Assembly (NCBI GenBank): GCA_902590705.1
Contig: CACIXU010000001.1
Location: 154,001 to 218,000, forward strand
Source: an uncultured Bacteroidota bacterium
GTDB lineage: Bacteria; Bacteroidota; Bacteroidia; Flavobacteriales; Flavobacteriaceae
Direction of reading: 5' to 3'
Length of the DNA stretch: 64,000 nucleotides
Part shown: piece after piece, positions 1 through 64,000 of the stretch
Position numbering within the stretch: the first letter of the stretch is position 1
Layout of the letters: each line of letters opens with the position of its first letter
Made by a program: the position numbers and the translations under genes
The notes under the pieces: model-generated
Seen by the model: only the letters and a program-made list of their open reading frames with translations
What the model was told of the DNA's origin: nothing
Database searches by the model: none

Positions 1-419
1 AAACAGGAAAACAAATAGCAAAAGTTGGACACGAATTTGGAGCAACTACTGGAAGGGCGAGAAGGGTTGGGTGGATTGACCTAGTATCGCTTAAATACGC
101 TATTAGAATTAATGGTGTTACACAACTTATAATGATGAAGGGTGATGTTCTCACAGGTATTAAAACCATCAAAGTTTGTACTCACTATAAAATCCAAAAA
201 AAAGTTATCGATTACTTTCCATTTGATATTCAATCAGAAAGTGTTACGCCACAGTATGTTGATATTCCAGGATGGGAGGAAGATCTTTCCGGAATTGAAG
301 AAATTAATGAGCTCCCAAAAAAATTTTCTGACTATATCGACTTTCTTGAAAAAGAACTTCAAACCCCAATCAAAATCGTTTCTGTGGGTCCAGATAGAAA
401 ACAAACTATTTTCAGGTAG
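1..419 (+). CDS. purA: Adenylosuccinate synthetase, C-terminal part
   Basis: The window opens inside this gene; the reading frame starts at base 3 and ends at a TAG at 417-419, leaving about 138 residues. The enzyme makes adenylosuccinate from IMP, aspartate and GTP, the first committed step to AMP. The C-terminal family signatures are clear: GHEFGATTGRARRVGWIDL, then INGVTQLIMMKGDVL and KVCTHYKI, ending in the family-typical VSVGPDRKQTI. The start is outside the window, so full length and N-terminal GTP-binding residues cannot be checked. The OstA-like gene follows after 30 bases on the same strand, so the two may be cotranscribed. Confidence 0.96.
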   Translation, partial: TGKQIAKVGHEFGATTGRARRVGWIDLVSLKYAIRINGVTQLIMMKGDVLTGIKTIKVCTHYKIQKKVIDYFPFDIQSESVTPQYVDIPGWEEDLSGIEEINELPKKFSDYIDFLEKELQTPIKIVSVGPDRKQTIFR

Positions 420-449
420 ATTTAAATTTAGCCTTAGAAAGCATTTAGT

Positions 450-2117
450 GTGATAAAGAATTTATATTTCATTGTTATTAATTTGGTAGTAGGTTTTTGG
501 TTAAATTCCATAATTGCCCAAGAAGGTCCAAAAATTATTGAAATTCTTCAGGCTGGCGGATCAACTCAAGATCAGCAAAAATTTCCTGGTGCAAATATAT
601 TAGTTAAAAAAGATAATATTCGAGTTCACCTGTTACACGAAGGAGCTTTAATAAAATCAAATATTTCTTATTTCTATCCCAAAAAAAATTTTTTTAAGGC
701 AAATGGTAATGTAATTTTTACTCAGGGAGATACTTTAAAAATAACTTGTGATTATATTGAATACGATGGGACAAAAAAACTAGCAATAGCCAGGGGGGAA
801 GTATTACTTGAACGGACTGACATGAACCTAAAAACAGATACTCTTTATTTAGATCGTCCGAAGTCAAAAGCCTACTATAACACATTTGGAACCATCTTAG
901 ACGAACAAACTAAGCTGACTAGTAAAAGAGGGATTTACTTTATGGATTTGAAAAAATACCGGTTTATATCCGATGTAAAAATTAATAACCCTGAATATCA
1001 AATAACATCGCAGCAACTAGATTACTTTACCGAAAGTGACAAGGCTTTTTTTTATGGAAAGACATCTATTAAAGGTGAAGAATATGATATCTATTGTGAA
1101 AAAGGTTCTTATGATACAAAACTACAAAAAGGTAGTTTTCAAAAAAATGCTATTATTTTCTACAATAATAAAGAAATCAGAGGTGACAGCCTTTATTTTG
1201 AAAATGAAAGAGATTATGCAGCAGCTACAAATAATATCAGTATTATTGATACTCTCAATAAATCAGTAATCAATGGCCATTACGGTGAAATTTTTAAATC
1301 GAGAGATTCTGCAATTATAACCAGAAGGGCCATGGCAATTAATATTGTTGATAATGACTCCCTATTCATTCATGCTGATACACTTATTGCTACAGGTCCC
1401 CAAGATAAAAAAATTTTAAGAGGTTATTATGACGTAAGAATTTTTAAATCTGATTTAAGAGGTAAATCAGATTCATTACATCTAAATCAAAGTTCGGGTT
1501 TAATCAAAATGCTTAAACTTCCTTTGAGTAGAAAAGAAAATCAAATCTTTACGGAGAGTCAAAAAAATGCTAGGAATCCTATTTTATGGTTTGGTAAAAG
1601 TCAAATGTCAGGAAATAAAATTTTTCTTACTTCTAATATGAAAAACCAAAAATTGGATTCGTTAAAAATTATTGGTAATAGTTGGATTATAGAAAAAGAT
1701 TCACTTAGTGAAACAGGTTTTAATCAGATTAAAGGTGGTCTTTTAGATGGCTTATTTGAAGATGGGGAATTAGTAGAAATTGACATAACTAAAAATACTG
1801 AAGTAATATATTATATGTATTCTGACGAAGAAAATGAGCTAATAGGAATTGACAAGACGACTTGCAGTAGCTTAAAGATGATTACCAAAGACAATCAAAT
1901 CGTGGATATCACTTTTTTTGTAAGCCCAGACGGGCAATTACTTCCTGAAAAGGATTTACCAATAAACGAAAGAAAATTAAAAGGATTTTATTGGAGAGAA
2001 AATGAGCGTCCAAGGAATATAACTGACCTATTCAGCGAGGAAGACAAACAGTATCAAATAAATCCAATAGAAAACATAAAAACACCTGAGCCATTCCTGA
2101 AAAATAGTGTTAATTAA
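450..2117 (+). CDS. OstA-like / LptA-domain envelope protein
   Basis: A 555-residue protein starting at GTG; no ATG lies near the N-terminus. Residues 1-23 look like a signal peptide ending IIA before QEGPK. The body is rich in short beta-strand repeats of the OstA/LptA kind, for example GNVIFTQGDTLKITCDYIEY followed by TDTLYLDRPKSKAYY, with repeated aspartate-serine-leucine turns. LptA/OstA domains carry lipopolysaccharide across the periplasm; Bacteroidota proteins of this type are usually named OstA-like and their exact role is less certain. The stop overlaps the next gene's ATG by one base (TAATG), which suggests translational coupling. Function is inferred from fold similarity, not from catalytic residues. 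Confidence 0.8.
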   Translation: MIKNLYFIVINLVVGFWLNSIIAQEGPKIIEILQAGGSTQDQQKFPGANILVKKDNIRVHLLHEGALIKSNISYFYPKKNFFKANGNVIFTQGDTLKITCDYIEYDGTKKLAIARGEVLLERTDMNLKTDTLYLDRPKSKAYYNTFGTILDEQTKLTSKRGIYFMDLKKYRFISDVKINNPEYQITSQQLDYFTESDKAFFYGKTSIKGEEYDIYCEKGSYDTKLQKGSFQKNAIIFYNNKEIRGDSLYFENERDYAAATNNISIIDTLNKSVINGHYGEIFKSRDSAIITRRAMAINIVDNDSLFIHADTLIATGPQDKKILRGYYDVRIFKSDLRGKSDSLHLNQSSGLIKMLKLPLSRKENQIFTESQKNARNPILWFGKSQMSGNKIFLTSNMKNQKLDSLKIIGNSWIIEKDSLSETGFNQIKGGLLDGLFEDGELVEIDITKNTEVIYYMYSDEENELIGIDKTTCSSLKMITKDNQIVDITFFVSPDGQLLPEKDLPINERKLKGFYWRENERPRNITDLFSEEDKQYQINPIENIKTPEPFLKNSVN

Positions 2118-3292
2118 TGCTAAAGGATTTTTTAAAATACCAAGCCAAAACTACTCCACATCCATTGGGTTTAGAAATTGCAAAAGCGGATGGTAATTAT
2201 CTGTATGACACGGATGGAAAATCCTATCTGGATTTTATAGCAGGTGTATCAGCTTGTCCTCTTGGTCACTCTCATCCAAGCGTGATTAAAGCTATTCAAG
2301 ATCAGACCAAAAAGTATATGCACGTTATGGTCTATGGAGAATTTGTCCAGTCACCATCCGTTAAACTTTGTAAAAAACTAGTACAGCTTCTTCCAGATAA
2401 TCAAGAAGTTGTCTACTTGACTAACTCAGGAACAGAAGCTATTGAGGGAGCATTAAAACTAGCAAAAAGGGCCACCGAAAGATCAGGGTTAATCGCTGCA
2501 GATCAATCCTACCACGGCAGCACACATGGTGCCCTAAGTCTATTGGGAAATGAAGAGCAAAAAAAGGGGTATCGTCCCCTGCTAACCGGAGTTAATTTTA
2601 TCGAATTCAATAAAGAAAGTGATTTAAAGAAAATCAATGAAAAAACTGCTGCAGTTCTCCTTGAAACTATTCAAGGAGGTGCAGGTTTCATAGAACCCAG
2701 ACTTAATTATTTAAAAAAAGTAAAGGAAAGGTGTAGTGAAGTGGGTGCGTTGTTAATTCTTGACGAAATTCAACCTGGATTTGGAAGAACAGGCAAAATG
2801 TTTGGGTTTGAAAACTATGGTGTTTCACCTGATATTGTAGTGATGGGTAAAGCTTTGGGAGGTGGTCTTCCCATTGGAGCTTTTTCTGCTAGCTCATCGC
2901 TCATGAAAAAACTAGAATTAAATCCAAAACTTGGGCATATCACTACTTTTGGGGGTAATCCAGTAATAGCAGCTTCAGCATTGGCAACTTTGAAAGAAAT
3001 TGAAGATTCAAAAATTATTAATAAAATTTCGGACAAAGAAAAACTATTCAGAAAGCATTTAGTCAATCCGAAGATAAAAAAAATACAAGGTACAGGACTG
3101 ATGCTTGCCCCTATTTTTAGAAATGATACGATTCCAAATTATTTAGTCCATCAATGTTTAAAAAAAGGGTTACTTCTATTCTGGCTTTTATGGGAAAAGA
3201 ATGCAATAAGAATCTCTCCTCCTCTCACAATTTCAGAAGAGGAAATTATTTATGGATGTAAAATAATATCCGATACACTTGATGAAATTTAG
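2117..3292 (+). CDS. Class III PLP-dependent aminotransferase (acetylornithine/aspartate aminotransferase family)
   Basis: A 391-residue fold-type I aminotransferase. The PLP lysine is at residue 245 in MGKALGGGLP, the cofactor-binding aspartate at 216 in LILDEIQPGFGRTG, and the phosphate-binding segment NSGTEAIEGALKLA lies near residues 103-116. These are class III signatures shared by ArgD, GabT and relatives. Flavobacteria carry this protein in the same neighbourhood, usually with a generic name, and no arginine synthesis genes are next to it, so I do not assign argD. It overlaps the OstA-like gene by one base. The actual amino donor and acceptor are unknown. Confidence 0.9.
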   Translation: MLKDFLKYQAKTTPHPLGLEIAKADGNYLYDTDGKSYLDFIAGVSACPLGHSHPSVIKAIQDQTKKYMHVMVYGEFVQSPSVKLCKKLVQLLPDNQEVVYLTNSGTEAIEGALKLAKRATERSGLIAADQSYHGSTHGALSLLGNEEQKKGYRPLLTGVNFIEFNKESDLKKINEKTAAVLLETIQGGAGFIEPRLNYLKKVKERCSEVGALLILDEIQPGFGRTGKMFGFENYGVSPDIVVMGKALGGGLPIGAFSASSSLMKKLELNPKLGHITTFGGNPVIAASALATLKEIEDSKIINKISDKEKLFRKHLVNPKIKKIQGTGLMLAPIFRNDTIPNYLVHQCLKKGLLLFWLLWEKNAIRISPPLTISEEEIIYGCKIISDTLDEI

Positions 3293-3389
3293 CTAGAGTG
3301 TTATGTTAATATTTTTGTTGAAAACAATAGACACTCACACAAAATGAATCTTTAATTGTTCTATAACTTTATTTTATAATTAAAGCTAC

Positions 3390-4757
3390 ATGAACAATCC
3401 TTCATTCGAAGAAAATAATTCATCCTTAGTTAAGTTTGAAAATATGCTAAAGACCAATCAAATTCTTTTTTTTGATGCAATAGAATTTGAAGGTATTATT
3501 CATTATTATATTGATTTTGCCCAATTTAATCTTGCAAAAAAAGCCCTTAAAATGGCCATGGAACAGCATCCCCATAATATTGAATTAATGTTGTTAAAAA
3601 GTGAAATTTTGCTATTTGATGGCTCATTTATTGCTGCTGAAAATCTACTTGAACAAATTGAACAATTATCTCCTGAAAATGAGGAAATTTTTTTACAAAG
3701 GGCAAATATTTCTTCCAAACAGAAAGACCACGCCAAAGCTGTAAATTATCTCCAAAAGGCACTTAATTCAACTGATGAGCCAACGGAAATTTGGAGTTTA
3801 ATTGGAATGGAATACCTTTTTTTAGAGGATTATATTAAAGCAAAAGATTTTTTTTTAAAATGTGTTGAAGAAAACCCTTTGGATTATCAGTCTCTTTACA
3901 ACCTACTTTATTGCCACGACCAGTTGGAAGAGAATATTGAGGCAATTAATACCCTAAATAAAATCCTAGAGGCCAACCCATATTCTGAAATTGCTTGGCA
4001 TCAGCTGGGTAAATTGTACACAAAAATTAATAAGTTTGAGGAGGCTCTCTCGGCTTTTGAATTTGCCATTATAAGTGATGATACATTTACTGGAGCGTAT
4101 GTTGAAAAAGGTAAACTTTTAGAAAAAACAGGTAGAATTAATCAAGCAATTGATAATTACGAGTTTTCAGTAAAATTAAATGGCTCTAATGCATATGTAA
4201 TTCACAGAATAGGAGAATGTCATCTTAAACTAGGCAATGAACAATTAGCTGTTAAATATTTTAAAGAATCTATAAAGTTGGAACCAAATCACGAAAAAAG
4301 CTGGATTTCATTAGTTGATTACTTCGTTAAAAGTGAAACTTTTCCCAAAGCTAAATACTACGTTAAAAAATCACTAAAATCGAATTCTGATAGTAAGGAT
4401 TTATGGAAAAAAAGTGCTGAAATTCATTTCAAATTGAATTTTTTCAAAGAAGCATCAATTGCATGTCAAAATGCAAATGAACTAGGCAACTATGATTTTA
4501 AAACGTGGATTATTTGGATGGATGCTCAAATGTATCTGAAAGAATGGCAAGCTGCATTATCTATTTGTCAACTTGCCTTGCAATACTTTAATAACAAGTC
4601 AGCCATATTATACCGATTAGCGGGGTGTAAAATGCGTTTGGGTAAAAAAGATGAGGCAATAAGCATTTTTGATAAAATTAAACGTAATTTTAAAATCCCT
4701 GAGGAGTTCAAACAATTATTTCCTGAATTAGCCAACGCCCACCAGAGATTTAAATAA
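3390..4757 (+). CDS. Tetratricopeptide repeat protein
   Basis: A 455-residue protein built almost entirely of helical pairs with the TPR pattern (for example AWHQLGKLYTKINKFEEAL followed by AFEFAI, and VIHRIGECHLKLGNEQLAV). Roughly ten or more repeats fill residues 30-440. No signal peptide or membrane segment is visible, so it is probably cytoplasmic. TPR arrays are scaffolds for protein partners; the partner cannot be read from sequence. It sits between the aminotransferase gene and two DUF368 transporter genes. A TATTTTTG box at 3310-3317 could be the -7 element of its own promoter, but I see no matching -33 box. Confidence 0.88.
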   Translation: MNNPSFEENNSSLVKFENMLKTNQILFFDAIEFEGIIHYYIDFAQFNLAKKALKMAMEQHPHNIELMLLKSEILLFDGSFIAAENLLEQIEQLSPENEEIFLQRANISSKQKDHAKAVNYLQKALNSTDEPTEIWSLIGMEYLFLEDYIKAKDFFLKCVEENPLDYQSLYNLLYCHDQLEENIEAINTLNKILEANPYSEIAWHQLGKLYTKINKFEEALSAFEFAIISDDTFTGAYVEKGKLLEKTGRINQAIDNYEFSVKLNGSNAYVIHRIGECHLKLGNEQLAVKYFKESIKLEPNHEKSWISLVDYFVKSETFPKAKYYVKKSLKSNSDSKDLWKKSAEIHFKLNFFKEASIACQNANELGNYDFKTWIIWMDAQMYLKEWQAALSICQLALQYFNNKSAILYRLAGCKMRLGKKDEAISIFDKIKRNFKIPEEFKQLFPELANAHQRFK

Positions 4758-4811
4758 CTCCAAGAAATTAAATTTGGGTTTTTCGCTATATATTGTGCTA
4801 AAATTTAATAC

Positions 4812-5756
4812 TTGACAAATTTCATTTCAAATAATTTAAGTGTATTTATAAAGGGAGTTGCAATGGGTTGTTCTGATCTTATGCCTGGTATTTCAGGAGG
4901 CACGATTGCACTGATTCTTGGTGTTTACAAAAAATTAATCCACTCCATTAATGCTATTAGTATAAAAAACTTTAAAACATTAACAGTAGATTTATTTTGG
5001 AAAAAAATCAATGGTAATTTCCTTCTAAGTCTTTTTTCTGGAATTTTAAGCGCGGTTTTTGCATTTTCATTTATTATAGAGTTTTTAATAAATACTTACC
5101 CCATTTTTCTTTGGTCTTTTTTTCTTGGAATCATAGTCACCAGTATACTAATTCTAAAAAGGCAGGTAAATCAATGGAGTTATCTTAACATTGGACTACT
5201 AATTTTAGGATCAGTGATAAGTTTTTTTATCACTCAAATCAGCCCTAAAAGTAATGATATTGGATTAATCTACCTTTTCTTTTGCGGTTTTATAGGTATA
5301 ATTGCGATGATATTACCTGGTATTTCAGGAGCATACATTTTGCTTATTCTAGGGGCATACCAGACCATATTAAATTTAATTAAAATGGCAATTAGAAGTT
5401 TGATTAGTTTCGATCTGAATATTATAATTCCAACTTATACAAAATTATTCATTTTTGGATTAGGTATTATTATTGGACTTCGGGTTTTTTCTTCAATATT
5501 AAAGTGGTTATTGGATAATGAAAATGATAAAACCATGTCTATACTCATTGGACTAATGATTGGAGCTATACATAAAATATGGCCTTGGCAGGAAGTTTTT
5601 AATATAACCATAGGTGACAAAAACAAGTCATTTTTTAGGCCCATATCCCCTTTAAACTATTATGAAGATGCCCATGTATTGTGGGCTACTATACTTTTTT
5701 TATTTGGCTCAGGGTTGGTATTGATTTTAAATAGTAAGAAGGAGAAAAAAATGTAA
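4812..5756 (+). CDS. DUF368 membrane protein, likely polyprenyl-phosphate transporter (first copy)
   Basis: A 314-residue integral membrane protein of the DUF368 family. Members, now called PopT, are reported to return undecaprenyl phosphate across the cytoplasmic membrane for reuse in peptidoglycan and other polymer synthesis. Both family hallmarks are present: KGVAMGCSDLMPGISGGT near residues 15-33 and a related second motif, AMILPGISGAYILLILGAY, near residue 165. They look like the two halves of an internally repeated transporter. I chose the TTG start because the next ATG would remove the helix leading into the first motif. A second DUF368 gene follows after 2 bases. The transport role is by family membership. 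Confidence 0.88.
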   Translation: MTNFISNNLSVFIKGVAMGCSDLMPGISGGTIALILGVYKKLIHSINAISIKNFKTLTVDLFWKKINGNFLLSLFSGILSAVFAFSFIIEFLINTYPIFLWSFFLGIIVTSILILKRQVNQWSYLNIGLLILGSVISFFITQISPKSNDIGLIYLFFCGFIGIIAMILPGISGAYILLILGAYQTILNLIKMAIRSLISFDLNIIIPTYTKLFIFGLGIIIGLRVFSSILKWLLDNENDKTMSILIGLMIGAIHKIWPWQEVFNITIGDKNKSFFRPISPLNYYEDAHVLWATILFLFGSGLVLILNSKKEKKM

Positions 5757-5758
5757 TC

Positions 5759-6775
5759 ATGGGTTGGTTTACCCCGATTTTACTGCAAAATATTATCTTG
5801 ATTTTAAAGGGAGTTGCAATGGGTGCAGCCAATAAAGTCCCGGGGGTTTCCGGGGGTATTGTAGCATTTGTGGCTGGTTTCTATGAAGAATTGATTGATT
5901 CTCTCCAAAAATTTAATTTAAAAGCTTTGTCGCTGTTATTTAAAAAAGAATGGTCTGAGTTCTTCGTATATGTAAATGGTAGATTTTTAACTCTATTATT
6001 TTCAGGGGTCATTATTAGCTACTTTAGTGTTTCACTAATATTGGACTATTTAATCAAGTATTATGAAATTCAAGTTCTCGCCGTATTTTTCGGAATGATT
6101 TTAGCTTCACTCTATTTCGTTTATCAAGAAGTAGAAAAATGGAAATTTAAAACAATTCTTTTTTTTGTAATTGGACTATTTATTGGCCTTACAATTATGT
6201 TATCTAAACCCCTCACTGAAAACGATGGATCAATCTTTGTTTTTTTCTGCGGAGTTATAAGTGTCTGCGGAATGACTTTGCCAGGGCTTTCAGGATCATT
6301 CCTTTTATTACTCCTAGGCAATTACACTCTACTTTTAGTAGATTCAGTGAATGCCATTTATTATACGCTGGGTGATTTAATAAAAATGAATTTTGAATTT
6401 ACAAACGATACTCATAGAATGAAATTACTTCGGTTGGCAGCTATTTTTTCTATTGGATCTATTTCAGGACTAATATTTTTCTCGAACATTCTAAGCTATG
6501 TATTGAAAAGATACTATCAAATCACAATTGCAATTATAATTGGATTTATTAGTGGATCATTAGGAGTCATATGGCCTTGGAGAGAAAAGGTTTTTAAACT
6601 AAATGAAGAAGGAGATCTCATCAATAACTCAATAGGTAATCCTGAGATTGCCTATTATGATTATCTTCTTCCTAATATAAAAACAAGTGATTTTTGGTTC
6701 CTTATATTATTTATAATTTTAGGGGCTATTACTGTAACACTTCTTGAGAGGTATGGGGTCAAAAAAAATAAATAA
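5759..6775 (+). CDS. DUF368 membrane protein, likely polyprenyl-phosphate transporter (second copy)
   Basis: A 338-residue paralogue of the preceding gene, with the same paired motifs: KGVAMGAANKVPGVSGG near the N-terminus and GMTLPGLSGSFLLLLLGNY near residue 180, separated by hydrophobic membrane segments. It is clearly diverged over its length, so the duplication is old, yet it stays adjacent. It begins with ATG two bases after the first copy stops and runs 23 bases into aroE. The two products may work as a heteromeric pair or handle different lipid carriers; sequence alone cannot decide. Assignment to DUF368 is firm; the substrate is inferred. Confidence 0.9.
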   Translation: MGWFTPILLQNIILILKGVAMGAANKVPGVSGGIVAFVAGFYEELIDSLQKFNLKALSLLFKKEWSEFFVYVNGRFLTLLFSGVIISYFSVSLILDYLIKYYEIQVLAVFFGMILASLYFVYQEVEKWKFKTILFFVIGLFIGLTIMLSKPLTENDGSIFVFFCGVISVCGMTLPGLSGSFLLLLLGNYTLLLVDSVNAIYYTLGDLIKMNFEFTNDTHRMKLLRLAAIFSIGSISGLIFFSNILSYVLKRYYQITIAIIIGFISGSLGVIWPWREKVFKLNEEGDLINNSIGNPEIAYYDYLLPNIKTSDFWFLILFIILGAITVTLLERYGVKKNK

Positions 6776-7505
6776 AAAGGTTTTTGGTCTAATAGGAAGG
6801 AATATTGATTATTCTTTTTCCAAGGACTATTTTAATGAAAAATTCAGGCGAGATCAACTATCCAATTGTTCTTACGAAAATTTTGATCTGGATTCTATCG
6901 AATTACTTCCATCTATTTTATCTCACAGAAATCTTTCAGGTCTCAATGTCACGACACCCTATAAAAGAGAAGTAATCCGTTTTTTAGATCACCTATCTGA
7001 ACCATCAAAAAAAATGCAAGCGGTAAATACAATTCGGTTTGAAAAAGATGGGAGAACAACTGGGCACAATACTGATGTTTATGGTTTTGAAGAATCCCTA
7101 ACAAAACTTAAATCTCTTCTCCCTAAAAAAGCATTGATATTGGGTTCAGGAGGGGCTTCCTCAGCAGTTGCATTTGTATTAGACAAGCTCGAAATACATT
7201 ATCAGTATGTATCAAGAAATCCTAAAAATGATCAAATTAGCTATCAATCTATAAATGCAGATTTATTGAAAAATTATAAATTAATTATAAATGCTTCACC
7301 AGTAGGAACATTCCCAAAGATTAATTTATCTCCAGAACTGCCCTACGATGAAATCAATAAAACCCATATTTTATTTGACTTGATCTACAACCCCAAAGAA
7401 ACATTATTTCTTAAAGAGGGTAAGAGAAGAGGAGCTATAATTTCAAACGGATTAAAAATGCTTGAATACCAAGCAGAAAAATCCTGGGAGATTTGGAACA
7501 AATAG
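6753..7505 (+). CDS. aroE: Shikimate dehydrogenase
   Basis: A 250-residue enzyme that reduces 3-dehydroshikimate to shikimate with NADPH in aromatic amino acid synthesis. Family motifs run in order: DYSFSKDYF (substrate serines), GLNVTTPYKREV with the catalytic lysine, AVNTIRF, GHNTDVYGFE, the nucleotide-binding GSGGASSA, NASPVGTFP, DLIYNP and the C-terminal NGLKMLEYQAEKSW. I place the start at the ATG at 6753, preceded by a GAGAGG stretch; an upstream TTG at 6744 is possible. It overlaps the end of the second DUF368 gene by 23 bases, so it is probably translated from the same mRNA. Confidence 0.95.
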   Translation: MGSKKINKKVFGLIGRNIDYSFSKDYFNEKFRRDQLSNCSYENFDLDSIELLPSILSHRNLSGLNVTTPYKREVIRFLDHLSEPSKKMQAVNTIRFEKDGRTTGHNTDVYGFEESLTKLKSLLPKKALILGSGGASSAVAFVLDKLEIHYQYVSRNPKNDQISYQSINADLLKNYKLIINASPVGTFPKINLSPELPYDEINKTHILFDLIYNPKETLFLKEGKRRGAIISNGLKMLEYQAEKSWEIWNK

Positions 7506-7571
7506 AAACAGTTCTTTTTTTTTTGTAATTTTTAGGAAAATTTCGCGTTTAACTCTTAAAACCTGATTGAT

Positions 7572-9524
7572 ATGGCCAAGAAAGATGAAGAAGCCAACGA
7601 TCCTCAGGAAGAAAATTTGTTGACTCCCAAGAAAACGGTTACTCCTGAAGGTGCTAGCGATGTAAAAAATGGATTAACTGAATTTATCCCTGAGCACTCT
7701 ATCAAAAAGAATCAGTCCTCTTCATCCAAAAAGGATAGAAACCTGGACGAAAAAATTGATTATAGTTCATTTAGCATTACGGAGCTTATCAGTGAGTTGG
7801 AAAAACTCACGAATCAAGATAATTGGTACAATAAGGGTAAAAATATCCAAGAATTATCCCAACACTTTGAAAGGAAATTTAAAAACGAAAATAAGGCTAA
7901 AAAAGAAGAGTTTATTAAAGAGGGTGGTGTTGAAATTGACTTCTATTTTAGACCCAATTATAAGAATAAGTTTGATCAGATTCTAAGGGATCACAAAAAG
8001 AAAAAAAGAAGTTTTTTTCTAGAAAGAGAGCAAACTCAAAAACTAAACCTAGAAAAAAAACTTGAGATAATTGAAAATCTTAAAAATCTCATTAACGTTG
8101 ATGAAAATATTAATGCTATTTATAAAAAATTTAGGAACCTACAGGAAATTTGGCACAAAACTGGACCTGTCCCAAGAGCTCACATTAATAATATATGGCA
8201 CACCTTTAAGCATCATACTGAAATTTTTTATGATTTCCTACATCTCAATAGAGAATTACGCGATCTAGATTTTAAACACAATTATGAAGAGAAAATTAAG
8301 ATAATTAATCAGGCTGAAAAATTATCTGAAATTTCAGACATACTAAAAGCTTCTCGGGATTTAAATATTCTTCATAGACTTTGGAAAAATGATTTAGGTC
8401 CTGTGGCTAAGGAGCATAGAGAAGAATTATGGAGAAGATTTCAAAAAGCTAGTCAAGTAATCCATAATAGAAGACAAAAGTTTGATAAAGAATACGATAT
8501 TATCCTTGAGGACAATCTTAATAAAAAAAACGAACTAATAATAAAAATGGAGAATATCAAAAATAATTCTCCGAAAGATCATAATGAATGGAAAAAGTCT
8601 ATCGAAAATTTGAATAGAATTAGAGAAGAATTTAAATTAATTGGTCAGGTACCAAAAAAACACAGTAAATTAACTTGGAATAAGTTTAGGGAAATTAGTA
8701 GAGAAATTAATCGAGAAAAAAATAATTTTTACAAATCACAAAAAAATGAACAACGAAAAAATATAGAGCTCAAAAAAGCACTCATTAAAGAAGTAAAAGA
8801 TATTCTTGAAAAAGAAGATTGGAATGAATATGCTAACCAAATGAAAAATATTCAAAAGGATTGGAAAAGTATTGGTTTTATTCCAAGAAAATTATCTGAT
8901 CAGCTTTGGAGAGAGTTTAGTTCCAATTGTAATATATATTTTGACCGTATAAAAGCAGGCTATCAAAAGATAAGTGAAATGGAGTCAGAGATTCAAAAGA
9001 AAAAAGAAGTTTTCATTGACAGAATTAAAGACTTTAAAATTCCTCATGAATTTGAAGCATTTAAAATTTTTTCTGCTAATCAATGGGAAGAATTTATTAA
9101 TCTTGGAATCCTAAAAGGAAATTTAAATAAGAATTTATCAGATAATTACAATAAAGAATTTATTTCAATTATTGATAAGTCAAAAATGGATGTTAATCTC
9201 AAGAAAGAGGCTAAAAATCATATTCGGTTTTTCCTCATTAAGGATGATGAAAAAGAGCTATCAAAGGAAATTAAAAACATCAAAAAAAAGATGGACGAAA
9301 TTAAGTCAGAAGTCCTTCAATTAGAAAACAACATGGATTATTTTTCCAATACCAGTAATAAAAACCCACTACTTTTAGAAGTGAGCTCAAAACTAAAGGA
9401 ATTAAAATCTGCGGAACAGCACTTGAAAGAAGAATTAGTTCCTCTTCGAAAAATGAAAAGAGAATTGGATAATAGTTTTAATGATAGTGATATCGAAGTA
9501 AAATCAGAAGAAAATACTAACTAA
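7572..9524 (+). CDS. DUF349 repeat protein
   Basis: A 650-residue, very charged protein with no signal peptide. An acidic, probably disordered N-terminus (residues 1-60) is followed by at least four DUF349-type repeats at about residues 180-232, 255-305, 338-392 and 415-465, each marked by a tryptophan, a glycine-proline turn and a second tryptophan (such as WHKTGPVPRAHINNIW). The C-terminus (about 555-640) is predicted coiled coil. DUF349 proteins are widespread in Bacteroidota but their molecular role is unsettled. Its stop codon interlocks with that of mazG on the other strand (9521-9524). Confidence 0.88.
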   Translation: MAKKDEEANDPQEENLLTPKKTVTPEGASDVKNGLTEFIPEHSIKKNQSSSSKKDRNLDEKIDYSSFSITELISELEKLTNQDNWYNKGKNIQELSQHFERKFKNENKAKKEEFIKEGGVEIDFYFRPNYKNKFDQILRDHKKKKRSFFLEREQTQKLNLEKKLEIIENLKNLINVDENINAIYKKFRNLQEIWHKTGPVPRAHINNIWHTFKHHTEIFYDFLHLNRELRDLDFKHNYEEKIKIINQAEKLSEISDILKASRDLNILHRLWKNDLGPVAKEHREELWRRFQKASQVIHNRRQKFDKEYDIILEDNLNKKNELIIKMENIKNNSPKDHNEWKKSIENLNRIREEFKLIGQVPKKHSKLTWNKFREISREINREKNNFYKSQKNEQRKNIELKKALIKEVKDILEKEDWNEYANQMKNIQKDWKSIGFIPRKLSDQLWREFSSNCNIYFDRIKAGYQKISEMESEIQKKKEVFIDRIKDFKIPHEFEAFKIFSANQWEEFINLGILKGNLNKNLSDNYNKEFISIIDKSKMDVNLKKEAKNHIRFFLIKDDEKELSKEIKNIKKKMDEIKSEVLQLENNMDYFSNTSNKNPLLLEVSSKLKELKSAEQHLKEELVPLRKMKRELDNSFNDSDIEVKSEENTN

Positions 9525-10294
9525 TTAGATTTGGCTTGCTGCCAAAAAAAATTCATCTCCTCAAGTGATAACTGGTTAATTTTTTTTCCTAATCTAAATG
9601 CTTGTGATTCTATATATTTAAATCTATTAATAAATTTTTTATTTGTAAGTTCCAATGCTGTTTCAGGATTGATTTTTAAAAAACGAGCATAATTAATTAA
9701 TGAAAATAGTAAATCACCAAACTCCATCTCCATTTCATTTATATTATTCTTGGAAACCTCTAGTTTAAACTCATCTAACTCCTCTTTTACTTTATCCAAA
9801 ACACCTTCACTATCATCCCAATCAAAACCAACTCCAGAAACCTTTTCTTGAACTCTGAAAGCTTTAACAAGAGCAGGTAAACTATTCGGAACCCCCTCAA
9901 GGACACTTTTTTTACTCTCTTTGAGTTTAATTGTCTCCCAGTTCATGGAGACTTCATCTGCATTACTTGCATTTACATTGCCATAAACATGAGGATGTCT
10001 AATAATTAATTTATCAGATATCAGGTTAGCAATATCAGCAATATCAAAGGCCTTTTTTTCACTTCCAATTTTTGCATAAAAAATAATATGCAATAATAAA
10101 TCACCTAATTCCTGTTTTATCTCATCATAATCATTTTCCAATATTGCATCCCCCAATTCATAGGTCTCTTCAATAGTCAAATGCCTTAGGGATTGAAAAG
10201 TTTGTTTGCGATCCCAAGGACAGTTTTCACGCAGGTTATCCATTATATCTAAAAGCCTTTCAATTGCTTCTAATTGATCTTTACGTGAACTCAT
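9521..10294 (-). CDS. mazG: Nucleoside triphosphate pyrophosphohydrolase
   Basis: A 257-residue two-domain MazG protein that hydrolyses NTPs and dNTPs to monophosphates, a housekeeping and stress function. The first MazG domain carries CPWDRKQTFQSL, the metal-binding glutamates of EETYELGDAI (residues 42-51) and QELGDLLLHI; the second, near residues 150-235, has GVGFDW and EFGDLLFSLINYARF. It is the last gene of a minus-strand operon (ruvX, def, DUF5606, mazG); its ATG overlaps the DUF5606 stop by 4 bases. The 3' end interlocks with the DUF349 gene stop. Confidence 0.95.
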   Translation of the reverse strand: MSSRKDQLEAIERLLDIMDNLRENCPWDRKQTFQSLRHLTIEETYELGDAILENDYDEIKQELGDLLLHIIFYAKIGSEKKAFDIADIANLISDKLIIRHPHVYGNVNASNADEVSMNWETIKLKESKKSVLEGVPNSLPALVKAFRVQEKVSGVGFDWDDSEGVLDKVKEELDEFKLEVSKNNINEMEMEFGDLLFSLINYARFLKINPETALELTNKKFINRFKYIESQAFRLGKKINQLSLEEMNFFWQQAKSN

Positions 10295-10728
10295 TTATTA
10301 TTTTTTGAATTATTCCCAGTTAATGTTTCATCTTCAAATTTTAAAACACCAACATCTAACAAAATATTATACCATTTAATAATCTTCTTTATATGACTAG
10401 GGTAAACCCTGTCTCGGTCATAATCTTGAAAAATCTCAAAAAAATATGCTTCTAAAAATTTAGGATCTGATTTGGAGTTTATTTTTGTTTTATTACCCGA
10501 TTCATGTTGGTATATTTTTTGAAAAATCTTAATTAAAGGAAATTCTTCGACCAACCCATAAACTTTTATTTCAGACAATAAGTTAATATGTTGGATAGAA
10601 TTGGTAGAGGTCTTTTCTTTATCTATGATAGACTCAGCAATAACTCCATTTCTAGTTCGCGAAAGCAATTTGAATAAGCCAGGTCTACCAGAAATTGAAA
10701 TGATTTTATCTAAAAAATTACTACTCAT
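10291..10728 (-). CDS. DUF5606 family protein
   Basis: A 145-residue protein resembling DUF5606, a family largely confined to Bacteroidota. The N-terminus, with ISGRPGLFKLLSRTRNGVI followed by a short strand-rich module, is the family hallmark; the C-terminal half is helical and charged. No catalytic motif is apparent and no function is established as far as I know. It is locked between def and mazG by 4-base overlaps on both sides, so it is made from the same transcript in coupled translation. The family call is by recognition of the N-terminal motif. Confidence 0.82.
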   Translation of the reverse strand: MSSNFLDKIISISGRPGLFKLLSRTRNGVIAESIIDKEKTSTNSIQHINLLSEIKVYGLVEEFPLIKIFQKIYQHESGNKTKINSKSDPKFLEAYFFEIFQDYDRDRVYPSHIKKIIKWYNILLDVGVLKFEDETLTGNNSKNNK

Positions 10729-11315
10729 CTTTTAATTTTTACTTGGGGGTAAAGCATTTTATATTCAGTTTTAGTTTTACCGTTAGAAATATCATTAAGT
10801 TTTCCTTTGAGAAGTTTTTTCTTAAGTGAACTTAGTTTATCGGTAAATAAAATCCCCTCAATATGATCATACTCATGTTGAACAATCCTTGCGGCTAAAC
10901 CCCCTAAGTTTAATTCAACTTTCTCAAAGGATTCGTCATAATATCTAATGATAATATTTTCCTTTCGGGAAATATCCTCTCGAATATTAGGTATACTTAA
11001 GCAGCCTTCTTTAAAATCCCATTCCTCCCCTGTCTCTTGGATCATTTCTGGATTTATAAACACTTTCTTGAAATCCTTTAAAGTAGAAATCTCATCATCA
11101 GATATTTCGTCATCTTTTGCGAAAGGTGAGGCATCAACTACAAACAATCGAATTGATTTACCAATTTGTGGAGCCGCTATTCCAACTCCATTAGCGTTGT
11201 ACATTGTTTCCCACATATTATGAATGAGTGTATTCAAATCTGGGAAATCAGGAGTTATATTTACTGCTTTGGTCTTTAATACATTTGAGCCATATGCTAT
11301 AATAGGTAAAATCAT
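10725..11315 (-). CDS. def: Peptide deformylase
   Basis: A 196-residue iron/zinc hydrolase that removes the formyl group from nascent proteins. All three active-site motifs are intact: GVGIAAPQIG (residues 43-52), EGCLSIP with metal ligand Cys105, and QHEYDHIEG with ligands His147 and His151 and catalytic Glu148. A short acidic insertion (about residues 67-77) lies between motifs one and two, as in other Bacteroidota deformylases. Its ATG overlaps the ruvX stop in an ATGA junction, and its own stop overlaps the DUF5606 start in the same way. Confidence 0.97.
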   Translation of the reverse strand: MILPIIAYGSNVLKTKAVNITPDFPDLNTLIHNMWETMYNANGVGIAAPQIGKSIRLFVVDASPFAKDDEISDDEISTLKDFKKVFINPEMIQETGEEWDFKEGCLSIPNIREDISRKENIIIRYYDESFEKVELNLGGLAARIVQHEYDHIEGILFTDKLSSLKKKLLKGKLNDISNGKTKTEYKMLYPQVKIKR

Positions 11316-11737
11316 ATCACTGCTTTAGAATCAGACTCCAAAAAAGATTGTAAAATCAATGTTGCGCTAATTTGGTCAACCAAAGCCTTGTCTTTTCTTA
11401 CTTTTTTATTGGCCCCGCTTTCAATTAGGCTTTTTAAGGCAATTTTTGAGGTAAAGCGTTCATCCTGACGCAAAACAGGAATTGTTTCAAAATTATTTTG
11501 TAGCTCTGTAATAAATTTCAGAATGTCATTTTCAACCCTTGAATATTTACCATCCTTCTGCTTGGGCTGTCCGACGACGAACTTTTCAATGGGGGTATGA
11601 TTCAAATAATTTTCTAAGAATTCAATCACTTTAGGGGTTGATAGCGTACACAAACCACTAGCAATCATTTGATTGGGATCTGTGTGAGCTAGGCCAATTC
11701 TTTTTTTTCCGTAATCAATTCCAATTATAACCCCCAT
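11312..11737 (-). CDS. ruvX: Holliday junction resolvase-like RuvX/YqgF
   Basis: A 141-residue RNase H-fold protein of the YqgF family, implicated in pre-16S rRNA processing and possibly Holliday junction resolution. The N-terminal IIGIDYGKKRIGLAHTD carries the first catalytic aspartate; VGQPKQKDG and the DERFTSKIA segment hold further conserved positions, and the C-terminal DQISATLILQSFL with its aspartate completes the site. The open frame extends 48 codons further upstream, but the conserved domain begins at this ATG and the extension shows no conservation, so I start at 11737. It is the first gene of the ruvX-def-DUF5606-mazG operon, divergent from dapD. Confidence 0.93.
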   Translation of the reverse strand: MGVIIGIDYGKKRIGLAHTDPNQMIASGLCTLSTPKVIEFLENYLNHTPIEKFVVGQPKQKDGKYSRVENDILKFITELQNNFETIPVLRQDERFTSKIALKSLIESGANKKVRKDKALVDQISATLILQSFLESDSKAVI

Positions 11738-11820
11738 ATTAATTGCAAATATACTTTTTTTGAAAAGACGATTGTATAGTCTAAAACTACTGAATTCAGT
11801 ATTTTTGAAAAAAGATAAAA

Positions 11821-12627
11821 ATGCAAAAAATAATTGAATCGGCCTGGGACGACCGCAAATTATTAGAAAAGAGCGAAACACAAGAGGCCATAAGACAAGT
11901 AATCAACCAATTAGATACAGGAAAAATTAGAGTTGCTAGCCCTTTGGAAAATAGATGGCAGGTAAATGAGTGGGTTAAAAAAGCTGTTGTACTTTATTTT
12001 CCAATTCAAAAGATGGAGACCATTGAGGTAGGTCCCCTAGAGTTTCACGATAAAATACCACTTAAAAATGGATATAAAAAAAAAGGTATTCGAGTCGTTC
12101 CTCATGCGATTGCAAGACATGGAGCTTATATTTCTGATGGAGTAATTCTAATGCCAAGTTATGTAAATATTGGCGCCTATATTGATTCAGGAACCATGGT
12201 AGATACCTGGGCAACGGTCGGAAGTTGTGCTCAAATAGGAAAGAATGTCCACCTTAGTGGTGGCGTTGGAATAGGGGGTGTATTAGAGCCGCTACAAGCC
12301 TCTCCTGTTATTATTGGAGACAATGCCTTCATTGGGTCTAGATGTATTATAGTTGAAGGTGCCAGGGTAGGTAAAGAGGCTGTTTTGGGAGCTAATGTTG
12401 TTATAACTGCTTCTACAAAGGTAATCGACGTTTCAGGCAAAAATCCTATTGAATATAGAGGTGAGGTTCCCAAGCGCTCAGTTGTAATTCCAGGAAGCTA
12501 CTCAAAAAGTTTTAAAGCAGGTGACTATCAAGTTCCATGTGCATTAATTATTGGTCAAAGAAAAGAAAGTACTGATAAAAAAACCTCTTTAAACAACGCG
12601 CTGAGAGAACACAACGTGGCAGTTTAA
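11821..12627 (+). CDS. dapD: Tetrahydrodipicolinate N-succinyltransferase
   Basis: A 268-residue enzyme that succinylates tetrahydrodipicolinate, committing flux to the succinylase route to diaminopimelate and lysine. The central left-handed parallel beta-helix hexapeptide repeats are evident (VNIGAYIDSGTMVDTWATVG, then IGGVLEPLQASPVIIGD), as is the family-typical NPIEYRGEVPKRSVVIPGS near the C-terminus. lysA, which completes the pathway, is in this window at 22136-23347. A TATTTTTG box at 11800-11807 lies just before the ATG and may be a -7 element, though no well-spaced -33 box is visible. Confidence 0.97.
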   Translation: MQKIIESAWDDRKLLEKSETQEAIRQVINQLDTGKIRVASPLENRWQVNEWVKKAVVLYFPIQKMETIEVGPLEFHDKIPLKNGYKKKGIRVVPHAIARHGAYISDGVILMPSYVNIGAYIDSGTMVDTWATVGSCAQIGKNVHLSGGVGIGGVLEPLQASPVIIGDNAFIGSRCIIVEGARVGKEAVLGANVVITASTKVIDVSGKNPIEYRGEVPKRSVVIPGSYSKSFKAGDYQVPCALIIGQRKESTDKKTSLNNALREHNVAV

Positions 12628-12640
12628 TGGATACCTATAT

Positions 12641-13555
12641 ATGCTCGATTTAAGTATTGTAATTGTCAACTATCGCTCTTGGGCTAAAATAGAGTCGTGT
12701 TTACAAAGTTTAGTTCAACAAACCGATTTAGCTCAAGAAATTATTGTTGTAGACAATTACTCGAATGACGGGATTCTTGAAAAATTTATAGAAAAGTTCC
12801 CATTTATAACTTGGATTAAAAACAATAAAAATGATGGGTTTGCCGCAGCTTGCAATATAGGAGCTAGAAAAGCTTCAACCAAATGGTTATTGTTTTTAAA
12901 TCCTGATACTAATTTACCAAAAGATTGTTTACCAACACTGATTCCCTTCTGCGACCTTCATTCTGAATATCATTTGATTTCAATCAAGCAACTAGATGAA
13001 AAAGGAAATAATACTCATCCTTACGGTATTTTTCCAAATGCTTTAAATAGTTTAGGACTTATTCGGTCATTAAACAGGTTATTTTTGTTTCCTGATCAAA
13101 CTAAAAGAGCAATAAGTAAAAATAGTGTTTCATATCCTCAATGGATTTCTGGATCCTTTGTTTTAATAAGAGCTAAACATTTTAATTTATTGAATGGCTG
13201 GGATGAAAAGTTTTGGATTTATTTCGAAGACGTCGATTTATCTAAAAGAGCATTTGAAAAAGGGCTAAAAAGAGTCTTACTAAATGATTGGCAATGCATT
13301 CATTCTCATGGGGTTTCGTCTAGACAAAATAAAACAATAAAAATACTTACTAAATCAGAGGTTGTTAAGTCAAATCATAAATATATAGACAAACATTTTG
13401 TTGGAAATACGAGAATAATAGCACATATTTGGTTAAGGCTTCATAAATCTTTGGAGTTAATTTTAATGGGTATTATAGACCCTTCCAAAAAGAAGATTTT
13501 CAAAACATTGATGCCTTTTTGGTACCAATTGTTTTCAAAACAAGTTAAACCTTGA
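12641..13555 (+). CDS. Glycosyltransferase family 2
   Basis: A 304-residue GT-A fold glycosyltransferase of the rhamnosyl/wbbL-like subgroup. The N-terminus LSIVIVNYRSWAKIESCL binds the nucleotide, NPDTNL (residues 87-92) replaces the DxD metal motif, and GWDEKFWIYFEDVDLSKRA (about 186-204) is the acceptor-side acidic motif typical of this subgroup. No signal peptide or strong membrane helix is seen, so it is likely cytosolic or membrane-associated, adding a sugar to a cell-surface polymer or lipid. It stands 13 bases after dapD without other polysaccharide genes nearby, so donor and acceptor cannot be predicted. Confidence 0.9.
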   Translation: MLDLSIVIVNYRSWAKIESCLQSLVQQTDLAQEIIVVDNYSNDGILEKFIEKFPFITWIKNNKNDGFAAACNIGARKASTKWLLFLNPDTNLPKDCLPTLIPFCDLHSEYHLISIKQLDEKGNNTHPYGIFPNALNSLGLIRSLNRLFLFPDQTKRAISKNSVSYPQWISGSFVLIRAKHFNLLNGWDEKFWIYFEDVDLSKRAFEKGLKRVLLNDWQCIHSHGVSSRQNKTIKILTKSEVVKSNHKYIDKHFVGNTRIIAHIWLRLHKSLELILMGIIDPSKKKIFKTLMPFWYQLFSKQVKP

Positions 13556-13582
13556 TCAAGCTGTTATAAAGTATTATTTTTG
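13552..13582 (+). promoter_or_regulatory. Bacteroidota-type promoter of tsaC
   Basis: TTG at 13552-13554 and TATTTTTG at 13575-13582 are separated by 20 bases, matching the primary sigma factor consensus of Bacteroidota (TTTG, about 19 bases, TAnnTTTG). The expected transcription start falls only a few bases before the tsaC ATG at 13591, so the message would be nearly leaderless. Confidence 0.65.
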
Positions 13583-13590
13583 CATCAACA

Positions 13591-14136
13591 ATGAAAAATA
13601 TTTTAAAACTCCTCAAAGCTGGAAAATTATTACTTTCTCCAACTGATACGATTTGGGGTATACTTTGCGATGCTACCAATCCCTCCGCTGTTGAAAAAGT
13701 TTATCAATTGAAAAAAAGATCTAATTGTAAAGCTATGATTTGTATGGTCTCGGATCTAGATATGCTTAAGGATTATGTTCCTAAATTACCAAAAAACATT
13801 AAGAAATACATTTTCAGTGATCTACCGACAACGGTGATTTACTCAAATCCAGTTGAAATCGCTTTTAATGCAATTACTGAGGAGAAAACTGTTGCCATAA
13901 GAATAGTCAATCATCATTTTTGTACACCTTTGATTTCAGCCTTCGGGAAACCACTAATTTCGACCTCGGCCAACTTAAGTGGTCATGGCCACCCCAAAAA
14001 GTTTGCTGATATTTCTAAGGAAATCATCAGTGGTGTAGACTACATCATTAAACAAGACATTGATAAGGTCAGTAATAAGGCCTCAAGAATATTAAAGCTT
14101 GAAAAAACAGGAAAAACTAAACTTGTTAGGGCATAA
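13591..14136 (+). CDS. tsaC: Threonylcarbamoyl-AMP synthase (Sua5/YciO/YrdC family)
   Basis: A 181-residue single-domain enzyme that forms threonylcarbamoyl-AMP from threonine, bicarbonate and ATP for the t6A37 modification of ANN-decoding tRNAs. The signature SPTDTIWGILCDA near residue 17 and KKRSNCKAMICMV near 45 hold the basic substrate-binding residues, and STSANLSG near 128 is the conserved ATP-side motif. It lacks the extra C-terminal Sua5 domain, so the short TsaC name fits. It has its own promoter and is followed one base later by cca, another tRNA maturation gene, which suggests a small tRNA-processing operon. Confidence 0.94.
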   Translation: MKNILKLLKAGKLLLSPTDTIWGILCDATNPSAVEKVYQLKKRSNCKAMICMVSDLDMLKDYVPKLPKNIKKYIFSDLPTTVIYSNPVEIAFNAITEEKTVAIRIVNHHFCTPLISAFGKPLISTSANLSGHGHPKKFADISKEIISGVDYIIKQDIDKVSNKASRILKLEKTGKTKLVRA

Positions 14137-14137
14137 T

Positions 14138-15565
14138 ATGTTAAATAATAATTTCCATGGTGTTCTGCAGCAAAAAATTTTTGAAGTACTTCTTCAAAGT
14201 GTTAAAGAACTCAGTATAGAAACTTATATTGTTGGAGGTTTTGTAAGGGACCATCTCTTAGGAATCGAAAGGGCTAAAGATATCGATATTGTAGCTATAG
14301 GATCAGGCATTGAATTAGCGCAGGTTACTCAAAAAAAGTTAACCAACGCATGTCCTATAAAAATTTTTAAATCCTATGGAACTGCAATGATTCAATGGAA
14401 AGGAATTAATATAGAATTTGTTGGTGCCAGAAAGGAATCATATTCTAGAGAAAGTCGGAATCCAAAAATATTTTCAGGAACACTTGAAGACGACCAGAAA
14501 AGAAGAGACTTTACCATTAATGCAATGGCAGTGAGTCTAAATCCAAAAAATATTGGTAAACTAATTGATCCTTTCAATGGATTGAAAGATTTGGAAAATG
14601 GTGTCATCAAAACCCCTCAAGATCCCTCAATTACGTATTCTGATGACCCCCTTAGGATGTTGCGTGCAATTCGATTTGCTGCTCAACTCAAATTCAAAAT
14701 TGAGAACCGATCATTAAATGCAATTAAAGAAAATGTAAATCGCTTATCAATAATTAAAAGTGAGCGCATCGTTGATGAACTCAATAAAATTTTGATGACT
14801 CAAACACCCTCCATAGGTTATCTATTATTGGAGCAAACCGGATTACTAGAAAAAATAATCCCAGAATTAGTAAATCTTAAAGGTATCGAAGAAATTGAGG
14901 GACAAAAACACAAAGATAATTTTTACCATACCCTTGAAGTTGTAGACAATTTAGGTATGAGATCAAATAATTTATGGCTCCGTTGGGCGGCCTTACTTCA
15001 TGATATCGGTAAAGCTCCAACTAAAAAATTCCACCAAAAAATAGGGTGGACTTTTCATGGACATGAATTGGTTGGGTCAAAAATGGTTTACAAGCTTTTT
15101 AAAAGATTAAAAATGCCATTGAATGAAAAAATGAAATACGTTCAAAAGCTTGTAATGATGAGTTCAAGACCTATTATTATTTCAGAAGACATCGTTTCAG
15201 ACTCGGCTGTAAGGCGGTTAGTGTTTGATGCTGGGGATTTGTTAGAAGATTTAATTACTCTCTGTGAAGCCGATATCACAACAAAAAACCCAACTCGTTT
15301 TAAGCAATATCATAATAACTTTAAAATTGTAAGACAAAAGATAATTGAAGTAGAGGAAAGAGATCGTATTAGAAATTTTCAACCTCCGGTTACAGGTGAA
15401 ATGATCATGAAACATTTTAACTTAAAACCATGTAAAGAGATAGGTGTTATAAAAGAGGCAATTAAAGAGGCTATTTTGGAAGGCGAAATTCCCAACGATT
15501 ATGAAGCAGCATTTAATTTAATGCTAAGAAAAGGTAACGAAATAGGTTTAGCGACCAATGTATAA
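14138..15565 (+). CDS. cca: CCA tRNA nucleotidyltransferase with HD domain
   Basis: A 475-residue class II nucleotidyltransferase that builds or repairs the 3' CCA of tRNAs. Catalytic motifs are GGFVRD (residues 33-38), the metal aspartates in KDIDIVA (48 and 50), RRDFTINAM (122-130) and the base-selecting region from DPLRMLRAIRF (170-180). A C-terminal HD phosphohydrolase domain (LLHDIGKAP, HD at 288-289) is kept, as in many Bacteroidota. The ATG at 14138 comes one base after the tsaC stop; the open frame reaches back to a TTG at 14099, which I reject because it adds an unconserved extension inside tsaC. Confidence 0.95.
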   Translation: MLNNNFHGVLQQKIFEVLLQSVKELSIETYIVGGFVRDHLLGIERAKDIDIVAIGSGIELAQVTQKKLTNACPIKIFKSYGTAMIQWKGINIEFVGARKESYSRESRNPKIFSGTLEDDQKRRDFTINAMAVSLNPKNIGKLIDPFNGLKDLENGVIKTPQDPSITYSDDPLRMLRAIRFAAQLKFKIENRSLNAIKENVNRLSIIKSERIVDELNKILMTQTPSIGYLLLEQTGLLEKIIPELVNLKGIEEIEGQKHKDNFYHTLEVVDNLGMRSNNLWLRWAALLHDIGKAPTKKFHQKIGWTFHGHELVGSKMVYKLFKRLKMPLNEKMKYVQKLVMMSSRPIIISEDIVSDSAVRRLVFDAGDLLEDLITLCEADITTKNPTRFKQYHNNFKIVRQKIIEVEERDRIRNFQPPVTGEMIMKHFNLKPCKEIGVIKEAIKEAILEGEIPNDYEAAFNLMLRKGNEIGLATNV

Positions 15566-16559
15566 TAGTTTTATAAAATCGGTTAAATTTAGCTTGATCA
15601 TTGTTTATTTAGTGATCGCAGCTGGATCAATTGTTCGTATGACCGGAAGTGGAATGGGCTGTCCCGACTGGCCCAAATGTTTTGGATATTGGGTACCTCC
15701 AACCGAGAGAACTCAACTTGACTGGAAACCCAATCATTTATACTTAAAGGGGCAAGTAATTATTTTAGATGAAGAGCTTCGAGTTGCCAAAAATGATTTT
15801 TACTCTGGATTTGATTACAATCCAATAAATTGGGGGTTTTACACGCAACATGACTATGCATTATTCAATCCATATCATACATGGATCGAGTACCTAAACA
15901 GATTGTTGGGAGCATTAGCTGGGCTAGCAATTCTCGTGATGACCGTACTATCATTTTTGTCCAAGAAAAAAAAGAAAATTATACCAATTATTTCTTTTTT
16001 AATTTTGATTGCAATGGTTTTTCAGGCTTGGTTAGGAAAAACAGTAGTCGATTCTAATTTATTACCTTACCGAATCACTATTCATATGGTTATGGCGTTA
16101 CTTATCGTACTAGGTTTAATAATCCTATTGTTTATTAGTCAAAGAAAAATAAGCCCAATACCTGCTAGTCAATTAATGAAAACACTTTCGATATTCGCTG
16201 TAGCGCTTACCCTTTTCCAAATTGGCTTAGGAACCCAAGTAAGACAATTTGTCGATTTAAAAATGCATCTACAAGTCAGCCAATGGCTTGATCCAGCTCC
16301 ACTGAAATTTTATTTCCACAGAAGTTTATCTCTAATAGTTCTTGCAATTCACCTGACTTTGTTTTGGATGTTACGTAAAGTAAATCTCAACCTAAAGATT
16401 TTCAATCAAATTCTAGGACTTATTGGTTTAGAAATTATTACTGGAATTTTAATGTTTTATCTAGACTTTCCTTTCAGTTCTCAACCTTTACATTTGATTA
16501 TAGCTAGCCTTTTGTTTGGAGCCCAATCTTTATTTATATTAAGAATAATAGTAAAATAA
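15558..16559 (+). CDS. ctaA: Heme A synthase, COX15/CtaA family
   Basis: A 333-residue polytopic membrane protein that oxidises heme O to heme A for cytochrome oxidase. It has about eight hydrophobic segments. The entry motif GSGMGCPDWPKCFG (near residues 30-43) carries the paired cysteines of bacterial type COX15 proteins, and likely heme-ligand histidines occur in HTWIEYLNRLLG, HMVMALL, FHRSLSL and PLHLIIASL. The ATG overlaps the last 8 bases of cca, implying coupling. Heme O synthase and oxidase subunit genes are not in the window. Confidence 0.93.
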   Translation: MYNSFIKSVKFSLIIVYLVIAAGSIVRMTGSGMGCPDWPKCFGYWVPPTERTQLDWKPNHLYLKGQVIILDEELRVAKNDFYSGFDYNPINWGFYTQHDYALFNPYHTWIEYLNRLLGALAGLAILVMTVLSFLSKKKKKIIPIISFLILIAMVFQAWLGKTVVDSNLLPYRITIHMVMALLIVLGLIILLFISQRKISPIPASQLMKTLSIFAVALTLFQIGLGTQVRQFVDLKMHLQVSQWLDPAPLKFYFHRSLSLIVLAIHLTLFWMLRKVNLNLKIFNQILGLIGLEIITGILMFYLDFPFSSQPLHLIIASLLFGAQSLFILRIIVK

Positions 16560-16566
16560 TAATTTT

Positions 16567-17040
16567 ATGATATACAGAATGAGAGCCATTTTGGATACTG
16601 AGGAAGATGTTATCCGAGACTTTGAAATTGAAGCTAGTTCAAGCTTAGAAGAACTTCATGATGCGTTGTCCCAATCTTTTGGTTTTGCAGGTAATGAAAT
16701 GGCTTCTTTTTACCGTTCTGATGAGCAATGGAATCAAGGAGAGGAAATGCCATTGTTAGATATGGGGTTAGGAGAAAAGCCTATGAATGATAAACCCCTA
16801 GAAAAAATCCTTTCTGAATCTGATAATCGTTTAATCTACGTTTATGATTTTCTAAATCTTTGGACCTTTTATGTAGAGTTAATTGAAATTGCTCAAAAAG
16901 AAGTATCTAAAGGATACCCAAGTTTAATATTTAGCCACGGTGAAGTTCCTGAAACTCCTCCAAATAAGGAATTTGGGAGCTCAAATGATCTAAGCGATGA
17001 TTTAAAAACGAATGATGATGATTATGATAATTTTTACTAA
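16567..17040 (+). CDS. pRiA4b ORF-3-like (IS1096 TnpR-like) protein
   Basis: A 157-residue acidic protein resembling the plasmid pRiA4b ORF-3 family: an N-terminal YRMRAILDTEEDVIRDFEI, LHDALSQSFGFAGNEMASF in the middle, and YVYDFLNLWTFYVELIEI, where family members have a YDFGD-type strand. The final 20 residues are almost all aspartate, asparagine and glutamate. The family is named after passenger genes of mobile elements, but similar genes are stable chromosomal residents in flavobacteria, and no transposase or inverted repeat is near. Function is unknown. It starts 7 bases after the heme A synthase gene, and its stop interlocks with the convergent gene. Confidence 0.8.
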   Translation: MIYRMRAILDTEEDVIRDFEIEASSSLEELHDALSQSFGFAGNEMASFYRSDEQWNQGEEMPLLDMGLGEKPMNDKPLEKILSESDNRLIYVYDFLNLWTFYVELIEIAQKEVSKGYPSLIFSHGEVPETPPNKEFGSSNDLSDDLKTNDDDYDNFY

Positions 17041-18098
17041 AGCAAATCACTTAGGCTAACATTTTCATAATTTTTTCGTGTGTAATCAAATGCGGCCTGC
17101 ATCAACTCACCCATGGATTTGCTTTCTTTAAAAGCAGGATCATTGGTGAAAATAAAAATCTCGTTTTTAAGTTGGTCCAAATTTTCAGCAGTGGAGAGTA
17201 CATCATTTTTCATAATAGAAATCAAAAAATCAATACGATTTCCTGAATTGATTAATCTTCGGGAAAGAATAGAACGTTCTTCAATTTTATATTGAATAAT
17301 TGATTCATGATTTAGTTTCTCCTTAACAACCTTAATTAGTGGGTGATTTTCTTTAAAAAACTGAGGTCGATAAACAGATAACTTTCCTTCGAAACTTTGT
17401 TGATCAAAATCAATAGCTCTAATTCGATAGATTACGTGGTCAAAATCGTGAATAGGAATCACAACATAATTATAAGCTCGCATATCACCAAGGAGCCTAA
17501 TCATACAGCGCTCATTAAATTTTACATATTCTTTTGCAATTTGAGCTTTTTCTGATGAAGTGCAATCCGGTAAATAATCTTTAATAAAAATATCCCCAGG
17601 AATACCAGAAATATGCTCCTCAACTAATGTATCACTATTGACCATATAATTTAGGTTATATGGAGAAAGTATATGCTCAAATTCCAATCCATAAACTCTT
17701 GAAGCGTCAGTTTTTTTTACGTAGAAATAGGTGAAATTATCGTTTAAAATATTTCGGATTTTTATCCTAAAGGGTTTTGAATTTCCAAAGGTGCAGTAAT
17801 CAATTGCATCAATATTTAGGTCAGGTAAAGAAGAAATATTGCCATCAGAGTGAAGAGAAGTGTATATCGTTTTTAAATTAAAATCTATTTCTTCTCGCTC
17901 AGAATCAGAATAATAAACCCTAACCCAAAGAGTATCCTCATCATTTTTATTATAGACAGTAACTGAGCCTGAAAAACGTAATAGGTCGTCATAACATATT
18001 GAAATGTCCATCCAACGATCGTACTTTTTTAGAAAAAGTGACAACTTTTTGGAAATTGAAAAAAAAGGTTTTTTTTTCGAAATTAATTTTTCTTTCAC
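17037..18098 (-). CDS. Uncharacterised protein with protein-kinase-like motifs
   Basis: A 353-residue soluble protein, start GTG, that I do not recognise as a named family. A strand-rich N-terminal part (about 30-80) is followed by segments that line up with a kinase fold: Lys128 or Lys129 in YFYVKKTDA, Glu140/142 in LEFEH, a hinge-like EEHISGIPGD (160-169), GDMRAYNYV with Asp205 and Asn210 in the D-x4-N spacing of a catalytic loop, and AIDFDQQSFEG with Asp230 in a DFG-like place. The rest is helical. A matched promoter lies at 18113-18144. A kinase or ATP-grasping role is an inference only; the gene itself is convincing by length and promoter. Confidence 0.75.
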   Translation of the reverse strand: MKEKLISKKKPFFSISKKLSLFLKKYDRWMDISICYDDLLRFSGSVTVYNKNDEDTLWVRVYYSDSEREEIDFNLKTIYTSLHSDGNISSLPDLNIDAIDYCTFGNSKPFRIKIRNILNDNFTYFYVKKTDASRVYGLEFEHILSPYNLNYMVNSDTLVEEHISGIPGDIFIKDYLPDCTSSEKAQIAKEYVKFNERCMIRLLGDMRAYNYVVIPIHDFDHVIYRIRAIDFDQQSFEGKLSVYRPQFFKENHPLIKVVKEKLNHESIIQYKIEERSILSRRLINSGNRIDFLISIMKNDVLSTAENLDQLKNEIFIFTNDPAFKESKSMGELMQAAFDYTRKNYENVSLSDLL

Positions 18099-18112
18099 AA
18101 CTTAACTTTTTC

Positions 18113-18144
18113 CAAAAATAACACCTTATTCTGAATTCATCCAA
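18113..18144 (-). promoter_or_regulatory. Bacteroidota-type promoter of the kinase-like gene
   Basis: On the minus strand TTG (18144-18142) and TATTTTTG (18120-18113) are 21 bases apart. Transcription would start about 18107, some 9 bases before the GTG start at 18098. It is divergent from the uvrB promoter. Confidence 0.55.
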
Positions 18145-18178
18145 TCCTAATTGTCATTCGGCTTAATAATAATTAATG

Positions 18179-18209
18179 TTGTGCAATGAGTATTTAAGCT
18201 TTAATTTAG
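18179..18209 (+). promoter_or_regulatory. Likely uvrB promoter
   Basis: TTG at 18179-18181 and TAATTTAG at 18202-18209 are 20 bases apart; the second box differs from TAnnTTTG at one base. The uvrB ATG at 18214 is only 4 bases downstream, so the transcript would begin at or beside the start codon. No LexA-like operator is evident. Confidence 0.5.
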
Positions 18210-18213
18210 TGTT

Positions 18214-20205
18214 ATGCAATTCAATCTTGAATCAAATTTTTTTCCAACAGGGGACCAACCCGAGGCAATTAGACAGATTGTAAATAGCTTTTCCGAAGGA
18301 GAAAAACACGTAACACTTCAAGGAGTGACTGGTTCGGGCAAGACATTTACTGTTGCCAATACTATAAAAGAATTGCAACGTCCTACGATAGTTTTAGCAC
18401 ACAATAAAACCCTTGCCGCACAGCTATACTCTGAATTCAAGCAATTTTTTCCAAATAACGCTGTGGAGTACTTTGTTTCTTACTATGATTATTACCAGCC
18501 AGAGGCCTACATTCCTGCCAGTGGACTCTACATCGAAAAAGATCTTTCCATTAATGAGGAAATTGAGAAATTGCGATTGAGTACTACCTCTTCTCTACTT
18601 TCCGGGAGAAGAGATGTATTAGTTGTTGCGTCAGTATCCTGTCTTTATGGGATTGGTAATCCAGTTGAGTTTGAAAAAAATGTAATTACGGTTGAAAAAG
18701 ATCAAGTAGTTTCAAGAACAAAATTACTTTACCAACTGGTCCAAAGTTTATATTCAAGAACTACTGGAGATTTTAATCGTGGTAACTTTAGGGTAAACGG
18801 TGATATTCTCGATATTTTTCCTGGATATACAGATATTGCCTTTAAAATACATTTTTTTGGAGATGAAATAGAGGAAATAGAGGCCTTTGATCCAATTGAA
18901 AATCGCGTTTTAGAGAATTACGAAAGTCTTAAAATTTTTCCTGCCAACATGTTTGTTACTTCTCCCGATATTCTTCAAAAAGCTATTAACGAAATTCAAG
19001 ATGATTTGACAAAACAAGTGGATTATTTTAAATCCATAGGTAGTTTTTTAGAGGCAAAAAGACTTCATGAGCGTACAGAATTTGATTTAGAAATGATAAG
19101 AGAACTAGGTTATTGTTCAGGTATAGAGAATTACTCTCGCTATTTGGACGGAAGAGACCCAGGGACGCGGCCATTTTGCTTGTTAGACTATTTCCCAAAT
19201 GATTATTTAATGGTTGTAGATGAAAGTCATGTCACTATTTCCCAGGTTCATGCCATGTATGGAGGAGATCGAAGTAGAAAAGAAAACCTTGTAAATTTTG
19301 GTTTTCGACTGCCTGCTGCAATGGATAACCGACCATTAAAATTTGAAGAATTTGAAGCACTACAAAATCAAGTTTTATATGTAAGTGCTACTCCAGCTGA
19401 TTATGAACTTAAACAAACAGAAGGTGTTTATGTTGAACAAGTTATTCGACCGACTGGTCTGTTGGATCCCGAAATTGAAATTCGACCTAGTCTAGACCAA
19501 ATTGACGACTTGATAGAGGAAATACAACAAAGAGTCGAAAAAAACGAACGTACATTAGTAACTACACTTACCAAAAGAATGGCAGAAGAATTGACTAAAT
19601 ATTTAAGTGGGCTAAATATTAGATCTCGCTACGTACATAGTGATGTCGATACATTAGAAAGAGTAGAAATCATGCAAGATTTAAGAAAGGGACTCTTTGA
19701 TGTTCTGGTCGGTGTTAACCTTCTTCGGGAAGGTTTGGATTTACCTGAAGTTTCATTAGTAGCTATCTTAGATGCAGATAAAGAAGGTTTTCTCAGAAGT
19801 CATCGTTCATTGACACAAACGGTCGGAAGGGCCGCGAGAAATGTTAATGGAAAAGCTGTAATGTATGCAGATAATGTTACCAAAAGCATGCAAAAAACTA
19901 TTGACCAGACAAACTACCGAAGGGATAAGCAACGTGCTTACAATCTAAAAAATAAAATAAAGCCAACTGCTCTGAATAAATCTTTAGATAATGCCCTTTC
20001 AAAAAATTCTGTTGCAACATTTGCTCAAGAATTAAGTGAGCGAAAGGCAGCAGAGGCAAAGAATCGTTTTTTGACTAAAGAACAAATTGAAAAGAAAATA
20101 AGAGTTTCCAGAAAAGAAATGGAAAAAGCAGCTAAGGATCTTGATTTTATTGAAGCAGCCCGTTTACGCGATGAAATAAAGTCATTACAAAACCAGTTAA
20201 AATAA
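18214..20205 (+). CDS. uvrB: Excinuclease ABC subunit B
   Basis: A full-length 663-residue UvrB, the damage-verifying helicase-like subunit of nucleotide excision repair. Walker A GVTGSGKT is at residues 37-44; the beta-hairpin that clamps DNA appears as YYDYYQPEAYIP; DESH Walker B, the FGFRLPAAMDNRPL motif and the helicase motifs VGVNLLREGLDLPEV and QTVGRAARN follow. A UVR domain closes the protein (EMEKAAKDLDFIEAARLRDE), the UvrC contact. It is a single-gene unit with a promoter just upstream and a hairpin just downstream. uvrA and uvrC are not in the window. Confidence 0.98.
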   Translation: MQFNLESNFFPTGDQPEAIRQIVNSFSEGEKHVTLQGVTGSGKTFTVANTIKELQRPTIVLAHNKTLAAQLYSEFKQFFPNNAVEYFVSYYDYYQPEAYIPASGLYIEKDLSINEEIEKLRLSTTSSLLSGRRDVLVVASVSCLYGIGNPVEFEKNVITVEKDQVVSRTKLLYQLVQSLYSRTTGDFNRGNFRVNGDILDIFPGYTDIAFKIHFFGDEIEEIEAFDPIENRVLENYESLKIFPANMFVTSPDILQKAINEIQDDLTKQVDYFKSIGSFLEAKRLHERTEFDLEMIRELGYCSGIENYSRYLDGRDPGTRPFCLLDYFPNDYLMVVDESHVTISQVHAMYGGDRSRKENLVNFGFRLPAAMDNRPLKFEEFEALQNQVLYVSATPADYELKQTEGVYVEQVIRPTGLLDPEIEIRPSLDQIDDLIEEIQQRVEKNERTLVTTLTKRMAEELTKYLSGLNIRSRYVHSDVDTLERVEIMQDLRKGLFDVLVGVNLLREGLDLPEVSLVAILDADKEGFLRSHRSLTQTVGRAARNVNGKAVMYADNVTKSMQKTIDQTNYRRDKQRAYNLKNKIKPTALNKSLDNALSKNSVATFAQELSERKAAEAKNRFLTKEQIEKKIRVSRKEMEKAAKDLDFIEAARLRDEIKSLQNQLK

Positions 20206-20234
20206 AAAAAGCTTGGCAAAATAAATTACCAAGC
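20204..20234 (-). terminator. Rho-independent terminator of hsp20
   Basis: On the minus strand a GCTTGG/CCAAGC stem (20234-20229 with 20216-20211) is followed directly by seven T residues (20210-20204). It sits 25 bases after the hsp20 stop. It may also slow transcription coming from uvrB, but the plus-strand side lacks a T-run. Confidence 0.7.
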
Positions 20235-20259
20235 ATCTTTGATTAAACCATTAATTAAT

Positions 20260-20676
20260 CTACTTTATGGAAACCAATTTTTTGGGTTGCGGTAAGGCTT
20301 CTTCTTTTTTTGGTAAACTAACAGTTAAAATCCCTTCTTTGTAACTAGCACTGATCTTGTCTACATAAATTGTATCAGGAATATTAAATGAGCGCTTAAA
20401 CGAATGGTAACCAAACTCCTTAAGAGTAAAACAAGTTTCGGTCTTGTCAGACTGAGTGTCTGTATCAGAGGAAATGATCAACACACCCTCTTCTACTTCT
20501 ATTTGAAAATTAGATTTTTTCATACCTGGGGCTGCCAGTTGAATATCAAAGTGGTCATCTGCTTCAATTATATTTACTGCAGGCAGAGACAACTTTTGAT
20601 TGTTCCAATCTTGATTAAATATTAATTCGTTAAATAAAGAGTTAAAATCGGGGTTTTGTCTTTTTAATAAATTCAT
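20260..20676 (-). CDS. Hsp20/alpha-crystallin family small heat shock protein
   Basis: A 138-residue ATP-independent holdase chaperone. The alpha-crystallin domain runs from about residue 30 to 125: ADDHFDIQLAAPGMKKSNFQ opens it, EVEEGVLIIS follows, FKRSFNIPDTI is in the middle, and ASYKEGILTVSLPKKE is the conserved A-x-x-x-G-I-L-x-V end motif. A short C-terminal tail ends in lysine-rich sequence without a strong I-x-I motif. It is a monocistronic gene bounded by terminators. I see no recognised heat-shock operator upstream, though the 70 bases before the ATG are AT-rich. Confidence 0.95.
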   Translation of the reverse strand: MNLLKRQNPDFNSLFNELIFNQDWNNQKLSLPAVNIIEADDHFDIQLAAPGMKKSNFQIEVEEGVLIISSDTDTQSDKTETCFTLKEFGYHSFKRSFNIPDTIYVDKISASYKEGILTVSLPKKEEALPQPKKLVSIK

Positions 20677-20766
20677 ATGTATAGATTTAAATTAAACTTT
20701 CTTTTCAAAGCTTAGTTCAAAACATGTGCCGTCTAAATATTAATGACAATTTGTCTAGTTTTAAAC

Positions 20767-20790
20767 AAAAAAAGATGTCATATTGACACC
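20767..20790 (-). terminator. Rho-independent terminator of sucC
   Basis: Directly after the sucC stop on the minus strand, GGTGTCA (20790-20784) pairs with TGACATC (20780-20774) around a three-base loop, followed by seven T residues (20773-20767). The stem is seven pairs with one G-U. Confidence 0.75.
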
Positions 20791-21980
20791 TATAAGGCTT
20801 CTTTCACTTTTTTGGCGGCTTCTTCAAATGCAGTAGCTGACAAAACATTAAGTCCTGATTCGTCGATTAACTTTTTAGCTAGGTCAGCATTAGTTCCTTG
20901 CAATCTCACTATAATAGGTACTTTAATCGCATCACCTAAGTTTTTATAGGCATCTACAACACCCTGCGCAACGCGGTCGCATCGTACAATTCCGCCAAAA
21001 ATATTTACCAAGATTGCCTCAACATTTGGATCTTTAAGAATTAAACGAAAGGCACTTTCTACTCGAGCAGCATCTGCTGTACCCCCTACATCCAAAAAAT
21101 TTGCGGGTGAACCCCCAGATTGCTTAATTAAATCCATCGTGGCCATAGCCAATCCAGCCCCATTAACCATACAGCCTACGTTGCCATCTAAGGCAACATA
21201 ATTCAATCCTACTTCACGTGCCTCAACCTCTGTGATATTCTCCTCTGACAAATCTCGTAAATCTTCGTAATCCTTATGCCTAAACAATGCATTTTCATCC
21301 AGAGTAACCTTGGCGTCAACTGCTAAAATTTTATCATCAGATGTTTTTAAAACAGGATTGATTTCAAATAATGAGGCATCAGCTCCTACGTAAGCTTTGT
21401 ATAGTGCTGTGATAAATTTAACCATTCCTTTAAAAGCTATACCGCTTAATCCTAGGTTAAAGGCTACTTTTCTTGCCTGGAAAGACTGCAATCCGTGAGC
21501 AGGATGAATTTCTTCAGTAAAAATTAGCTCTGGCGTATTTTCAGCCACTTGTTCAATATCCATTCCTCCCTCCGTGGAGTACATGATCATATTTCTTCCT
21601 GTTTCACGATTAAGTAAAACCGAAACATAATACTCATTAGGCTCTGAATCTCCAGGGTAATAAACATCTTCAGCAACCAGTACTTTATTTACTTTTTTAC
21701 CCTCGGGTGGAGTCTGGGGTGTAATCAATTGCATACCAATGATTTGATCAGCGATCGTTTCTAACTCAGTTAAATTTTTAGCAAGCTTTACACCACCCCC
21801 TTTACCTCTTCCTCCAGCATGAATTTGTGCTTTAACGACATACCATGATGTACCCGTATCAGCTGTCAATTTTTTTGCAGCATCGACTGCCTCAGCTTTA
21901 TTATTCGCTACTATACCACGTTGTATACCAACACCAAAGTCGGCCAGCAAATCTTTTCCCTGATATTCGTGTAGATTCAT
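20790..21980 (-). CDS. sucC: Succinyl-CoA synthetase (ADP/GDP-forming) beta subunit
   Basis: A 396-residue ATP-grasp protein that, with the alpha subunit, converts succinyl-CoA to succinate with substrate-level phosphorylation in the TCA cycle. The N-terminus MNLHEYQGKDLLADFGV, the nucleotide-binding VKAQIHAGGRGKGGGVKLA, and the C-terminal VNIFGGIVRCDRVAQGVV and RLQGTNADLAKKLI motifs are all typical, and length is normal. The sucD gene is not adjacent, which is common in Bacteroidota. Its own terminator follows the stop, and it is divergent from lysA across 155 bases. Confidence 0.97.
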   Translation of the reverse strand: MNLHEYQGKDLLADFGVGIQRGIVANNKAEAVDAAKKLTADTGTSWYVVKAQIHAGGRGKGGGVKLAKNLTELETIADQIIGMQLITPQTPPEGKKVNKVLVAEDVYYPGDSEPNEYYVSVLLNRETGRNMIMYSTEGGMDIEQVAENTPELIFTEEIHPAHGLQSFQARKVAFNLGLSGIAFKGMVKFITALYKAYVGADASLFEINPVLKTSDDKILAVDAKVTLDENALFRHKDYEDLRDLSEENITEVEAREVGLNYVALDGNVGCMVNGAGLAMATMDLIKQSGGSPANFLDVGGTADAARVESAFRLILKDPNVEAILVNIFGGIVRCDRVAQGVVDAYKNLGDAIKVPIIVRLQGTNADLAKKLIDESGLNVLSATAFEEAAKKVKEAL

Positions 21981-22135
21981 CTTTAAAATTATAATAGGTA
22001 AAAATAGTAAATCACCTTCGAAAGAAGCCTGCTTATATTGTTACATTTATAACAATATGTTTAATTTTTATAACATCTCGTGTATTTATCCTTTAAACTA
22101 GGATTTGATTTTAAATTTGCCTAAAAAATAAAGAA

Positions 22136-23347
22136 TTGACGAATAGTGATTTATTGGGCATTGCCGAAAACTTTGGTAAGCCCCTATATGTATACGAAAG
22201 TGAAAAGATTACCTCTCAATATGAGCGACTAACTTCGGCATTTGCTAATGTAAAGAACCTTAGGATTAACTATGCCGCTAAAGCGCTTTCTAATGTTTCC
22301 GTTTTAAAGTTTATGCGACATTTAGGAGCTGGTTTAGATACGGTATCTATTCAGGAAGTCCAGTTGGGATTAAATGCAGGGTTTGAGCCAAAAGCCATTA
22401 TATATACACCTAATGGTGTTTCACTAAATGAAATTGAAAATGTAGCTAAATTAGGTGTTCAAATCAACATTGATAACCTTTCGGTGCTAGAACAATTCGG
22501 AACTCGTCATCCCAAAACACCTGTTTGTATTAGGATAAATCCTCATGTCATGGCAGGAGGAAATAGTAATATTTCGGTAGGGCATATCGATTCTAAGTTT
22601 GGAATTTCCATTCATCAAATACCCCATTTGTTACGTATAGTTGAAAATACCGCCATGAAGATCAACGGTATACATATGCATACAGGAAGTGATATTCTGG
22701 ACATAGACGTCTTTCTTCATGCTGCTGAGATTTTATTTGATACTGCCAAGCATTTTAAGGAACTCGAGTTTTTAGACTTTGGAAGTGGTTTTAAAGTACC
22801 TTATCACAAAAATGATATCGAAACCAATATTGAAGAATTAGGTGAAAAACTCTCGGTTAGGTTTTCTAAATTTTGTATGGAGTACGGTGGTGAACTCCAA
22901 CTAATTTTTGAACCTGGTAAATTTTTGGTAAGTCAAGCAGGACATTTCATAACACAGGTAAATGTCGTTAAACAGACCACCTCTACTGTTTTTGCTCAAG
23001 TAGACAGTGGCTTTAACCACCTTATCAGACCTATGCTCTATGGCTCTTACCACCATATTGAAAATCTATCTAATCCCCAAGGTAAAGAGCGTTTTTACTC
23101 CATAGTTGGTTATATATGCGAAACAGATACTTTTGGCAATAACCGAAAAATTGCTGAGATTACGGAGGGCGATCTATTGGTGTTTCGGAATTGCGGTGCC
23201 TATTGTTTTTCAATGGCCAGCAATTATAATTCTCGTTATCGTCCTGCAGAAGTATTCTGGCACGAAGGTCAAGGACATTTAATTAGTAAAAGAGAAACTT
23301 TTGAGGATATTCTTCGGAACCAAGTGGAATTATCGTTCAATCTCTAG
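22136..23347 (+). CDS. lysA: Diaminopimelate decarboxylase
   Basis: A 403-residue fold-type III PLP enzyme that makes lysine from meso-diaminopimelate. Lys49 in NYAAKAL binds PLP; HTGSDI, FLDFGSGFKVPY and EPGKFLV supply phosphate and substrate contacts; NCGAYCFSMASNYN brings the active-site cysteine (Cys353) across the dimer. The start is TTG: the first in-frame ATG would delete the PLP lysine. A TAAATTTG box at 22112-22119 could be the -7 element and would give a short leader. The 3' end interlocks with the next, convergent gene (23344-23347). Together with dapD it brackets the lysine route. Confidence 0.95.
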   Translation: MTNSDLLGIAENFGKPLYVYESEKITSQYERLTSAFANVKNLRINYAAKALSNVSVLKFMRHLGAGLDTVSIQEVQLGLNAGFEPKAIIYTPNGVSLNEIENVAKLGVQINIDNLSVLEQFGTRHPKTPVCIRINPHVMAGGNSNISVGHIDSKFGISIHQIPHLLRIVENTAMKINGIHMHTGSDILDIDVFLHAAEILFDTAKHFKELEFLDFGSGFKVPYHKNDIETNIEELGEKLSVRFSKFCMEYGGELQLIFEPGKFLVSQAGHFITQVNVVKQTTSTVFAQVDSGFNHLIRPMLYGSYHHIENLSNPQGKERFYSIVGYICETDTFGNNRKIAEITEGDLLVFRNCGAYCFSMASNYNSRYRPAEVFWHEGQGHLISKRETFEDILRNQVELSFNL

Positions 23348-24294
23348 GGATCGTAGTTAATAACTTTTAAATTTTTTAGAGCCTGATCGTATTCCTCGAT
23401 AAGATTACCTATTATTTGTGCTGCAGGGATAACCTCATTTATCAATCCAGCAATTTGTCCAATTTCGAGCTCACCCTCATCCAAGTCACCTTCAAACATT
23501 CCCCTTTTTGCCCTTCCCCTTCCTAGGGTGGTTTTTAATTCCTCAACATCGACACCCTTTTCATAAAGTGCAGTTATCTTTTGAAAAAAAGAATTTTTCA
23601 GCATCCTAACTGGAGTAATTTCTTTTAAGGTCAGCATCGTACTTCCCTCCGCTGCATTAACAACTTCATCTTTAAAGCTTGGATGACATGATGCCTCATC
23701 TGATGCGACGAATCGACTTCCTACCTGAACGCCATCTGCTCCCAGAGCAGCAGCAGCTAACATAGCGCCACCAGTAGCTATTCCACCCGCCGCAATAAGC
23801 GGTAATGTTATAGCTGCTTTAACCATTGGAATTAGTGTAAATGTTGTGGTTTCTTCCCTTCCATTATGCCCCCCTGCTTCAAAACCTTCAGCAACAATAG
23901 CATTCACACCTGCATCCTGAGATTTTAACGCAAATTTTACGGAGCTGACTACATGAACAACCTTAATATTTTTTTTTTTCAAAGAAGCTGTCCATAGTTT
24001 TGGACTACCTGCTGAAGTAAAAACAATTGGGACTTTTTCCTCAATAATAATTGACATGATTTCCTCTAGTTGCGGATAAAATAACGGAACGTTAACCCCG
24101 AATGATTTGTCAGTCGCCTTTTTACATTTTTGAATGTGTTCTCTTAAAATATCAGGATACATTGATCCAGCACCAATCAATCCTAAACCCCCAGAATTAC
24201 TGACGGCTGAAGCCAAACGCCAACCACTAGTCCAGACCATTCCAGCCTGAATAATTGGATATTTTATTTTAAATAACTCGCAAATTTTATTCAT
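23344..24294 (-). CDS. Nitronate monooxygenase / FMN-dependent oxidoreductase family
   Basis: A 316-residue TIM-barrel flavoprotein of the 2-nitropropane dioxygenase group. PIIQAGMVWTSG starts the barrel, EGFEAGGHNG (the usual place of the catalytic histidine) lies near residue 140, and AAGGIATGGAMLAAAALGAD plus VQVGSRF bind the FMN phosphate. The family includes nitronate monooxygenases and the FabK enoyl-ACP reductase, and sequence reading does not separate them. It lies 9 bases after the mnmA stop and probably shares its transcript. Its stop interlocks with that of lysA. Confidence 0.9.
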   Translation of the reverse strand: MNKICELFKIKYPIIQAGMVWTSGWRLASAVSNSGGLGLIGAGSMYPDILREHIQKCKKATDKSFGVNVPLFYPQLEEIMSIIIEEKVPIVFTSAGSPKLWTASLKKKNIKVVHVVSSVKFALKSQDAGVNAIVAEGFEAGGHNGREETTTFTLIPMVKAAITLPLIAAGGIATGGAMLAAAALGADGVQVGSRFVASDEASCHPSFKDEVVNAAEGSTMLTLKEITPVRMLKNSFFQKITALYEKGVDVEELKTTLGRGRAKRGMFEGDLDEGELEIGQIAGLINEVIPAAQIIGNLIEEYDQALKNLKVINYDP

Positions 24295-24302
24295 AAGTAA
24301 AT

Positions 24303-25478
24303 TTAAAAAATAACTCCTGAACCTACCAACTCTTTACCCTTATACCATGCCACAAACTGACCAGAAGTAATAGCAAACTGGAGCTGTTCAAAGAAAATAT
24401 ACATAGCGTCTTTTTTCGAAACAAGCTTGGCTTTTTGCAGTGGCTGTCTATATCGAATTCGTACTTTAACTTCCAGCTCAACTCCAGGTTTAATTTTCAT
24501 ATCATTTCTAACCCAATGGATCTCATCACGTATTACCTTCAAAGCTTTGCGAAATAGCCCTGGGTGGTCTTTCCCTTGCCCCACATAAACAATGTTTTCG
24601 TCTATATCCGTATCAATAACAAAAAGTGGCTTAGAAGTCCCCCCTATGGACAATCCTTTACGTTGACCGATCGTAAAAAAATGAGCCCCTAAATGCTCAC
24701 CAACAGTTTCACCATCGGAGGGATTATAAGTTGTTTTCACCGATTGGCTAATCGTAGCTTTAGGAGCTGGTTTATCCTTATAAAAATCAAAGGGAATCTC
24801 AATGATATCTCCATTTTTGGCTAACAATCGTTGCTGTAAAAATTCTGGTAGACTTACTTTACCTATAAAACACAGTCCCTGGGAATCTTTTTTCTCGGCT
24901 GTAACCAAATTCAATTTCCTAGCTATTTCTCGTACCTCTTTCTTTTGTAAATGACCAATTGGAAATAAGGTTTTTGCTAGTTGATCTTGGGTTAATTGAC
25001 AAAGAAAATAGGATTGGTCTTTGTTGGCATCAGCACCGCTAATCAGGCGGTGTTGGATTTTACCATTAGAATTAATAATAGTGTCTTTTTGGCAATAATG
25101 TCCTGTAGCAACATAATCTGCTCCCAAGGAAAGTGCCAATTTTAGAAAAACATCAAACTTAATCTCGCGATTACATAAAATATCTGGGTTCGGAGTTCTG
25201 CCAGAAGCATATTCATCGAACATATAGTCCACGATACGCTCCTTATACTCCTTACTCAAATCAATAGTCTGATAAGGAATATTTAATTTTTCAGCTACTA
25301 ACATTGCATCATTGCTATCCTCCAACCAAGGACATTCATTAGAAAGGGTTACAGACTCGTCATGCCAGTTTTTCATAAATAAACCAATCACCTCATAGTC
25401 TTGCTTAGTAAGTAAATGGGCGGCAACACTAGAGTCAACACCACCGGACAGTCCGACAATGACTCTTTTCTTTTTCAT
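24303..25478 (-). CDS. mnmA: tRNA-specific 2-thiouridylase
   Basis: A 391-residue PP-loop ATPase that installs the 2-thio group on U34 of Lys, Glu and Gln tRNAs. The PP-loop SGGVDSS is at residues 11-17, GLFMKNWHD follows, the first catalytic cysteine is in ILCNREIKF and the second in [19 protein letters not shown] and a C-terminal beta-barrel complete the family layout. Length is slightly above the E. coli enzyme owing to a short insertion after the PP-loop domain. It sits between yidC (55 bases upstream) and the flavoprotein gene. Confidence 0.97.
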
Positions 25479-25533
25479 GATTTAAATTTACGGCAAGAAA
25501 TTAAATTTTAATGAATTGACTTAGAGGTAACGA

Positions 25534-27363
25534 CTATCTACCTCTTGCTTTTTTTTGTTTTTCTGCCTCTTCCATCGCTTTTTGTAATCTTGCTGAAAAA
25601 CCTCCTACCTTTTTAGGCTTCTTTTTATTCTCCTCAATTTCAGCATGAATTTTTTGATCGTCAATAATATAATTTTTGATGACCAACATAAGCGTTATGG
25701 TAAGTAGATTAGAAACAAAGTAATACAAACTTAATCCACTCGCATAGTTATTAAAAAAGAACAACATCATTAGTGGCATCAGATACATCACTACTTTCAT
25801 ATTGGGCATTCCAGGCTGCTGAGGCATAGCTTGCTGGCCGGTCGTCATCTGCGTGTAAAAGAAGATAGCTATGGAGGCCAAAATTGGAAATAAACTAACG
25901 TGATCACCATAGAAAGGTATACTAAAACCTAACTCTAATACCGAGTCATAAGAGGATAAGTCATCAGCCCAAAGGAAGCTCTTTTTACGCAATTCGAAAG
26001 CAATTGGAAAAAAGGTAAATAAAGCATAAAATACAGGCAATTGAAGTAAAGCAGGAATACAACCCGCCATAGGATTGGCCCCAGCGCGATTATATAGACT
26101 CATTGTTTCCTGCTGACGTTTAACCGCATTGTCTTTGTACTTATTATTTAACTCCTCAATCTCTGGACGGAGAACCTTCATTTTAATTTGTGAGACGTAG
26201 GACTTATAGGTCACTGGAGACATTGCCAATCGAACAATAATCGTCATTAGAATAATCGCCAAACCATGAGGTAAGAAAGAGGATAAAAATCCAAAAAGAG
26301 GCATGAAGACAAATCGGTTTAACCAACCAAAAATTCCCCAACCAACAGGTATAGATGATTCTAAATCTCGATCATAAGATTTTAAGGTTTGATAATCTGT
26401 AATCCCAAAATAGTATTGGAAATTACTCTCAAATTCACCAGACTTATAAGCAAGTGGAAGTCTAAGGCTAAACTTTTTGGTGAATACCTCGTCGAGAGAT
26501 TCATCACTTGATAAGTTTTGAGATGTCACTATTAATTGATCAACCGTTTCTTCAGGAATTAGAATCGCACTAAAGAAGTGCTGTCTAAATGAAACCCATC
26601 TAACCTCCTGGACCGTTTCCTCATCATTACTGCTAAGGGAAAGGTAATCAACTTTATCGTCCTCATAACCATAGGTCAGCTCAGTGTATCGACTTTCGTA
26701 ATCAATACTTCTTGAGTTCCTGTAGGCAGACTTTTCCCATTCCAATTTTGCAGGCTCGCTTTTATCTAACAGGGAGGCTATTCCAGAGGATTTTACACTA
26801 AAGTCAACCAAAAAATTTTCTGTGTCTATTCGATAGATAAACTCCAAATATTGATTAAGATTAATATTGGCTTTTAAGGATAATTTTTGTTTACCATTAT
26901 CATTCGTTAAACTAGGCAAAAAATAAAAATCTTTGGTATTTAGTCTTCTGCCATCTTTTGTGGTAAATTGAATGTTAAATTTATTATTTCCATCTTTTAT
27001 TAAATCCAGTGGCCTATCCAAATAATCTGAATACTCTTTTAATCTTACAAGCGACAAAACCCCTCCTTTAGGGTTAACCTCTATAAGAAGGTGCTTATTC
27101 TCTATTTTTTGAATTTCTGCCCCCTTATCCACCATCCAATTACTAAAAATACCAAAAGTACTCTGTAAGTTGATTCTTTTTAAAGAATCGTTTAATTGAA
27201 TTGGAGATGGTTGTTGATTTTCTGTTACTGTTTCAATATTTGTTGACTGTGCATCTGAAATACCTTTTTCCCCTGGACGATTGACATAAAGCATCCAGGT
27301 AAGTATTAGAGCAATAAGAACAAATCCAATAAATTGATAAGGATCAAATCTTTTTTCTTCCAT
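25534..27363 (-). CDS. yidC: Membrane protein insertase YidC
   Basis: A 609-residue insertase of the Gram-negative type: an N-terminal membrane anchor (about residues 12-25), a large periplasmic beta-sandwich domain (about 60-340), and a conserved C-terminal membrane core containing ILMTIIVRLAMSPVTYKSY with the groove arginine, NPMAGCIPALLQLPVFYALF, and SLYYFVSNLLTI. The lysine-rich tail can contact ribosomes. It inserts and folds inner membrane proteins alone or with SecYEG. It follows pyrG by 14 bases, an arrangement usual in flavobacteria. Confidence 0.97.
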   Translation of the reverse strand: MEEKRFDPYQFIGFVLIALILTWMLYVNRPGEKGISDAQSTNIETVTENQQPSPIQLNDSLKRINLQSTFGIFSNWMVDKGAEIQKIENKHLLIEVNPKGGVLSLVRLKEYSDYLDRPLDLIKDGNNKFNIQFTTKDGRRLNTKDFYFLPSLTNDNGKQKLSLKANINLNQYLEFIYRIDTENFLVDFSVKSSGIASLLDKSEPAKLEWEKSAYRNSRSIDYESRYTELTYGYEDDKVDYLSLSSNDEETVQEVRWVSFRQHFFSAILIPEETVDQLIVTSQNLSSDESLDEVFTKKFSLRLPLAYKSGEFESNFQYYFGITDYQTLKSYDRDLESSIPVGWGIFGWLNRFVFMPLFGFLSSFLPHGLAIILMTIIVRLAMSPVTYKSYVSQIKMKVLRPEIEELNNKYKDNAVKRQQETMSLYNRAGANPMAGCIPALLQLPVFYALFTFFPIAFELRKKSFLWADDLSSYDSVLELGFSIPFYGDHVSLFPILASIAIFFYTQMTTGQQAMPQQPGMPNMKVVMYLMPLMMLFFFNNYASGLSLYYFVSNLLTITLMLVIKNYIIDDQKIHAEIEENKKKPKKVGGFSARLQKAMEEAEKQKKARGR

Positions 27364-27377
27364 TGGTATTAATTCGG

Positions 27378-28994
<1,617 letters not shown>

Positions 28995-29064
28995 TCAATA
29001 ATACATTTAATAGCTAACCGGGCTCAAATTTACAAAATCTAGTCTTATATTATGATTATTTATT

Positions 29065-30810
29065 CTATTTCTTAAGCTCAACAATATCAAGTTCACGGTG
29101 TTGGAGCAAGTAGTAACCAGTATTTGAAAAACTATTATTTTGTCTCTGATACAAAAATCGGCTTTCTTCATAATCTGTCTCACCGAGTGTGTCAATTTTT
29201 TCTAGGTCTCCAATGAAGGCAAACCTTAAAACTAAATCCATGGTAAGGTCATAAGCGCGAATCGCAGTACGACTAGGTGGTTTGCCAAATACTTTTATAA
29301 ATCTTTTTTGAAAATCATTATAAGTGCCTAATCGATAGGGTAAGCTCGCAGCAGTATAAGTAAAACTTAGAGACCCTAACTGTTTCCTAGATAAGCTTTG
29401 GTTTTCATAAGCATTACCGCGGTAGGTAGTAAACAACTGAACCTCCCTTAAATCAGATTGCTGGGCACTCATTTGTGAACTTGCACTTGATATCAATGAA
29501 AAATCTTGAGTTTCCAAGATCACACGATTGGGGAGGGAATCTACCAATAAGGAATCTACCAACTCGGGAATTAAGTAATTACTTTTTTCTGGTCTTAGAA
29601 TAGTAGCCTTAGGAAATAATTTTAATAGTTCGCGTTCAACAGGACGATTAATTGAGTCAACTACCAATACAATATTATCCTCACGATTTAATTTACGATC
29701 CAAGTACTCAAACATTCGGGCTCTCAAAAAATCTTTTGAAGTAACTGATTGGAATACATTAGGGCGCATGGATATGGGGTTTGTCGAAAGAGGTGCTACC
29801 TTAGGTGTTTTTAATAATTTCTGCTTAGTAGATAAGAAGTCAAAATTCGAGGGAATCAATGGACCTATTATTATATCCGACTCAGACAAGTAATTGTTAT
29901 TGATGATTCGATTGACCTTTGAAATACTATTCTCAGTGTCGAATGTATTTAGGTTTATCTGTATACCCCTTTTACTCAAAGTATCAGCAGCAAGCAAAAT
30001 CCCAGAATAAAAATCCGTGGATATTGTATGTAAATTTCTTGTTTGTAGTAGTTTCTGGGTATCTTCAATGGAGTCGTATTCAATTTCATTTGCCTTAAAA
30101 GGAAGTAGGACTGCCAGCTTAACAGCTTTAAATCGATTAATTGAATCCAAAAGAGAAAGCTTTTCAACTAGTAAATCATTCTCTATTCTAAAATCTCCCT
30201 TGGCCTCTCCTGGAACTCGAAGCACCATGCCTGCCTGTAATCCAAGCTCAGAAATTTGGGGGTTTAAAGAGTCCAAAACCGTTTTGGTTACACCGATTTT
30301 TTTTTCAATACGATAATAGCCCTCCTTTGGTCTGACAGTATAGTAGTTATATTTGCTATTCCAGGTTTGACTGGGCGTAAAACTTCTTAAAATAGGTACT
30401 TTGATCTGTTGACCTGCTATTAATCCTTCTTGTATTTTAGGATTTAAAGCTTCTAGCTCAGGAATGGTTATTTTAAAATTATATGCTATACGCCATTTGG
30501 TTTCTTTTGGTTTCACAATATAGACCTGAGTGCCCTTACCTTCATCTACTAAAGTATCAATCACTTCCTTTTTTTGTTGTTTGTAAACTGGTATTCGCAG
30601 TAACATTCTTTTCCTTAATCCAACTTTTTCAAGTAAGGGGTTGAATTCGATTAACTGCCTCTCGCTGATATTATAGCTTCGGGTAATTCCAAAAATAGTT
30701 TCCTTCTTTTTAACTTTATGGGATATAAAGCTCTCCGGCTTTTGCTGGGCTTTTAGAACCAGACTAACAAAAGCTATAAAAAAAATAATAAGTAACCTGT
30801 ATTTTTTCAC
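29065..30810 (-). CDS. LysM domains plus PBP1-fold periplasmic protein
   Basis: A 581-residue exported protein. Residues 1-22 are a signal peptide (ending LVLKAQ). Three LysM peptidoglycan-binding modules follow at about 28-75, 90-137 and 147-195, each with the pattern T-I-x-x-I and NP-x-I/L. From about residue 215 (VKLAVLLPF) the protein is a type 1 periplasmic binding fold, with DFYSGILLAADTL and SDIIIGPLIPSNF. The closest known logic is LpoA-like control of peptidoglycan synthases, but no ligand is known; it could also be a substrate sensor. I take the GTG at 30810 as start, just past the guaA stop. Confidence 0.85.
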   Translation of the reverse strand: MKKYRLLIIFFIAFVSLVLKAQQKPESFISHKVKKKETIFGITRSYNISERQLIEFNPLLEKVGLRKRMLLRIPVYKQQKKEVIDTLVDEGKGTQVYIVKPKETKWRIAYNFKITIPELEALNPKIQEGLIAGQQIKVPILRSFTPSQTWNSKYNYYTVRPKEGYYRIEKKIGVTKTVLDSLNPQISELGLQAGMVLRVPGEAKGDFRIENDLLVEKLSLLDSINRFKAVKLAVLLPFKANEIEYDSIEDTQKLLQTRNLHTISTDFYSGILLAADTLSKRGIQINLNTFDTENSISKVNRIINNNYLSESDIIIGPLIPSNFDFLSTKQKLLKTPKVAPLSTNPISMRPNVFQSVTSKDFLRARMFEYLDRKLNREDNIVLVVDSINRPVERELLKLFPKATILRPEKSNYLIPELVDSLLVDSLPNRVILETQDFSLISSASSQMSAQQSDLREVQLFTTYRGNAYENQSLSRKQLGSLSFTYTAASLPYRLGTYNDFQKRFIKVFGKPPSRTAIRAYDLTMDLVLRFAFIGDLEKIDTLGETDYEESRFLYQRQNNSFSNTGYYLLQHRELDIVELKK

Positions 30811-30817
30811 CAGCAAA

Positions 30818-32347
30818 TTATTCCCATTCGATGGTTGCGGGTGGCTTGGAACTAATGTCATAGACCACGCGATTTATGCCCTTAACCTTATTAATTATTT
30901 TATTAGACATTTTCTGAAGAAAAGCATATGGTAGGTCTACCCAATCAGCAGTCATTCCGTCGGTTGATTGAACCGCCCGAAGGGCAACACATTTCTCATA
31001 AGTTCTTTCATCTCCCATAACACCAACACTATCAACTGGCAATAACATTGCTCCCGCTTGCCATACTTGATCATATAGACCCCAGGATTTTAAGCCATCA
31101 ATAAAGATCTCATCAACTTCCTGTAACATTGTTACTTTTTCAGCAGTGATATCTCCTAATATACGAATTCCTAAACCAGGACCTGGAAAAGGATGACGAC
31201 CAAGTATTTCTCCATCGATACCTAAGCTGGCACCAACCCTTCTTACTTCATCTTTAAATAACATTTTTAAAGGTTCAACCAGTTTTAATTTCATATATTC
31301 TGGTAATCCTCCAACGTTATGATGAGATTTGATAGTAGCAGAGGGGCCATTTACAGAAATTGATTCAATCACATCTGGATAAATAGTACCTTGCCCTAAC
31401 CATTTAGCCCCGTCTATTTTATTTGACTCATTATTAAAAACATCAATAAAAGTATTACCAATAATTTTTCTTTTCGTCTCAGGATCTGACTCACCCTTTA
31501 AAGCTTTTAGAAATAGATCAGAAGCGTCAACTCCTCTAACGTTTAGACCCATCCCCTCATATTGTTTTAAAACATTGTTAAATTCATTTTTCCTCAACAA
31601 ACCATTATTAACAAATATACATTGCAACTGATCTTCAATGGATTTGTGAAGTAAAACAGCCGCAACAGTTGAATCTACACCCCCAGATAAACCCAAAATA
31701 ACTTTCTCAGATCCAACAGTTTCTCTGAGTTCACTCAAAGTCATTTCGACAAAGGAATCAGGCGTCCAATCTTGTTTTAATCTTGCAATTTTTAACAAAA
31801 AGTTTTCTAAAAGCTTTTTTCCATCTGTAGTATGGTAAACCTCAGGATGAAATTGAATACCAAAAGTTGGTTCACCTTCAACTCTAAAGGCAGCATTGGT
31901 GACATCCTGCGTGCTCGCCAATAAAACACCACCTATTGGTAATTTATCAATGGTATCACCATGACTCATCCAAACTTGACTCCCTGATTCAATACCCTCG
32001 AAAAAAGTTTCTCCAACCTTAATTTTTGAAAGATTGGCTCTTCCATACTCCCTCAAATCGGACTGCTTTACATTACCTCCTGAAAAATGAGCTAAATATT
32101 GAGCACCATAACAAACCGCCAACAATGGAAGTTTACCTTTAATATTTTTCAAGTCAGGGTGTGGAGCATTCTCAGAACGAACGGAATAAGGAGAACCAGA
32201 TAAAATTACAGCATTAAATTCTTTAATCTTAGAAGGGGGATTATTAAATGGGTGAATTTCACAATAAATAAAAAGCTCTCTAACTCTTCTAGCAATCAAT
32301 TGGGTATATTGTGACCCAAAATCAAGAATCAATACTTTGTTTTGCAT
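30818..32347 (-). CDS. guaA: GMP synthase (glutamine-hydrolysing)
   Basis: A 509-residue enzyme that aminates XMP to GMP. The N-terminal class I glutamine amidotransferase has nucleophile Cys79 in [10 protein letters not shown] and the His-Glu pair in [11 protein letters not shown]. The ATP pyrophosphatase domain has the PP-loop [13 protein letters not shown], and the C-terminal dimerisation domain ends with [19 protein letters not shown], the invariant GuaA tail. Together with purA at the window start and pyrG downstream it covers the last steps of purine and CTP synthesis. The stop is 7 bases before the GTG of the LysM/PBP1 gene. Confidence 0.98.
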
Positions 32348-32423
32348 TTACTAAAAATACAATTAATTCAAATTGAATGAATTCATTACAAGAGTATTTA
32401 TCAAAAAAAAATGTTGGTAAAAC

Positions 32424-34028
32424 TTAAATTTCAACAAAAGTAAATTCATTCGAAAGTGGATCAAAAGTTTCCATCAAAAAAGAGTTAAAATCATTGCCAT
32501 TTTCTAGATAAAAAACACTGAAGTTCTCCACACGCTCTTGAAGATTACCTCCAGGAAATAACTCCTCATGAATTAATACCAAACGTTCAACTTGATCTTT
32601 TAATTTCTTTTTTTGTGCTTTTAATAGCCTTTTCTCCAAATGATCAATCCCTTTAAGTTGTTTTGATTTCTGAGCTCTGACAGCTCCTTCAAATGAGGCA
32701 TCTGTTTTATTGATTAAAACCTCCAACTGATTAAATTTTATTTCCAAATCATTTTTCAATGGAGACAAATCCAAATCAATATTGCTAATTTGCCTAACTT
32801 TTTTATTAATCAAGGCATTTTTTTTGAGTAATAGGTCAGTTAAATCTAATTTTAGATTTCGAATTTTCTTAGCACTTTTTCCAGGAATGATCAAAGCCAT
32901 ATTACGCAAACATAATATTGGAAATAATAATTTTTGAGAATCGAAAAAAGATTTTAACTCTAACCAATAAGCCAACTCTGCTCCCCCACCAAAATAGGCT
33001 ATATTAGGAAGTATAAGTTCTTGATAAAGTGGTCGTAATAGGACGTTGGGTGAAAATTTTTCAGGATTTTGATCTACTTTATCCATTATTTCATTAACGG
33101 AAAAAATTTGATCTGAACCCTCTAAAACATAACCGTTTTCAATTTTCATAATCCGACTTCGCCGCCCATCTTGAAGTAAAAAAAGATTTACTTCTCTTGG
33201 GTTTACTTGAGGTTTAAAAGCTTTGGAATAGTTTTTTTTAATCGATGCAATTTGATTTAAAACTTGCTGATTACATATATGATGAAGTAAATCCTCTTTT
33301 ATTATTGGTCTAAAGTAATGTTTCAATTCGCGATGATTAGCATCTAGGATTACAAGTCCATAATGACCAAACAAATGATTGACAAAAATACGAGTCGCAT
33401 CAGAGAGATTATTTCCCGATTCATAACTTCGTTCAATCAAGTCTTTAAGCTTTACTCCGTCTATACTATCTCCTAATTCCTTTTTAAATAGATCCAATAA
33501 AGAGGATAAACTTTCCGTTTTAATTTTACCAACTGGACCCCCTTCAGTACTCCTCCATTGAAACTTTTTACCTTTAAAAATAAAGGAACTTATCTCTTCA
33601 TAATCATGATCCTCAGATGCCATCCAATATACAGGAACAAAATCCAAATCTGAAAATTTTTTCTTTAATTGTTGCGAAAGTTTAATGGTGCTGATAATTT
33701 TATAAATAAAATAAAGTGGTCCTGTCATCAAACATAATTGATGCCCTGTAGTAATAGTTAAAGTGGTTTTTTTTTCAAGTAATTTGATATGCTCAACAAC
33801 CTTAGGAGAAGTCTCAATCCCCTTATATTGCATAGCCAACACATTGCAAAGAGATGACCTGATGTCATAGGGATAGGTCGCTTTTTTTTTTAGTGCCTGT
33901 CTGTATAAGTTTTCAAATGAAGGAACACCGTTATGATAGGCTTTAAGTCCTTGGTCACCTTCCAAGTAATCGCATATAAGCCCGGAAACAAATCCAGTAT
34001 CACGAAGTGGAAGATATTGCGCTTTCAT
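32424..34028 (-). CDS. bshC: Putative cysteine ligase BshC (bacillithiol synthesis)
   Basis: A 534-residue protein of the BshC family, which adds cysteine to glucosaminyl-malate in the last step of bacillithiol synthesis. The core motif TTGHQLCLMTGPLYFIYKI near residue 95 and VPVYWMASEDHDYEEI near 132 are diagnostic; FGGGAELAYWLELKSFFD lies further on. A long coiled coil (about 395-500) separates the Rossmann part from the end. It is in a run of unrelated housekeeping genes, 34 bases after rimO; bshA and bshB are not in the window, so the pathway is inferred from this one gene. Confidence 0.92.
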   Translation of the reverse strand: MKAQYLPLRDTGFVSGLICDYLEGDQGLKAYHNGVPSFENLYRQALKKKATYPYDIRSSLCNVLAMQYKGIETSPKVVEHIKLLEKKTTLTITTGHQLCLMTGPLYFIYKIISTIKLSQQLKKKFSDLDFVPVYWMASEDHDYEEISSFIFKGKKFQWRSTEGGPVGKIKTESLSSLLDLFKKELGDSIDGVKLKDLIERSYESGNNLSDATRIFVNHLFGHYGLVILDANHRELKHYFRPIIKEDLLHHICNQQVLNQIASIKKNYSKAFKPQVNPREVNLFLLQDGRRSRIMKIENGYVLEGSDQIFSVNEIMDKVDQNPEKFSPNVLLRPLYQELILPNIAYFGGGAELAYWLELKSFFDSQKLLFPILCLRNMALIIPGKSAKKIRNLKLDLTDLLLKKNALINKKVRQISNIDLDLSPLKNDLEIKFNQLEVLINKTDASFEGAVRAQKSKQLKGIDHLEKRLLKAQKKKLKDQVERLVLIHEELFPGGNLQERVENFSVFYLENGNDFNSFLMETFDPLSNEFTFVEI

Positions 34029-34061
34029 TTAAATTTTTAAGTTAAATATAATGGTGTTTTT

Positions 34062-35384
34062 TTAATCTACAATTGTTGAGGGATTTACTGGTATTCCGTA
34101 GAGATCAAAGTCGGTCGCCTTAAAAATTGATAAATAGGTAAAATCCCCTATCTTCAAATAATATTTTTTAGCGTCAATCAAAACCTCATTATCCACATCG
34201 GGAGAATCAATTTCTGTTCGACCGACAAAATAATTCCCTTGTTTTCTATCTATAACACATCGATAAGTTTTACCCACCTTTTTCTGATTATGCTCCCAAG
34301 AAATTTCAGATTGAATTTTCATAATCTCATTTGCCCTATTTTGTTTGACTTCATGAGATACATCATCCTTTAAATCATATGCATGAGTATTTTCTTCATG
34401 GCTGTATGTAAAACAACCAAGGCGCTCAAATCGCATATCCCTAACCCACTGTTTTAGAGTTTCAAAATCCTCCTGAGTCTCACCAGGATAGCCAACAATC
34501 ATTGTTGTTCTGATGGCAATTTCAGGAAGTATTTTTCTAATATTCAGAATTAAATCAGTAGTTTTTTGTTTTGTTGTCCCTCGACGCATTGATTTTAAAA
34601 TAGAATCTGAAATATGTTGAAGTGGAATATCTAGGTAATTGCAAATTCTAGGTTCATTTTTCATCACCTCAATCACTTCCATTGGAAAGCCAGTAGGAAA
34701 GGCATAATGTAATCTAATCCACTCAATTCCGTCAACCTTTGTAAGTGCGAGAAGTAAATCAGCCAAACATCTCCTCTTATAAAGGTCCAATCCATAAAAT
34801 GTTAAATCTTGTGCAATCAAAAGTAATTCTTTGACTCCATTTTGAGCCAGTTTTTCTGCTCTTAACACCAATTCTTCAATAGGAGTAGAACGGTGTTTTC
34901 CCCTCATCAGTGGAATGGCGCAAAAGGAGCATGGGCGGTCACAACCTTCAGACACCTTAAAGTAAGCATAATTTTTGGGGGTCGTACTAATACGCTCACC
35001 GAGCAATTCGTGTTTATAATCAGCTCCCAGCGCCTTGAGTAATTGAGGTAAATCAGTAGTGCCAAAATAGGCATCAACTTCAGGCATTTCTTTCACTAAT
35101 TCAGGCTTATAACGCTCACTTAAACAACCCGTAACAAACAATTTATCAATAATGCCACTTTTCTTTTTTTGTATTTGCTCTAAAATCTTATTTATCGATT
35201 CCTCCTTTGCATTATCAATAAAACCACAGGTATTTACCACAACAATATTACCTTCCTCTTGATGTGTAACGATTTTTTTGCTTGCTTTAAGCTGCCCCAT
35301 TAAAACCTCAGAGTCGTAGAGATTTTTGGAACATCCCATTGTAATTACATTAATTTTATTCTGCTTAATACTTTTAGTTCTCAA
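34062..35384 (-). CDS. rimO: Ribosomal protein S12 methylthiotransferase
   Basis: A 440-residue radical SAM enzyme that methylthiolates the aspartate of ribosomal protein S12. The N-terminal MTTase domain binds one iron-sulfur cluster (cysteines in VITMGCSKNLYDSE, NTCGFI and VTGCLSE, about residues 18, 53 and 87); the radical SAM CxxxCxxC is in GCDRPCSFC (about 148, 152, 155); a TRAM domain ends the protein. I favour the TTG at 35384, matching the usual short N-terminus before KQNKINV; a TTG at 35408 lies inside the preceding gene. It belongs to the minus-strand housekeeping block. Confidence 0.94.
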   Translation of the reverse strand: MRTKSIKQNKINVITMGCSKNLYDSEVLMGQLKASKKIVTHQEEGNIVVVNTCGFIDNAKEESINKILEQIQKKKSGIIDKLFVTGCLSERYKPELVKEMPEVDAYFGTTDLPQLLKALGADYKHELLGERISTTPKNYAYFKVSEGCDRPCSFCAIPLMRGKHRSTPIEELVLRAEKLAQNGVKELLLIAQDLTFYGLDLYKRRCLADLLLALTKVDGIEWIRLHYAFPTGFPMEVIEVMKNEPRICNYLDIPLQHISDSILKSMRRGTTKQKTTDLILNIRKILPEIAIRTTMIVGYPGETQEDFETLKQWVRDMRFERLGCFTYSHEENTHAYDLKDDVSHEVKQNRANEIMKIQSEISWEHNQKKVGKTYRCVIDRKQGNYFVGRTEIDSPDVDNEVLIDAKKYYLKIGDFTYLSIFKATDFDLYGIPVNPSTIVD

Positions 35385-35388
35385 TAAA

Positions 35389-36387
35389 TTACTTTTTGGT
35401 GGGAACAATTCCCAGTTGATTATTTAAAAATTTAAGGGCTTCTAGTTCAACTTCTTTAAAATGATTAGTGGTCAACTGAGAAATAATAACGTGATCACCA
35501 GAATTTGCAAAAGTCATTTTTTGTTTTTTATCCCGTGGAGTTCCCAATTCGTCAAACATTTTCAACATTGCAGGTATGGAAACTACATCATCCTTTTCTA
35601 GTTTATTTTTATAATAATATCCCATAAAAACTGGCGCTGTAACTTTTTTAAATATTTCAGACCGCATGCCCACATCGAGTAATTTTTGAAGATGTACCGT
35701 AGGCTCTAAACGATATCGTGTTGTCCAATATTTTTTTTTTTTCTCAGTGATATTATTCATTAAATAGTATTTACTACCCATATACAATCTTGCAATTTGA
35801 AGGCCCCATGGGAGGGTCAACAATTTCGCTGCAGGATTAAATATTTCAACATTAGGACCAAATAACAACAAGGCAGCAATTTGAGGGTCACTACCCAGTA
35901 TCAATGATAGTGCACCACCAGTTGAACTGGATATTACTATTACCTTTTCACCTATTGTTTTTGCTACTGCGAGGGCTTCCCTTGAGCTATCTAAATATTT
36001 ATCAGCAGTAAAGCCTAAAAGAGGCTCTTCCTCGATCAGCCCATGTCCAGCAAGACGAGGTAAATATAAATTTGCTCGCAATGCATTAGCTATATTATAA
36101 TGAACAGGACTTCCCTCCTCTATACTCGCAGAAAATCCGTGAAGATAAACTACGCTGAAAGGAGTTTTTTTTGGAACCGAATCAAAATAGATCAGTTTGG
36201 AGGCATTATTAGGCTTCAGATTATCTATTATAGCTTCCCTGTCTTCAATCCAATCTTTAAGCGCCTCAAGATTATCCTCTAGAATAGGTAAGGTTCTTTC
36301 TATATCTGGAGACTTTACTTCTGGTCCAATTACAAATAATCCAAAAATGACGGATAAAGAAAAAACTATTTTTTCAATTAGCTTCAT
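35389..36387 (-). CDS. Alpha/beta hydrolase with N-terminal membrane anchor
   Basis: A 332-residue protein with a hydrophobic stretch at residues 6-22 that could be a signal anchor. The hydrolase domain begins at VVYLHGFSAS (oxyanion region), has LPRLAGHG near 110-116, a nucleophile elbow ISSSTGG (Ser155, with serine in place of the first glycine of G-x-S-x-G) and SGDHVII with the likely catalytic histidine near the end. Substrate is unknown; lipase and esterase relatives share this fold. It follows ftsY by 9 bases and precedes rimO, so it is probably in the same transcript. Confidence 0.85.
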   Translation of the reverse strand: MKLIEKIVFSLSVIFGLFVIGPEVKSPDIERTLPILEDNLEALKDWIEDREAIIDNLKPNNASKLIYFDSVPKKTPFSVVYLHGFSASIEEGSPVHYNIANALRANLYLPRLAGHGLIEEEPLLGFTADKYLDSSREALAVAKTIGEKVIVISSSTGGALSLILGSDPQIAALLLFGPNVEIFNPAAKLLTLPWGLQIARLYMGSKYYLMNNITEKKKKYWTTRYRLEPTVHLQKLLDVGMRSEIFKKVTAPVFMGYYYKNKLEKDDVVSIPAMLKMFDELGTPRDKKQKMTFANSGDHVIISQLTTNHFKEVELEALKFLNNQLGIVPTKK

Positions 36388-36396
36388 GTAAATTAA

Positions 36397-37350
36397 TTAA
36401 CTAAAAAAAGTTGAAACAAAAGTGTCTGCATGAAAAATCTGTAAATCCTCTAATGCTTCACCAACTCCAATATATTTTACTGGAATTTTAAATTGATCGG
36501 ATATACCCATTACAACTCCTCCCTTTGCAGTTCCGTCTAGCTTCGTAATCGCCAAAGAAGAGACATCTGTAGAAGCCGAGAACTGTTTGGCTTGTTCAAA
36601 TGCATTTTGCCCTGTTGAACCGTCCAAAATTAAGAGAACCTCATGCGGAGCATCGGGTATTACTTTATTCATAACTTTTTTTACCTTAGATAGCTCGTTC
36701 ATTAGATTTATTTTATTGTGAAGCCTTCCAGCAGTATCGATAATAACCAAGTCGGATTTTTGAGCTACAGCCGACTCCAAAGTATCAAAAGCTACAGATG
36801 CAGGGTCACTACCCATTTGTTGTTTAACCAAAGGAACACCTACTCTGTCTGCCCAAATTTGCAACTGATCTATAGCGCCTGCACGAAAAGTGTCAGCTGC
36901 TCCAAGAATCACTTTTTTACCAGCTGATTTAAAATGATAAGACAGTTTACCAATAGTTGTAGTTTTTCCAACTCCATTGACTCCAACTACCATAATAACA
37001 TGCGGTTTATTTGGAAGCTCAGATTCGAAAGGATCGACCTCATCCTGATGCTGTTGTTTTAAGATTGAACCAATTTCATCCCGTAATATCTGGCTAAGCT
37101 GTTTTGTACCTAAATACTTATCTTTTGCAACTCTTTTTTCCAAGGCCTGGATAATTTTTATTGTGGTAGCTACTCCAACATCTGATTGGATAAGTACTTC
37201 TTCTAATTCGTCTAGAACCAAGTCATCAACCTTGGACTTTCCAGCAATTGCCGTTCCTAATTTTGAGAAAAAAGATTTTTTTGAAATACTTAATCCCTTG
37301 TCTAAGCGCTCCTTTTTATCTTTAGTAAAGATTGATTTTAAAAAACTCAT
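36397..37350 (-). CDS. ftsY: Signal recognition particle receptor FtsY
   Basis: A 317-residue SRP GTPase that docks ribosomes carrying membrane proteins. The NG domain is complete: the helical N domain (about 25-110), G1 VGVNGVGKTTTIGKL (122-136), DTFRAGAIDQL, G3 DTAGRLHNK, G4 TKLDGTAKGG and the final GVGEALEDLQIF. The acidic A domain of E. coli FtsY is missing and replaced by a short basic tail, as in many Bacteroidota. It starts 13 bases beyond the DUF4295 operon terminator, so it needs read-through or a promoter that I cannot pick out. Confidence 0.97.
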   Translation of the reverse strand: MSFLKSIFTKDKKERLDKGLSISKKSFFSKLGTAIAGKSKVDDLVLDELEEVLIQSDVGVATTIKIIQALEKRVAKDKYLGTKQLSQILRDEIGSILKQQHQDEVDPFESELPNKPHVIMVVGVNGVGKTTTIGKLSYHFKSAGKKVILGAADTFRAGAIDQLQIWADRVGVPLVKQQMGSDPASVAFDTLESAVAQKSDLVIIDTAGRLHNKINLMNELSKVKKVMNKVIPDAPHEVLLILDGSTGQNAFEQAKQFSASTDVSSLAITKLDGTAKGGVVMGISDQFKIPVKYIGVGEALEDLQIFHADTFVSTFFS

Positions 37351-37362
37351 TTGTATAGAAAT

Positions 37363-37388
37363 AAAAAAAGCTACTATAAAAGTAGCTT
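37363..37388 (-). terminator. Rho-independent terminator of the rpmB-rpmG-DUF4295 operon
   Basis: On the minus strand AAGCTACT (37388-37381) pairs perfectly with AGTAGCTT (37375-37368) around a five-base loop; a T-run (37369-37363) follows. It lies 22 bases after the DUF4295 stop and 13 bases before the ftsY start. Confidence 0.8.
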
Positions 37389-37410
37389 ATATTTTGAATC
37401 AAAGTCCAAA

Positions 37411-37563
37411 TTATTTTTTACTCAACCACTCATTTGCTAGACTGGGTGCAATAATTGTCTCAACAAAAGAGTATGAGTTAGACTCATCTTTTTTTACCAT
37501 TTTAATAACCTTAGTCAACCTCTTTGAACCGGTTTGAAGCGAAGCTACTGATTTCTTTGCCAT
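37411..37563 (-). CDS. DUF4295 small basic ribosome-associated protein
   Basis: A 50-residue lysine-rich protein read directly from the minus strand: it begins MAKKSVASLQTGSKRLTKVI and ends with NEWLSKK before TAA. This is the DUF4295 pattern, a Bacteroidota-restricted family encoded with L28 and L33. From memory, a lineage-specific large-subunit protein (bL38) was seen in a Flavobacterium ribosome structure and I believe it is this family, but I cannot verify that here. It starts one base after the rpmG stop and is followed by a strong terminator. Confidence 0.9.
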   Translation of the reverse strand: MAKKSVASLQTGSKRLTKVIKMVKKDESNSYSFVETIIAPSLANEWLSKK

Positions 37564-37564
37564 A

Positions 37565-37747
37565 TTACTTAATTTCTTTATGAACTGTCATGCGCTTAAG
37601 GATTGGATTAAACTTTTTTACTTCCAATCTATCTGGCGAATTTTTTTTATTTTTTGTTGTAATGTATCTTGAAGTACCAGGCTTTCCAGATTCCTTATGC
37701 TCTGTACATTCCAATATTACCTGAATACGGTTTCCTTTCTTTGCCAT
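37565..37747 (-). CDS. rpmG: 50S ribosomal protein L33
   Basis: A 60-residue large-subunit protein. [18 protein letters not shown], then the characteristic [10 protein letters not shown] and the C-terminal [17 protein letters not shown] match L33. It lacks the CxxC zinc pair of some homologues (only one cysteine, in LECTEH), so it is the zinc-free form. It is the middle gene of the rpmB-rpmG-DUF4295 operon, 8 bases after rpmB. Confidence 0.96.
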
Positions 37748-37755
37748 AACAATAC

Positions 37756-37989
37756 TTATAAAACACCTTGGGCTTTTGCCTCATTGATTACTGCACTTAT
37801 GCCTTTCTTATTTATAGTTTTCAAAACAGAAGCTTTAATTTTAAGAGTAATCCATTTGTCTTCCTCAGGAATATAAAAGCGCTTTTTGATAAGATTTATA
37901 TCAAATCTTCTTCTAGTCTTGTTGATAGATTTAGATACGTTATTACCAAACATCACTCTTTTTCCTGTTATTTCACAAACTCTAGACAC
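37756..37989 (-). CDS. rpmB: 50S ribosomal protein L28
   Basis: A 77-residue large-subunit protein with the L28 signature [30 protein letters not shown] and [17 protein letters not shown]. The start is GTG, confirmed because the conserved N-terminal sequence begins there. A promoter with both boxes lies at 38013-38042, about 17 bases of leader before the start. It leads the operon with rpmG and DUF4295. Only one cysteine is near the N-terminus, so no zinc-binding form is indicated. Confidence 0.96.
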
Positions 37990-38012
37990 AAATATTCTTT
38001 TTTAATAGCATG

Positions 38013-38042
38013 CAAATGTACATTATTTTAATTAGTTTCAAA
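38013..38042 (-). promoter_or_regulatory. Bacteroidota-type promoter of rpmB operon
   Basis: On the minus strand TTTG (38042-38039) and TACATTTG (38020-38013) are separated by 18 bases, a close match to TTTG-N19-TAnnTTTG. It drives rpmB-rpmG-DUF4295; transcription should start near 38007. Confidence 0.7.
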
Positions 38043-38063
38043 AAAATTATAAAATAATTAAAA

Positions 38064-39311
38064 TCAGGAATTTAGCATCATACGGAACAATATTTCAAAA
38101 GCTTGATTGACAGTTTTATGAATTACGCGAGTTCTATTATTACCCATATTAAACTTATAGCTTTCAAGCTTTTCAGGTGAAGCAATTGCAATATAAACAG
38201 TACCGACATCTTGCCCTTGATCTACCTTAGAGGGGCCAGCGTTTCCGGTGGTAGCAATTGCGAAATCACTTCTATAATTTTTTTTGGCTCCCATTGCCAT
38301 TGCCTCCGCAACAGCCGAACTGACTAATCCATATTGATCCATTAAAGATTTTGGTACACCTAATAATTTTGTTTTGGAGGAGTGCGAATAAGTAATAGCA
38401 CTTCCACTAAAATACTTAGATGCTCCTGAATTAGCTGTTATTCTCGTGGCTATAGCGCCTCCAGTACAACTTTCGGCACAACTTAATGTTTGTCCCTTTT
38501 TTATTAATTTTTCACCGATTAAAACTTCGATAGGCTTATCTTCTTCCGTGCCAAAGTATATATCCCTAATTAATGGAATTACTTTTTTTACCTGTATATC
38601 AACTGCTTTTTTTATAGTTGCCATATTCACACCACTAGAGGACAACCTTAACCTTACTCTACCTAAACTAGGTAAATAGGCAAGTTTAATATCCTTAGGA
38701 AGGCTCTCTTCCCACTTTTCAATTCGCTCAGCAATAGCGCTTTCTCCAAGTCCATAGGTCATAATCGTTTTATGATAAATTGCTGGCAGAACAAATTGCT
38801 CTTTAATTTTGGGTAAGACCTCATCATTAATTAAAGCTTTCATTTCATATGGTACTCCAGGGAGTGAAATAAAAATTTGACCTTGATCTAAAAACCACAT
38901 CCCAGCCGCAGTTCCATATTTATTATGAAGCAATGTTGCTTTAGAAGGTAAATTTGCTTGAGCTCGATTCATTTCGTTGATTGGAGTATTAACATATTTT
39001 TTGAAAATATTTTCAATGTGCAATAAAACAGCATCATTTTTAACTAATCGATCATTAAAATATTCACAAAGTGTATGCTTGGTCAAATCATCCTTTGTCG
39101 GTCCTAAACCTCCTGTAATAACAATGATATCTGCTCTCTTTCTCGCCTGATCAAGAGCATCAATTATAACATTTTTGTGGTCTGATATGGCAGTAATTTG
39201 TACAATCTCTACTCCAATTCTATTGAATTGTTTTGCTAAAAAAACAGAATTGGTATTGACTATTTGCCCAATTAAAATTTCATCTCCAATACTTATCAGT
39301 TCTGCTTTCAA
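38064..39311 (-). CDS. cinA: CinA family protein (nicotinamide-nucleotide amidohydrolase / competence-damage protein)
   Basis: A 415-residue two-domain protein. The N-terminal MoaB/MogA-like domain has ISIGDEILIGQIVNTNS, ITGGLGPTKDD and SLPGVPYEM; the C-terminal CinA domain has SCAESCTGGAIATRIT and GNAGPS, the motif of nicotinamide-mononucleotide deamidase, which feeds NAD recycling. The N-terminal part is linked to ADP-ribose pyrophosphatase activity in studied members. The start is TTG, 2 bases past the stop of the FAH-family gene. No competence genes are close by. Confidence 0.95.
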   Translation of the reverse strand: MKAELISIGDEILIGQIVNTNSVFLAKQFNRIGVEIVQITAISDHKNVIIDALDQARKRADIIVITGGLGPTKDDLTKHTLCEYFNDRLVKNDAVLLHIENIFKKYVNTPINEMNRAQANLPSKATLLHNKYGTAAGMWFLDQGQIFISLPGVPYEMKALINDEVLPKIKEQFVLPAIYHKTIMTYGLGESAIAERIEKWEESLPKDIKLAYLPSLGRVRLRLSSSGVNMATIKKAVDIQVKKVIPLIRDIYFGTEEDKPIEVLIGEKLIKKGQTLSCAESCTGGAIATRITANSGASKYFSGSAITYSHSSKTKLLGVPKSLMDQYGLVSSAVAEAMAMGAKKNYRSDFAIATTGNAGPSKVDQGQDVGTVYIAIASPEKLESYKFNMGNNRTRVIHKTVNQAFEILFRMMLNS

Positions 39312-39312
39312 A

Positions 39313-39924
39313 TCATTTTATTTTAACTGAAAAAGCTTTCTTACCCATCAAATAGCCTTCAAGTAAATCGCCCCCACTAATACTTCCAATACCAGCTGGG
39401 GTTCCAGTAAAAATTATATCTCCAATTTTTAGAGTAAAAAACTTTGATATTTCGGCAATTAATTCATCTATTTTCCAAATCATTTGAGCGGTGTTACCCC
39501 TTTGAACAATTACACCATTTTTTTTCAATTGAAAATCCAATTGATTGACGTCATCGAAAATTGACTTATCAAACCAATCACCGATGACTGCCGAACCATC
39601 AAATCCCTTTGCTTTTTCCCAAGGTAAACCACTTTTTTTTAAGATTTTCTGCAAGTCACGTGCAGTAAAATCTATCCCTAAACCGATTTGTTGATAATAT
39701 TTGTATGCGAATTTGGTCTGAATATGTTTTCCTATTCGATCAATTTTAACTAAAACCTCGACCTCATAGTGGATAAGCTGAGAAAAATCTGGTCTAAAAA
39801 AGGGATGAGTTTTTTGAACAGATGCTGTATCAGGCTTAATAAATAAAACTGGTGACTCTGGTCTTGGACTACCTAACTCCTTAATATGCTCGGGGTAGTT
39901 TCTCCCCACACAAATGATTTTCAA
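39313..39924 (-). CDS. Fumarylacetoacetate hydrolase family protein
   Basis: A 203-residue FAH-fold enzyme starting at TTG. ICVGRNYPEHIKELG is the N-terminal signature, YEVEVLVKI the metal-binding strand with paired glutamates, GIDFTARDLQ follows, and GDIIFTGTPAGIGSI closes the site. The family includes acylpyruvate hydrolases and oxaloacetate decarboxylases (FAHD1-like), and this short form fits that group, but substrate is not determined. It lies between the exonuclease gene (6 bases upstream) and cinA. Confidence 0.9.
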   Translation of the reverse strand: MKIICVGRNYPEHIKELGSPRPESPVLFIKPDTASVQKTHPFFRPDFSQLIHYEVEVLVKIDRIGKHIQTKFAYKYYQQIGLGIDFTARDLQKILKKSGLPWEKAKGFDGSAVIGDWFDKSIFDDVNQLDFQLKKNGVIVQRGNTAQMIWKIDELIAEISKFFTLKIGDIIFTGTPAGIGSISGGDLLEGYLMGKKAFSVKIK

Positions 39925-39930
39925 TTAAAA

Positions 39931-40701
39931 TTATTCTGTATTTAATTTTCTTAGGCGAATCGCTGTAAGCACCTTTTTTGTATACATAGGAAAATCAGCA
40001 TTGAGTAGCCATCCGAAATATCCAGGCTCATTCTCCAAAATGCTTTCAACAGTTTTTCCCTTATGCTTTCCAAACGAAAAACACTCCTCACCCTGTTTAT
40101 TAAAAATAATAAAGCCTGCCAAATCGGCAGATTTATTTCGACTAGTGAAATCACTTAAAAAATTGATATTACCCTCTAAATCATCATACCTATCGAGCTG
40201 AGCCATTAATACATCGTGAGTAGCTTGAGTGTCAGCCATTGCTGAATGAGCATTTATCAATTCCTGATTACAGTAAAATTTAAGTGCAGCGGAAAGGGTA
40301 CGTTGTTCCATTTTGTGGAAAATCGTTTGTACATCAATTGTTTTAATATTTTTAAAATCAAAATTTATTTCAGCACGAAGCATTTCCTCCGCTAATAATG
40401 GAATATCAAAACGATCGGAGTTGTATCCAGCCAAATCAGCATCTTTTATAAAGTTAAAAATTGTTTTGGATAGTGTTTTGAAGTTTGGTTCATCAGCAAC
40501 ATCTGAATCATAAATTCCGTGAACTGCTGAAGCTTGAGGAGGAATAGGACACTCTGGATTAACACGCCATATCTTATTGTCTTTACTTTCATCCGGATAT
40601 AGTTTTAGAACAGCAATTTCTACTATACGATCATTGGATACACTAACCCCAGTAGTCTCTAAGTCAAAAAAACATAACGGTCGTGTAAGATTTAAATTCA
40701 T
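39931..40701 (-). CDS. DnaQ-like 3'-5' exonuclease
   Basis: A 256-residue DEDDh exonuclease. Exo I is FFDLETTG (Asp13, Glu15), Exo II is GYNSDRFDIPLL, and Exo III is HSAMADTQATHDVL with its histidine and aspartate. The C-terminal part (about 195-256) has the FSFGKHKGKTVESIL and EPGYFGWLL pattern seen in flavobacterial homologues annotated as polymerase III epsilon-like. It may proofread or degrade DNA or RNA; without the polymerase context I do not call it dnaQ. It follows the E2 gene by 9 bases. Confidence 0.92.
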   Translation of the reverse strand: MNLNLTRPLCFFDLETTGVSVSNDRIVEIAVLKLYPDESKDNKIWRVNPECPIPPQASAVHGIYDSDVADEPNFKTLSKTIFNFIKDADLAGYNSDRFDIPLLAEEMLRAEINFDFKNIKTIDVQTIFHKMEQRTLSAALKFYCNQELINAHSAMADTQATHDVLMAQLDRYDDLEGNINFLSDFTSRNKSADLAGFIIFNKQGEECFSFGKHKGKTVESILENEPGYFGWLLNADFPMYTKKVLTAIRLRKLNTE

Positions 40702-40710
40702 AATAAAAAA

Positions 40711-42102
40711 TTAAATGGTTTGCTGCATATCCCAGTTTTCAAGGAAATCAGTCATACTTTTAATAAATTGTCCTCCGAGAGCACCATTAATAATTCGGTG
40801 ATCATAGCTATGAGAAATAATAACTTTTTTACGAATGGCAATTGAATCTCCTTCTTTAGACTCAATGACAGCAGGTATTTTTCGAATAACTCCAACAGCA
40901 ACAATACCTACTTGGGGTTGATTTATAATTGGTATACCAGTGAGTGAACCGAAATTACCAATATTAGTAAAGGTATAAGTTCCTCCTTGAATCTCATCTG
41001 GCTTTAAATTTTGACTACGAGCACGTTTGGCAAGGTCATTTACAGATTTTGCCAAACCAACTAAATTTAGGTGGTTGGCATTTCTAATCACAGGTACAAT
41101 TAAATTTCCATCTGCCATGGCAGTAGCCATCCCAATGTTAATTTCTCGTTTTTGAATAATCTTATCGCCCTCTAAGGAGCTATTAAGTAATGGAAAGTCT
41201 TTTAAAGCTTTAATTACTGCAGCAATAAATAATGGTGTAAACGTTAGCTTTTCTCCCTCTCGCCTCTGGAAAGTATACTTATGTTTTTCTCGCCATTCCC
41301 AAATATTGGTTAAATCTGCTTCAATAAACGATTGCACGTGAGCCGAAGTTTGTTTGCTCATAATCATGTGATCAGCAGTTAACTTAGCCATGCGAGACAT
41401 CTCTATAATTTGGTCACCGTTTTCATTTGTCAAACTAGATCTGATAAAATCTATTTGATTAACTTTATCTGAAGTAACTGAGGGCGAATGGTTTCGATTA
41501 TTTAAATAAACTAATAAATCTTTTTTAGTCACACGGTTATCTTTTCCAGTACCCTTAATAAGTTTTAGCTCCTCATCAGTTAGGTTTTCAGCTTTAGCTA
41601 TACTCTTGACCAATGGTGAATAAAAATCGTTGTTATTAGGCAGTACAGATGTATTGTTTGAATTAGAAGGGGTTAACTCATTAATTGTTTTATTCTCAAT
41701 TAGAGAATCAAAACTTTCAAATTTAGTTTGAGGTTCGGGCAAATTATATGTCGGAGGGGTTTCAGTAATAGTTTCGTCGTTAGATATTATCGAATCCAGA
41801 ACCGTTTTCTTTGGTTTATTCCTTTTTTCTATTAAATCTTCTTCTGTATTCTGATCTTCTAAATTAGTTTGTATTACTGCTATTATATCTCCTACCTGTA
41901 TAACGTCATTTTCAGCAAAACACTTTTCAATTAATACTCCACTAAACTCACTAGGCACGTCTGTATCAACTTTATCAGTAGCGATTTCGACAATTACATC
42001 ATCAACTTCAATATTATCTCCCTCCTCTTTTAACCATTTAATTAAGGTAGCTTCTGCAACGCTTTCTCCCATTTTGGGGAGTTTTAATAAATATTTTCCC
42101 AT
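40711..42102 (-). CDS. 2-oxo acid dehydrogenase E2 (dihydrolipoamide acyltransferase)
   Basis: A 463-residue E2 subunit. The lipoyl domain (1-78) has the modified lysine at 44 in EIATDKVDT; a linker rich in asparagine, proline and serine follows; the E1/E3-binding domain is near 163-200 (SPLVKSIAKAENLTDE region); the catalytic domain (about 230-460) ends with SHSYDHRIINGALGG. His435 is intact, but the usual aspartate of H-x3-D-G is asparagine (Asn439). It resembles the branched-chain type of Bacteroidota. E1 and E3 genes are not adjacent, so the substrate (pyruvate or branched 2-oxo acids) is uncertain. Confidence 0.93.
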   Translation of the reverse strand: MGKYLLKLPKMGESVAEATLIKWLKEEGDNIEVDDVIVEIATDKVDTDVPSEFSGVLIEKCFAENDVIQVGDIIAVIQTNLEDQNTEEDLIEKRNKPKKTVLDSIISNDETITETPPTYNLPEPQTKFESFDSLIENKTINELTPSNSNNTSVLPNNNDFYSPLVKSIAKAENLTDEELKLIKGTGKDNRVTKKDLLVYLNNRNHSPSVTSDKVNQIDFIRSSLTNENGDQIIEMSRMAKLTADHMIMSKQTSAHVQSFIEADLTNIWEWREKHKYTFQRREGEKLTFTPLFIAAVIKALKDFPLLNSSLEGDKIIQKREINIGMATAMADGNLIVPVIRNANHLNLVGLAKSVNDLAKRARSQNLKPDEIQGGTYTFTNIGNFGSLTGIPIINQPQVGIVAVGVIRKIPAVIESKEGDSIAIRKKVIISHSYDHRIINGALGGQFIKSMTDFLENWDMQQTI

Positions 42103-42184
42103 TTTTTTTAAGATCTACAAAACTACCAAATTTATAAATGAATACAATTTTTTATATCTAACCAATAATTAATAAATACTGATA

Positions 42185-42805
42185 CTATCTATCTGAAATA
42201 GAGTTCTCGTAAGGGACGCGTTTTAGAATGCTCCTTCCTAAGGTAACTTCATCCGTATATTCCAACTCATCTCCAACTGGAATTCCCCTAGCTATAGCAG
42301 ATGTAATTATTTTGTATGGAGACAGCATCTTGTAAATATAAAAGTTGGTAGTATCAGCTTCCATAGTTGCGCTAAGTGCAAAAATAATCTCCTTTATTTG
42401 TCCCTTTTTAACTTTTTCTTCCAAGGAGTCTATAGTCAGATCTTGAGGACCTATACCGTCAATAGGTGATATTAAACCTCCCAAAACATGATAATATCCT
42501 CTAAACTGACCAGTATTTTCAATTGCAATTACATCTCTAATATCCTCCACAATACACAAGAGACTTTCATCTCTATTGGGGTTGGAACAAATTTCACAAA
42601 CAGGTATATCTGATAAGTTGTGACATGAAGAACAGAAGTTAATATGATCCCTGAAATCAATTAAAGATTGAGTTAAACTGGTAGTATTCTCTTTTGGAAG
42701 TTTTAAAAGGTGTAATGCCAATCTTAAGGCAGTCCTTTTTCCAATACCTGGTAACCGAGCGATTTCATTAACAGCGTTTTCTAATAATTTGGAGGAAAAT
42801 TCCAT
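42185..42805 (-). CDS. recR: Recombination protein RecR
   Basis: A 206-residue recombination mediator that works with RecO (and RecF) to load RecA at gaps. The helix-hairpin-helix region [17 protein letters not shown], the four-cysteine zinc finger (FCSSCHN and VCEICSN), and the Toprim domain with [13 protein letters not shown] and [15 protein letters not shown] are all present; length is normal. It is the first gene of the minus-strand block and is divergent from the sodium:solute symporter gene across 55 bases. Confidence 0.97.
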
Positions 42806-42860
42806 ACGGTAAATTTAGGAATAATTCCAAAGCTCTGAATTTGTATATTTAACAAATCTT

Positions 42861-44375
42861 ATGATGACACCCACATTTATTTTATCTATTATTTTGGGGT
42901 ATTTTTTACTTTTGATGGGGATTGCTTTGATCACTGGAAAAGGTGCTAATAATCAAACTTTTTTTGTAGCAAACCGTAGTTCACCTTGGTATTTAGTTGC
43001 GTTCGGTATGGTAGGTGCCTCACTTTCAGGAGTTACATTCATCTCAGTACCTGGTTGGGTTGGAGACTCTGGTTTTACTTATTTTCAGGTTGTTATTGGT
43101 TATTGGGTTGGCTATCTTTTTGTTGCTTTAATTTTACTACCCGTTTATTATCAATACAATCTAACCTCAATATATGAATATCTTAACCTCAGGTTCGGGC
43201 CCAATAGTCATAAAATAGGGGCGATTTTTTTTTTAATTTCTAGAGTTATAGGTGCTAGCTTCAGACTTTTTCTCGTGTCTATCGTTCTCCAGCAATTCAT
43301 TTTTAATGCATGGCAAATCCCATTTGAGGTAACAGTTATTTTATCTGTTATTCTGATTTGGGTTTATACCCATAAAGGTGGTATCAAAACCATTGTATGG
43401 ACCGACACCCTGCAAACACTTCTAATGTTGACTGCTGTGTGCCTTACACTCTATCACCTAGGAAACGGACTCAATTTAAATCTGTCGGAAATCCTTACAG
43501 AAAACCGATTTCAAAACTATACCCGTACATGGGTAACCGGGAACTTAATGGTCCGAAATCACTTTTTGAAATCATTTATTGGAGGGATGTTCATCACCAT
43601 TTGCATGACAGGATTAGATCAAGATATGATGCAAAAAAATCTCACCTGCCACAGTCTTAAGGCAGCTCAGATCAACATGCTTGCATTCAGTCTAGTCTTG
43701 GTTGTGGTTACTTTTTTGTTTTTAATACTGGGTGCGATGATCTTTCTTTATGCCGATCAAAAAGAAATCATCGTACCACTCATGGAGGGCAGCCCGAAAA
43801 CCGATCTTTTATTTCCCGAAGTTGCTATCAATGGTGGCTTGGGATTAGAGGTAGGCATTATTTTTATTCTGGGTTTGATCGCTGCCGCCTACAGCAGTGC
43901 CGACAGTGCTCTGACCTCTTTAACCACCTCATTTTGTATCGATTTCCTAAAACTGAATCAATATTCTGAAAATCAACAAAAAAAGATCCGCAAAAAAACT
44001 CATGTGAGTATGAGTCTCGTTCTTGTAGTAGTGGTAATAATGTTTAAATACATCTTACATCGGAATGTTATCGACGGACTGTTGACTTTTGCCTCGTACA
44101 CTTATGGCCCACTCTTGGGGTTATTTGCATTCGGTATTTTCACCCCATTTCAAATTCAGGACCGAAGGGTATGGATTGTAGTAATTATGTCCATATTGTT
44201 GATCCTGTTAGTGGGTAACTTATCACCCGAATCTTTAGGCGGTTATCAAATAGGATATGAGTTACTCCCCCTCAACGGACTGTTGACGTTTTTGGGTTTA
44301 TTGTTTATAAGGCAAAAAAGACTACCACCTGATAAAAGCACTTCCCCAAGTAAATCCACTACCAAAGGCGGCTAA
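42861..44375 (+). CDS. Sodium:solute symporter family protein
   Basis: A 504-residue SSS-family membrane transporter with about 13 hydrophobic segments. FFVANRSSPWYLVAFGMVGA, ISVPGWVGDSG, IWTYTHKGGIKTIVWTDT-like sequence and the sodium-site segment AAAYSSADSALTSL are characteristic. Solute is not predictable; flavobacterial homologues near recR carry only the general name. Two ATGs open the frame (42861 and 42864). The last 54 bases overlap, on the opposite strand, the end of the fabH-like gene. The second half of the gene is more GC-rich than the first. Confidence 0.93.
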   Translation: MMTPTFILSIILGYFLLLMGIALITGKGANNQTFFVANRSSPWYLVAFGMVGASLSGVTFISVPGWVGDSGFTYFQVVIGYWVGYLFVALILLPVYYQYNLTSIYEYLNLRFGPNSHKIGAIFFLISRVIGASFRLFLVSIVLQQFIFNAWQIPFEVTVILSVILIWVYTHKGGIKTIVWTDTLQTLLMLTAVCLTLYHLGNGLNLNLSEILTENRFQNYTRTWVTGNLMVRNHFLKSFIGGMFITICMTGLDQDMMQKNLTCHSLKAAQINMLAFSLVLVVVTFLFLILGAMIFLYADQKEIIVPLMEGSPKTDLLFPEVAINGGLGLEVGIIFILGLIAAAYSSADSALTSLTTSFCIDFLKLNQYSENQQKKIRKKTHVSMSLVLVVVVIMFKYILHRNVIDGLLTFASYTYGPLLGLFAFGIFTPFQIQDRRVWIVVIMSILLILLVGNLSPESLGGYQIGYELLPLNGLLTFLGLLFIRQKRLPPDKSTSPSKSTTKGG

Positions 44376-45329
44376 TACCAGCAAATCTCCAGATTTTATT
44401 TTGCCTTCCTTCCAAGCTTCTGTCAGAGCTATGGGGATGGATCCAGCAGTTGTGTTACCATATCGCATGATGTTGTTATAGACTTGGTCATCATTGAGAC
44501 CAAATTTCCTTTTAATGAATTGAGAAATTCGAAGGTTCGCCTGGTGAGGAATAAACATATCAATTTGATCAGGAGTCATCTTATTTTGTTGTAAACCTTC
44601 CATAATGACCTCAGAAAACCGGACTACTGCATTTTTAAAAACCAGTTGACCATTCATGTTGGGGTAATATGAAATATCATTTGGATCATTGGCCTCTAAT
44701 ATCTCTGGGACCCATCGGTTAGTGCTGGGTCCGATCAAAGCCAATTCCTCAGCAAATTTTCCTTCAGAATGCAGATGAGTAGATAGAATCCCTTTGTCAG
44801 CATCTTCAGATCTACTGAGAACAACTGCACCTGCTCCATCGCCAAATATGACCGAAACCCCTCTTCCACGAGTAGTCATGTCCAAACCACCGGAATGGTT
44901 CTCGGATCCGATGATCAATATGTTTTTGTACATCCCAGTTTTGATAAACTGATCGGCAGTAGACAATGCATAAATAAAACCCGAACACTGGTTACGAATG
45001 TCCATAGCCGGGCAGGTTGGAATATCCAGGAGTTGCTGAACAATCACCCCAGAACCGGGAAAATAATAATCGGGACTCAAGGTAGCAAAAAGGATGAGAT
45101 CGATATCATTTTTATTGATATCGGCACACTCAATTGCAATTTTAGCGGCCTTGGCTCCCATCGTTGCCGTAGTGTTTCCGTCTCCTTTTTTGATATGACG
45201 CCGCTCCTCTATTCCTGTTCGCTCAACGATCCATTCATTAGAAGTGTCCATTATTTTTGATAAATCATTATTGGTCACAACGTTTTCGGGAACATACATT
45301 CCCATTCCAATAATATTTGAATTGTACAT
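44322..45329 (-). CDS. fabH: 3-oxoacyl-ACP synthase III family protein
   Basis: A 335-residue thiolase-fold condensing enzyme. The catalytic triad is complete: Cys115 in NQCSGFIY, His262 in PHQANLRIS and Asn292 in YGNTTAGSIP, with the C-terminal GSGFTWGSAFIRW. KAS III starts fatty acid synthesis from acetyl-CoA or a branched starter. It is not beside plsX or other fatty acid genes, so it could be a second, specialised KAS III; the fabH name is therefore provisional. Its 3' end overlaps the symporter gene by 54 bases, convergently. Confidence 0.92.
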   Translation of the reverse strand: MYNSNIIGMGMYVPENVVTNNDLSKIMDTSNEWIVERTGIEERRHIKKGDGNTTATMGAKAAKIAIECADINKNDIDLILFATLSPDYYFPGSGVIVQQLLDIPTCPAMDIRNQCSGFIYALSTADQFIKTGMYKNILIIGSENHSGGLDMTTRGRGVSVIFGDGAGAVVLSRSEDADKGILSTHLHSEGKFAEELALIGPSTNRWVPEILEANDPNDISYYPNMNGQLVFKNAVVRFSEVIMEGLQQNKMTPDQIDMFIPHQANLRISQFIKRKFGLNDDQVYNNIMRYGNTTAGSIPIALTEAWKEGKIKSGDLLVLAAFGSGFTWGSAFIRW

Positions 45330-45501
45330 AAATATTGATTACAATTAATGCAATTTAAATAAAGAAAGCTGAATAGCTAATTTTTTCGAAAATAAATGCA
45401 CTAACAGTGACTTAAAAATCTAATCCAGAATTAGTAATTCTTAAAAGTAAGTACAGAATAAGCAATAAAGGTTTATTAATCCTGCTGGAATTTAAGCTTT
45501 A

Positions 45502-46464
45502 TTAAAAGGGAAGAATAACCTTATCAACAATGTGCAATACCCCGTTGTTGGCTTGAATGTCTAGAGCAATAATATTAGATACCCTCTCATTACCGTCGGT
45601 CAAAGTCGCTCCACCCGAGATATTGGCGATTATTTTACCCCCTAAAGTATTCAGTGTTAAATTGTCAGACAGGTCAGTGGACAACGCATTTATCTCACTC
45701 ACCACATGATGATGTAAGGTTAAATTAAGGGTAGGTTCATCGATAGAGCTTAATCGTTCGAGCTCAAGCTCATTCAACAATTCTACAAAAGCAGTATTAT
45801 TTGGAGCAAAAACAGTTAAGGGAGCAGGTGCACTTCCATTATCAGTGCTTAAAATCGAAGGAAAATCTACAGTTAAATCATTTCTTGTAAGGGCTAAGCC
45901 AAGGTTGTAGAGGTTAGTGTCTGCCATTACAAAGGTCACCAAAGATGGAATTGGTATAACTGCATTAACAGCATGAATAACCCCATTTGATGCATACACA
46001 TTACCTTGAATAATTCTTGAACTGCCGTTTAGCGTCACTCTCATATTAACTTGATTGATATACATTGACAATGGTCGGTCGTTCACGTCACTGCTGGCAG
46101 CAGTTGGGTAATACCCCGATTTAAAATCACGATATCTTATTTGACTTGCCATTACATGGTTCAGTAAAAGTTTTTTTAGTATTTCTGTAGGAACTTCATC
46201 CAAGTTACTGTAACCTCCACGCATTAAGAAATCAATGAATGCACTGTTGTTGGGAGCGTACAAAGTGTAGTCTCCCGTATCATTCAAAACATCGTCCAAA
46301 TCTGTTTTCTTCAATGCATAGGTCAAATAAGAATAGCCCATACTGCTTTCCAGGTGTTCAAAGATAGTTCGTTGAATAACCATTTGAGGCTCGCTATCAT
46401 CCTTAGAACAAGAAAATAAGGAAATCAAAAAAAGCATAACGGGTAAAATATTAAATCTTTTCAT
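45502..46464 (-). CDS. Fasciclin (FAS1) domain lipoprotein
   Basis: A 320-residue surface or periplasmic protein. The signal peptide ends in a lipobox (SLFSC, Cys19) followed by SKDD, so it is a predicted lipoprotein. Two FAS1 domains follow at about 32-172 and 176-320: each has the H1 motif (YTLYAPNNSAFIDFL and LTVFAPNNTAFVELL) and an H2-type end (ASNGVIHAVNAVI and ANNGVLHIVDKVI). FAS1 domains mediate adhesion or matrix contact. It stands alone between 172 bases of AT-rich sequence and the AarF gene; no matched promoter was found. Confidence 0.93.
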   Translation of the reverse strand: MKRFNILPVMLFLISLFSCSKDDSEPQMVIQRTIFEHLESSMGYSYLTYALKKTDLDDVLNDTGDYTLYAPNNSAFIDFLMRGGYSNLDEVPTEILKKLLLNHVMASQIRYRDFKSGYYPTAASSDVNDRPLSMYINQVNMRVTLNGSSRIIQGNVYASNGVIHAVNAVIPIPSLVTFVMADTNLYNLGLALTRNDLTVDFPSILSTDNGSAPAPLTVFAPNNTAFVELLNELELERLSSIDEPTLNLTLHHHVVSEINALSTDLSDNLTLNTLGGKIIANISGGATLTDGNERVSNIIALDIQANNGVLHIVDKVILPF

Positions 46465-46494
46465 TTATCTGAATTTACGATAATTTGTATTGGG

Positions 46495-47805
46495 TCAGCA
46501 GTATTTTCGGAAAGCTTCTGTATCTACTTTGGCCTTGAGATCATTAAGCAAGCTATACAAACCAAAAAAAGTACGGTTAATGTAAATAAAGTGTTTGGAA
46601 CCCCGATTACCATTCATTTTTCGGAGTCGCTTATCAGAGGAAAGGGTCTCACTCAAACTATTAATCTCACCCCAAAAAATAGGGTCGCCAAAGTCGAATT
46701 CCCTTTGTGTAAAAGGCAAGGTCAATACATTGATCAAACGACCGAACAATTCTGTAAAATAAACCACCTCCTTGTCTGTATCTTCTGTTCTCAAAATTTC
46801 CAGATCATATAAAATTTCTTGAAAACGTGAGGGGTTGTCTTCAATTTTGAGATCTGCCAACTCAAAATAGGGGTGGTAAAAATCATCAGGAATGGCCTTA
46901 ACACAACCAAAATCTAAGGCAACCAAGTTGTAAGACTCATCGATTAGAAAATTGCCAGGGTGAGGATCTGCATGTACTTTTTTTAAATGATGAATTTGAA
47001 ACATATAAAAATCCCACAGAGTTTGGCCCAAACGATGGTTCATTTGACTCTCTTGTGGTTGAAGCGATAGATACTCCGATATGTGTAATCCTTCCATCCA
47101 ATCCATAGTTAAGATTTTTTCTGAGGAAAACTCTGGGTAATATGTTGGAAACCTGAGAAAGGGAATAGCTTCGCATTGCTCTGCTATCCATTGGCTTTGC
47201 TCCAACTCTAATCTATAATCGGTTTCCTCCATTAGCTTATTTTCGACTTCTTTGAAATATTTGTCAGTATCCTGGCCCTTTAAATTAAACATCCGCAATG
47301 CTATGGGTTTTACAATACTTAAATCAGAGCTAATACTATCTGCCACCCCTGGATATTGAACTTTAACAGCAAGTTTTTTTCCATTCTTAGTGGCTTGATG
47401 GACTTGACCAATACTAGCAGCATTTTTTGATTGAACTGAAAACGAATCGAATACCGAATCTGGATTGGCCCCAAGATATTTTCTGATTAATTTTTTCACT
47501 AAAGACCATGAAAGTGGTGGTACCGAAAATTGAGATAAGCTGAACTGATCAACATATTCTCTTGGAAGTAAGTTTTTTTCCATGCTCAGCATTTGAGCAA
47601 CTTTGAGCGCGCTTCCTTTTAAGGTTTTAAGGGAGTTATAAATATCCTTAGCATTTTCCTCATCTAGTCGCTGTCGACTGCCCTCTACTTTAAGAGCCTT
47701 TTTACTGTAATATTTTATGTAGTTGCCTCCAAGCTTAATTCCCGTTGAAACTAAATTGCTAGCTCTCGCGATTTTATTGGTAGGGATGTAATCAAGAGAC
47801 CTCAA
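46495..47805 (-). CDS. AarF/ABC1/UbiB family kinase-like protein
   Basis: A 436-residue atypical kinase of the ABC1/UbiB group, linked in other bacteria to quinone synthesis and lipid handling. Motifs: LKGSALKVAQML, in which the family's K-x-G-Q is K-V-A-Q; AASIGQVHQA; the catalytic HADPHPGNFL; and DFGCVKAIPDDF. I place the start at the TTG at 47805, whose TTGA overlaps the TGA of the TetR gene and matches the family N-terminus (LDYIPTNKIARASNLVSTG); a GTG at 47829 lies inside the TetR gene. The TetR-type gene is immediately upstream and probably its regulator or operon partner. Confidence 0.93.
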   Translation of the reverse strand: MRSLDYIPTNKIARASNLVSTGIKLGGNYIKYYSKKALKVEGSRQRLDEENAKDIYNSLKTLKGSALKVAQMLSMEKNLLPREYVDQFSLSQFSVPPLSWSLVKKLIRKYLGANPDSVFDSFSVQSKNAASIGQVHQATKNGKKLAVKVQYPGVADSISSDLSIVKPIALRMFNLKGQDTDKYFKEVENKLMEETDYRLELEQSQWIAEQCEAIPFLRFPTYYPEFSSEKILTMDWMEGLHISEYLSLQPQESQMNHRLGQTLWDFYMFQIHHLKKVHADPHPGNFLIDESYNLVALDFGCVKAIPDDFYHPYFELADLKIEDNPSRFQEILYDLEILRTEDTDKEVVYFTELFGRLINVLTLPFTQREFDFGDPIFWGEINSLSETLSSDKRLRKMNGNRGSKHFIYINRTFFGLYSLLNDLKAKVDTEAFRKYC

Positions 47806-48455
47806 GAAGAAACAAATTTTTCTTTCCACAAAAACTTTCCAAAATCAATCAGCGTAGACAAAGGTGTGTTTTCAAAAACATCAAAAGCTGTTTGAACAGA
47901 TTTCTCAATAGCTTGGTCTGTCTTCTCAAAAGATTCAGAGGTATCTTCAACCCAAAATTTAAGCAAGAAACCTAATTGCACCCAAGCTGCCTCAGAGAAT
48001 ATCTTTGGTGGATGCTGAAGGTAAGAAGGTTTTTCTATATTTCCCTCTTCTATAAGCTCAGTAGCAAAAGCTTTAAAATTAGCCCTCAATATCTTTAAAT
48101 CACTCATTTTATTTAGAATTTTTTGTTCTTTAGATAATACAAATAAAATATAGCTTCGATTTAGCAATAGGATTTCAAAAAAAGTGTAATAAAAAGAAAG
48201 GAGCTTTTCCTTAGGAATTGAATCGCCAAAATCTTTATCCTTTTTAAGCAATGAAATAGCATTATCATAAAAAGATTGCCAAATCATTTTTTTTACAGCA
48301 TCAAAAGAACCAAAATATTTATAAAAGGTCTTCTCCTCAATATCATTGTTTTTGCAGAAATTGTAAACAGACATTGGATAATTTTCGTTTAGTAACGTGG
48401 AATCCATAAAGGATGATATTATAAATAATCTTTCCTTGTTTTCTTTTTGATTCAT
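47802..48455 (-). CDS. TetR family transcriptional regulator
   Basis: A 217-residue protein with an N-terminal helix-turn-helix: MSVYNFCKNNDIEEKTFYKY followed by FGSFDAVKKMIW, the TetR recognition-helix pattern (about residues 24-60). The C-terminal helical domain is of the type often labelled TetR_C in flavobacteria. The stop overlaps the AarF gene's TTG in a 4-base junction, so the two are translated together; autoregulation of the pair is a reasonable inference. The divergent htpG gene begins about 136 bases away; whether it is also controlled is unknown. Confidence 0.88.
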   Translation of the reverse strand: MNQKENKERLFIISSFMDSTLLNENYPMSVYNFCKNNDIEEKTFYKYFGSFDAVKKMIWQSFYDNAISLLKKDKDFGDSIPKEKLLSFYYTFFEILLLNRSYILFVLSKEQKILNKMSDLKILRANFKAFATELIEEGNIEKPSYLQHPPKIFSEAAWVQLGFLLKFWVEDTSESFEKTDQAIEKSVQTAFDVFENTPLSTLIDFGKFLWKEKFVSS

Positions 48456-48591
48456 AAAAAAATATTTGATACAAATTTAAGCTATGTTTATCTTTTTATG
48501 AAAAAAATTAAACAAAAATTGTGTCAATCTGTCATTTATTTTTCAATTGGTATTTTTTTTGCCATCTAATTCCAAAACAAAATATTTTAAT

Positions 48592-50469
48592 ATGGCTAAT
48601 GGTAAAATAAACGTTGCGGTGGAGAACATCTTTCCGCTAATCAAAAAATTCCTTTATAGTGACCATGAAATTTTTTTAAGAGAGCTAATCTCTAATGCTA
48701 CGGATGCGATAAGTAAACTAAAACATCTAAGTAGCATTGGTGAAGTCAAGGGCGACATTGGAGAGCCTAGTATTGAAGTTAAGTTAGATAAAGAAAAGAA
48801 AAAAATCCATATTCTAGACCAAGGGGTAGGTATGACAGCTGATGAAGTTAATAAATATATAAATGAAGTAGCCTTTTCTGGTGCAGAAGAATTTTTGGAG
48901 AAATACAAAGAAGAAGCAAAGGACTCTGGCATAATTGGTCATTTTGGTTTGGGGTTTTACTCGTCCTTTATGGTAGCAGACAAAGTTGAAATAATAACAA
49001 AATCTTATCTTAATGATTCAGCTGCTCATTGGACTTGCGATGGTTCACCTGAATACAAATTAGAAAAATCTAGCAAAAAGGAAAGAGGTACTGAAATCAT
49101 TTTACATGTTTCGGAGGATTCTACTGAATTTTTGGAAGAAAGTCGAATACGTGAATTGCTTAATAAGTATAATAAATTTATGCCTTATCCGATCAAGTTC
49201 GGAACAAAAGAAGAAACACTCCCGCTTCCAAAAAACGCAAAGAAAGACGCCAAACCTAAAACCAAGACTGTTGACAATATCATTAATACCACAAACCCTG
49301 CTTGGACCAAAACTCCCACAGATCTTAAAGATGAAGATTACAAATCTTTTTATAGAGAATTGTACCCAATGCAGTTTGAGGAACCCCTCTTCAATATCCA
49401 CCTCAACGTTGATTATCCGTTTAATTTAACTGGAATACTCTATTTTCCTAAAATTCAAAACGATCTTAACATTCAAAAAGACAGAATTCAACTTTACCAA
49501 AATCAAGTTTTTGTAACTGATAATGTGGAGGGTATAGTTCCCGAATTTCTAACTATGCTCAGAGGAGTAATTGACTCACCAGATATACCTCTAAATGTTT
49601 CCAGAAGTTACCTTCAGGCAGACGGAGCTGTAAAAAAAATAAGTAACTATATAACCAGGAAGGTAGCAGATAAGCTCAATTCACTATTCAAAAAGGACCG
49701 AAAGATTTTTGAAGAAAAATGGAATGATATAAAAGTTGTTATTGAATATGGTTTACTTACAGAAGAAAAGTTTTACGAAAAAGCAAACAGTTTTATGCTC
49801 TACCCCACCACTGATGGGGAATATCTTACTTACGACGAGCTTAATGCTGCGGTGAAAGATAATCAGACTGACAAAGATGGAAAGCTGATTTTTCTTTATG
49901 CATCTAATGTTGAGGAACAACACAGCTATATCGAAACTGCAAAAGATAAGGGATACAAGGTCCTTTTATTAGATTCTCCGATAATCGCTCATTTAATACA
50001 AAAGCTAGAGGGGGATAAAGAAAAGATTGCTTTCTCTAGAGTAGACGGCGATGCAGTGGAAAATCTCATCAAAAAAGAAGAAGCTACTGTCTCTAAATTG
50101 TCTGACGATGAAAAAGATGCTTTAAAACCATTAATTGAAGCAGTTGTCCCCGGTGATAAATATACAATCCAGATGGAGGCGATGGATAGTGGTAATTTAC
50201 CATTTGTTATTACTCAACCTGAATTTATGAGACGTATGAAGGAAATGCAACAAACTGGTGGAGGAATGATGGGTAGTTTCCCCGAAATGTTTACATTAAT
50301 AGTAAACACTAACCATGAATTAGTTGGACAAATATTAAATACTAAAACTACAAAAAAACGAGAAAGATTGATTCAGCAATCTCTAGATTTGGCCCGCCTG
50401 TCGCAAAATTTATTAAAAGGTGAAGCCCTAACTACCTTTATAAAGCGATCGGTAGATCTAATTAAATAG
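48592..50469 (+). CDS. htpG: Molecular chaperone HtpG (Hsp90)
   Basis: A 625-residue Hsp90 homologue. The ATP site is intact: ELISNATDAISKLKHL (with the E-x-x-x-N-x-x-D motif), DQGVGMTADE, and GHFGLGFYSSFMVADKVE; the middle-domain arginine segment NVSRSYLQAD follows. The open frame begins 15 codons earlier (48547), but the conserved N-terminus is at the ATG at 48592. It is monocistronic, with a strong terminator downstream. An AT-rich 136-base region separates it from the TetR gene; I see no clear heat-shock element. Confidence 0.97.
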   Translation: MANGKINVAVENIFPLIKKFLYSDHEIFLRELISNATDAISKLKHLSSIGEVKGDIGEPSIEVKLDKEKKKIHILDQGVGMTADEVNKYINEVAFSGAEEFLEKYKEEAKDSGIIGHFGLGFYSSFMVADKVEIITKSYLNDSAAHWTCDGSPEYKLEKSSKKERGTEIILHVSEDSTEFLEESRIRELLNKYNKFMPYPIKFGTKEETLPLPKNAKKDAKPKTKTVDNIINTTNPAWTKTPTDLKDEDYKSFYRELYPMQFEEPLFNIHLNVDYPFNLTGILYFPKIQNDLNIQKDRIQLYQNQVFVTDNVEGIVPEFLTMLRGVIDSPDIPLNVSRSYLQADGAVKKISNYITRKVADKLNSLFKKDRKIFEEKWNDIKVVIEYGLLTEEKFYEKANSFMLYPTTDGEYLTYDELNAAVKDNQTDKDGKLIFLYASNVEEQHSYIETAKDKGYKVLLLDSPIIAHLIQKLEGDKEKIAFSRVDGDAVENLIKKEEATVSKLSDDEKDALKPLIEAVVPGDKYTIQMEAMDSGNLPFVITQPEFMRRMKEMQQTGGGMMGSFPEMFTLIVNTNHELVGQILNTKTTKKRERLIQQSLDLARLSQNLLKGEALTTFIKRSVDLIK

Positions 50470-50490
50470 ATTAAATTGATTATAACTTCA

Positions 50491-50522
50491 ATCCTCTATT
50501 ATCAAATAATAGAGGATTTTTT
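50491..50522 (+). terminator. Rho-independent terminator of htpG
   Basis: A perfect 12-base inverted repeat (ATCCTCTATTAT, loop CAA, ATAATAGAGGAT) is followed by T residues, 21 bases past the htpG stop. Confidence 0.9.
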
Positions 50523-50572
50523 CATTTATTAATAAATAATACTTATAATAAAGAAAAAAGCTAATTTTAAAT

Positions 50573-51178
50573 ATGGCTAAAATTAAAACTCTTACTGCTG
50601 ATTTACAGCCCGATCTCCCAGATGCTAAAATACGTTATTACCAAAAATTTTTATCTATTCAAGAATCAAATTATTATTTCGAAACCTTTTTGTCCAAAAT
50701 TCCCTGGCAACAAGACGAGGTTAAGGTTTTTGGTAAGATTTATGCCCAACCGCGTTTGACATCCTTGCACAGTAAAACTATGACTCCTTATAAGTATGCT
50801 GGTTTAACACTCCAGCCCCAACCTATGACTAGTGAATTATTATCTATTTTGGAAAGGGTTGAGAGCATTTGCAATCATGAGTTTAATTGCGTTTTACTTA
50901 ACCTCTACCGTGATGGTTCAGATAGTAACGGTTGGCATGCTGACAACGAAAAAGAACTGGGTGTTCACCCGCAGATTGCTTCAATTAGTTTTGGTTCGAA
51001 TCGTTTTTTTCATTTTAAACACCGTAATATTAAAAGTGAAAATTATAAAATAGAACTCCACCATGGCAGTTTGCTACTTATGGAAGGATCAATGCAAGAA
51101 CACTGGCTACATCAAATTCCAAAAACCAAAAAACCTCTTTCTCCGCGGATTAATTTGACTTTTAGAAAAATTACTTAA
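50573..51178 (+). CDS. AlkB-like 2-oxoglutarate/Fe(II) dioxygenase
   Basis: A 201-residue DNA repair-type dioxygenase that removes alkyl lesions such as 1-methyladenine and 3-methylcytosine by oxidation. Iron ligands are His122 and Asp124 in GWHADNE and His180 in HWLHQIP; the 2-oxoglutarate arginines are in PRINLTFRKI (192 and 198). NLYRDG and SFGSNRFF are typical too. The sequence is closer in layout to the ALKBH2/3-type proteins than to E. coli AlkB. It follows the htpG terminator and appears to be a single gene. Confidence 0.94.
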   Translation: MAKIKTLTADLQPDLPDAKIRYYQKFLSIQESNYYFETFLSKIPWQQDEVKVFGKIYAQPRLTSLHSKTMTPYKYAGLTLQPQPMTSELLSILERVESICNHEFNCVLLNLYRDGSDSNGWHADNEKELGVHPQIASISFGSNRFFHFKHRNIKSENYKIELHHGSLLLMEGSMQEHWLHQIPKTKKPLSPRINLTFRKIT

Positions 51179-51574
51179 ATAGCTCATTTAGTATTTTTGC
51201 TAAGTGCAATCCATAGATACAAATGCTTTTTGACCTAATCAAAATATCCGAAGCTGATGGGAATTTACTACTTTTCTGTGGTGAGTATTTTTTTTAAATC
51301 TACCTTGAGCTACGGCATATGTAATCTCCAACCACTGAATAAATAGCTTTCTTACAATCATTAGAAAAAAATACAATATATATTAAGCTTATCAATAAAA
51401 AAATCTTATTGGAAGTTCTAACAAAATTTATGAAAAAGAAATATATAACTAATAAATTGTGTAAAAGTAAATTTGGATTCAACCCATTACTGAATTTCGA
51501 TTTTTATAAAGAGCCAAATTGAAGTACCTTTAGAGCGTTCTATAAATAAAGAATTAAACTAAGTATTTTAAAGT
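51179..51574. other. 396-base intergenic region without a supported gene
   Basis: This is the only gap above 300 bases. It is very AT-rich. A TATTTTTG box (51192-51199) is followed at 51223-51297 by a 24-codon open frame (MLFDLIKISEADGNLLL at its start) ending in TAA; without a -33 box or homology I do not call it a gene. A 60-codon minus-strand frame at 51300-51482 is composed of hydrophobic AT-rich codons and has no start signal. No tRNA, hairpin terminator or repeat is visible. Confidence 0.6.
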
Positions 51575-52306
51575 ATGTTGAAGGAAATCTTATTTTTTTG
51601 TCTAATTATTTCCCTTATTTTTTTGATGGGTTGTCAATCAAATCCCAAACCAAGCGGTTTGATGATGCATGTAAGTGGAAAAGTTGATGGATTGAGAAAG
51701 GGTACATTGTTTTTACAAAAAATACTGGATTCAACCCTTGTTAATGTTGACTCAATTGTAATAAATGGTGAACCTGAATTTGAATTTAGAACCGAAATTG
51801 AAAGCCCAGAGATATATTATCTCTACTTAAATAAAGATGATGGAGACACTCTTAATGACCGTATAATGTTCTTTGCTGAAAAAGGTGAAATTACTATTAA
51901 TACACTTCTAAAAACCTTTGAAAGTAGTGCAAAGGTTAGCGGCTCTGAAAATCAAGAGTTATTGCAAGAATACCGAAAAATTGCTCGACAGTTTAATGCA
52001 AAAAACCTTGAATATATAAAAGCTTATATAAGTGCTGCTAATTCAAGTAATGATTCCAATTCGCTAGACTCAATTCAAAAAGCAATGGACAATCTACTAA
52101 AAAGGCGCTACCTATATGCCTTAAACTTTGCAAGTTCTAATGGTGACAACGTGATAGCTCCATATATTGCATTAACAGAAGTTTCAGACGCAAACATAAA
52201 GTTTCTTGATACTGTAGCATCAAAATTAACTGAGGAAGTTAAAGTATCTAAATATGGTAAATTATTAATCAATTTAATCTCGCAGAGAAAAAAAATAGAA
52301 TTTTAA
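51575..52306 (+). CDS. DUF4369 lipoprotein
   Basis: A 243-residue protein with a signal peptide and lipobox (FLMGC, Cys20) followed by QSNPKPS, so a predicted lipoprotein. Residues 30-110 match the DUF4369 domain: HVSGKVDGLRKGTLFLQK, DSIVINGEPEFEFRT and FFAEKGEITINT. DUF4369 usually precedes a thioredoxin-like domain in Bacteroidota proteins; here that domain is absent and the protein ends in a helical region (about 125-240). So this is a shortened or separate form. Role unknown, likely in the envelope. Confidence 0.87.
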   Translation: MLKEILFFCLIISLIFLMGCQSNPKPSGLMMHVSGKVDGLRKGTLFLQKILDSTLVNVDSIVINGEPEFEFRTEIESPEIYYLYLNKDDGDTLNDRIMFFAEKGEITINTLLKTFESSAKVSGSENQELLQEYRKIARQFNAKNLEYIKAYISAANSSNDSNSLDSIQKAMDNLLKRRYLYALNFASSNGDNVIAPYIALTEVSDANIKFLDTVASKLTEEVKVSKYGKLLINLISQRKKIEF

Positions 52307-52312
52307 GAATAA

Positions 52313-52582
52313 TCAACTAAGTTTAGACAAACTATCATTTAACTCAACAATAGCAGAGTTTAAATCTTCCTTAATTAATTGAAATCGATTGTTTTTACCC
52401 TCTTTTCTGTATTTATGTATTTTTAAAATCAAATCATCAAAAACTGAAATAGCTTTATCTATAATTAAATCACTTTTCTTAAGGTCAGCGTCTGGATTAG
52501 AAAGTTGCCACGTATAAACATCTTCAATAATTTCTCCAATACTATTATTAATTTCTTTTTTTAAAAATTTTATACTTGGCAT
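52313..52582 (-). CDS. Small helical protein of unknown function
   Basis: An 89-residue, charged protein with no signal peptide or membrane segment; three or four amphipathic helices cover it (EINNSIGEIIEDVYTW, IDKAISVFDDLILKIHKY, EDLNSAIVELNDSLSKL). I do not recognise the family. It is plausible as a gene because of its normal codon pattern, ATG start and fit between the DUF4369 and queD genes, 27 bases after queD on the same strand. It may be part of the idi-queD transcript. Function cannot be inferred. Confidence 0.7.
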   Translation of the reverse strand: MPSIKFLKKEINNSIGEIIEDVYTWQLSNPDADLKKSDLIIDKAISVFDDLILKIHKYRKEGKNNRFQLIKEDLNSAIVELNDSLSKLS

Positions 52583-52609
52583 TGAATGAATTTTATAATT
52601 AGGCCAAAA

Positions 52610-53017
52610 TTAGCCACTGTATTTAACAAAATTTCTGGGGGTTTCATAAAGAATGATTTCTAAAGTTTTTTCCTTATCTAAGTGCGGAAATAGTTTATTA
52701 TATATAACAATTGCAATATTCTCAGCCGAGGGAATTAAATCTGCAAACTCAGGTACTTGAATGTTAAGATTTTTATGATCGAATGCGTCTTCCACCTCAG
52801 CCTTAATTAAATCCTTTAAATCCTTGAGATCCATTACCATTCCAGTTACTGGGTCAACATCACCAGTAACATTAACAATCAACTCATAATTATGTCCATG
52901 ATAATATTCATTAGAACACTTTCCAAATACAGACTCATTCTTTTTTTCGTCCCAAGACTTAACATAAAGTCTATGTGCAGCGTTGAAGTGTGCTTTTCTA
53001 GAAACTGTTACTCTCAT
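52610..53017 (-). CDS. queD: 6-carboxytetrahydropterin synthase family protein
   Basis: A 135-residue T-fold enzyme of the QueD/PTPS family. Zinc ligands are His15 in FNAAHRL and His40 and His42 in YYHGHNYEL; the catalytic cysteine is Cys34 in FGKCSNEY; MDLKDLK and DAFDHKNLN carry further conserved residues. QueD makes carboxytetrahydropterin for queuosine; PTPS relatives act in biopterin synthesis, and sequence cannot fully exclude that. It overlaps idi by 4 bases (ATGA), so both are cotranslated. Confidence 0.92.
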   Translation of the reverse strand: MRVTVSRKAHFNAAHRLYVKSWDEKKNESVFGKCSNEYYHGHNYELIVNVTGDVDPVTGMVMDLKDLKDLIKAEVEDAFDHKNLNIQVPEFADLIPSAENIAIVIYNKLFPHLDKEKTLEIILYETPRNFVKYSG

Positions 53018-53544
53018 AAGGTTTTTTGGTTTAGAATGTGTTTATAAAATCGATCAAAAATTATGGCAAACCATACAGTGTAATTTTTTGGATTTTGTTT
53101 CAGATCTTTTTCTATTTCATCCAAAGGCATCCAATTAAAAGCTGCTACCTCCTTTAAATTTATTTTTGGATTATCGCTACTGTAACCAATTAAAACATGA
53201 TCCAATTCATGTTCTGTAAGTCCATTGTCAAAAGAAGCCTTGTAAATGAAGGTAAATAATTCGGTTAGAGGGACTTTAATACCCATTTCTTCCATCAGAC
53301 GTCTAGCACCTGCATCTAATGTTGCCTCCCCATCTCTCTGATGACTGCAACAAGTATTAGTCCACAGGCCAGGTGAATGATATTTATCAAACGCCCGCTG
53401 CTGAAGAAGTAATTCTTGATTTTTATTAAGAATGAAAACTGAAAAAGCCCGGTGAAGAACAGCAGCGGAATGGGCCTCTATTTTTTCCATAGTTCCAATC
53501 TGACGATCATCTTGATCCACCAACACAACTAGTTCTTTCTCCAT
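53014..53544 (-). CDS. idi: Isopentenyl-diphosphate delta-isomerase, type I
   Basis: A 176-residue Nudix-fold enzyme that interconverts IPP and DMAPP for isoprenoids. The catalytic cysteine lies in WTNTCCSHQRDGE (Cys65 or Cys66), the Nudix-like ARRLMEEMGI follows, and EHELDHVLIG has the second acidic pair. Type I rather than type II is clear. A TAATTTTG box on the minus strand (53560-53553) may be its -7 element. The ATGA junction couples it to queD. Isoprenoid carrier supply fits with the DUF368 transporters, but this is only a thematic link. Confidence 0.95.
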   Translation of the reverse strand: MEKELVVLVDQDDRQIGTMEKIEAHSAAVLHRAFSVFILNKNQELLLQQRAFDKYHSPGLWTNTCCSHQRDGEATLDAGARRLMEEMGIKVPLTELFTFIYKASFDNGLTEHELDHVLIGYSSDNPKINLKEVAAFNWMPLDEIEKDLKQNPKNYTVWFAIIFDRFYKHILNQKTL

Positions 53545-53638
53545 TATTAGTTCAAAATTACCTAATAAATACCATAAAACCTATCGACAAATTTTAGTAG
53601 AGTTATTTAATTATAATATTTTTGCCCAAATTTAATTT

Positions 53639-55225
53639 ATGGAATTTCTTGAAGAGATTCAAAAACGTCGAACATTTGGAATTATTTCTCATCCTGACGC
53701 GGGAAAAACAACTTTAACCGAAAAGTTATTACTATATGGAGGAGCTATTCAGGAGGCTGGAGCAGTTAAATCTAACAAAATTAAAAAAGGTGCAACGAGC
53801 GATTTCATGGAGATTGAACGACAAAGAGGTATTTCTGTAGCTACTTCGGTTTTGGCATTTAATTATCAAAATAAAAAAATCAATATACTTGACACACCCG
53901 GACACAAGGATTTTGCTGAGGATACATTTAGAACACTCACAGCAGTGGATAGTGTGATTGTTGTAATTGATGTTGCTAAAGGTGTAGAGGAACAAACGGA
54001 AAAATTAGTGGAAGTTTGCCGTATGCGTAAAATTCCAATGATTGTATTTATCAATAAACTAGATCGAGAAGGTAAAGATGCTTTTGATTTACTTGACGAC
54101 CTGGAAATAAAGCTTGGACTCAGGTTAAGTCCCCTAAGTTTTCCAATTGGGATGGGATATAATTTTAAAGGGATTTATAATCTTTGGAAAAAAAATATCA
54201 AAATCTTTGAATCTTCTAATAAGCAAAAAATAGCAGATACCGTTGAATATAATACGTTAGAAAATAATATTTTAAGAAAGACAATCGGAAATACTGCACT
54301 AATTGAATTAAAAGAGTCGCTAGAATTGGTGAGTGGAGTTTACCCAAAATTCAATAAAAAAGAATATTTAAGTGGAGACTTACAACCTGTTTTTTTTGGG
54401 TCAGCACTTAATAATTTTGGAGTTCAAGAATTACTTGATTGCTTTATTGAGATTGCCCCCTCCCCTCTCCCTAAATTTACTGACAAAAGATTAATCCATC
54501 CTGAGGAAAAAGACTTTTCCGGTTTTGTTTTTAAAATTCATGCTAATATGGACCCAAACCATCGCGACCGTTTAGCATTTATAAAAATTGTTTCAGGAGA
54601 ATTTAAACGCAATACACCCTACTTTCACGTAAGGCACAAGAAAAAGCTAAAATTTTCAAGCCCCAATGCCTTTTTTGCCGAGAAGAAAAAAGTAGTTGAT
54701 ATATCCTACCCAGGTGATATTGTGGGTCTTCATGACACAGGTAATTTTAAAATTGGAGATACATTGACATCAGGTGAGGAAATTCAATACAAGGGCATTC
54801 CTAACTTTTCACCCGAACATTTTAGGTTTGTTAACAATGCCGACCCAATGAAAGCGAAGCAACTTGACAAGGGAATTAATCAGTTGATGGATGAGGGAGT
54901 AGCTCAACTTTTTACGCTCAATCTAAATGGAAGAAAAGTAATTGGTACAGTTGGAATTCTTCAATTTGAAGTTATCCAATATCGCCTGGAAAATGAATAT
55001 GGAGCCAAGTGTAGATTTGAAAACCTAAATGTATATAAGGCATGTTGGGTCAGTGTTATTGATGAAGAAAATAAAAATTATCAGGATTTTTTAAAAGTAA
55101 AGAAAAAGTTTTTGGCTAGCGACAAAAAAGGTCAATTAATTTATTTGGCTGACTCAGCTTTTTCTCTTCAAATGGCACAACAAAAATATCCAGAAATAAA
55201 CTTTCATTTTACATCAGAATTCTAA
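53639..55225 (+). CDS. prfC: Peptide chain release factor 3
   Basis: A 528-residue translational GTPase that recycles RF1/RF2 after termination. G1 is ISHPDAGKTTLTEKLL, G3 DTPGHKDFAEDTFR, G4 FINKLDREGKD; the switch region ATSDFMEIERQRGISVATSV and the RF3-specific C-terminal part (NADPMKAKQLDKGINQLMDE, then GILQFEVIQYRLENEYG) follow. Length is normal. A TATTTTTG box at 53617-53624 lies 15 bases before the ATG and is a likely -7 element, though the -33 box is weak. It is divergent from idi. Confidence 0.97.
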   Translation: MEFLEEIQKRRTFGIISHPDAGKTTLTEKLLLYGGAIQEAGAVKSNKIKKGATSDFMEIERQRGISVATSVLAFNYQNKKINILDTPGHKDFAEDTFRTLTAVDSVIVVIDVAKGVEEQTEKLVEVCRMRKIPMIVFINKLDREGKDAFDLLDDLEIKLGLRLSPLSFPIGMGYNFKGIYNLWKKNIKIFESSNKQKIADTVEYNTLENNILRKTIGNTALIELKESLELVSGVYPKFNKKEYLSGDLQPVFFGSALNNFGVQELLDCFIEIAPSPLPKFTDKRLIHPEEKDFSGFVFKIHANMDPNHRDRLAFIKIVSGEFKRNTPYFHVRHKKKLKFSSPNAFFAEKKKVVDISYPGDIVGLHDTGNFKIGDTLTSGEEIQYKGIPNFSPEHFRFVNNADPMKAKQLDKGINQLMDEGVAQLFTLNLNGRKVIGTVGILQFEVIQYRLENEYGAKCRFENLNVYKACWVSVIDEENKNYQDFLKVKKKFLASDKKGQLIYLADSAFSLQMAQQKYPEINFHFTSEF

Positions 55226-55255
55226 TTAATCTAAAGGTTAACGCACATGTGCGAT

Positions 55256-55570
55256 TTATGCCTCACCAGTTGGACCAAAGTTTAAAGGAATAGTTGGGTG
55301 TTCTTTGGAGCTTATCTCACCATGAGTCTCTTCATAACGACGAACATTATCAGCCAGCGCACTTTGGAACCTTTTGGCATGCTCAGGGGTCAAAATAATT
55401 CTTGACCGAACTTTTGCCTTTGGATTTCCAGGCATTATAACAACAAAATCCACTACAAACTCGGATGGAGAATGATTAATAACGGCTAGATTAGAGTATA
55501 TACCTTGTGAAGTAGAATCATCTAATTCAATATTTATTTTTTGCTCTTTAGCATCTTTTTTATCACTCAT
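55256..55570 (-). CDS. DUF3467 family protein
   Basis: A 104-residue protein of the DUF3467 family: IELDDSTSQGIYSNLAVINH, EFVVDFVVIMPGNPKAKVR and RIILTPEHAKRFQSALADNV are the recurrent motifs. The family is common in Bacteroidota and often placed after rpoBC, as here. Function is unknown; the steady position behind RNA polymerase genes hints at a link with transcription, but this is inference. It begins 2 bases after the rpoC stop and shares that transcript. Confidence 0.9.
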   Translation of the reverse strand: MSDKKDAKEQKINIELDDSTSQGIYSNLAVINHSPSEFVVDFVVIMPGNPKAKVRSRIILTPEHAKRFQSALADNVRRYEETHGEISSKEHPTIPLNFGPTGEA

Positions 55571-55572
55571 TA

Positions 55573-58500
55573 TTAAATGTTTACTTCTTCCTCTTCTCTG
55601 TCAATCAATAAGCTGCTATACTCATCTTTTGAGCCTACAATAATATCATCAAATTCTCTTGAACCAGTTCCCGCAGGAATCTTATGTCCAACAATTACGT
55701 TTTCCTTTAATCCTTCGAGTGCATCAATCTTACCATTTACAGCTGCCTCATTCAATACTTTAGTGGTCTCCTGGAAAGAGGCCGCAGAAATAAATGACTT
55801 TGTCTGTAAAGAAGCCCTTGTAATACCTTGTAATTCTGGAGTAGCAGTTGCTGCTATGGCATCTCGGGCTCCAACGATAGTTTTACCATCTCTTAGTAAT
55901 AGTGAATTTTCATCTCTTAATTGACGAGCTGAAATCATTTGCCCAGGTTTTAGATTATCGGATGAGCCAACTTCTTCAACAATTTTCTTTCCATACAGAC
56001 TATCGTTTTCCTTAATGAAGTCAAGTTTATAAACTAATTGTCCCTCTAAGAAGATCGAATCTCCTGGATCTTGTATTTTAACCTTACGCATCATTTGGCG
56101 AACAACCACTTCAAAATGCTTATCATTAATCTTGACCCCTTGGAGTCGATAGACTTCCTGAACTTCATTTACTAAGTATTGTTGTACAGCAGACGGACCT
56201 TTAATCTTAAGAATATCTGTGGGAGTAATTGAGCCGTCAGATAATGGCATACCGGCCTTGACAAAATCATTTTCTTGGACTAAAATCTGGTTGGATAATT
56301 TGACCAAATATTTTTTTACATCTCCATATTTGGACTCTACTATAATTTCACGGTTACCCCTTTTGATTTTTCCAAAAGAAACTACTCCATCAATCTCGGA
56401 TACTACAGCAGGGTTTGAAGGATTTCTAGCCTCGAATAGTTCTGTAACTCGAGGAAGACCTCCAGTTATATCTCCTGACTTAGCAGATTTTCTAGGTATT
56501 TTAACCAAAGTTTTCCCTTCTTTTATGGTTTCGCCATCATTGACAATTAAATGAGCTCCCACTGGGAGGTTATAAGACCTTAGAGTATTACCTTTTGCAT
56601 CAAGAATGTGTAGGGTTGGAATTAATTTTTTATTTCTTGACTCAGAAATAACCTTTTCTTGAAAACCTGTTTGTTCATCAATTTCAACTTGATAGGTAAC
56701 TCCTTGGTCAATATTTTCAAAGCTTATTTTTCCCGTAAATTCTGATACAATCACTCCGTTAAATGGATCCCACTGACAAATAACGTCTCCCTTCTTAATC
56801 TTTGAATTGTTTTTAACGAAAATTGAGGATCCATATGGAATATTGTGCGTATTTAAAACATTTTTGGTGTTAGAATCTACTAGTTTCAATTCAGCTGTTC
56901 TAGAAATAACTATACTAGCGGTATTTCCTTCTGAGTCTTGTCCTTTGACGGTTTTTAAATCCTCTATTTCAGCAACCCCGTCAAATCTGGCCACTAATCG
57001 GTTTTCCTCGGAAATATTACCTGCAACTCCACCAACATGGAAGGTCCTTAATGTCAACTGGGTTCCTGGCTCCCCGATAGATTGAGCAGCAACTACACCA
57101 ACGGCCTCACCTTTCTGAACCATTTTTCCAGTTGAAAGATTCCTCCCATAACACATAACACAAATTCCTTTTTTAGCCTCGCAAGTAAGAGGTGATCGAA
57201 CTTCTAAACTATTTATTGAAGCCATTTCTATTTTTTTAATACGTTCCTCTGTAAATTCAACGCCAGCTTCAGCTAATATTTCATCCGTTCTTGGATCAAC
57301 AACATTATTTAGAGAAACTCTTCCGAGTATTCGCTCTCCCAGAGTTTCTACAACCTCTTCATTTTTCTTTAGAGGCTTAACCTCTATTCCTCTTAAAGTA
57401 CCACAGTCTTCCTCATTTACAATAACATCTTGAGAAACGTCAACTAACCTTCGGGTCAAGTAACCTGCATCAGCAGTTTTTAAAGCGGTATCAGCTAATC
57501 CTTTTCTTGCTCCATGTGTGGATATAAAATATTCTAAAATAGAGAGACCTTCTTTAAAATTAGATAGGATGGGATTTTCAATAATTTCGCCACCTCCAAC
57601 ATTTGATTTTTTTGGCTTTGCCATCAAACCTCTCATTCCTGTTAGCTGACGAATTTGCTCTTTAGATCCCCTTGCTCCAGAATCCAACATCATAAATACT
57701 GAGTTAAATCCTTGTTGATCTTCGCTAATTCGCTTCATTGCCATTTCCGTGAGTTTAGCATTTGTGGAAGTCCAAACATCTATAACCTGATTATAACGCT
57801 CATTATTAGTAATTAATCCCATATTATAATTACCTGTAATACCCTCAACCTGACTATTAGCGTCTCCAATCATTTCATTTTTTTCAGGGGGGATGATTAT
57901 GTCTCCCAAACTAAATGATAGGCCTCCTCTAAAAGCAAATTTATAACCCATATCCTTAATTTCATCAAGGAAAGTAGCAGTCTCAGGAACACTTGTCAAT
58001 TTCAAAATTTGACCAATAATCTCTCTTAAATTCTTTTTAGTCAAAACTTCATTAAAGTAACCTGCGTTTTCAGGGACTACCTCATTAAAAAGTACACGTC
58101 CAACAGTAGAATCAATTATCTTATAAACCAATTCTCCGTCTTCATTGAAGTCTTTAGTTCTAATTTTAATTATAGCATTTAGGTCTACTCTTTTTTCATT
58201 GTATGCTATGTGGACCTCCTCAACTGAATAGAAAGTCAAACCTTCTCCTTTAAGAGTGTGCTCAGGCGATGATTTTCTTGCTTTAGTCATATAATATAGG
58301 CCAAGAACCATATCCTGCGATGGGACAGTAATAGGTGATCCATTGGCAGGATTAAGAATATTATGAGAAGCCAACATTAATAGTTGAGATTCTAATATTG
58401 CCTCAGGCCCAAGTGGCAAGTGGACTGCCATCTGGTCACCATCAAAGTCAGCATTAAATGCAGTACAAACTAAGGGATGTAATTGAATAGCTTTTCCTTC

Positions 58501-59877
58501 AATAAGCTTAGGTTGAAAAGCTTGGATACCTAATCTGTGAAGAGTGGGGGCACGATTTAATAGAACGGGATGGCCTTTTAAAACGTTTTCTAAAATATCC
58601 CAAACTACAGGTTCTTTTCGGTCGATGATTTTTTTTGCAGATTTAACTGTTTTAACGATACCTCTCTCGATTAGCTTTCGAATTATAAATGGCTTATAAA
58701 GTTCAGCCGCCATACCTTTAGGTAAACCACACTCAAAAAGTTTTAATTCAGGTCCAACAACAATTACCGACCGGGCTGAATAGTCTACCCTTTTCCCAAG
58801 TAAATTTTGACGAAAACGACCTTGTTTTCCCTTTAAGGAATCTGATAGAGATTTTAATGGTCTATTTGAATCTGTTTTAACAGCAGAAGATTTTCTAGTA
58901 TTGTCAAAAAGCGAATCAACTGACTCCTGAAGCATACGTTTTTCATTTCTTAAAATAACCTCTGGTGCCTTTATTTCGACAAGTCTTTTTAGACGATTGT
59001 TTCTAATTATAACTCTTCTGTAAAGGTCATTTAAGTCAGAAGTTGCGAAGCGCCCTCCATCTAGTGGTACTAAGGGTCTTAATTCAGGTGGAATAACAGG
59101 AATCACTTTAAGGATCATCCATTCTGGTAAATTTTCTCTATTTTCATTAGCTTCTTTTAAAGCCTCAACTACTTGTAGTCTTTTTAACGCTTCAGTTTTT
59201 CTTTGTTTTGAGGTTTCGTTGTTAGCTTTATTTCTCAATTCAAAAGATAAAGTCTCTAAATCTATTCTGGAAAGCAACTCAATTAAACACTCAGCTCCCA
59301 TCTTAGCAATAAATTTTTCAGGATCACTGTCCTCAAGAAACTGATTTTCAATTGGCAGCTGTTCCATTATATTTAAATATTCTTCCTCGGTCAAGAAATC
59401 CATCTTTTGAATAGGATCTCCTTCAGAATTTTTAGTGTTCCCAGGCTGAATAACAACATAACGCTCATAATAAATTATCATGTCTAACTTTTTGGAGGGT
59501 AATCCAAGTAAGTATCCAATCTTGTTAGGTAATGATCTAAAGTACCATATGTGAGCGACTGGAACAACCAAGTTGATATGACCGACTCTATCACGTCTTA
59601 CTTTCTTTTCAGTTACTTCTACACCACAACGATCACAAACAATACCTTTGTACCGAATACGCTTATATTTTCCACATGCACATTCAAAATCTTTTACTGG
59701 TCCAAAAATTCGTTCACAAAACAAACCATCGCGTTCAGGCTTGTGTGTTCTGTAATTAATGGTTTCAGGTTTTAATACCTCTCCCCTGGAATTACCAAGG
59801 ATAACCTCAGGAGATGATAAACCAATAGTGATTTTATTGAATTTCTTTTGGGTAATAATTTCATTGTTTCTAGGCAT
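55573..59877 (-). CDS. rpoC: DNA-directed RNA polymerase beta-prime subunit
   Basis: A 1434-residue subunit forming the active site with RpoB. The N-terminal zinc ribbon ([20 protein letters not shown]), the catalytic metal loop [28 protein letters not shown], the trigger-loop region (MRGLMAKP) and the second zinc site ([14 protein letters not shown]) with [22 protein letters not shown] are all intact. The C-terminal half contains the Bacteroidota-type beta-barrel sandwich-hybrid insert and closes with [15 protein letters not shown]. It follows rpoB by 20 bases. Confidence 0.99.
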
Positions 59878-59897
59878 AACTCAATAATAATTTTTAA

Positions 59898-62800
59898 TTA
59901 TTCTTCTAATCTAATATCCAATCCTAATCCTTTCAATTCGTGCATTAAAACATTGAAAGATTCGGGTAATCCAGGTTCTGGAAGAGTTTCTCCCTTGACA
60001 ATGGATTCGTAAGTTTTTGCTCTACCGATAACATCGTCAGACTTTACAGTCAGAATTTCCTGTAGTGTACTAGAAGCTCCATAAGCTTCCAATGCCCAGA
60101 CTTCCATTTCACCAAATCGCTGGCCACCAAATTGAGCTTTGCCTCCTAATGGTTGCTGAGTAATTAATGAATAAGGACCAATTGATCTAGAGTGCATTTT
60201 ATCGTCTACCATGTGACCTAATTTCAACATATAAATGACCCCAACAGTAGCTGCCTGATCAAAGCGTTCTCCTGTACCTCCGTCATAAAGATGTGTGTGA
60301 CCGTATAGTGGTACATTAGCTTTTTCTGTTAACTCATTAATTTGATCTATAGTTGCACCATCAAAAATTGGGGTAGCATATTTTTGCCCTAAATTAAGTC
60401 CTGCCCACCCTAAAACAGTTTCATATATTTGACCAATATTCATCCGTGAAGGAACTCCTAGTGGATTTAATACAATATCAACAGCTGTACCGTCTTCAAG
60501 AAATGGCATCTCTTCCTCTCGGACAATTCGGGCAACGATACCCTTATTCCCGTGACGTCCAGCCATTTTATCCCCTACCTTGAGCTTTCTTTTTTTGGCA
60601 ACATATACCTTAGCTAATTTTTTGATCCCTGCAGGAAGCTCATCGCCAACACTAATCGTGAATTTCTCTCTTCTAAGAGATCCTTGCAAATCATTTTCTT
60701 TGATTTTATAATTATGAATAAGATCAGCAATTAATTTATTTACTTCTGCTGATGTAGTCCAAACTCCCTTTGTAAGATGAGTGTAATCATCAACCTTGGA
60801 GAGCATTTTTAAGGTATATTTCTTTCCCTTTGGAAGTACTTCTTCTCCTAAATCATTTTGAACTCCTTGACAGGTTTTACCATTAACAATATTGAAAAGT
60901 TTTTCAATTAATAAGTTTTTAAGGTCTTCAAACTTACCTTCAAACTTCTCTTCTAATAATTCGAGCTCTTGCTTATCTTGATTTCGTTTTCTTTTATCCT
61001 TTACGGATCTTGTAAACAATTTTTTATCAATCACAACTCCTCTTAATGATGGTGGTGCTTTTAGAGAGGCGTCTTTTACATCCCCTGCTTTATCACCAAA
61101 AATAGCACGAAGTAACTTTTCCTCAGGTGAAGGGTCAGATTCACCTTTTGGAGTGATTTTACCAATCAATATATCTCCAGATTCTACTTCAGCACCAATA
61201 CGAATCATACCATTTTCATCCAAATCTTTTGTTGCTTCTTCACTAATATTTGGAATATCATCAGTCAATTCTTCAGTACCTAATTTGGTATCCCTGACAT
61301 CTATCGAATATTCATCAATATGAATAGATGTAAATATATCTTGCCTAACTACCTTTTCAGAAATCACAATAGCATCCTCAAAATTGTACCCTTTCCATGG
61401 CATGAATGCTACTTTCAAGTTTCTCCCGAGGGCTAGCTCACCAGTTTGAGTTGCATATCCTTCAGAAAGAACCTGTCCCTTTTTTACTCGATCTCCTTTT
61501 CTAACAATAGGTTTTAGGTTGATACAAGTCCCTTGATTAGTTTTTCTAAATTTTATTAAGTCGTAAGTTTTGGAGTCTCCATCAAAACTAACTAGGCGTT
61601 CATCATCAGTCATATCGTATTTGATGCTAATTTTATTAGCGTCAACATACTCGACGAGTCCATTACCTTCTGCATTTATTAAAACCCTTGAGTCAGATGC
61701 AACTTGGCGCTCTAATCCTGTCCCAACTATTGGTGATTCTGGTCGTAATAAAGGAACGGCTTGACGCATCATATTTGATCCCATAAGTGCTCTATTGGCA
61801 TCATCATGTTCCAGAAACGGAATTAAGGAAGCTGAAATTGAAGCAATTTGGTTAGGTGCTACGTCCGTATAATTAATTTGATCAGGTGTAACAACTGGAA
61901 AATCTGCCTGATCTCTCGCAATTACTTTTTCTGTAGTAATTTTTCCCGATTTATCATATGGAATGTTAGCCTGAGCTATTAAATTATTTTCCTCTTCCTC
62001 GGCACTCAAATAAATTGTGTTAACAAGGTCAATTTTTCCTTCTTCAACTTTACGATAAGGAGTTTCAATAAATCCAAGATTATTTACCTTTGCATAAACG
62101 CCCAAAGACGAAATTAAACCTATATTAGGCCCCTCAGGGGTTTCTATTGGACAAAGTCTTCCATAGTGAGTGTAGTGAACATCTCTTACTTCAAAACCTG
62201 CTCGTTCTCTTGAGAGACCTCCTGGCCCGAGTGCTGATAGTCTTCTTTTGTGAGTGATTTCAGCTAACGGATTCGTCTGGTCCATAAACTGTGAAAGCTG
62301 ATTAGTTCCAAAAAAAGTGTTTATGACAGAAGATAAAGTTTTGGCATTAATCAAGTCAATGGGTGTAAAAACCTCATTATCTCTTACATTCATTCTCTCT
62401 CTGATGGTTCTGGCCATTCTTGCTAAACCAACTCCAAACTGAGAAGATAATTGCTCACCTACAGTTCTCACCCTTCTATTTGAGAGGTGGTCAATGTCAT
62501 CAATTTCAGCTTTTGAGTTGATCAGTTCAATTAAGTATTTGATTATAGTTATAATATCTATTTTGGTCAAAACTTGTTTGTCCATCTCTACCTCAAGGTC
62601 AAGCTTCTTATTCATTCTATATCTACCAACCTCACCTAGGTTGTAACGTTGATCTGAAAAGAAAAGTTTGTCGATAATTCCTCTAGCTGTATCTTCATCT
62701 GGAGGCTCTGCATTCCTCAATTGACGATAAATATGTTCTACAGCCTCTTTTTCGGAATTAGTAGGATCTTTTTGTAAAGTGTTGTGAATAATGGCGTAGT

Positions 62801-63707
62801 CAGCCATATGTGCATCCTCCTTGTGAAGTAAAATCGTTTTGGTATCAGCCTCAAGAATCATCTCAATATGCTCTTTTTCGAGAATAGTATCTCGGTCTAT
62901 GACAATCTCATTTCGTTCAATAGAAATAACCTCTCCAGTATCCTCATCCACAAAATCCTCGTGCCAGGTTCTTAAAACTCTTGCAGCAAGTTTTCGGCCC
63001 ATAACTTTTTTCAGGCCGGTTTTAGAGACCTTAACCTCCTCTGCTAAATCAAAGATTTCTAAAATTTCCTTATCACTCTCATAACCAATTGCTCGAAACA
63101 GCGTTGTAACAGGTAATTTTTTCTTACGGTCAATGTAAGCATACATGACACTATTAATATCGGTAGCAAACTCAATCCAAGAACCTTTAAATGGAATAAC
63201 TCTTGCCGAATAGAGTTTAGTTCCATTAGCATGAAATGACTGCCCAAAAAATACACCTGGAGATCGATGTAATTGAGAAACTACAATTCGCTCTGCACCG
63301 TTTATAACAAAAGTGCCGCTAGGAGTCATGTATGGAATTGTTCCTAGAAATACATCCTGAACAATAGTTTCAAAGTCTTCATGCTCAGGGTCAGTACAAA
63401 AGAGTTTTAATCTGGCTTTTAATGGAACAGAATAAGTTAATCCTCTTTCAATACATTCTTGGATCGAATAACGAGGAGGATCAATAAAATAATCGAGAAA
63501 CTCCAAAACAAATTGATTTCGAGTATCCGTGATTGGAAAGTTTTCTTTAAAAGTATTAAACAGTCCTTCTTCTATTCTCTCGTCAGACTTAGTTTCCAAC
63601 TGGAAAAAGTCCTGAAAAGATTTGATTTGAATGTCTAAAAAATCAGGATAGTTTGGTGAATCTATTGCAACAGCAAAATCGACTCTAGTTGATGATGTAT
63701 TCGGCAT
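59898..63707 (-). CDS. rpoB: DNA-directed RNA polymerase beta subunit
   Basis: A 1269-residue subunit. The rifampicin region reads [17 protein letters not shown] then [14 protein letters not shown]: the residues equivalent to E. coli Asp516, His526 and Ser531 are wild type, so no resistance mutation is seen there. [18 protein letters not shown], the catalytic [31 protein letters not shown] and [12 protein letters not shown] follow, and the C-terminus ends with [15 protein letters not shown]. The gene lies between rplL (118-base spacer) and rpoC. Confidence 0.99.
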
Positions 63708-63770
63708 TTACATTAATTTATCAGTATCAAAATAAGGTTCTAACTAGTTGGGGCTAATAAAACATAAAAC

Positions 63771-63808
63771 AGTTAGGCTATAGAAAGGATATTCCTAAAG
63801 CCTAAACT
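63771..63808 (-). promoter_or_regulatory. Stem-loop in the rplL-rpoB spacer
   Basis: On the minus strand AGTTTAGGCT (63808-63799) pairs with AGCCTAACT (63779-63771) with one bulged base, and the loop holds a smaller AGGA/TCCT stem. A T-rich stretch follows. It sits where E. coli has an attenuator and RNase III site between rplL and rpoB, and may serve a similar role in balancing ribosomal and polymerase protein amounts. This role is inferred from position. Confidence 0.55.
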
Positions 63809-63825
63809 ATAGTGTTTGGTAGAAA

Positions 63826-64000
63826 CTATTTCAGTTCTACCTCAGCTCCTGCTTCCTCAAGAGACTTTTTAAGTCCCTCAGCTTCATCTTTGGAAACTGA
63901 CTCCTTGATATTGCTCGGAGCATTATCTACTAATTCCTTTGCTTCCTTAAGACCAAGTCCAGTTAATTCTTTTACTAATTTGACTACTGCAAGTTTAGAA
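63826..64000 (-). CDS. rplL: 50S ribosomal protein L7/L12, C-terminal part
   Basis: The last 57 codons and the TAG stop of the stalk protein that recruits translation factors. The frame reads [19 protein letters not shown], then [19 protein letters not shown] and ends [10 protein letters not shown], the conserved L7/L12 C-terminal globular domain. The N-terminal dimerisation domain lies beyond the window edge. It precedes rpoB on the same strand, as in most bacteria. Confidence 0.96.

Follow-up and report, generated by a model that had tools for sequence, protein, structure and literature searches.

A Bacteroidota-wide family of kinase-like proteins whose predicted fold lies nearest to PI3K/PIKK kinases

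HipA toxin kinases (PF07804) are bacterial kinases of the protein-kinase-like (PKL) fold, and aminoglycoside phosphotransferases (APH) carry the catalytic pattern HGDLHxxN...IDFD. Proteins of the kinase fold can also be AMPylators, as SelO is, or catalytically dead; pseudokinases usually lose some of the catalytic Lys/Asp/Asn/Asp residues. Two recently described and widespread bacterial PKL families, Lani_1194 and Lcin_0519, contain a methyltransferase domain in 94-96% of their members and have no identifiable alpha-C glutamate, and in Lani_1194, which is reported in Flavobacteriales too, Arg replaces the catalytic Lys (PMC9758233). The family analysed here has no second domain and keeps the Lys and the Glu. 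A description of it was not found in the literature searched; Bacteroidetes signature proteins are tabulated in PMC1887533.

The gene lies in a stretch of 64,000 nucleotides of flavobacterial DNA (the window), in which an earlier, sequence-only reading had pointed to an unnamed protein with a kinase-like catalytic pattern. The open reading frame exists as described: it occupies 17037-18098 of the minus strand, starts with GTG at 18098 and encodes 353 aa in 18098-17040, after which the stop codon follows. The start position is supported by the relatives, in which the corresponding codon is likewise the start and reads GTG or ATG. Together with a pairwise dN/dS of about 0.04-0.12 among close relatives (pairs where it is computable), the shared start indicates a real gene under purifying selection. 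The further proposal that the gene has its own promoter is not established: a sigma-70 scan gives one weak site against 1.9 expected by chance, which is not significant, and the element listed first below was matched by eye to the Bacteroidota-type promoter consensus. The features of the gene and its predicted product are as follows.

18113 to 18144, minus strand: possible Bacteroidota-type promoter, TTGG-N20-TATTTTTG (read from 18144 to 18113), 14 nt before the start codon; by eye.
17037 to 18098, minus strand: kinase-like gene, 353 aa and stop; start position in relatives and dN/dS 0.04-0.12.
17766 to 17795, minus strand: residues 102-111, CTFGNSKPFR, loop joining strand 1 to strand 2, a candidate P-loop for phosphate binding; model strands 94-101 and 110-116 and conservation, role putative.
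17715 to 17717, minus strand: Lys128, candidate ATP-binding beta-3 lysine; end of model strand 121-129, kept in 89 of 89 sequences.
17676 to 17708, minus strand: residues 131-141, DASRVYGLEFE, helix alpha-C with D131, R134, E139 and E141, including the candidate salt-bridge acid; model helix 132-144.
17592 to 17627, minus strand: residues 158-169, LVEEHISGIPGD, comprising the hinge strand and the first part of helix D; model strand 157-161 and helix 168-178, with E160, H162, G165 and P167 invariant.
17469 to 17489, minus strand: residues 204-210, GDMRAYN, catalytic loop, with D205 as proposed catalytic base and N210 as proposed metal ligand; conservation, pLDDT below 50 at 204-206.
17397 to 17414, minus strand: residues 229-234, IDFDQQ, DFG-equivalent, with D230 as proposed metal ligand and D232 and Q233 family-specific and invariant; conservation.
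17346 to 17372, minus strand: residues 243-251, YRPQFFKEN, activation-loop-like conserved segment, likely substrate-binding; Y243, P245 and N251 invariant, role putative.
17064 to 17309, minus strand: residues 264-345, helical C-lobe; model, inside the PI3K structural alignments (VIA-align model ranges 16-348 and 14-351).

The catalytic pattern can be followed through a family alignment of 89 rows, nearly all from distinct genomes (two loci occur about twice), in which identity falls to 35%. K128, E141, D205, N210 and D230 are invariant in all 89 rows, and E139 is Glu in 88 and Asp in one. Most of what the sequence-only reading had picked out is found where it was expected, namely the hinge-like segment EEHISGIPGD (residues 160-169), the Asp205-x4-Asn210 pair in GDMRAYN and the IDFD motif (I229-D230-F231-D232). 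Its two helix C glutamates are also present, but their true numbers are E139 and E141, each one lower than given. The segment YFYVKK offered Lys128 or Lys129 as the catalytic lysine; both residues are there, yet position 129 varies (Lys in 59 rows, Arg in 14, others in the remainder) and K128 does not, which makes K128 the candidate. The expected invariance in homologues thus holds for K128, D205, N210 and D230 and fails for K129. Further invariant positions, in a list that is not exhaustive, are C102, N106, P109, R111, R134, G137, G204, F231, D232 and Q233, together with those of the hinge and the activation-loop-like segment; D131 is kept in all 88 readable rows.

IDFD occurs in nearly all members and its DFD in every row, and the catalytic loop reads GDMRxYN in most. 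Position 207 is His in 12 of the 89 rows, mostly as GDMH(S/A)GN, and some deep members carry GDMH(S/A)GN...(R)PIDFDQQ. Such catalytic loops are of the classic phosphotransferase type, close to the GDxHxxN of PI3K and APH, and strengthen the kinase reading. In a second alignment (A2, 47 rows) 35 columns are invariant, and if the five catalytic positions were random columns the probability of all five falling among them would be about 7e-6, a figure that serves as a guide only because the motif was picked by a reader looking for it.

Two AlphaFold2 models were compared. The first was built from the window protein and 49 relatives (pLDDT 75.7, pTM 0.76). The second had another protein as its first sequence, with 28 relatives in an alignment disjoint from that of the first (pLDDT 74.9, pTM 0.75); the same elements appear in both. 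The order of elements in the first model is that of a kinase: b-b-b(K)-aC(E)-hinge-aD-aE-catalytic loop-b-b-DFD. It begins with strands 94-101, 110-116 and 121-129 (with K128), helix 132-144 (with E139 and E141) and the hinge strand 157-161, followed by helices 168-178 and 181-204, the catalytic loop, strands 211-218 and 221-228, and then D230. In both models confidence is low at the catalytic loop and in the loop that follows DFD; segment 242-249 is also of low confidence. As predicted, the protein combines structural and sequence features of the PKL superfamily: a two-lobed fold with a strand 3 Lys and a helix C Glu in the models, and, by alignment, a catalytic Asp-x4-Asn and a DFx Asp conserved throughout (D205, N210 and D230, 89/89).

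Foldseek comparison of both models with the PDB returns kinases or pseudokinases in all of the best 50 rows, and most of the top viral matches to the predicted fold are kinases as well. The scores are modest (best E-values of 1e-4 and 1.8e-3, TM about 0.3), and these modest scores, with the absence of profile similarity, would suit a motif that arose by chance on a fold unrelated to kinases. Such a coincidence is very improbable, since two independent models agree, their elements follow the kinase order and every predicted catalytic residue is invariant. The kinase-like fold that had been proposed is, on the models, very likely.

A second look at the Foldseek candidates with VIA-align, again on the predicted models, narrows the resemblance. 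For the first model PIK3C3 ranks first (Z 12.2, rmsd 4.7 A, 275 residues), PI3K/PIKK chains occupy ranks 1-21, and the best non-PI3K chain is Bud32 at Z 7.2. For the second, VPS34 ranks first (Z 10.9, rmsd 4.8 A, 278 residues), and each of the 50 rows listed is a PI3K, mTOR or a PIKK-related subunit of the SAGA complex. Apart from a choline kinase at Z 6.4 for the first model, HipA and APH chains are absent among the rows listed for both. The kinase-like fold suggested from the order and spacing of residues in protein kinases and aminoglycoside phosphotransferases is upheld in the models; among the rows listed, the nearest solved folds are PI3K/PIKK and not APH or HipA.

PI3K/PI4K/PIKK enzymes (PF00454; VPS34/PIK3C3, PI3K gamma, mTOR), a group familiar from animals and yeast, are the best structural match to both models. 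About 275 residues are aligned, spanning almost all of the protein, and other kinases score far lower. PI3K/PI4K/PIKK enzymes and the present family share the order of catalytic residues and a helical C-lobe after the DF motif. By eye, the spacing K128-x2-D131-x2-R134 equals that of KxGDDLR in PIK3C3 and PI3K gamma, and in a MAFFT alignment GDM(R/H)xxN and IDFD fall in register with GDRHxxN and IDFG of PI3K/PIKK. Deep members of the family add the His, as GDMHxGN. These likenesses would fit a true prokaryotic branch of PI3K/PI4K/PIKK by shared ancestry, which kept the GDxHxxN...IDF order and the helical C-lobe. However, the His is confined to 12 of 89 rows, IDFD stands in place of IDFG, and sequence similarity to these kinases is not detectable: PF00454 matches neither the window protein, nor any of 47 diverse family members, nor any protein in 148 Bacteroidota genomes. 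An hhalign comparison with a profile of four sequences (PIK3C3, PIK3CG, MTOR and PI4KA) gives a probability of 0.1%, the profiles being small; the first three of these sequences are identical to the PDB over the aligned stretch and that of PI4KA differs at one residue near the C-terminus. The bacterial protein also stands alone at 353 aa and has none of the large flanking domains of those kinases. Short motif matches such as the register and the K-x2-D-x2-R spacing do not prove common ancestry with PI3K. Among readings of the family's origin, kinship with PI3K/PIKK leads; it is drawn mainly from predicted shape and is tentative, with clearly less than an even chance. More doubtful is its fuller form, in which Bacteroidota have a core branch of the PI3K/PIKK group of their own, inherited mostly vertically; the protein, a minimal kinase of 353 residues that stands free, would then mark a prokaryotic relative of VPS34, PI3K and mTOR or their precursor. 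If the resemblance does reflect ancestry, it bears on the origin of that kinase group.

The catalytic loop of the deep members is also what might be expected of an enzyme of the aminoglycoside/choline kinase type (APH/ELK) that phosphorylates a small molecule, a metabolite, as GDMH(S/A)GN...IDFD comes close to the APH pattern and these phosphotransferases (PF01636) share GD(M/L)HxxN...IDFD. The APH profile scored best of the three family profiles used in hhalign, on the catalytic loop only and insignificantly, and a choline kinase appears in the structural list. Against this, the PF01636 profile matches neither the window protein nor the 47 members, the choline kinase is the only such enzyme among the structural rows listed, with APH chains missing from the top, and the protein has an N-terminal extension of about 90 residues (1-93). 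We consider an enzyme of this type rather unlikely.

HipA shares with the present family the status of a bacterial PKL-fold kinase. It differs in that its profile (PF07804, HipA_C) has no match in the window protein or the 47 members and no hhalign signal, that neither a HipB-like antitoxin nor a HipA N-terminal domain is encoded by the neighbours in the window, and that the present family is mostly single-copy and apparently vertically inherited. Across the HipA, APH and PI3K/PIKK sets no hhalign alignment is significant, and membership in any of these families is not shown by a profile link. More broadly, whatever sequence searches returned from Pfam, NCBIfam, PHROGs, PADLOC and the PDB were chance matches below threshold, among them a plant Tudor domain (E 0.002), and the 47 members have no credible match in Pfam or NCBIfam. 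Within these collections, the earlier statement that the protein has no named family is correct.

On balance, the protein is probably an active, soluble, cytoplasmic ATP-dependent phosphotransferase of the PKL fold, in an undescribed family found across Bacteroidota and nearest in predicted shape to PI3K/PIKK. As every canonical residue is invariant, catalytic activity is likely. From the residues and the models we infer a division of labour in ATP binding, catalysis, metal coordination and substrate docking. ATP-Mg would sit between the small lobe (strands 94-129) and the helical large lobe, with K128 kept in place by an acidic residue from helix 132-144. D205 would act as the catalytic base and N210 and D230 would bind metals, and the gamma phosphate would pass to one conserved substrate docked on the invariant segment QQSxEG...YxPQFxxEN. 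A protein or a polar metabolite is a more likely substrate than an inositol lipid, given the absence of any membrane-spanning segment (hydropathy over 19 residues peaks at 0.9).

Two departures from phosphotransfer deserve mention. Where DFG would stand, the family has an invariant DFDQ motif of its own, and this motif and the unusual loop CxFGNSxPFR could belong to a nucleotide binder with other chemistry, such as SelO-type AMP transfer or the activity of a UbiB-like ATPase; this is improbable, as the canonical phosphotransfer residues are all kept and nothing is specific to AMP transfer. A pseudokinase or scaffold that has given up catalysis would agree with the finding of neither a substrate nor a partner, but the invariance of K128, D205, N210 and D230 over the phylum makes it less probable still.

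As to distribution, the gene is chromosomal and mostly present as a single copy per genome. It was found in 35 of 60 near relatives, in 70 of the 75 genomes sampled from the window's own family (about 93%, counted from the table), in 118 of 395 genomes of an order-level sample and, by profile search, in 99 of 395 genomes of a phylum-level sample that includes other classes. The proposal of an undescribed flavobacterial kinase-like enzyme holds, within the databases and literature searched, for the lack of a description and, in the models, for the kinase likeness, but the family is phylum-wide and not only flavobacterial. Identity declines from 98-77% in the genus to 55-66% in the family and 35-55% beyond, which fits mostly vertical descent, and no relative occurs in the plasmid, phage and viral contig collections. 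The gene is missing from many sampled genomes of the phylum and from five near-complete genomes of the window's own family (G216, G231, G256, G281 and G301); because it is absent from such near-complete relatives, it is dispensable in some lineages and not universally needed. Of the Bacteroidota genomes sampled, between a quarter and a third carry this unnamed conserved family. Should it be an active kinase, one more phosphorylation step would enter the physiology of a major phylum whose members live in the sea, in soil and with hosts. Being small, soluble and dispensable in some relatives, the protein is directly testable. One genome (G510) contains two diverged copies of the family, at loci L194 and L195, the first of which adjoins a ClpX-like gene.

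The neighbours of the gene in the window are PRiA4_ORF3, CtaA/COX15 and UvrB. As the sequence-only reading had said, the gene lies beside uvrB (18214-20205), in divergent orientation; this neighbourhood is uninformative as to function. The PRiA4_ORF3 gene (PF07929; 16567-17040, plus strand) converges on the kinase-like gene, and their 3' ends overlap by 4 bases. Conservation of uvrB, ctaA and PRiA4_ORF3 as neighbours is limited to the family, and no neighbour is conserved across the phylum or points to a substrate. In seven deep-branching genomes (loci L184, L187, L188, L189, L190, L191 and L193) a profile-confirmed bshA, for bacillithiol glycosyltransferase, directly precedes the kinase gene on the same strand at about 35-155 bases, and at an eighth locus (L185) the gene in this position is bshA-like, judged by reading frame. 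A link to bacillithiol gains no support from co-distribution: bshA is above the cut-off in 73 of 78 genomes tested and equally present in those free of the kinase gene, so that its adjacency fixes no function. No bshA above the cut-off was found in the window's genome, which is 83% complete. The window does contain bshC (bacillithiol synthase), at 32442-33986 on the minus strand, about 14 kb from the kinase gene.

Follow-up and report, generated by a model that had tools for sequence, protein, structure and literature searches.

Our analysis of the window, the whole 64,000-nucleotide stretch of DNA from an uncultured Bacteroidota bacterium, points to a protein that joins three LysM modules to a PBP1-type domain (29065-30810, minus strand), and its best reading, which we hold to be plausible, is that of a regulator that acts like LpoA and was drawn independently from the fold that the two share. 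The protein family to which it belongs is spread over many taxonomic families of the class searched, taken to be Bacteroidia; its PBP1 domain is constant and its anchors seem exchangeable. Regulation of wall synthesis in the manner of LpoA is the likeliest single mechanism, a tentative choice that faces serious rivals in a sensor and a scaffold. No published description of the protein was found in open-licence PubMed Central papers, among the matches listed and judged by title and the start of the abstract.

The gene was delimited from the listing of open reading frames and a profile match, and encodes 581 amino acids from a GTG start that sits 7 nt past the guaA stop. This start places a hydrophobic, signal-peptide-like stretch at the extreme N-terminus; an alternative ATG start inside guaA would extend the reading frame to 29065-30861 (minus strand). 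The signal-peptide-like segment covers residues 1-21 (30748-30810, minus strand) and contains, judged by eye, no lipobox cysteine. On the same strand follow three LysM modules at about residues 27-77 (30580-30732), 94-142 (30385-30531; best Pfam stretch 97-139) and 154-203 (30202-30351), recognized by Pfam (PF01476, E 1.7e-18) and with limits set by eye, and then the C-terminal PBP1-type domain at residues 226-581 (29068-30135), placed by profile comparisons. The architecture read in the initial annotation, in which one polypeptide combines a signal peptide, three copies of LysM and, at its C-terminus, a type 1 periplasmic binding fold, is thus confirmed by eye, by Pfam and by profiles, respectively. 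Many homologues carry an additional LysM. No hydrolase domain was found in the protein and no NCBIfam model exceeded its cut-off for it; one of the ten relatives scanned (L086) passed SAG1386_EF1546, a LysM-bearing model, which is taken as a probable LysM match. A single match was found in the 1.93 Mb assembly of the window's genome, whose completeness is rated at 82.8%, and the seven named relatives of the protein, 67-93% identical, come from Flavobacteriaceae and Bacteroidetes assemblies. Elsewhere in the window, two very long adjoining reading frames of 1434 and 1269 aa lie on the minus strand (55573-59877 and 59898-63707).

A PBP1 fold of the Peripla_BP_6 kind is present in the family by profile, and not through the 29065-30810 protein alone: its C-terminal half gives zero Pfam matches even at E 10, the LppC model has no Pfam match in the protein, and its domain used by itself detects none of LpoA, LivJ and LivK. 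Pfam searches of 18 aligned family members with E up to 1 matched Peripla_BP_6 in eight of them (best 2.7e-13), ANF_receptor in ten (best 1.3e-7) and LppC, the LpoA family, in four (best 0.034). When a profile of 59 PBP1 domains was compared with solved structures, amino-acid-binding proteins ranked first among the best 60 of 131 matches, which include 4gnr at 4.6e-21, 3td9 at 3.9e-17 and the Leu/Ile/Val-binding protein at about 4e-9. The class PBP1 profile scored 78.6 bits with 4gnr, 38.2 with LivJ, 38.1 with LivK and 30.6 with E. coli LpoA; the best LpoA shuffle reached 2.8 bits, and all scored shuffled copies stayed at or below 5.1 bits. By hhalign, LpoA aligned over 121 columns with E 5.1e-8, LivJ over 268 columns with E 1.1e-7 and LivK over 285 columns with E 3.2e-9. 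That the profile reaches LpoA above its shuffles speaks for an LpoA-like regulator; that it lies nearer to LivJ, LivK and 4gnr speaks against one, as does the fact that no LppC (PF04348) match stood above the cut-off in any of 60 related genomes. Sub-threshold LppC matches occur in 15 of these genomes, and 15 of the 16 matches fall, compared by eye, in the gene of the present family. With LpoA scoring below LivJ, LivK and 4gnr, and with LppC never above its cut-off, membership of the LpoA family is not supported, and the assignment to LpoA/LppC was rejected on the latter ground.

Two AlphaFold models, of the full length and of the domain, were built from the window protein together with L002-L008 (67-93% identical over the protein), and their mean pLDDT was 51 and 43, respectively. 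Since both models are poor, the fold assignment rests on profiles. The order of strands and helices in the models resembles the PBP1 fold and the Foldseek matches are mostly PBP1-fold chains, at TM-scores near 0.2 that make them unusable as evidence; at such scores, too low to use, the full-length model has H. influenzae LpoA at ranks 11, 16, 20 and 50, and the best 50 matches of the domain model do not include it. In the family alignment, a position occupied by tryptophan in 43 of the 59 rows corresponds to Gly465 of the window protein (29416-29418).

The kinship in sequence between the PBP1 domain and LIV-type binding proteins would favour a role in binding the substrate of an ABC importer of amino acids, as would the threonine that the window protein keeps at the position of T102. 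However, the contact positions of LivJ that could be compared (S79, T102, Y150 and E226) are not conserved across the family. Positions 79, 102 and 150 are variable in the 59 aligned rows: S79 is replaced by proline in 16 rows, the window protein included, with serine in 8 and alanine in 7; at T102 there are 12 glutamines, 9 asparagines, 8 threonines and 8 lysines; and at Y150 one of K, E, R and D stands in 34 rows, with arginine in the window protein. The further contact positions 18, 202-204 and 276, like 226, were unaligned in the direct comparison; 226, mapped through 4gnr, is acidic (D or E) in 20 of 59 rows and tyrosine in the window protein. The permease expected of such an importer also argues against it, for PF02653 is above cut-off in only 3 of the 60 genomes (3 of the 56 that match the 29065-30810 protein) and none was found in the window's genome at its completeness of 82.8%; the same search was positive in 12 of 14 control genomes. 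No ABC permease was recognized among the 40 neighbouring reading frames scanned by Pfam, which include a decarboxylase, an OsmC-like protein, DUF922, a coproporphyrinogen oxidase and an rRNA methyltransferase. The pattern that the initial annotation had named as contrary to its proposal, namely that an amino-acid pocket would be conserved and transporter genes would lie close by, was looked for and not found. Given the variable contact positions and the rarity of PF02653, a transport role is very unlikely, and the amino-acid importer in particular, which was rejected on these two grounds, retains almost no probability.

The gene itself is widespread. The full protein has a match at E ≤ 0.001 in 56 of the 60 related genomes, and the PBP1-domain profile (alignment A3, 59 rows) matches 89 of 99 genomes of the order. 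Eight of the ten genomes with no match belong to one family, f16, whose 14 genomes of 0.3-0.6 Mb are endosymbiont-like in size, and the other two are assemblies rated 89% and 87% complete. A phylum-wide search with a full-length profile (235 of 296) does not enter these counts, since LysM is all that many of its matches cover, and no relative was found in the viral contigs scanned.

The genomic neighbourhood is conserved as well. In the window the gene is directly preceded, after a gap of 7 nt, by what is presumably guaA (GMP synthase, 30818-32347, minus strand), with bshC (bacillithiol synthesis, PF10079, 32424-34028) further upstream; downstream lie genes that we take to be pyrG (CTP synthase, 27378-28994) and yidC (membrane insertase, 25534-27363), all on the minus strand, the names guaA, pyrG and yidC being given from their sequences. 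The order bshC, guaA, LysM-PBP1 gene, pyrG, yidC is found in all six loci read from the genus, and guaA precedes the LysM-PBP1 gene in 16 of 18 further loci, with a second LysM protein intervening in 3 of the 16. Those 24 loci were chosen for having the gene; a less biased count was taken over 54 guaA loci, one for each of 54 family codes, a set that omits f17, f20 and f22, fetched earlier for their PBP1 matches, and families with guaA cut or not found. A PBP1-domain gene lies on the same strand within 500 bp downstream of guaA in 43 of these 54 loci, with gene starts taken at the first possible codons and with a possible small reading frame in between in L154. A profile built from Flavobacteriaceae only recovers 40 of the 43 genes, and at least one LysM is present in 27. 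At least two of the 11 remaining families carry the gene elsewhere, f5 adjoining bshC (L086, L087) and f25 in L100. The second LysM protein of genus g36, with four LysM, lies between guaA and the LysM-PBP1 gene (L079:7598-9541, L080:7016-8896, L084:7275-9185); its C-terminus has no PBP1-profile match, and no clear Pfam match in L079 and L080. For a wall-synthesis regulator this neighbourhood counts in two ways: the domain is kept behind guaA while its N-terminal module varies, which is favourable, but guaA, pyrG, yidC and bshC are not peptidoglycan genes.

The variation at the N-terminus is broad. Next to the constant PBP1 domain there may be LysM, a lipoprotein leader, TPR-like repeats or a plain signal peptide. 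TPR-like repeats joined to PBP1 are found in f22 (L102, L103, L104, L107, L108), in f86 (L140) and weakly in f65 (L123), where several TPR models agree and most single TPR matches are below the Pfam cut-offs. A short leader with a lipobox-like cysteine is present in L097, L105, L112, L138, L148, L163 and L165 by pattern and in L098 by eye; the lipoprotein labels of L098, L149 and L151 were assigned by eye. The lipobox pattern of L127, L139, L150 and L176 was disregarded in view of their LysM modules; L131, with both the pattern and LysM, was counted as LysM, and L136 and L123 fit the pattern and are absent from the tree. The tree comes from alignment A3, which omits L123, L136, L142, L155, L161 and L162 of the 62 domain references and adds the window protein, L005 and L025. 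Its 59 domains comprise 40 with LysM, 10 lipoproteins, five with TPR and four with only a signal peptide, and the N-terminal state changes 7 times on it, against a mean of 18.1 after shuffling. The five TPR rows form one side of a branch with SH-aLRT 99; in the tree as a whole, 29 of 56 inner branches have less than 80% support and several long branches meet. It seems that the envelope position of the protein matters and that its anchor can be exchanged.

The TPR-like and lipoprotein-leader forms among syntenic relatives are a further argument for an LpoA-like regulator. The interchange of LysM and lipoprotein leaders would also suit a protein that leaves the synthases unaffected and serves as a passive scaffold or spacer, linking the machinery of the outer membrane or of secretion to peptidoglycan; a pure spacer has no obvious need of a two-lobed domain kept across the class, and we hold this role to be rather unlikely. 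Somewhat unlikely, in our opinion, is a wall-anchored sensor, in which the PBP1 cleft would bind a small ligand that is not a free amino acid, such as a muropeptide or, in view of the guaA link, a nucleotide-related compound, and would signal to a partner. Besides the descent of the domain from a ligand-binding fold, whose nearest solved relatives, among the best 60 of 131 matches, bind amino acids, and the guaA neighbour in 43 of the 54 loci, a sensor could account for the near-invariant positions G270, P237, D291 and N563 of the 59 rows; Asn563 (29122-29124 in the window) is kept in 58 of them. These invariant residues may, however, be structural, the known contact positions S79 and T102 vary, and no kinase or receptor was recognized among the neighbours scanned.

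Evidence linking the family to class A penicillin-binding proteins (PBPs) is thin. Since a Transgly match is present in 97 of the 99 genomes of the order, co-occurrence is uninformative. There are at least one adjacent and at least two near gene pairs with a PBP in the 99 genomes. In G047 (L116:1684-5675) a class A PBP gene with Transgly and Transpeptidase domains lies directly upstream on the same strand, with 20 bp between its end and the first possible start of the LysM-PBP1 gene. In G482 and G519, two genomes of one genus, guaA, the LysM-PBP1 gene, a gene for a protein of about 1830 aa and a PBP gene are consecutive on one strand (L178:1864-13239; L179:3068-14661); the giant protein of G482, the genome scanned with Pfam, is an alpha-2-macroglobulin and its PBP carries BiPBP_C. 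These arrangements favour an LpoA-like regulator, but direct adjacency in at least one of 99 genomes compares with about 0.13 expected by a rough estimate, so that it is not clearly above chance and is suggestive only.

The reduced genomes of f16 bear on both regulator and scaffold. Eight of the 14 are without the PBP1 gene yet retain a transglycosylase-domain protein, a loss that tells against the regulator and suits the scaffold; the flanking genes are present and the gene absent in four of five stretches examined (L198-L201), and the fifth (G051) has no flanks and is uninformative. The other six keep the PBP1 domain in frames of 376-388 aa, and LysM is absent from the four of these proteins that were read (L180, L181, L182, L196), which is not what a mere spacer would lead one to expect. 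In these four genomes, of 0.6 Mb, the LysM-free PBP1 domain lies behind a sucB-like gene.

On balance, we tentatively favour, at somewhat less than even chances, a regulator of peptidoglycan synthesis that is bound to the wall in the periplasm, acts in the manner of LpoA and derives separately from the amino-acid-binding branch of PBP1 domains; besides the evidence already given, it agrees with the missing transport partner and the unconserved LIV contact positions. The signal peptide would export the protein, and the LysM modules, as is usual for their family, would hold it on glycan strands. The PBP1 domain, which, as the evidence above supports, no longer serves amino-acid transport, would dock to a partner in the inner membrane, for which a class A penicillin-binding protein is the likeliest candidate, and docking might set synthesis where the wall allows. 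In syntenic relatives a lipoprotein leader or a TPR-like arm takes the place of LysM, as can be read from their sequences. The proposal of the initial annotation, a Bacteroidota cell-wall synthase regulator or a wall-anchored ligand sensor, survives in part: the TPR and lipoprotein relatives and one PBP neighbour lend it support, and the kinship to LivJ and LivK, the lack of an LppC match above cut-off and the loss in reduced genomes count against it.

A wider claim would be that this Bacteroidota class has its own core synthase regulator, a protein encoded behind guaA whose PBP1 domain was taken from an amino-acid receptor in a recruitment separate from that of LpoA and whose anchors (LysM, lipid, TPR) are exchangeable; its TPR form would resemble LpoA by convergence or through a shared old ancestor. 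Taken together, we consider this rather doubtful. No paper on the control of class A PBPs in Bacteroidota was found among the matches listed. A conserved gene for which no description was found, and whose product has a suitable fold, a predicted location in the periplasm and anchors that can be swapped, makes, we think, a concrete candidate for a regulator of class A PBPs in Bacteroidota.

Comparison with known systems helps to place this candidate. According to PMC4111904 and PMC4632607, LpoA of E. coli is a lipoprotein of the outer membrane in which a TPR-like domain at the N-terminus is followed by a PBP1-like domain at the C-terminus, the latter being the one that binds PBP1A; as the initial annotation stated, LpoA combines a PBP1-like domain with different N-terminal modules, TPR-like there and LysM here. 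PMC3060616 describes LpoA, LpoB and their docking regions as restricted to gamma-proteobacteria and allows that in other bacteria this task may fall to unrelated proteins. The present family may work like LpoA, which it resembles in the C-terminal PBP1-type domain detected by profile, in the TPR-like plus PBP1 order of some syntenic relatives and the lipoprotein leader of others, and in a predicted periplasmic location with no transporter. It differs in that the window protein has LysM in place of the N-terminal TPR-like domain and, by eye, no lipobox cysteine, although lipobox-like leaders occur in some relatives, and in that the family domain scores higher with LIV-binding proteins than with LpoA. 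In a 745-aa piece of the class A PBP of the window's genome, Pfam recognized no docking domain; only Transgly and Transpeptidase are above cut-off, with about 180 unassigned residues between them.

The LIV-type proteins (LivJ, LivK, 4gnr; Peripla_BP_6, PF13458) are the closest by profile, among the best 60 of 131 matches, and share the same two-lobed fold, but the family has not conserved their contact residues, the matching permease is missing above cut-off in 57 of 60 genomes, and the window protein has LysM modules and guaA, not livHMGF, as its neighbour. With wall LysM proteins such as LytE, SafA and MltD it shares its LysM modules, which clearly match Pfam and PDB entries, and it is set apart from them by a PBP1 fold in the place of a hydrolase domain.
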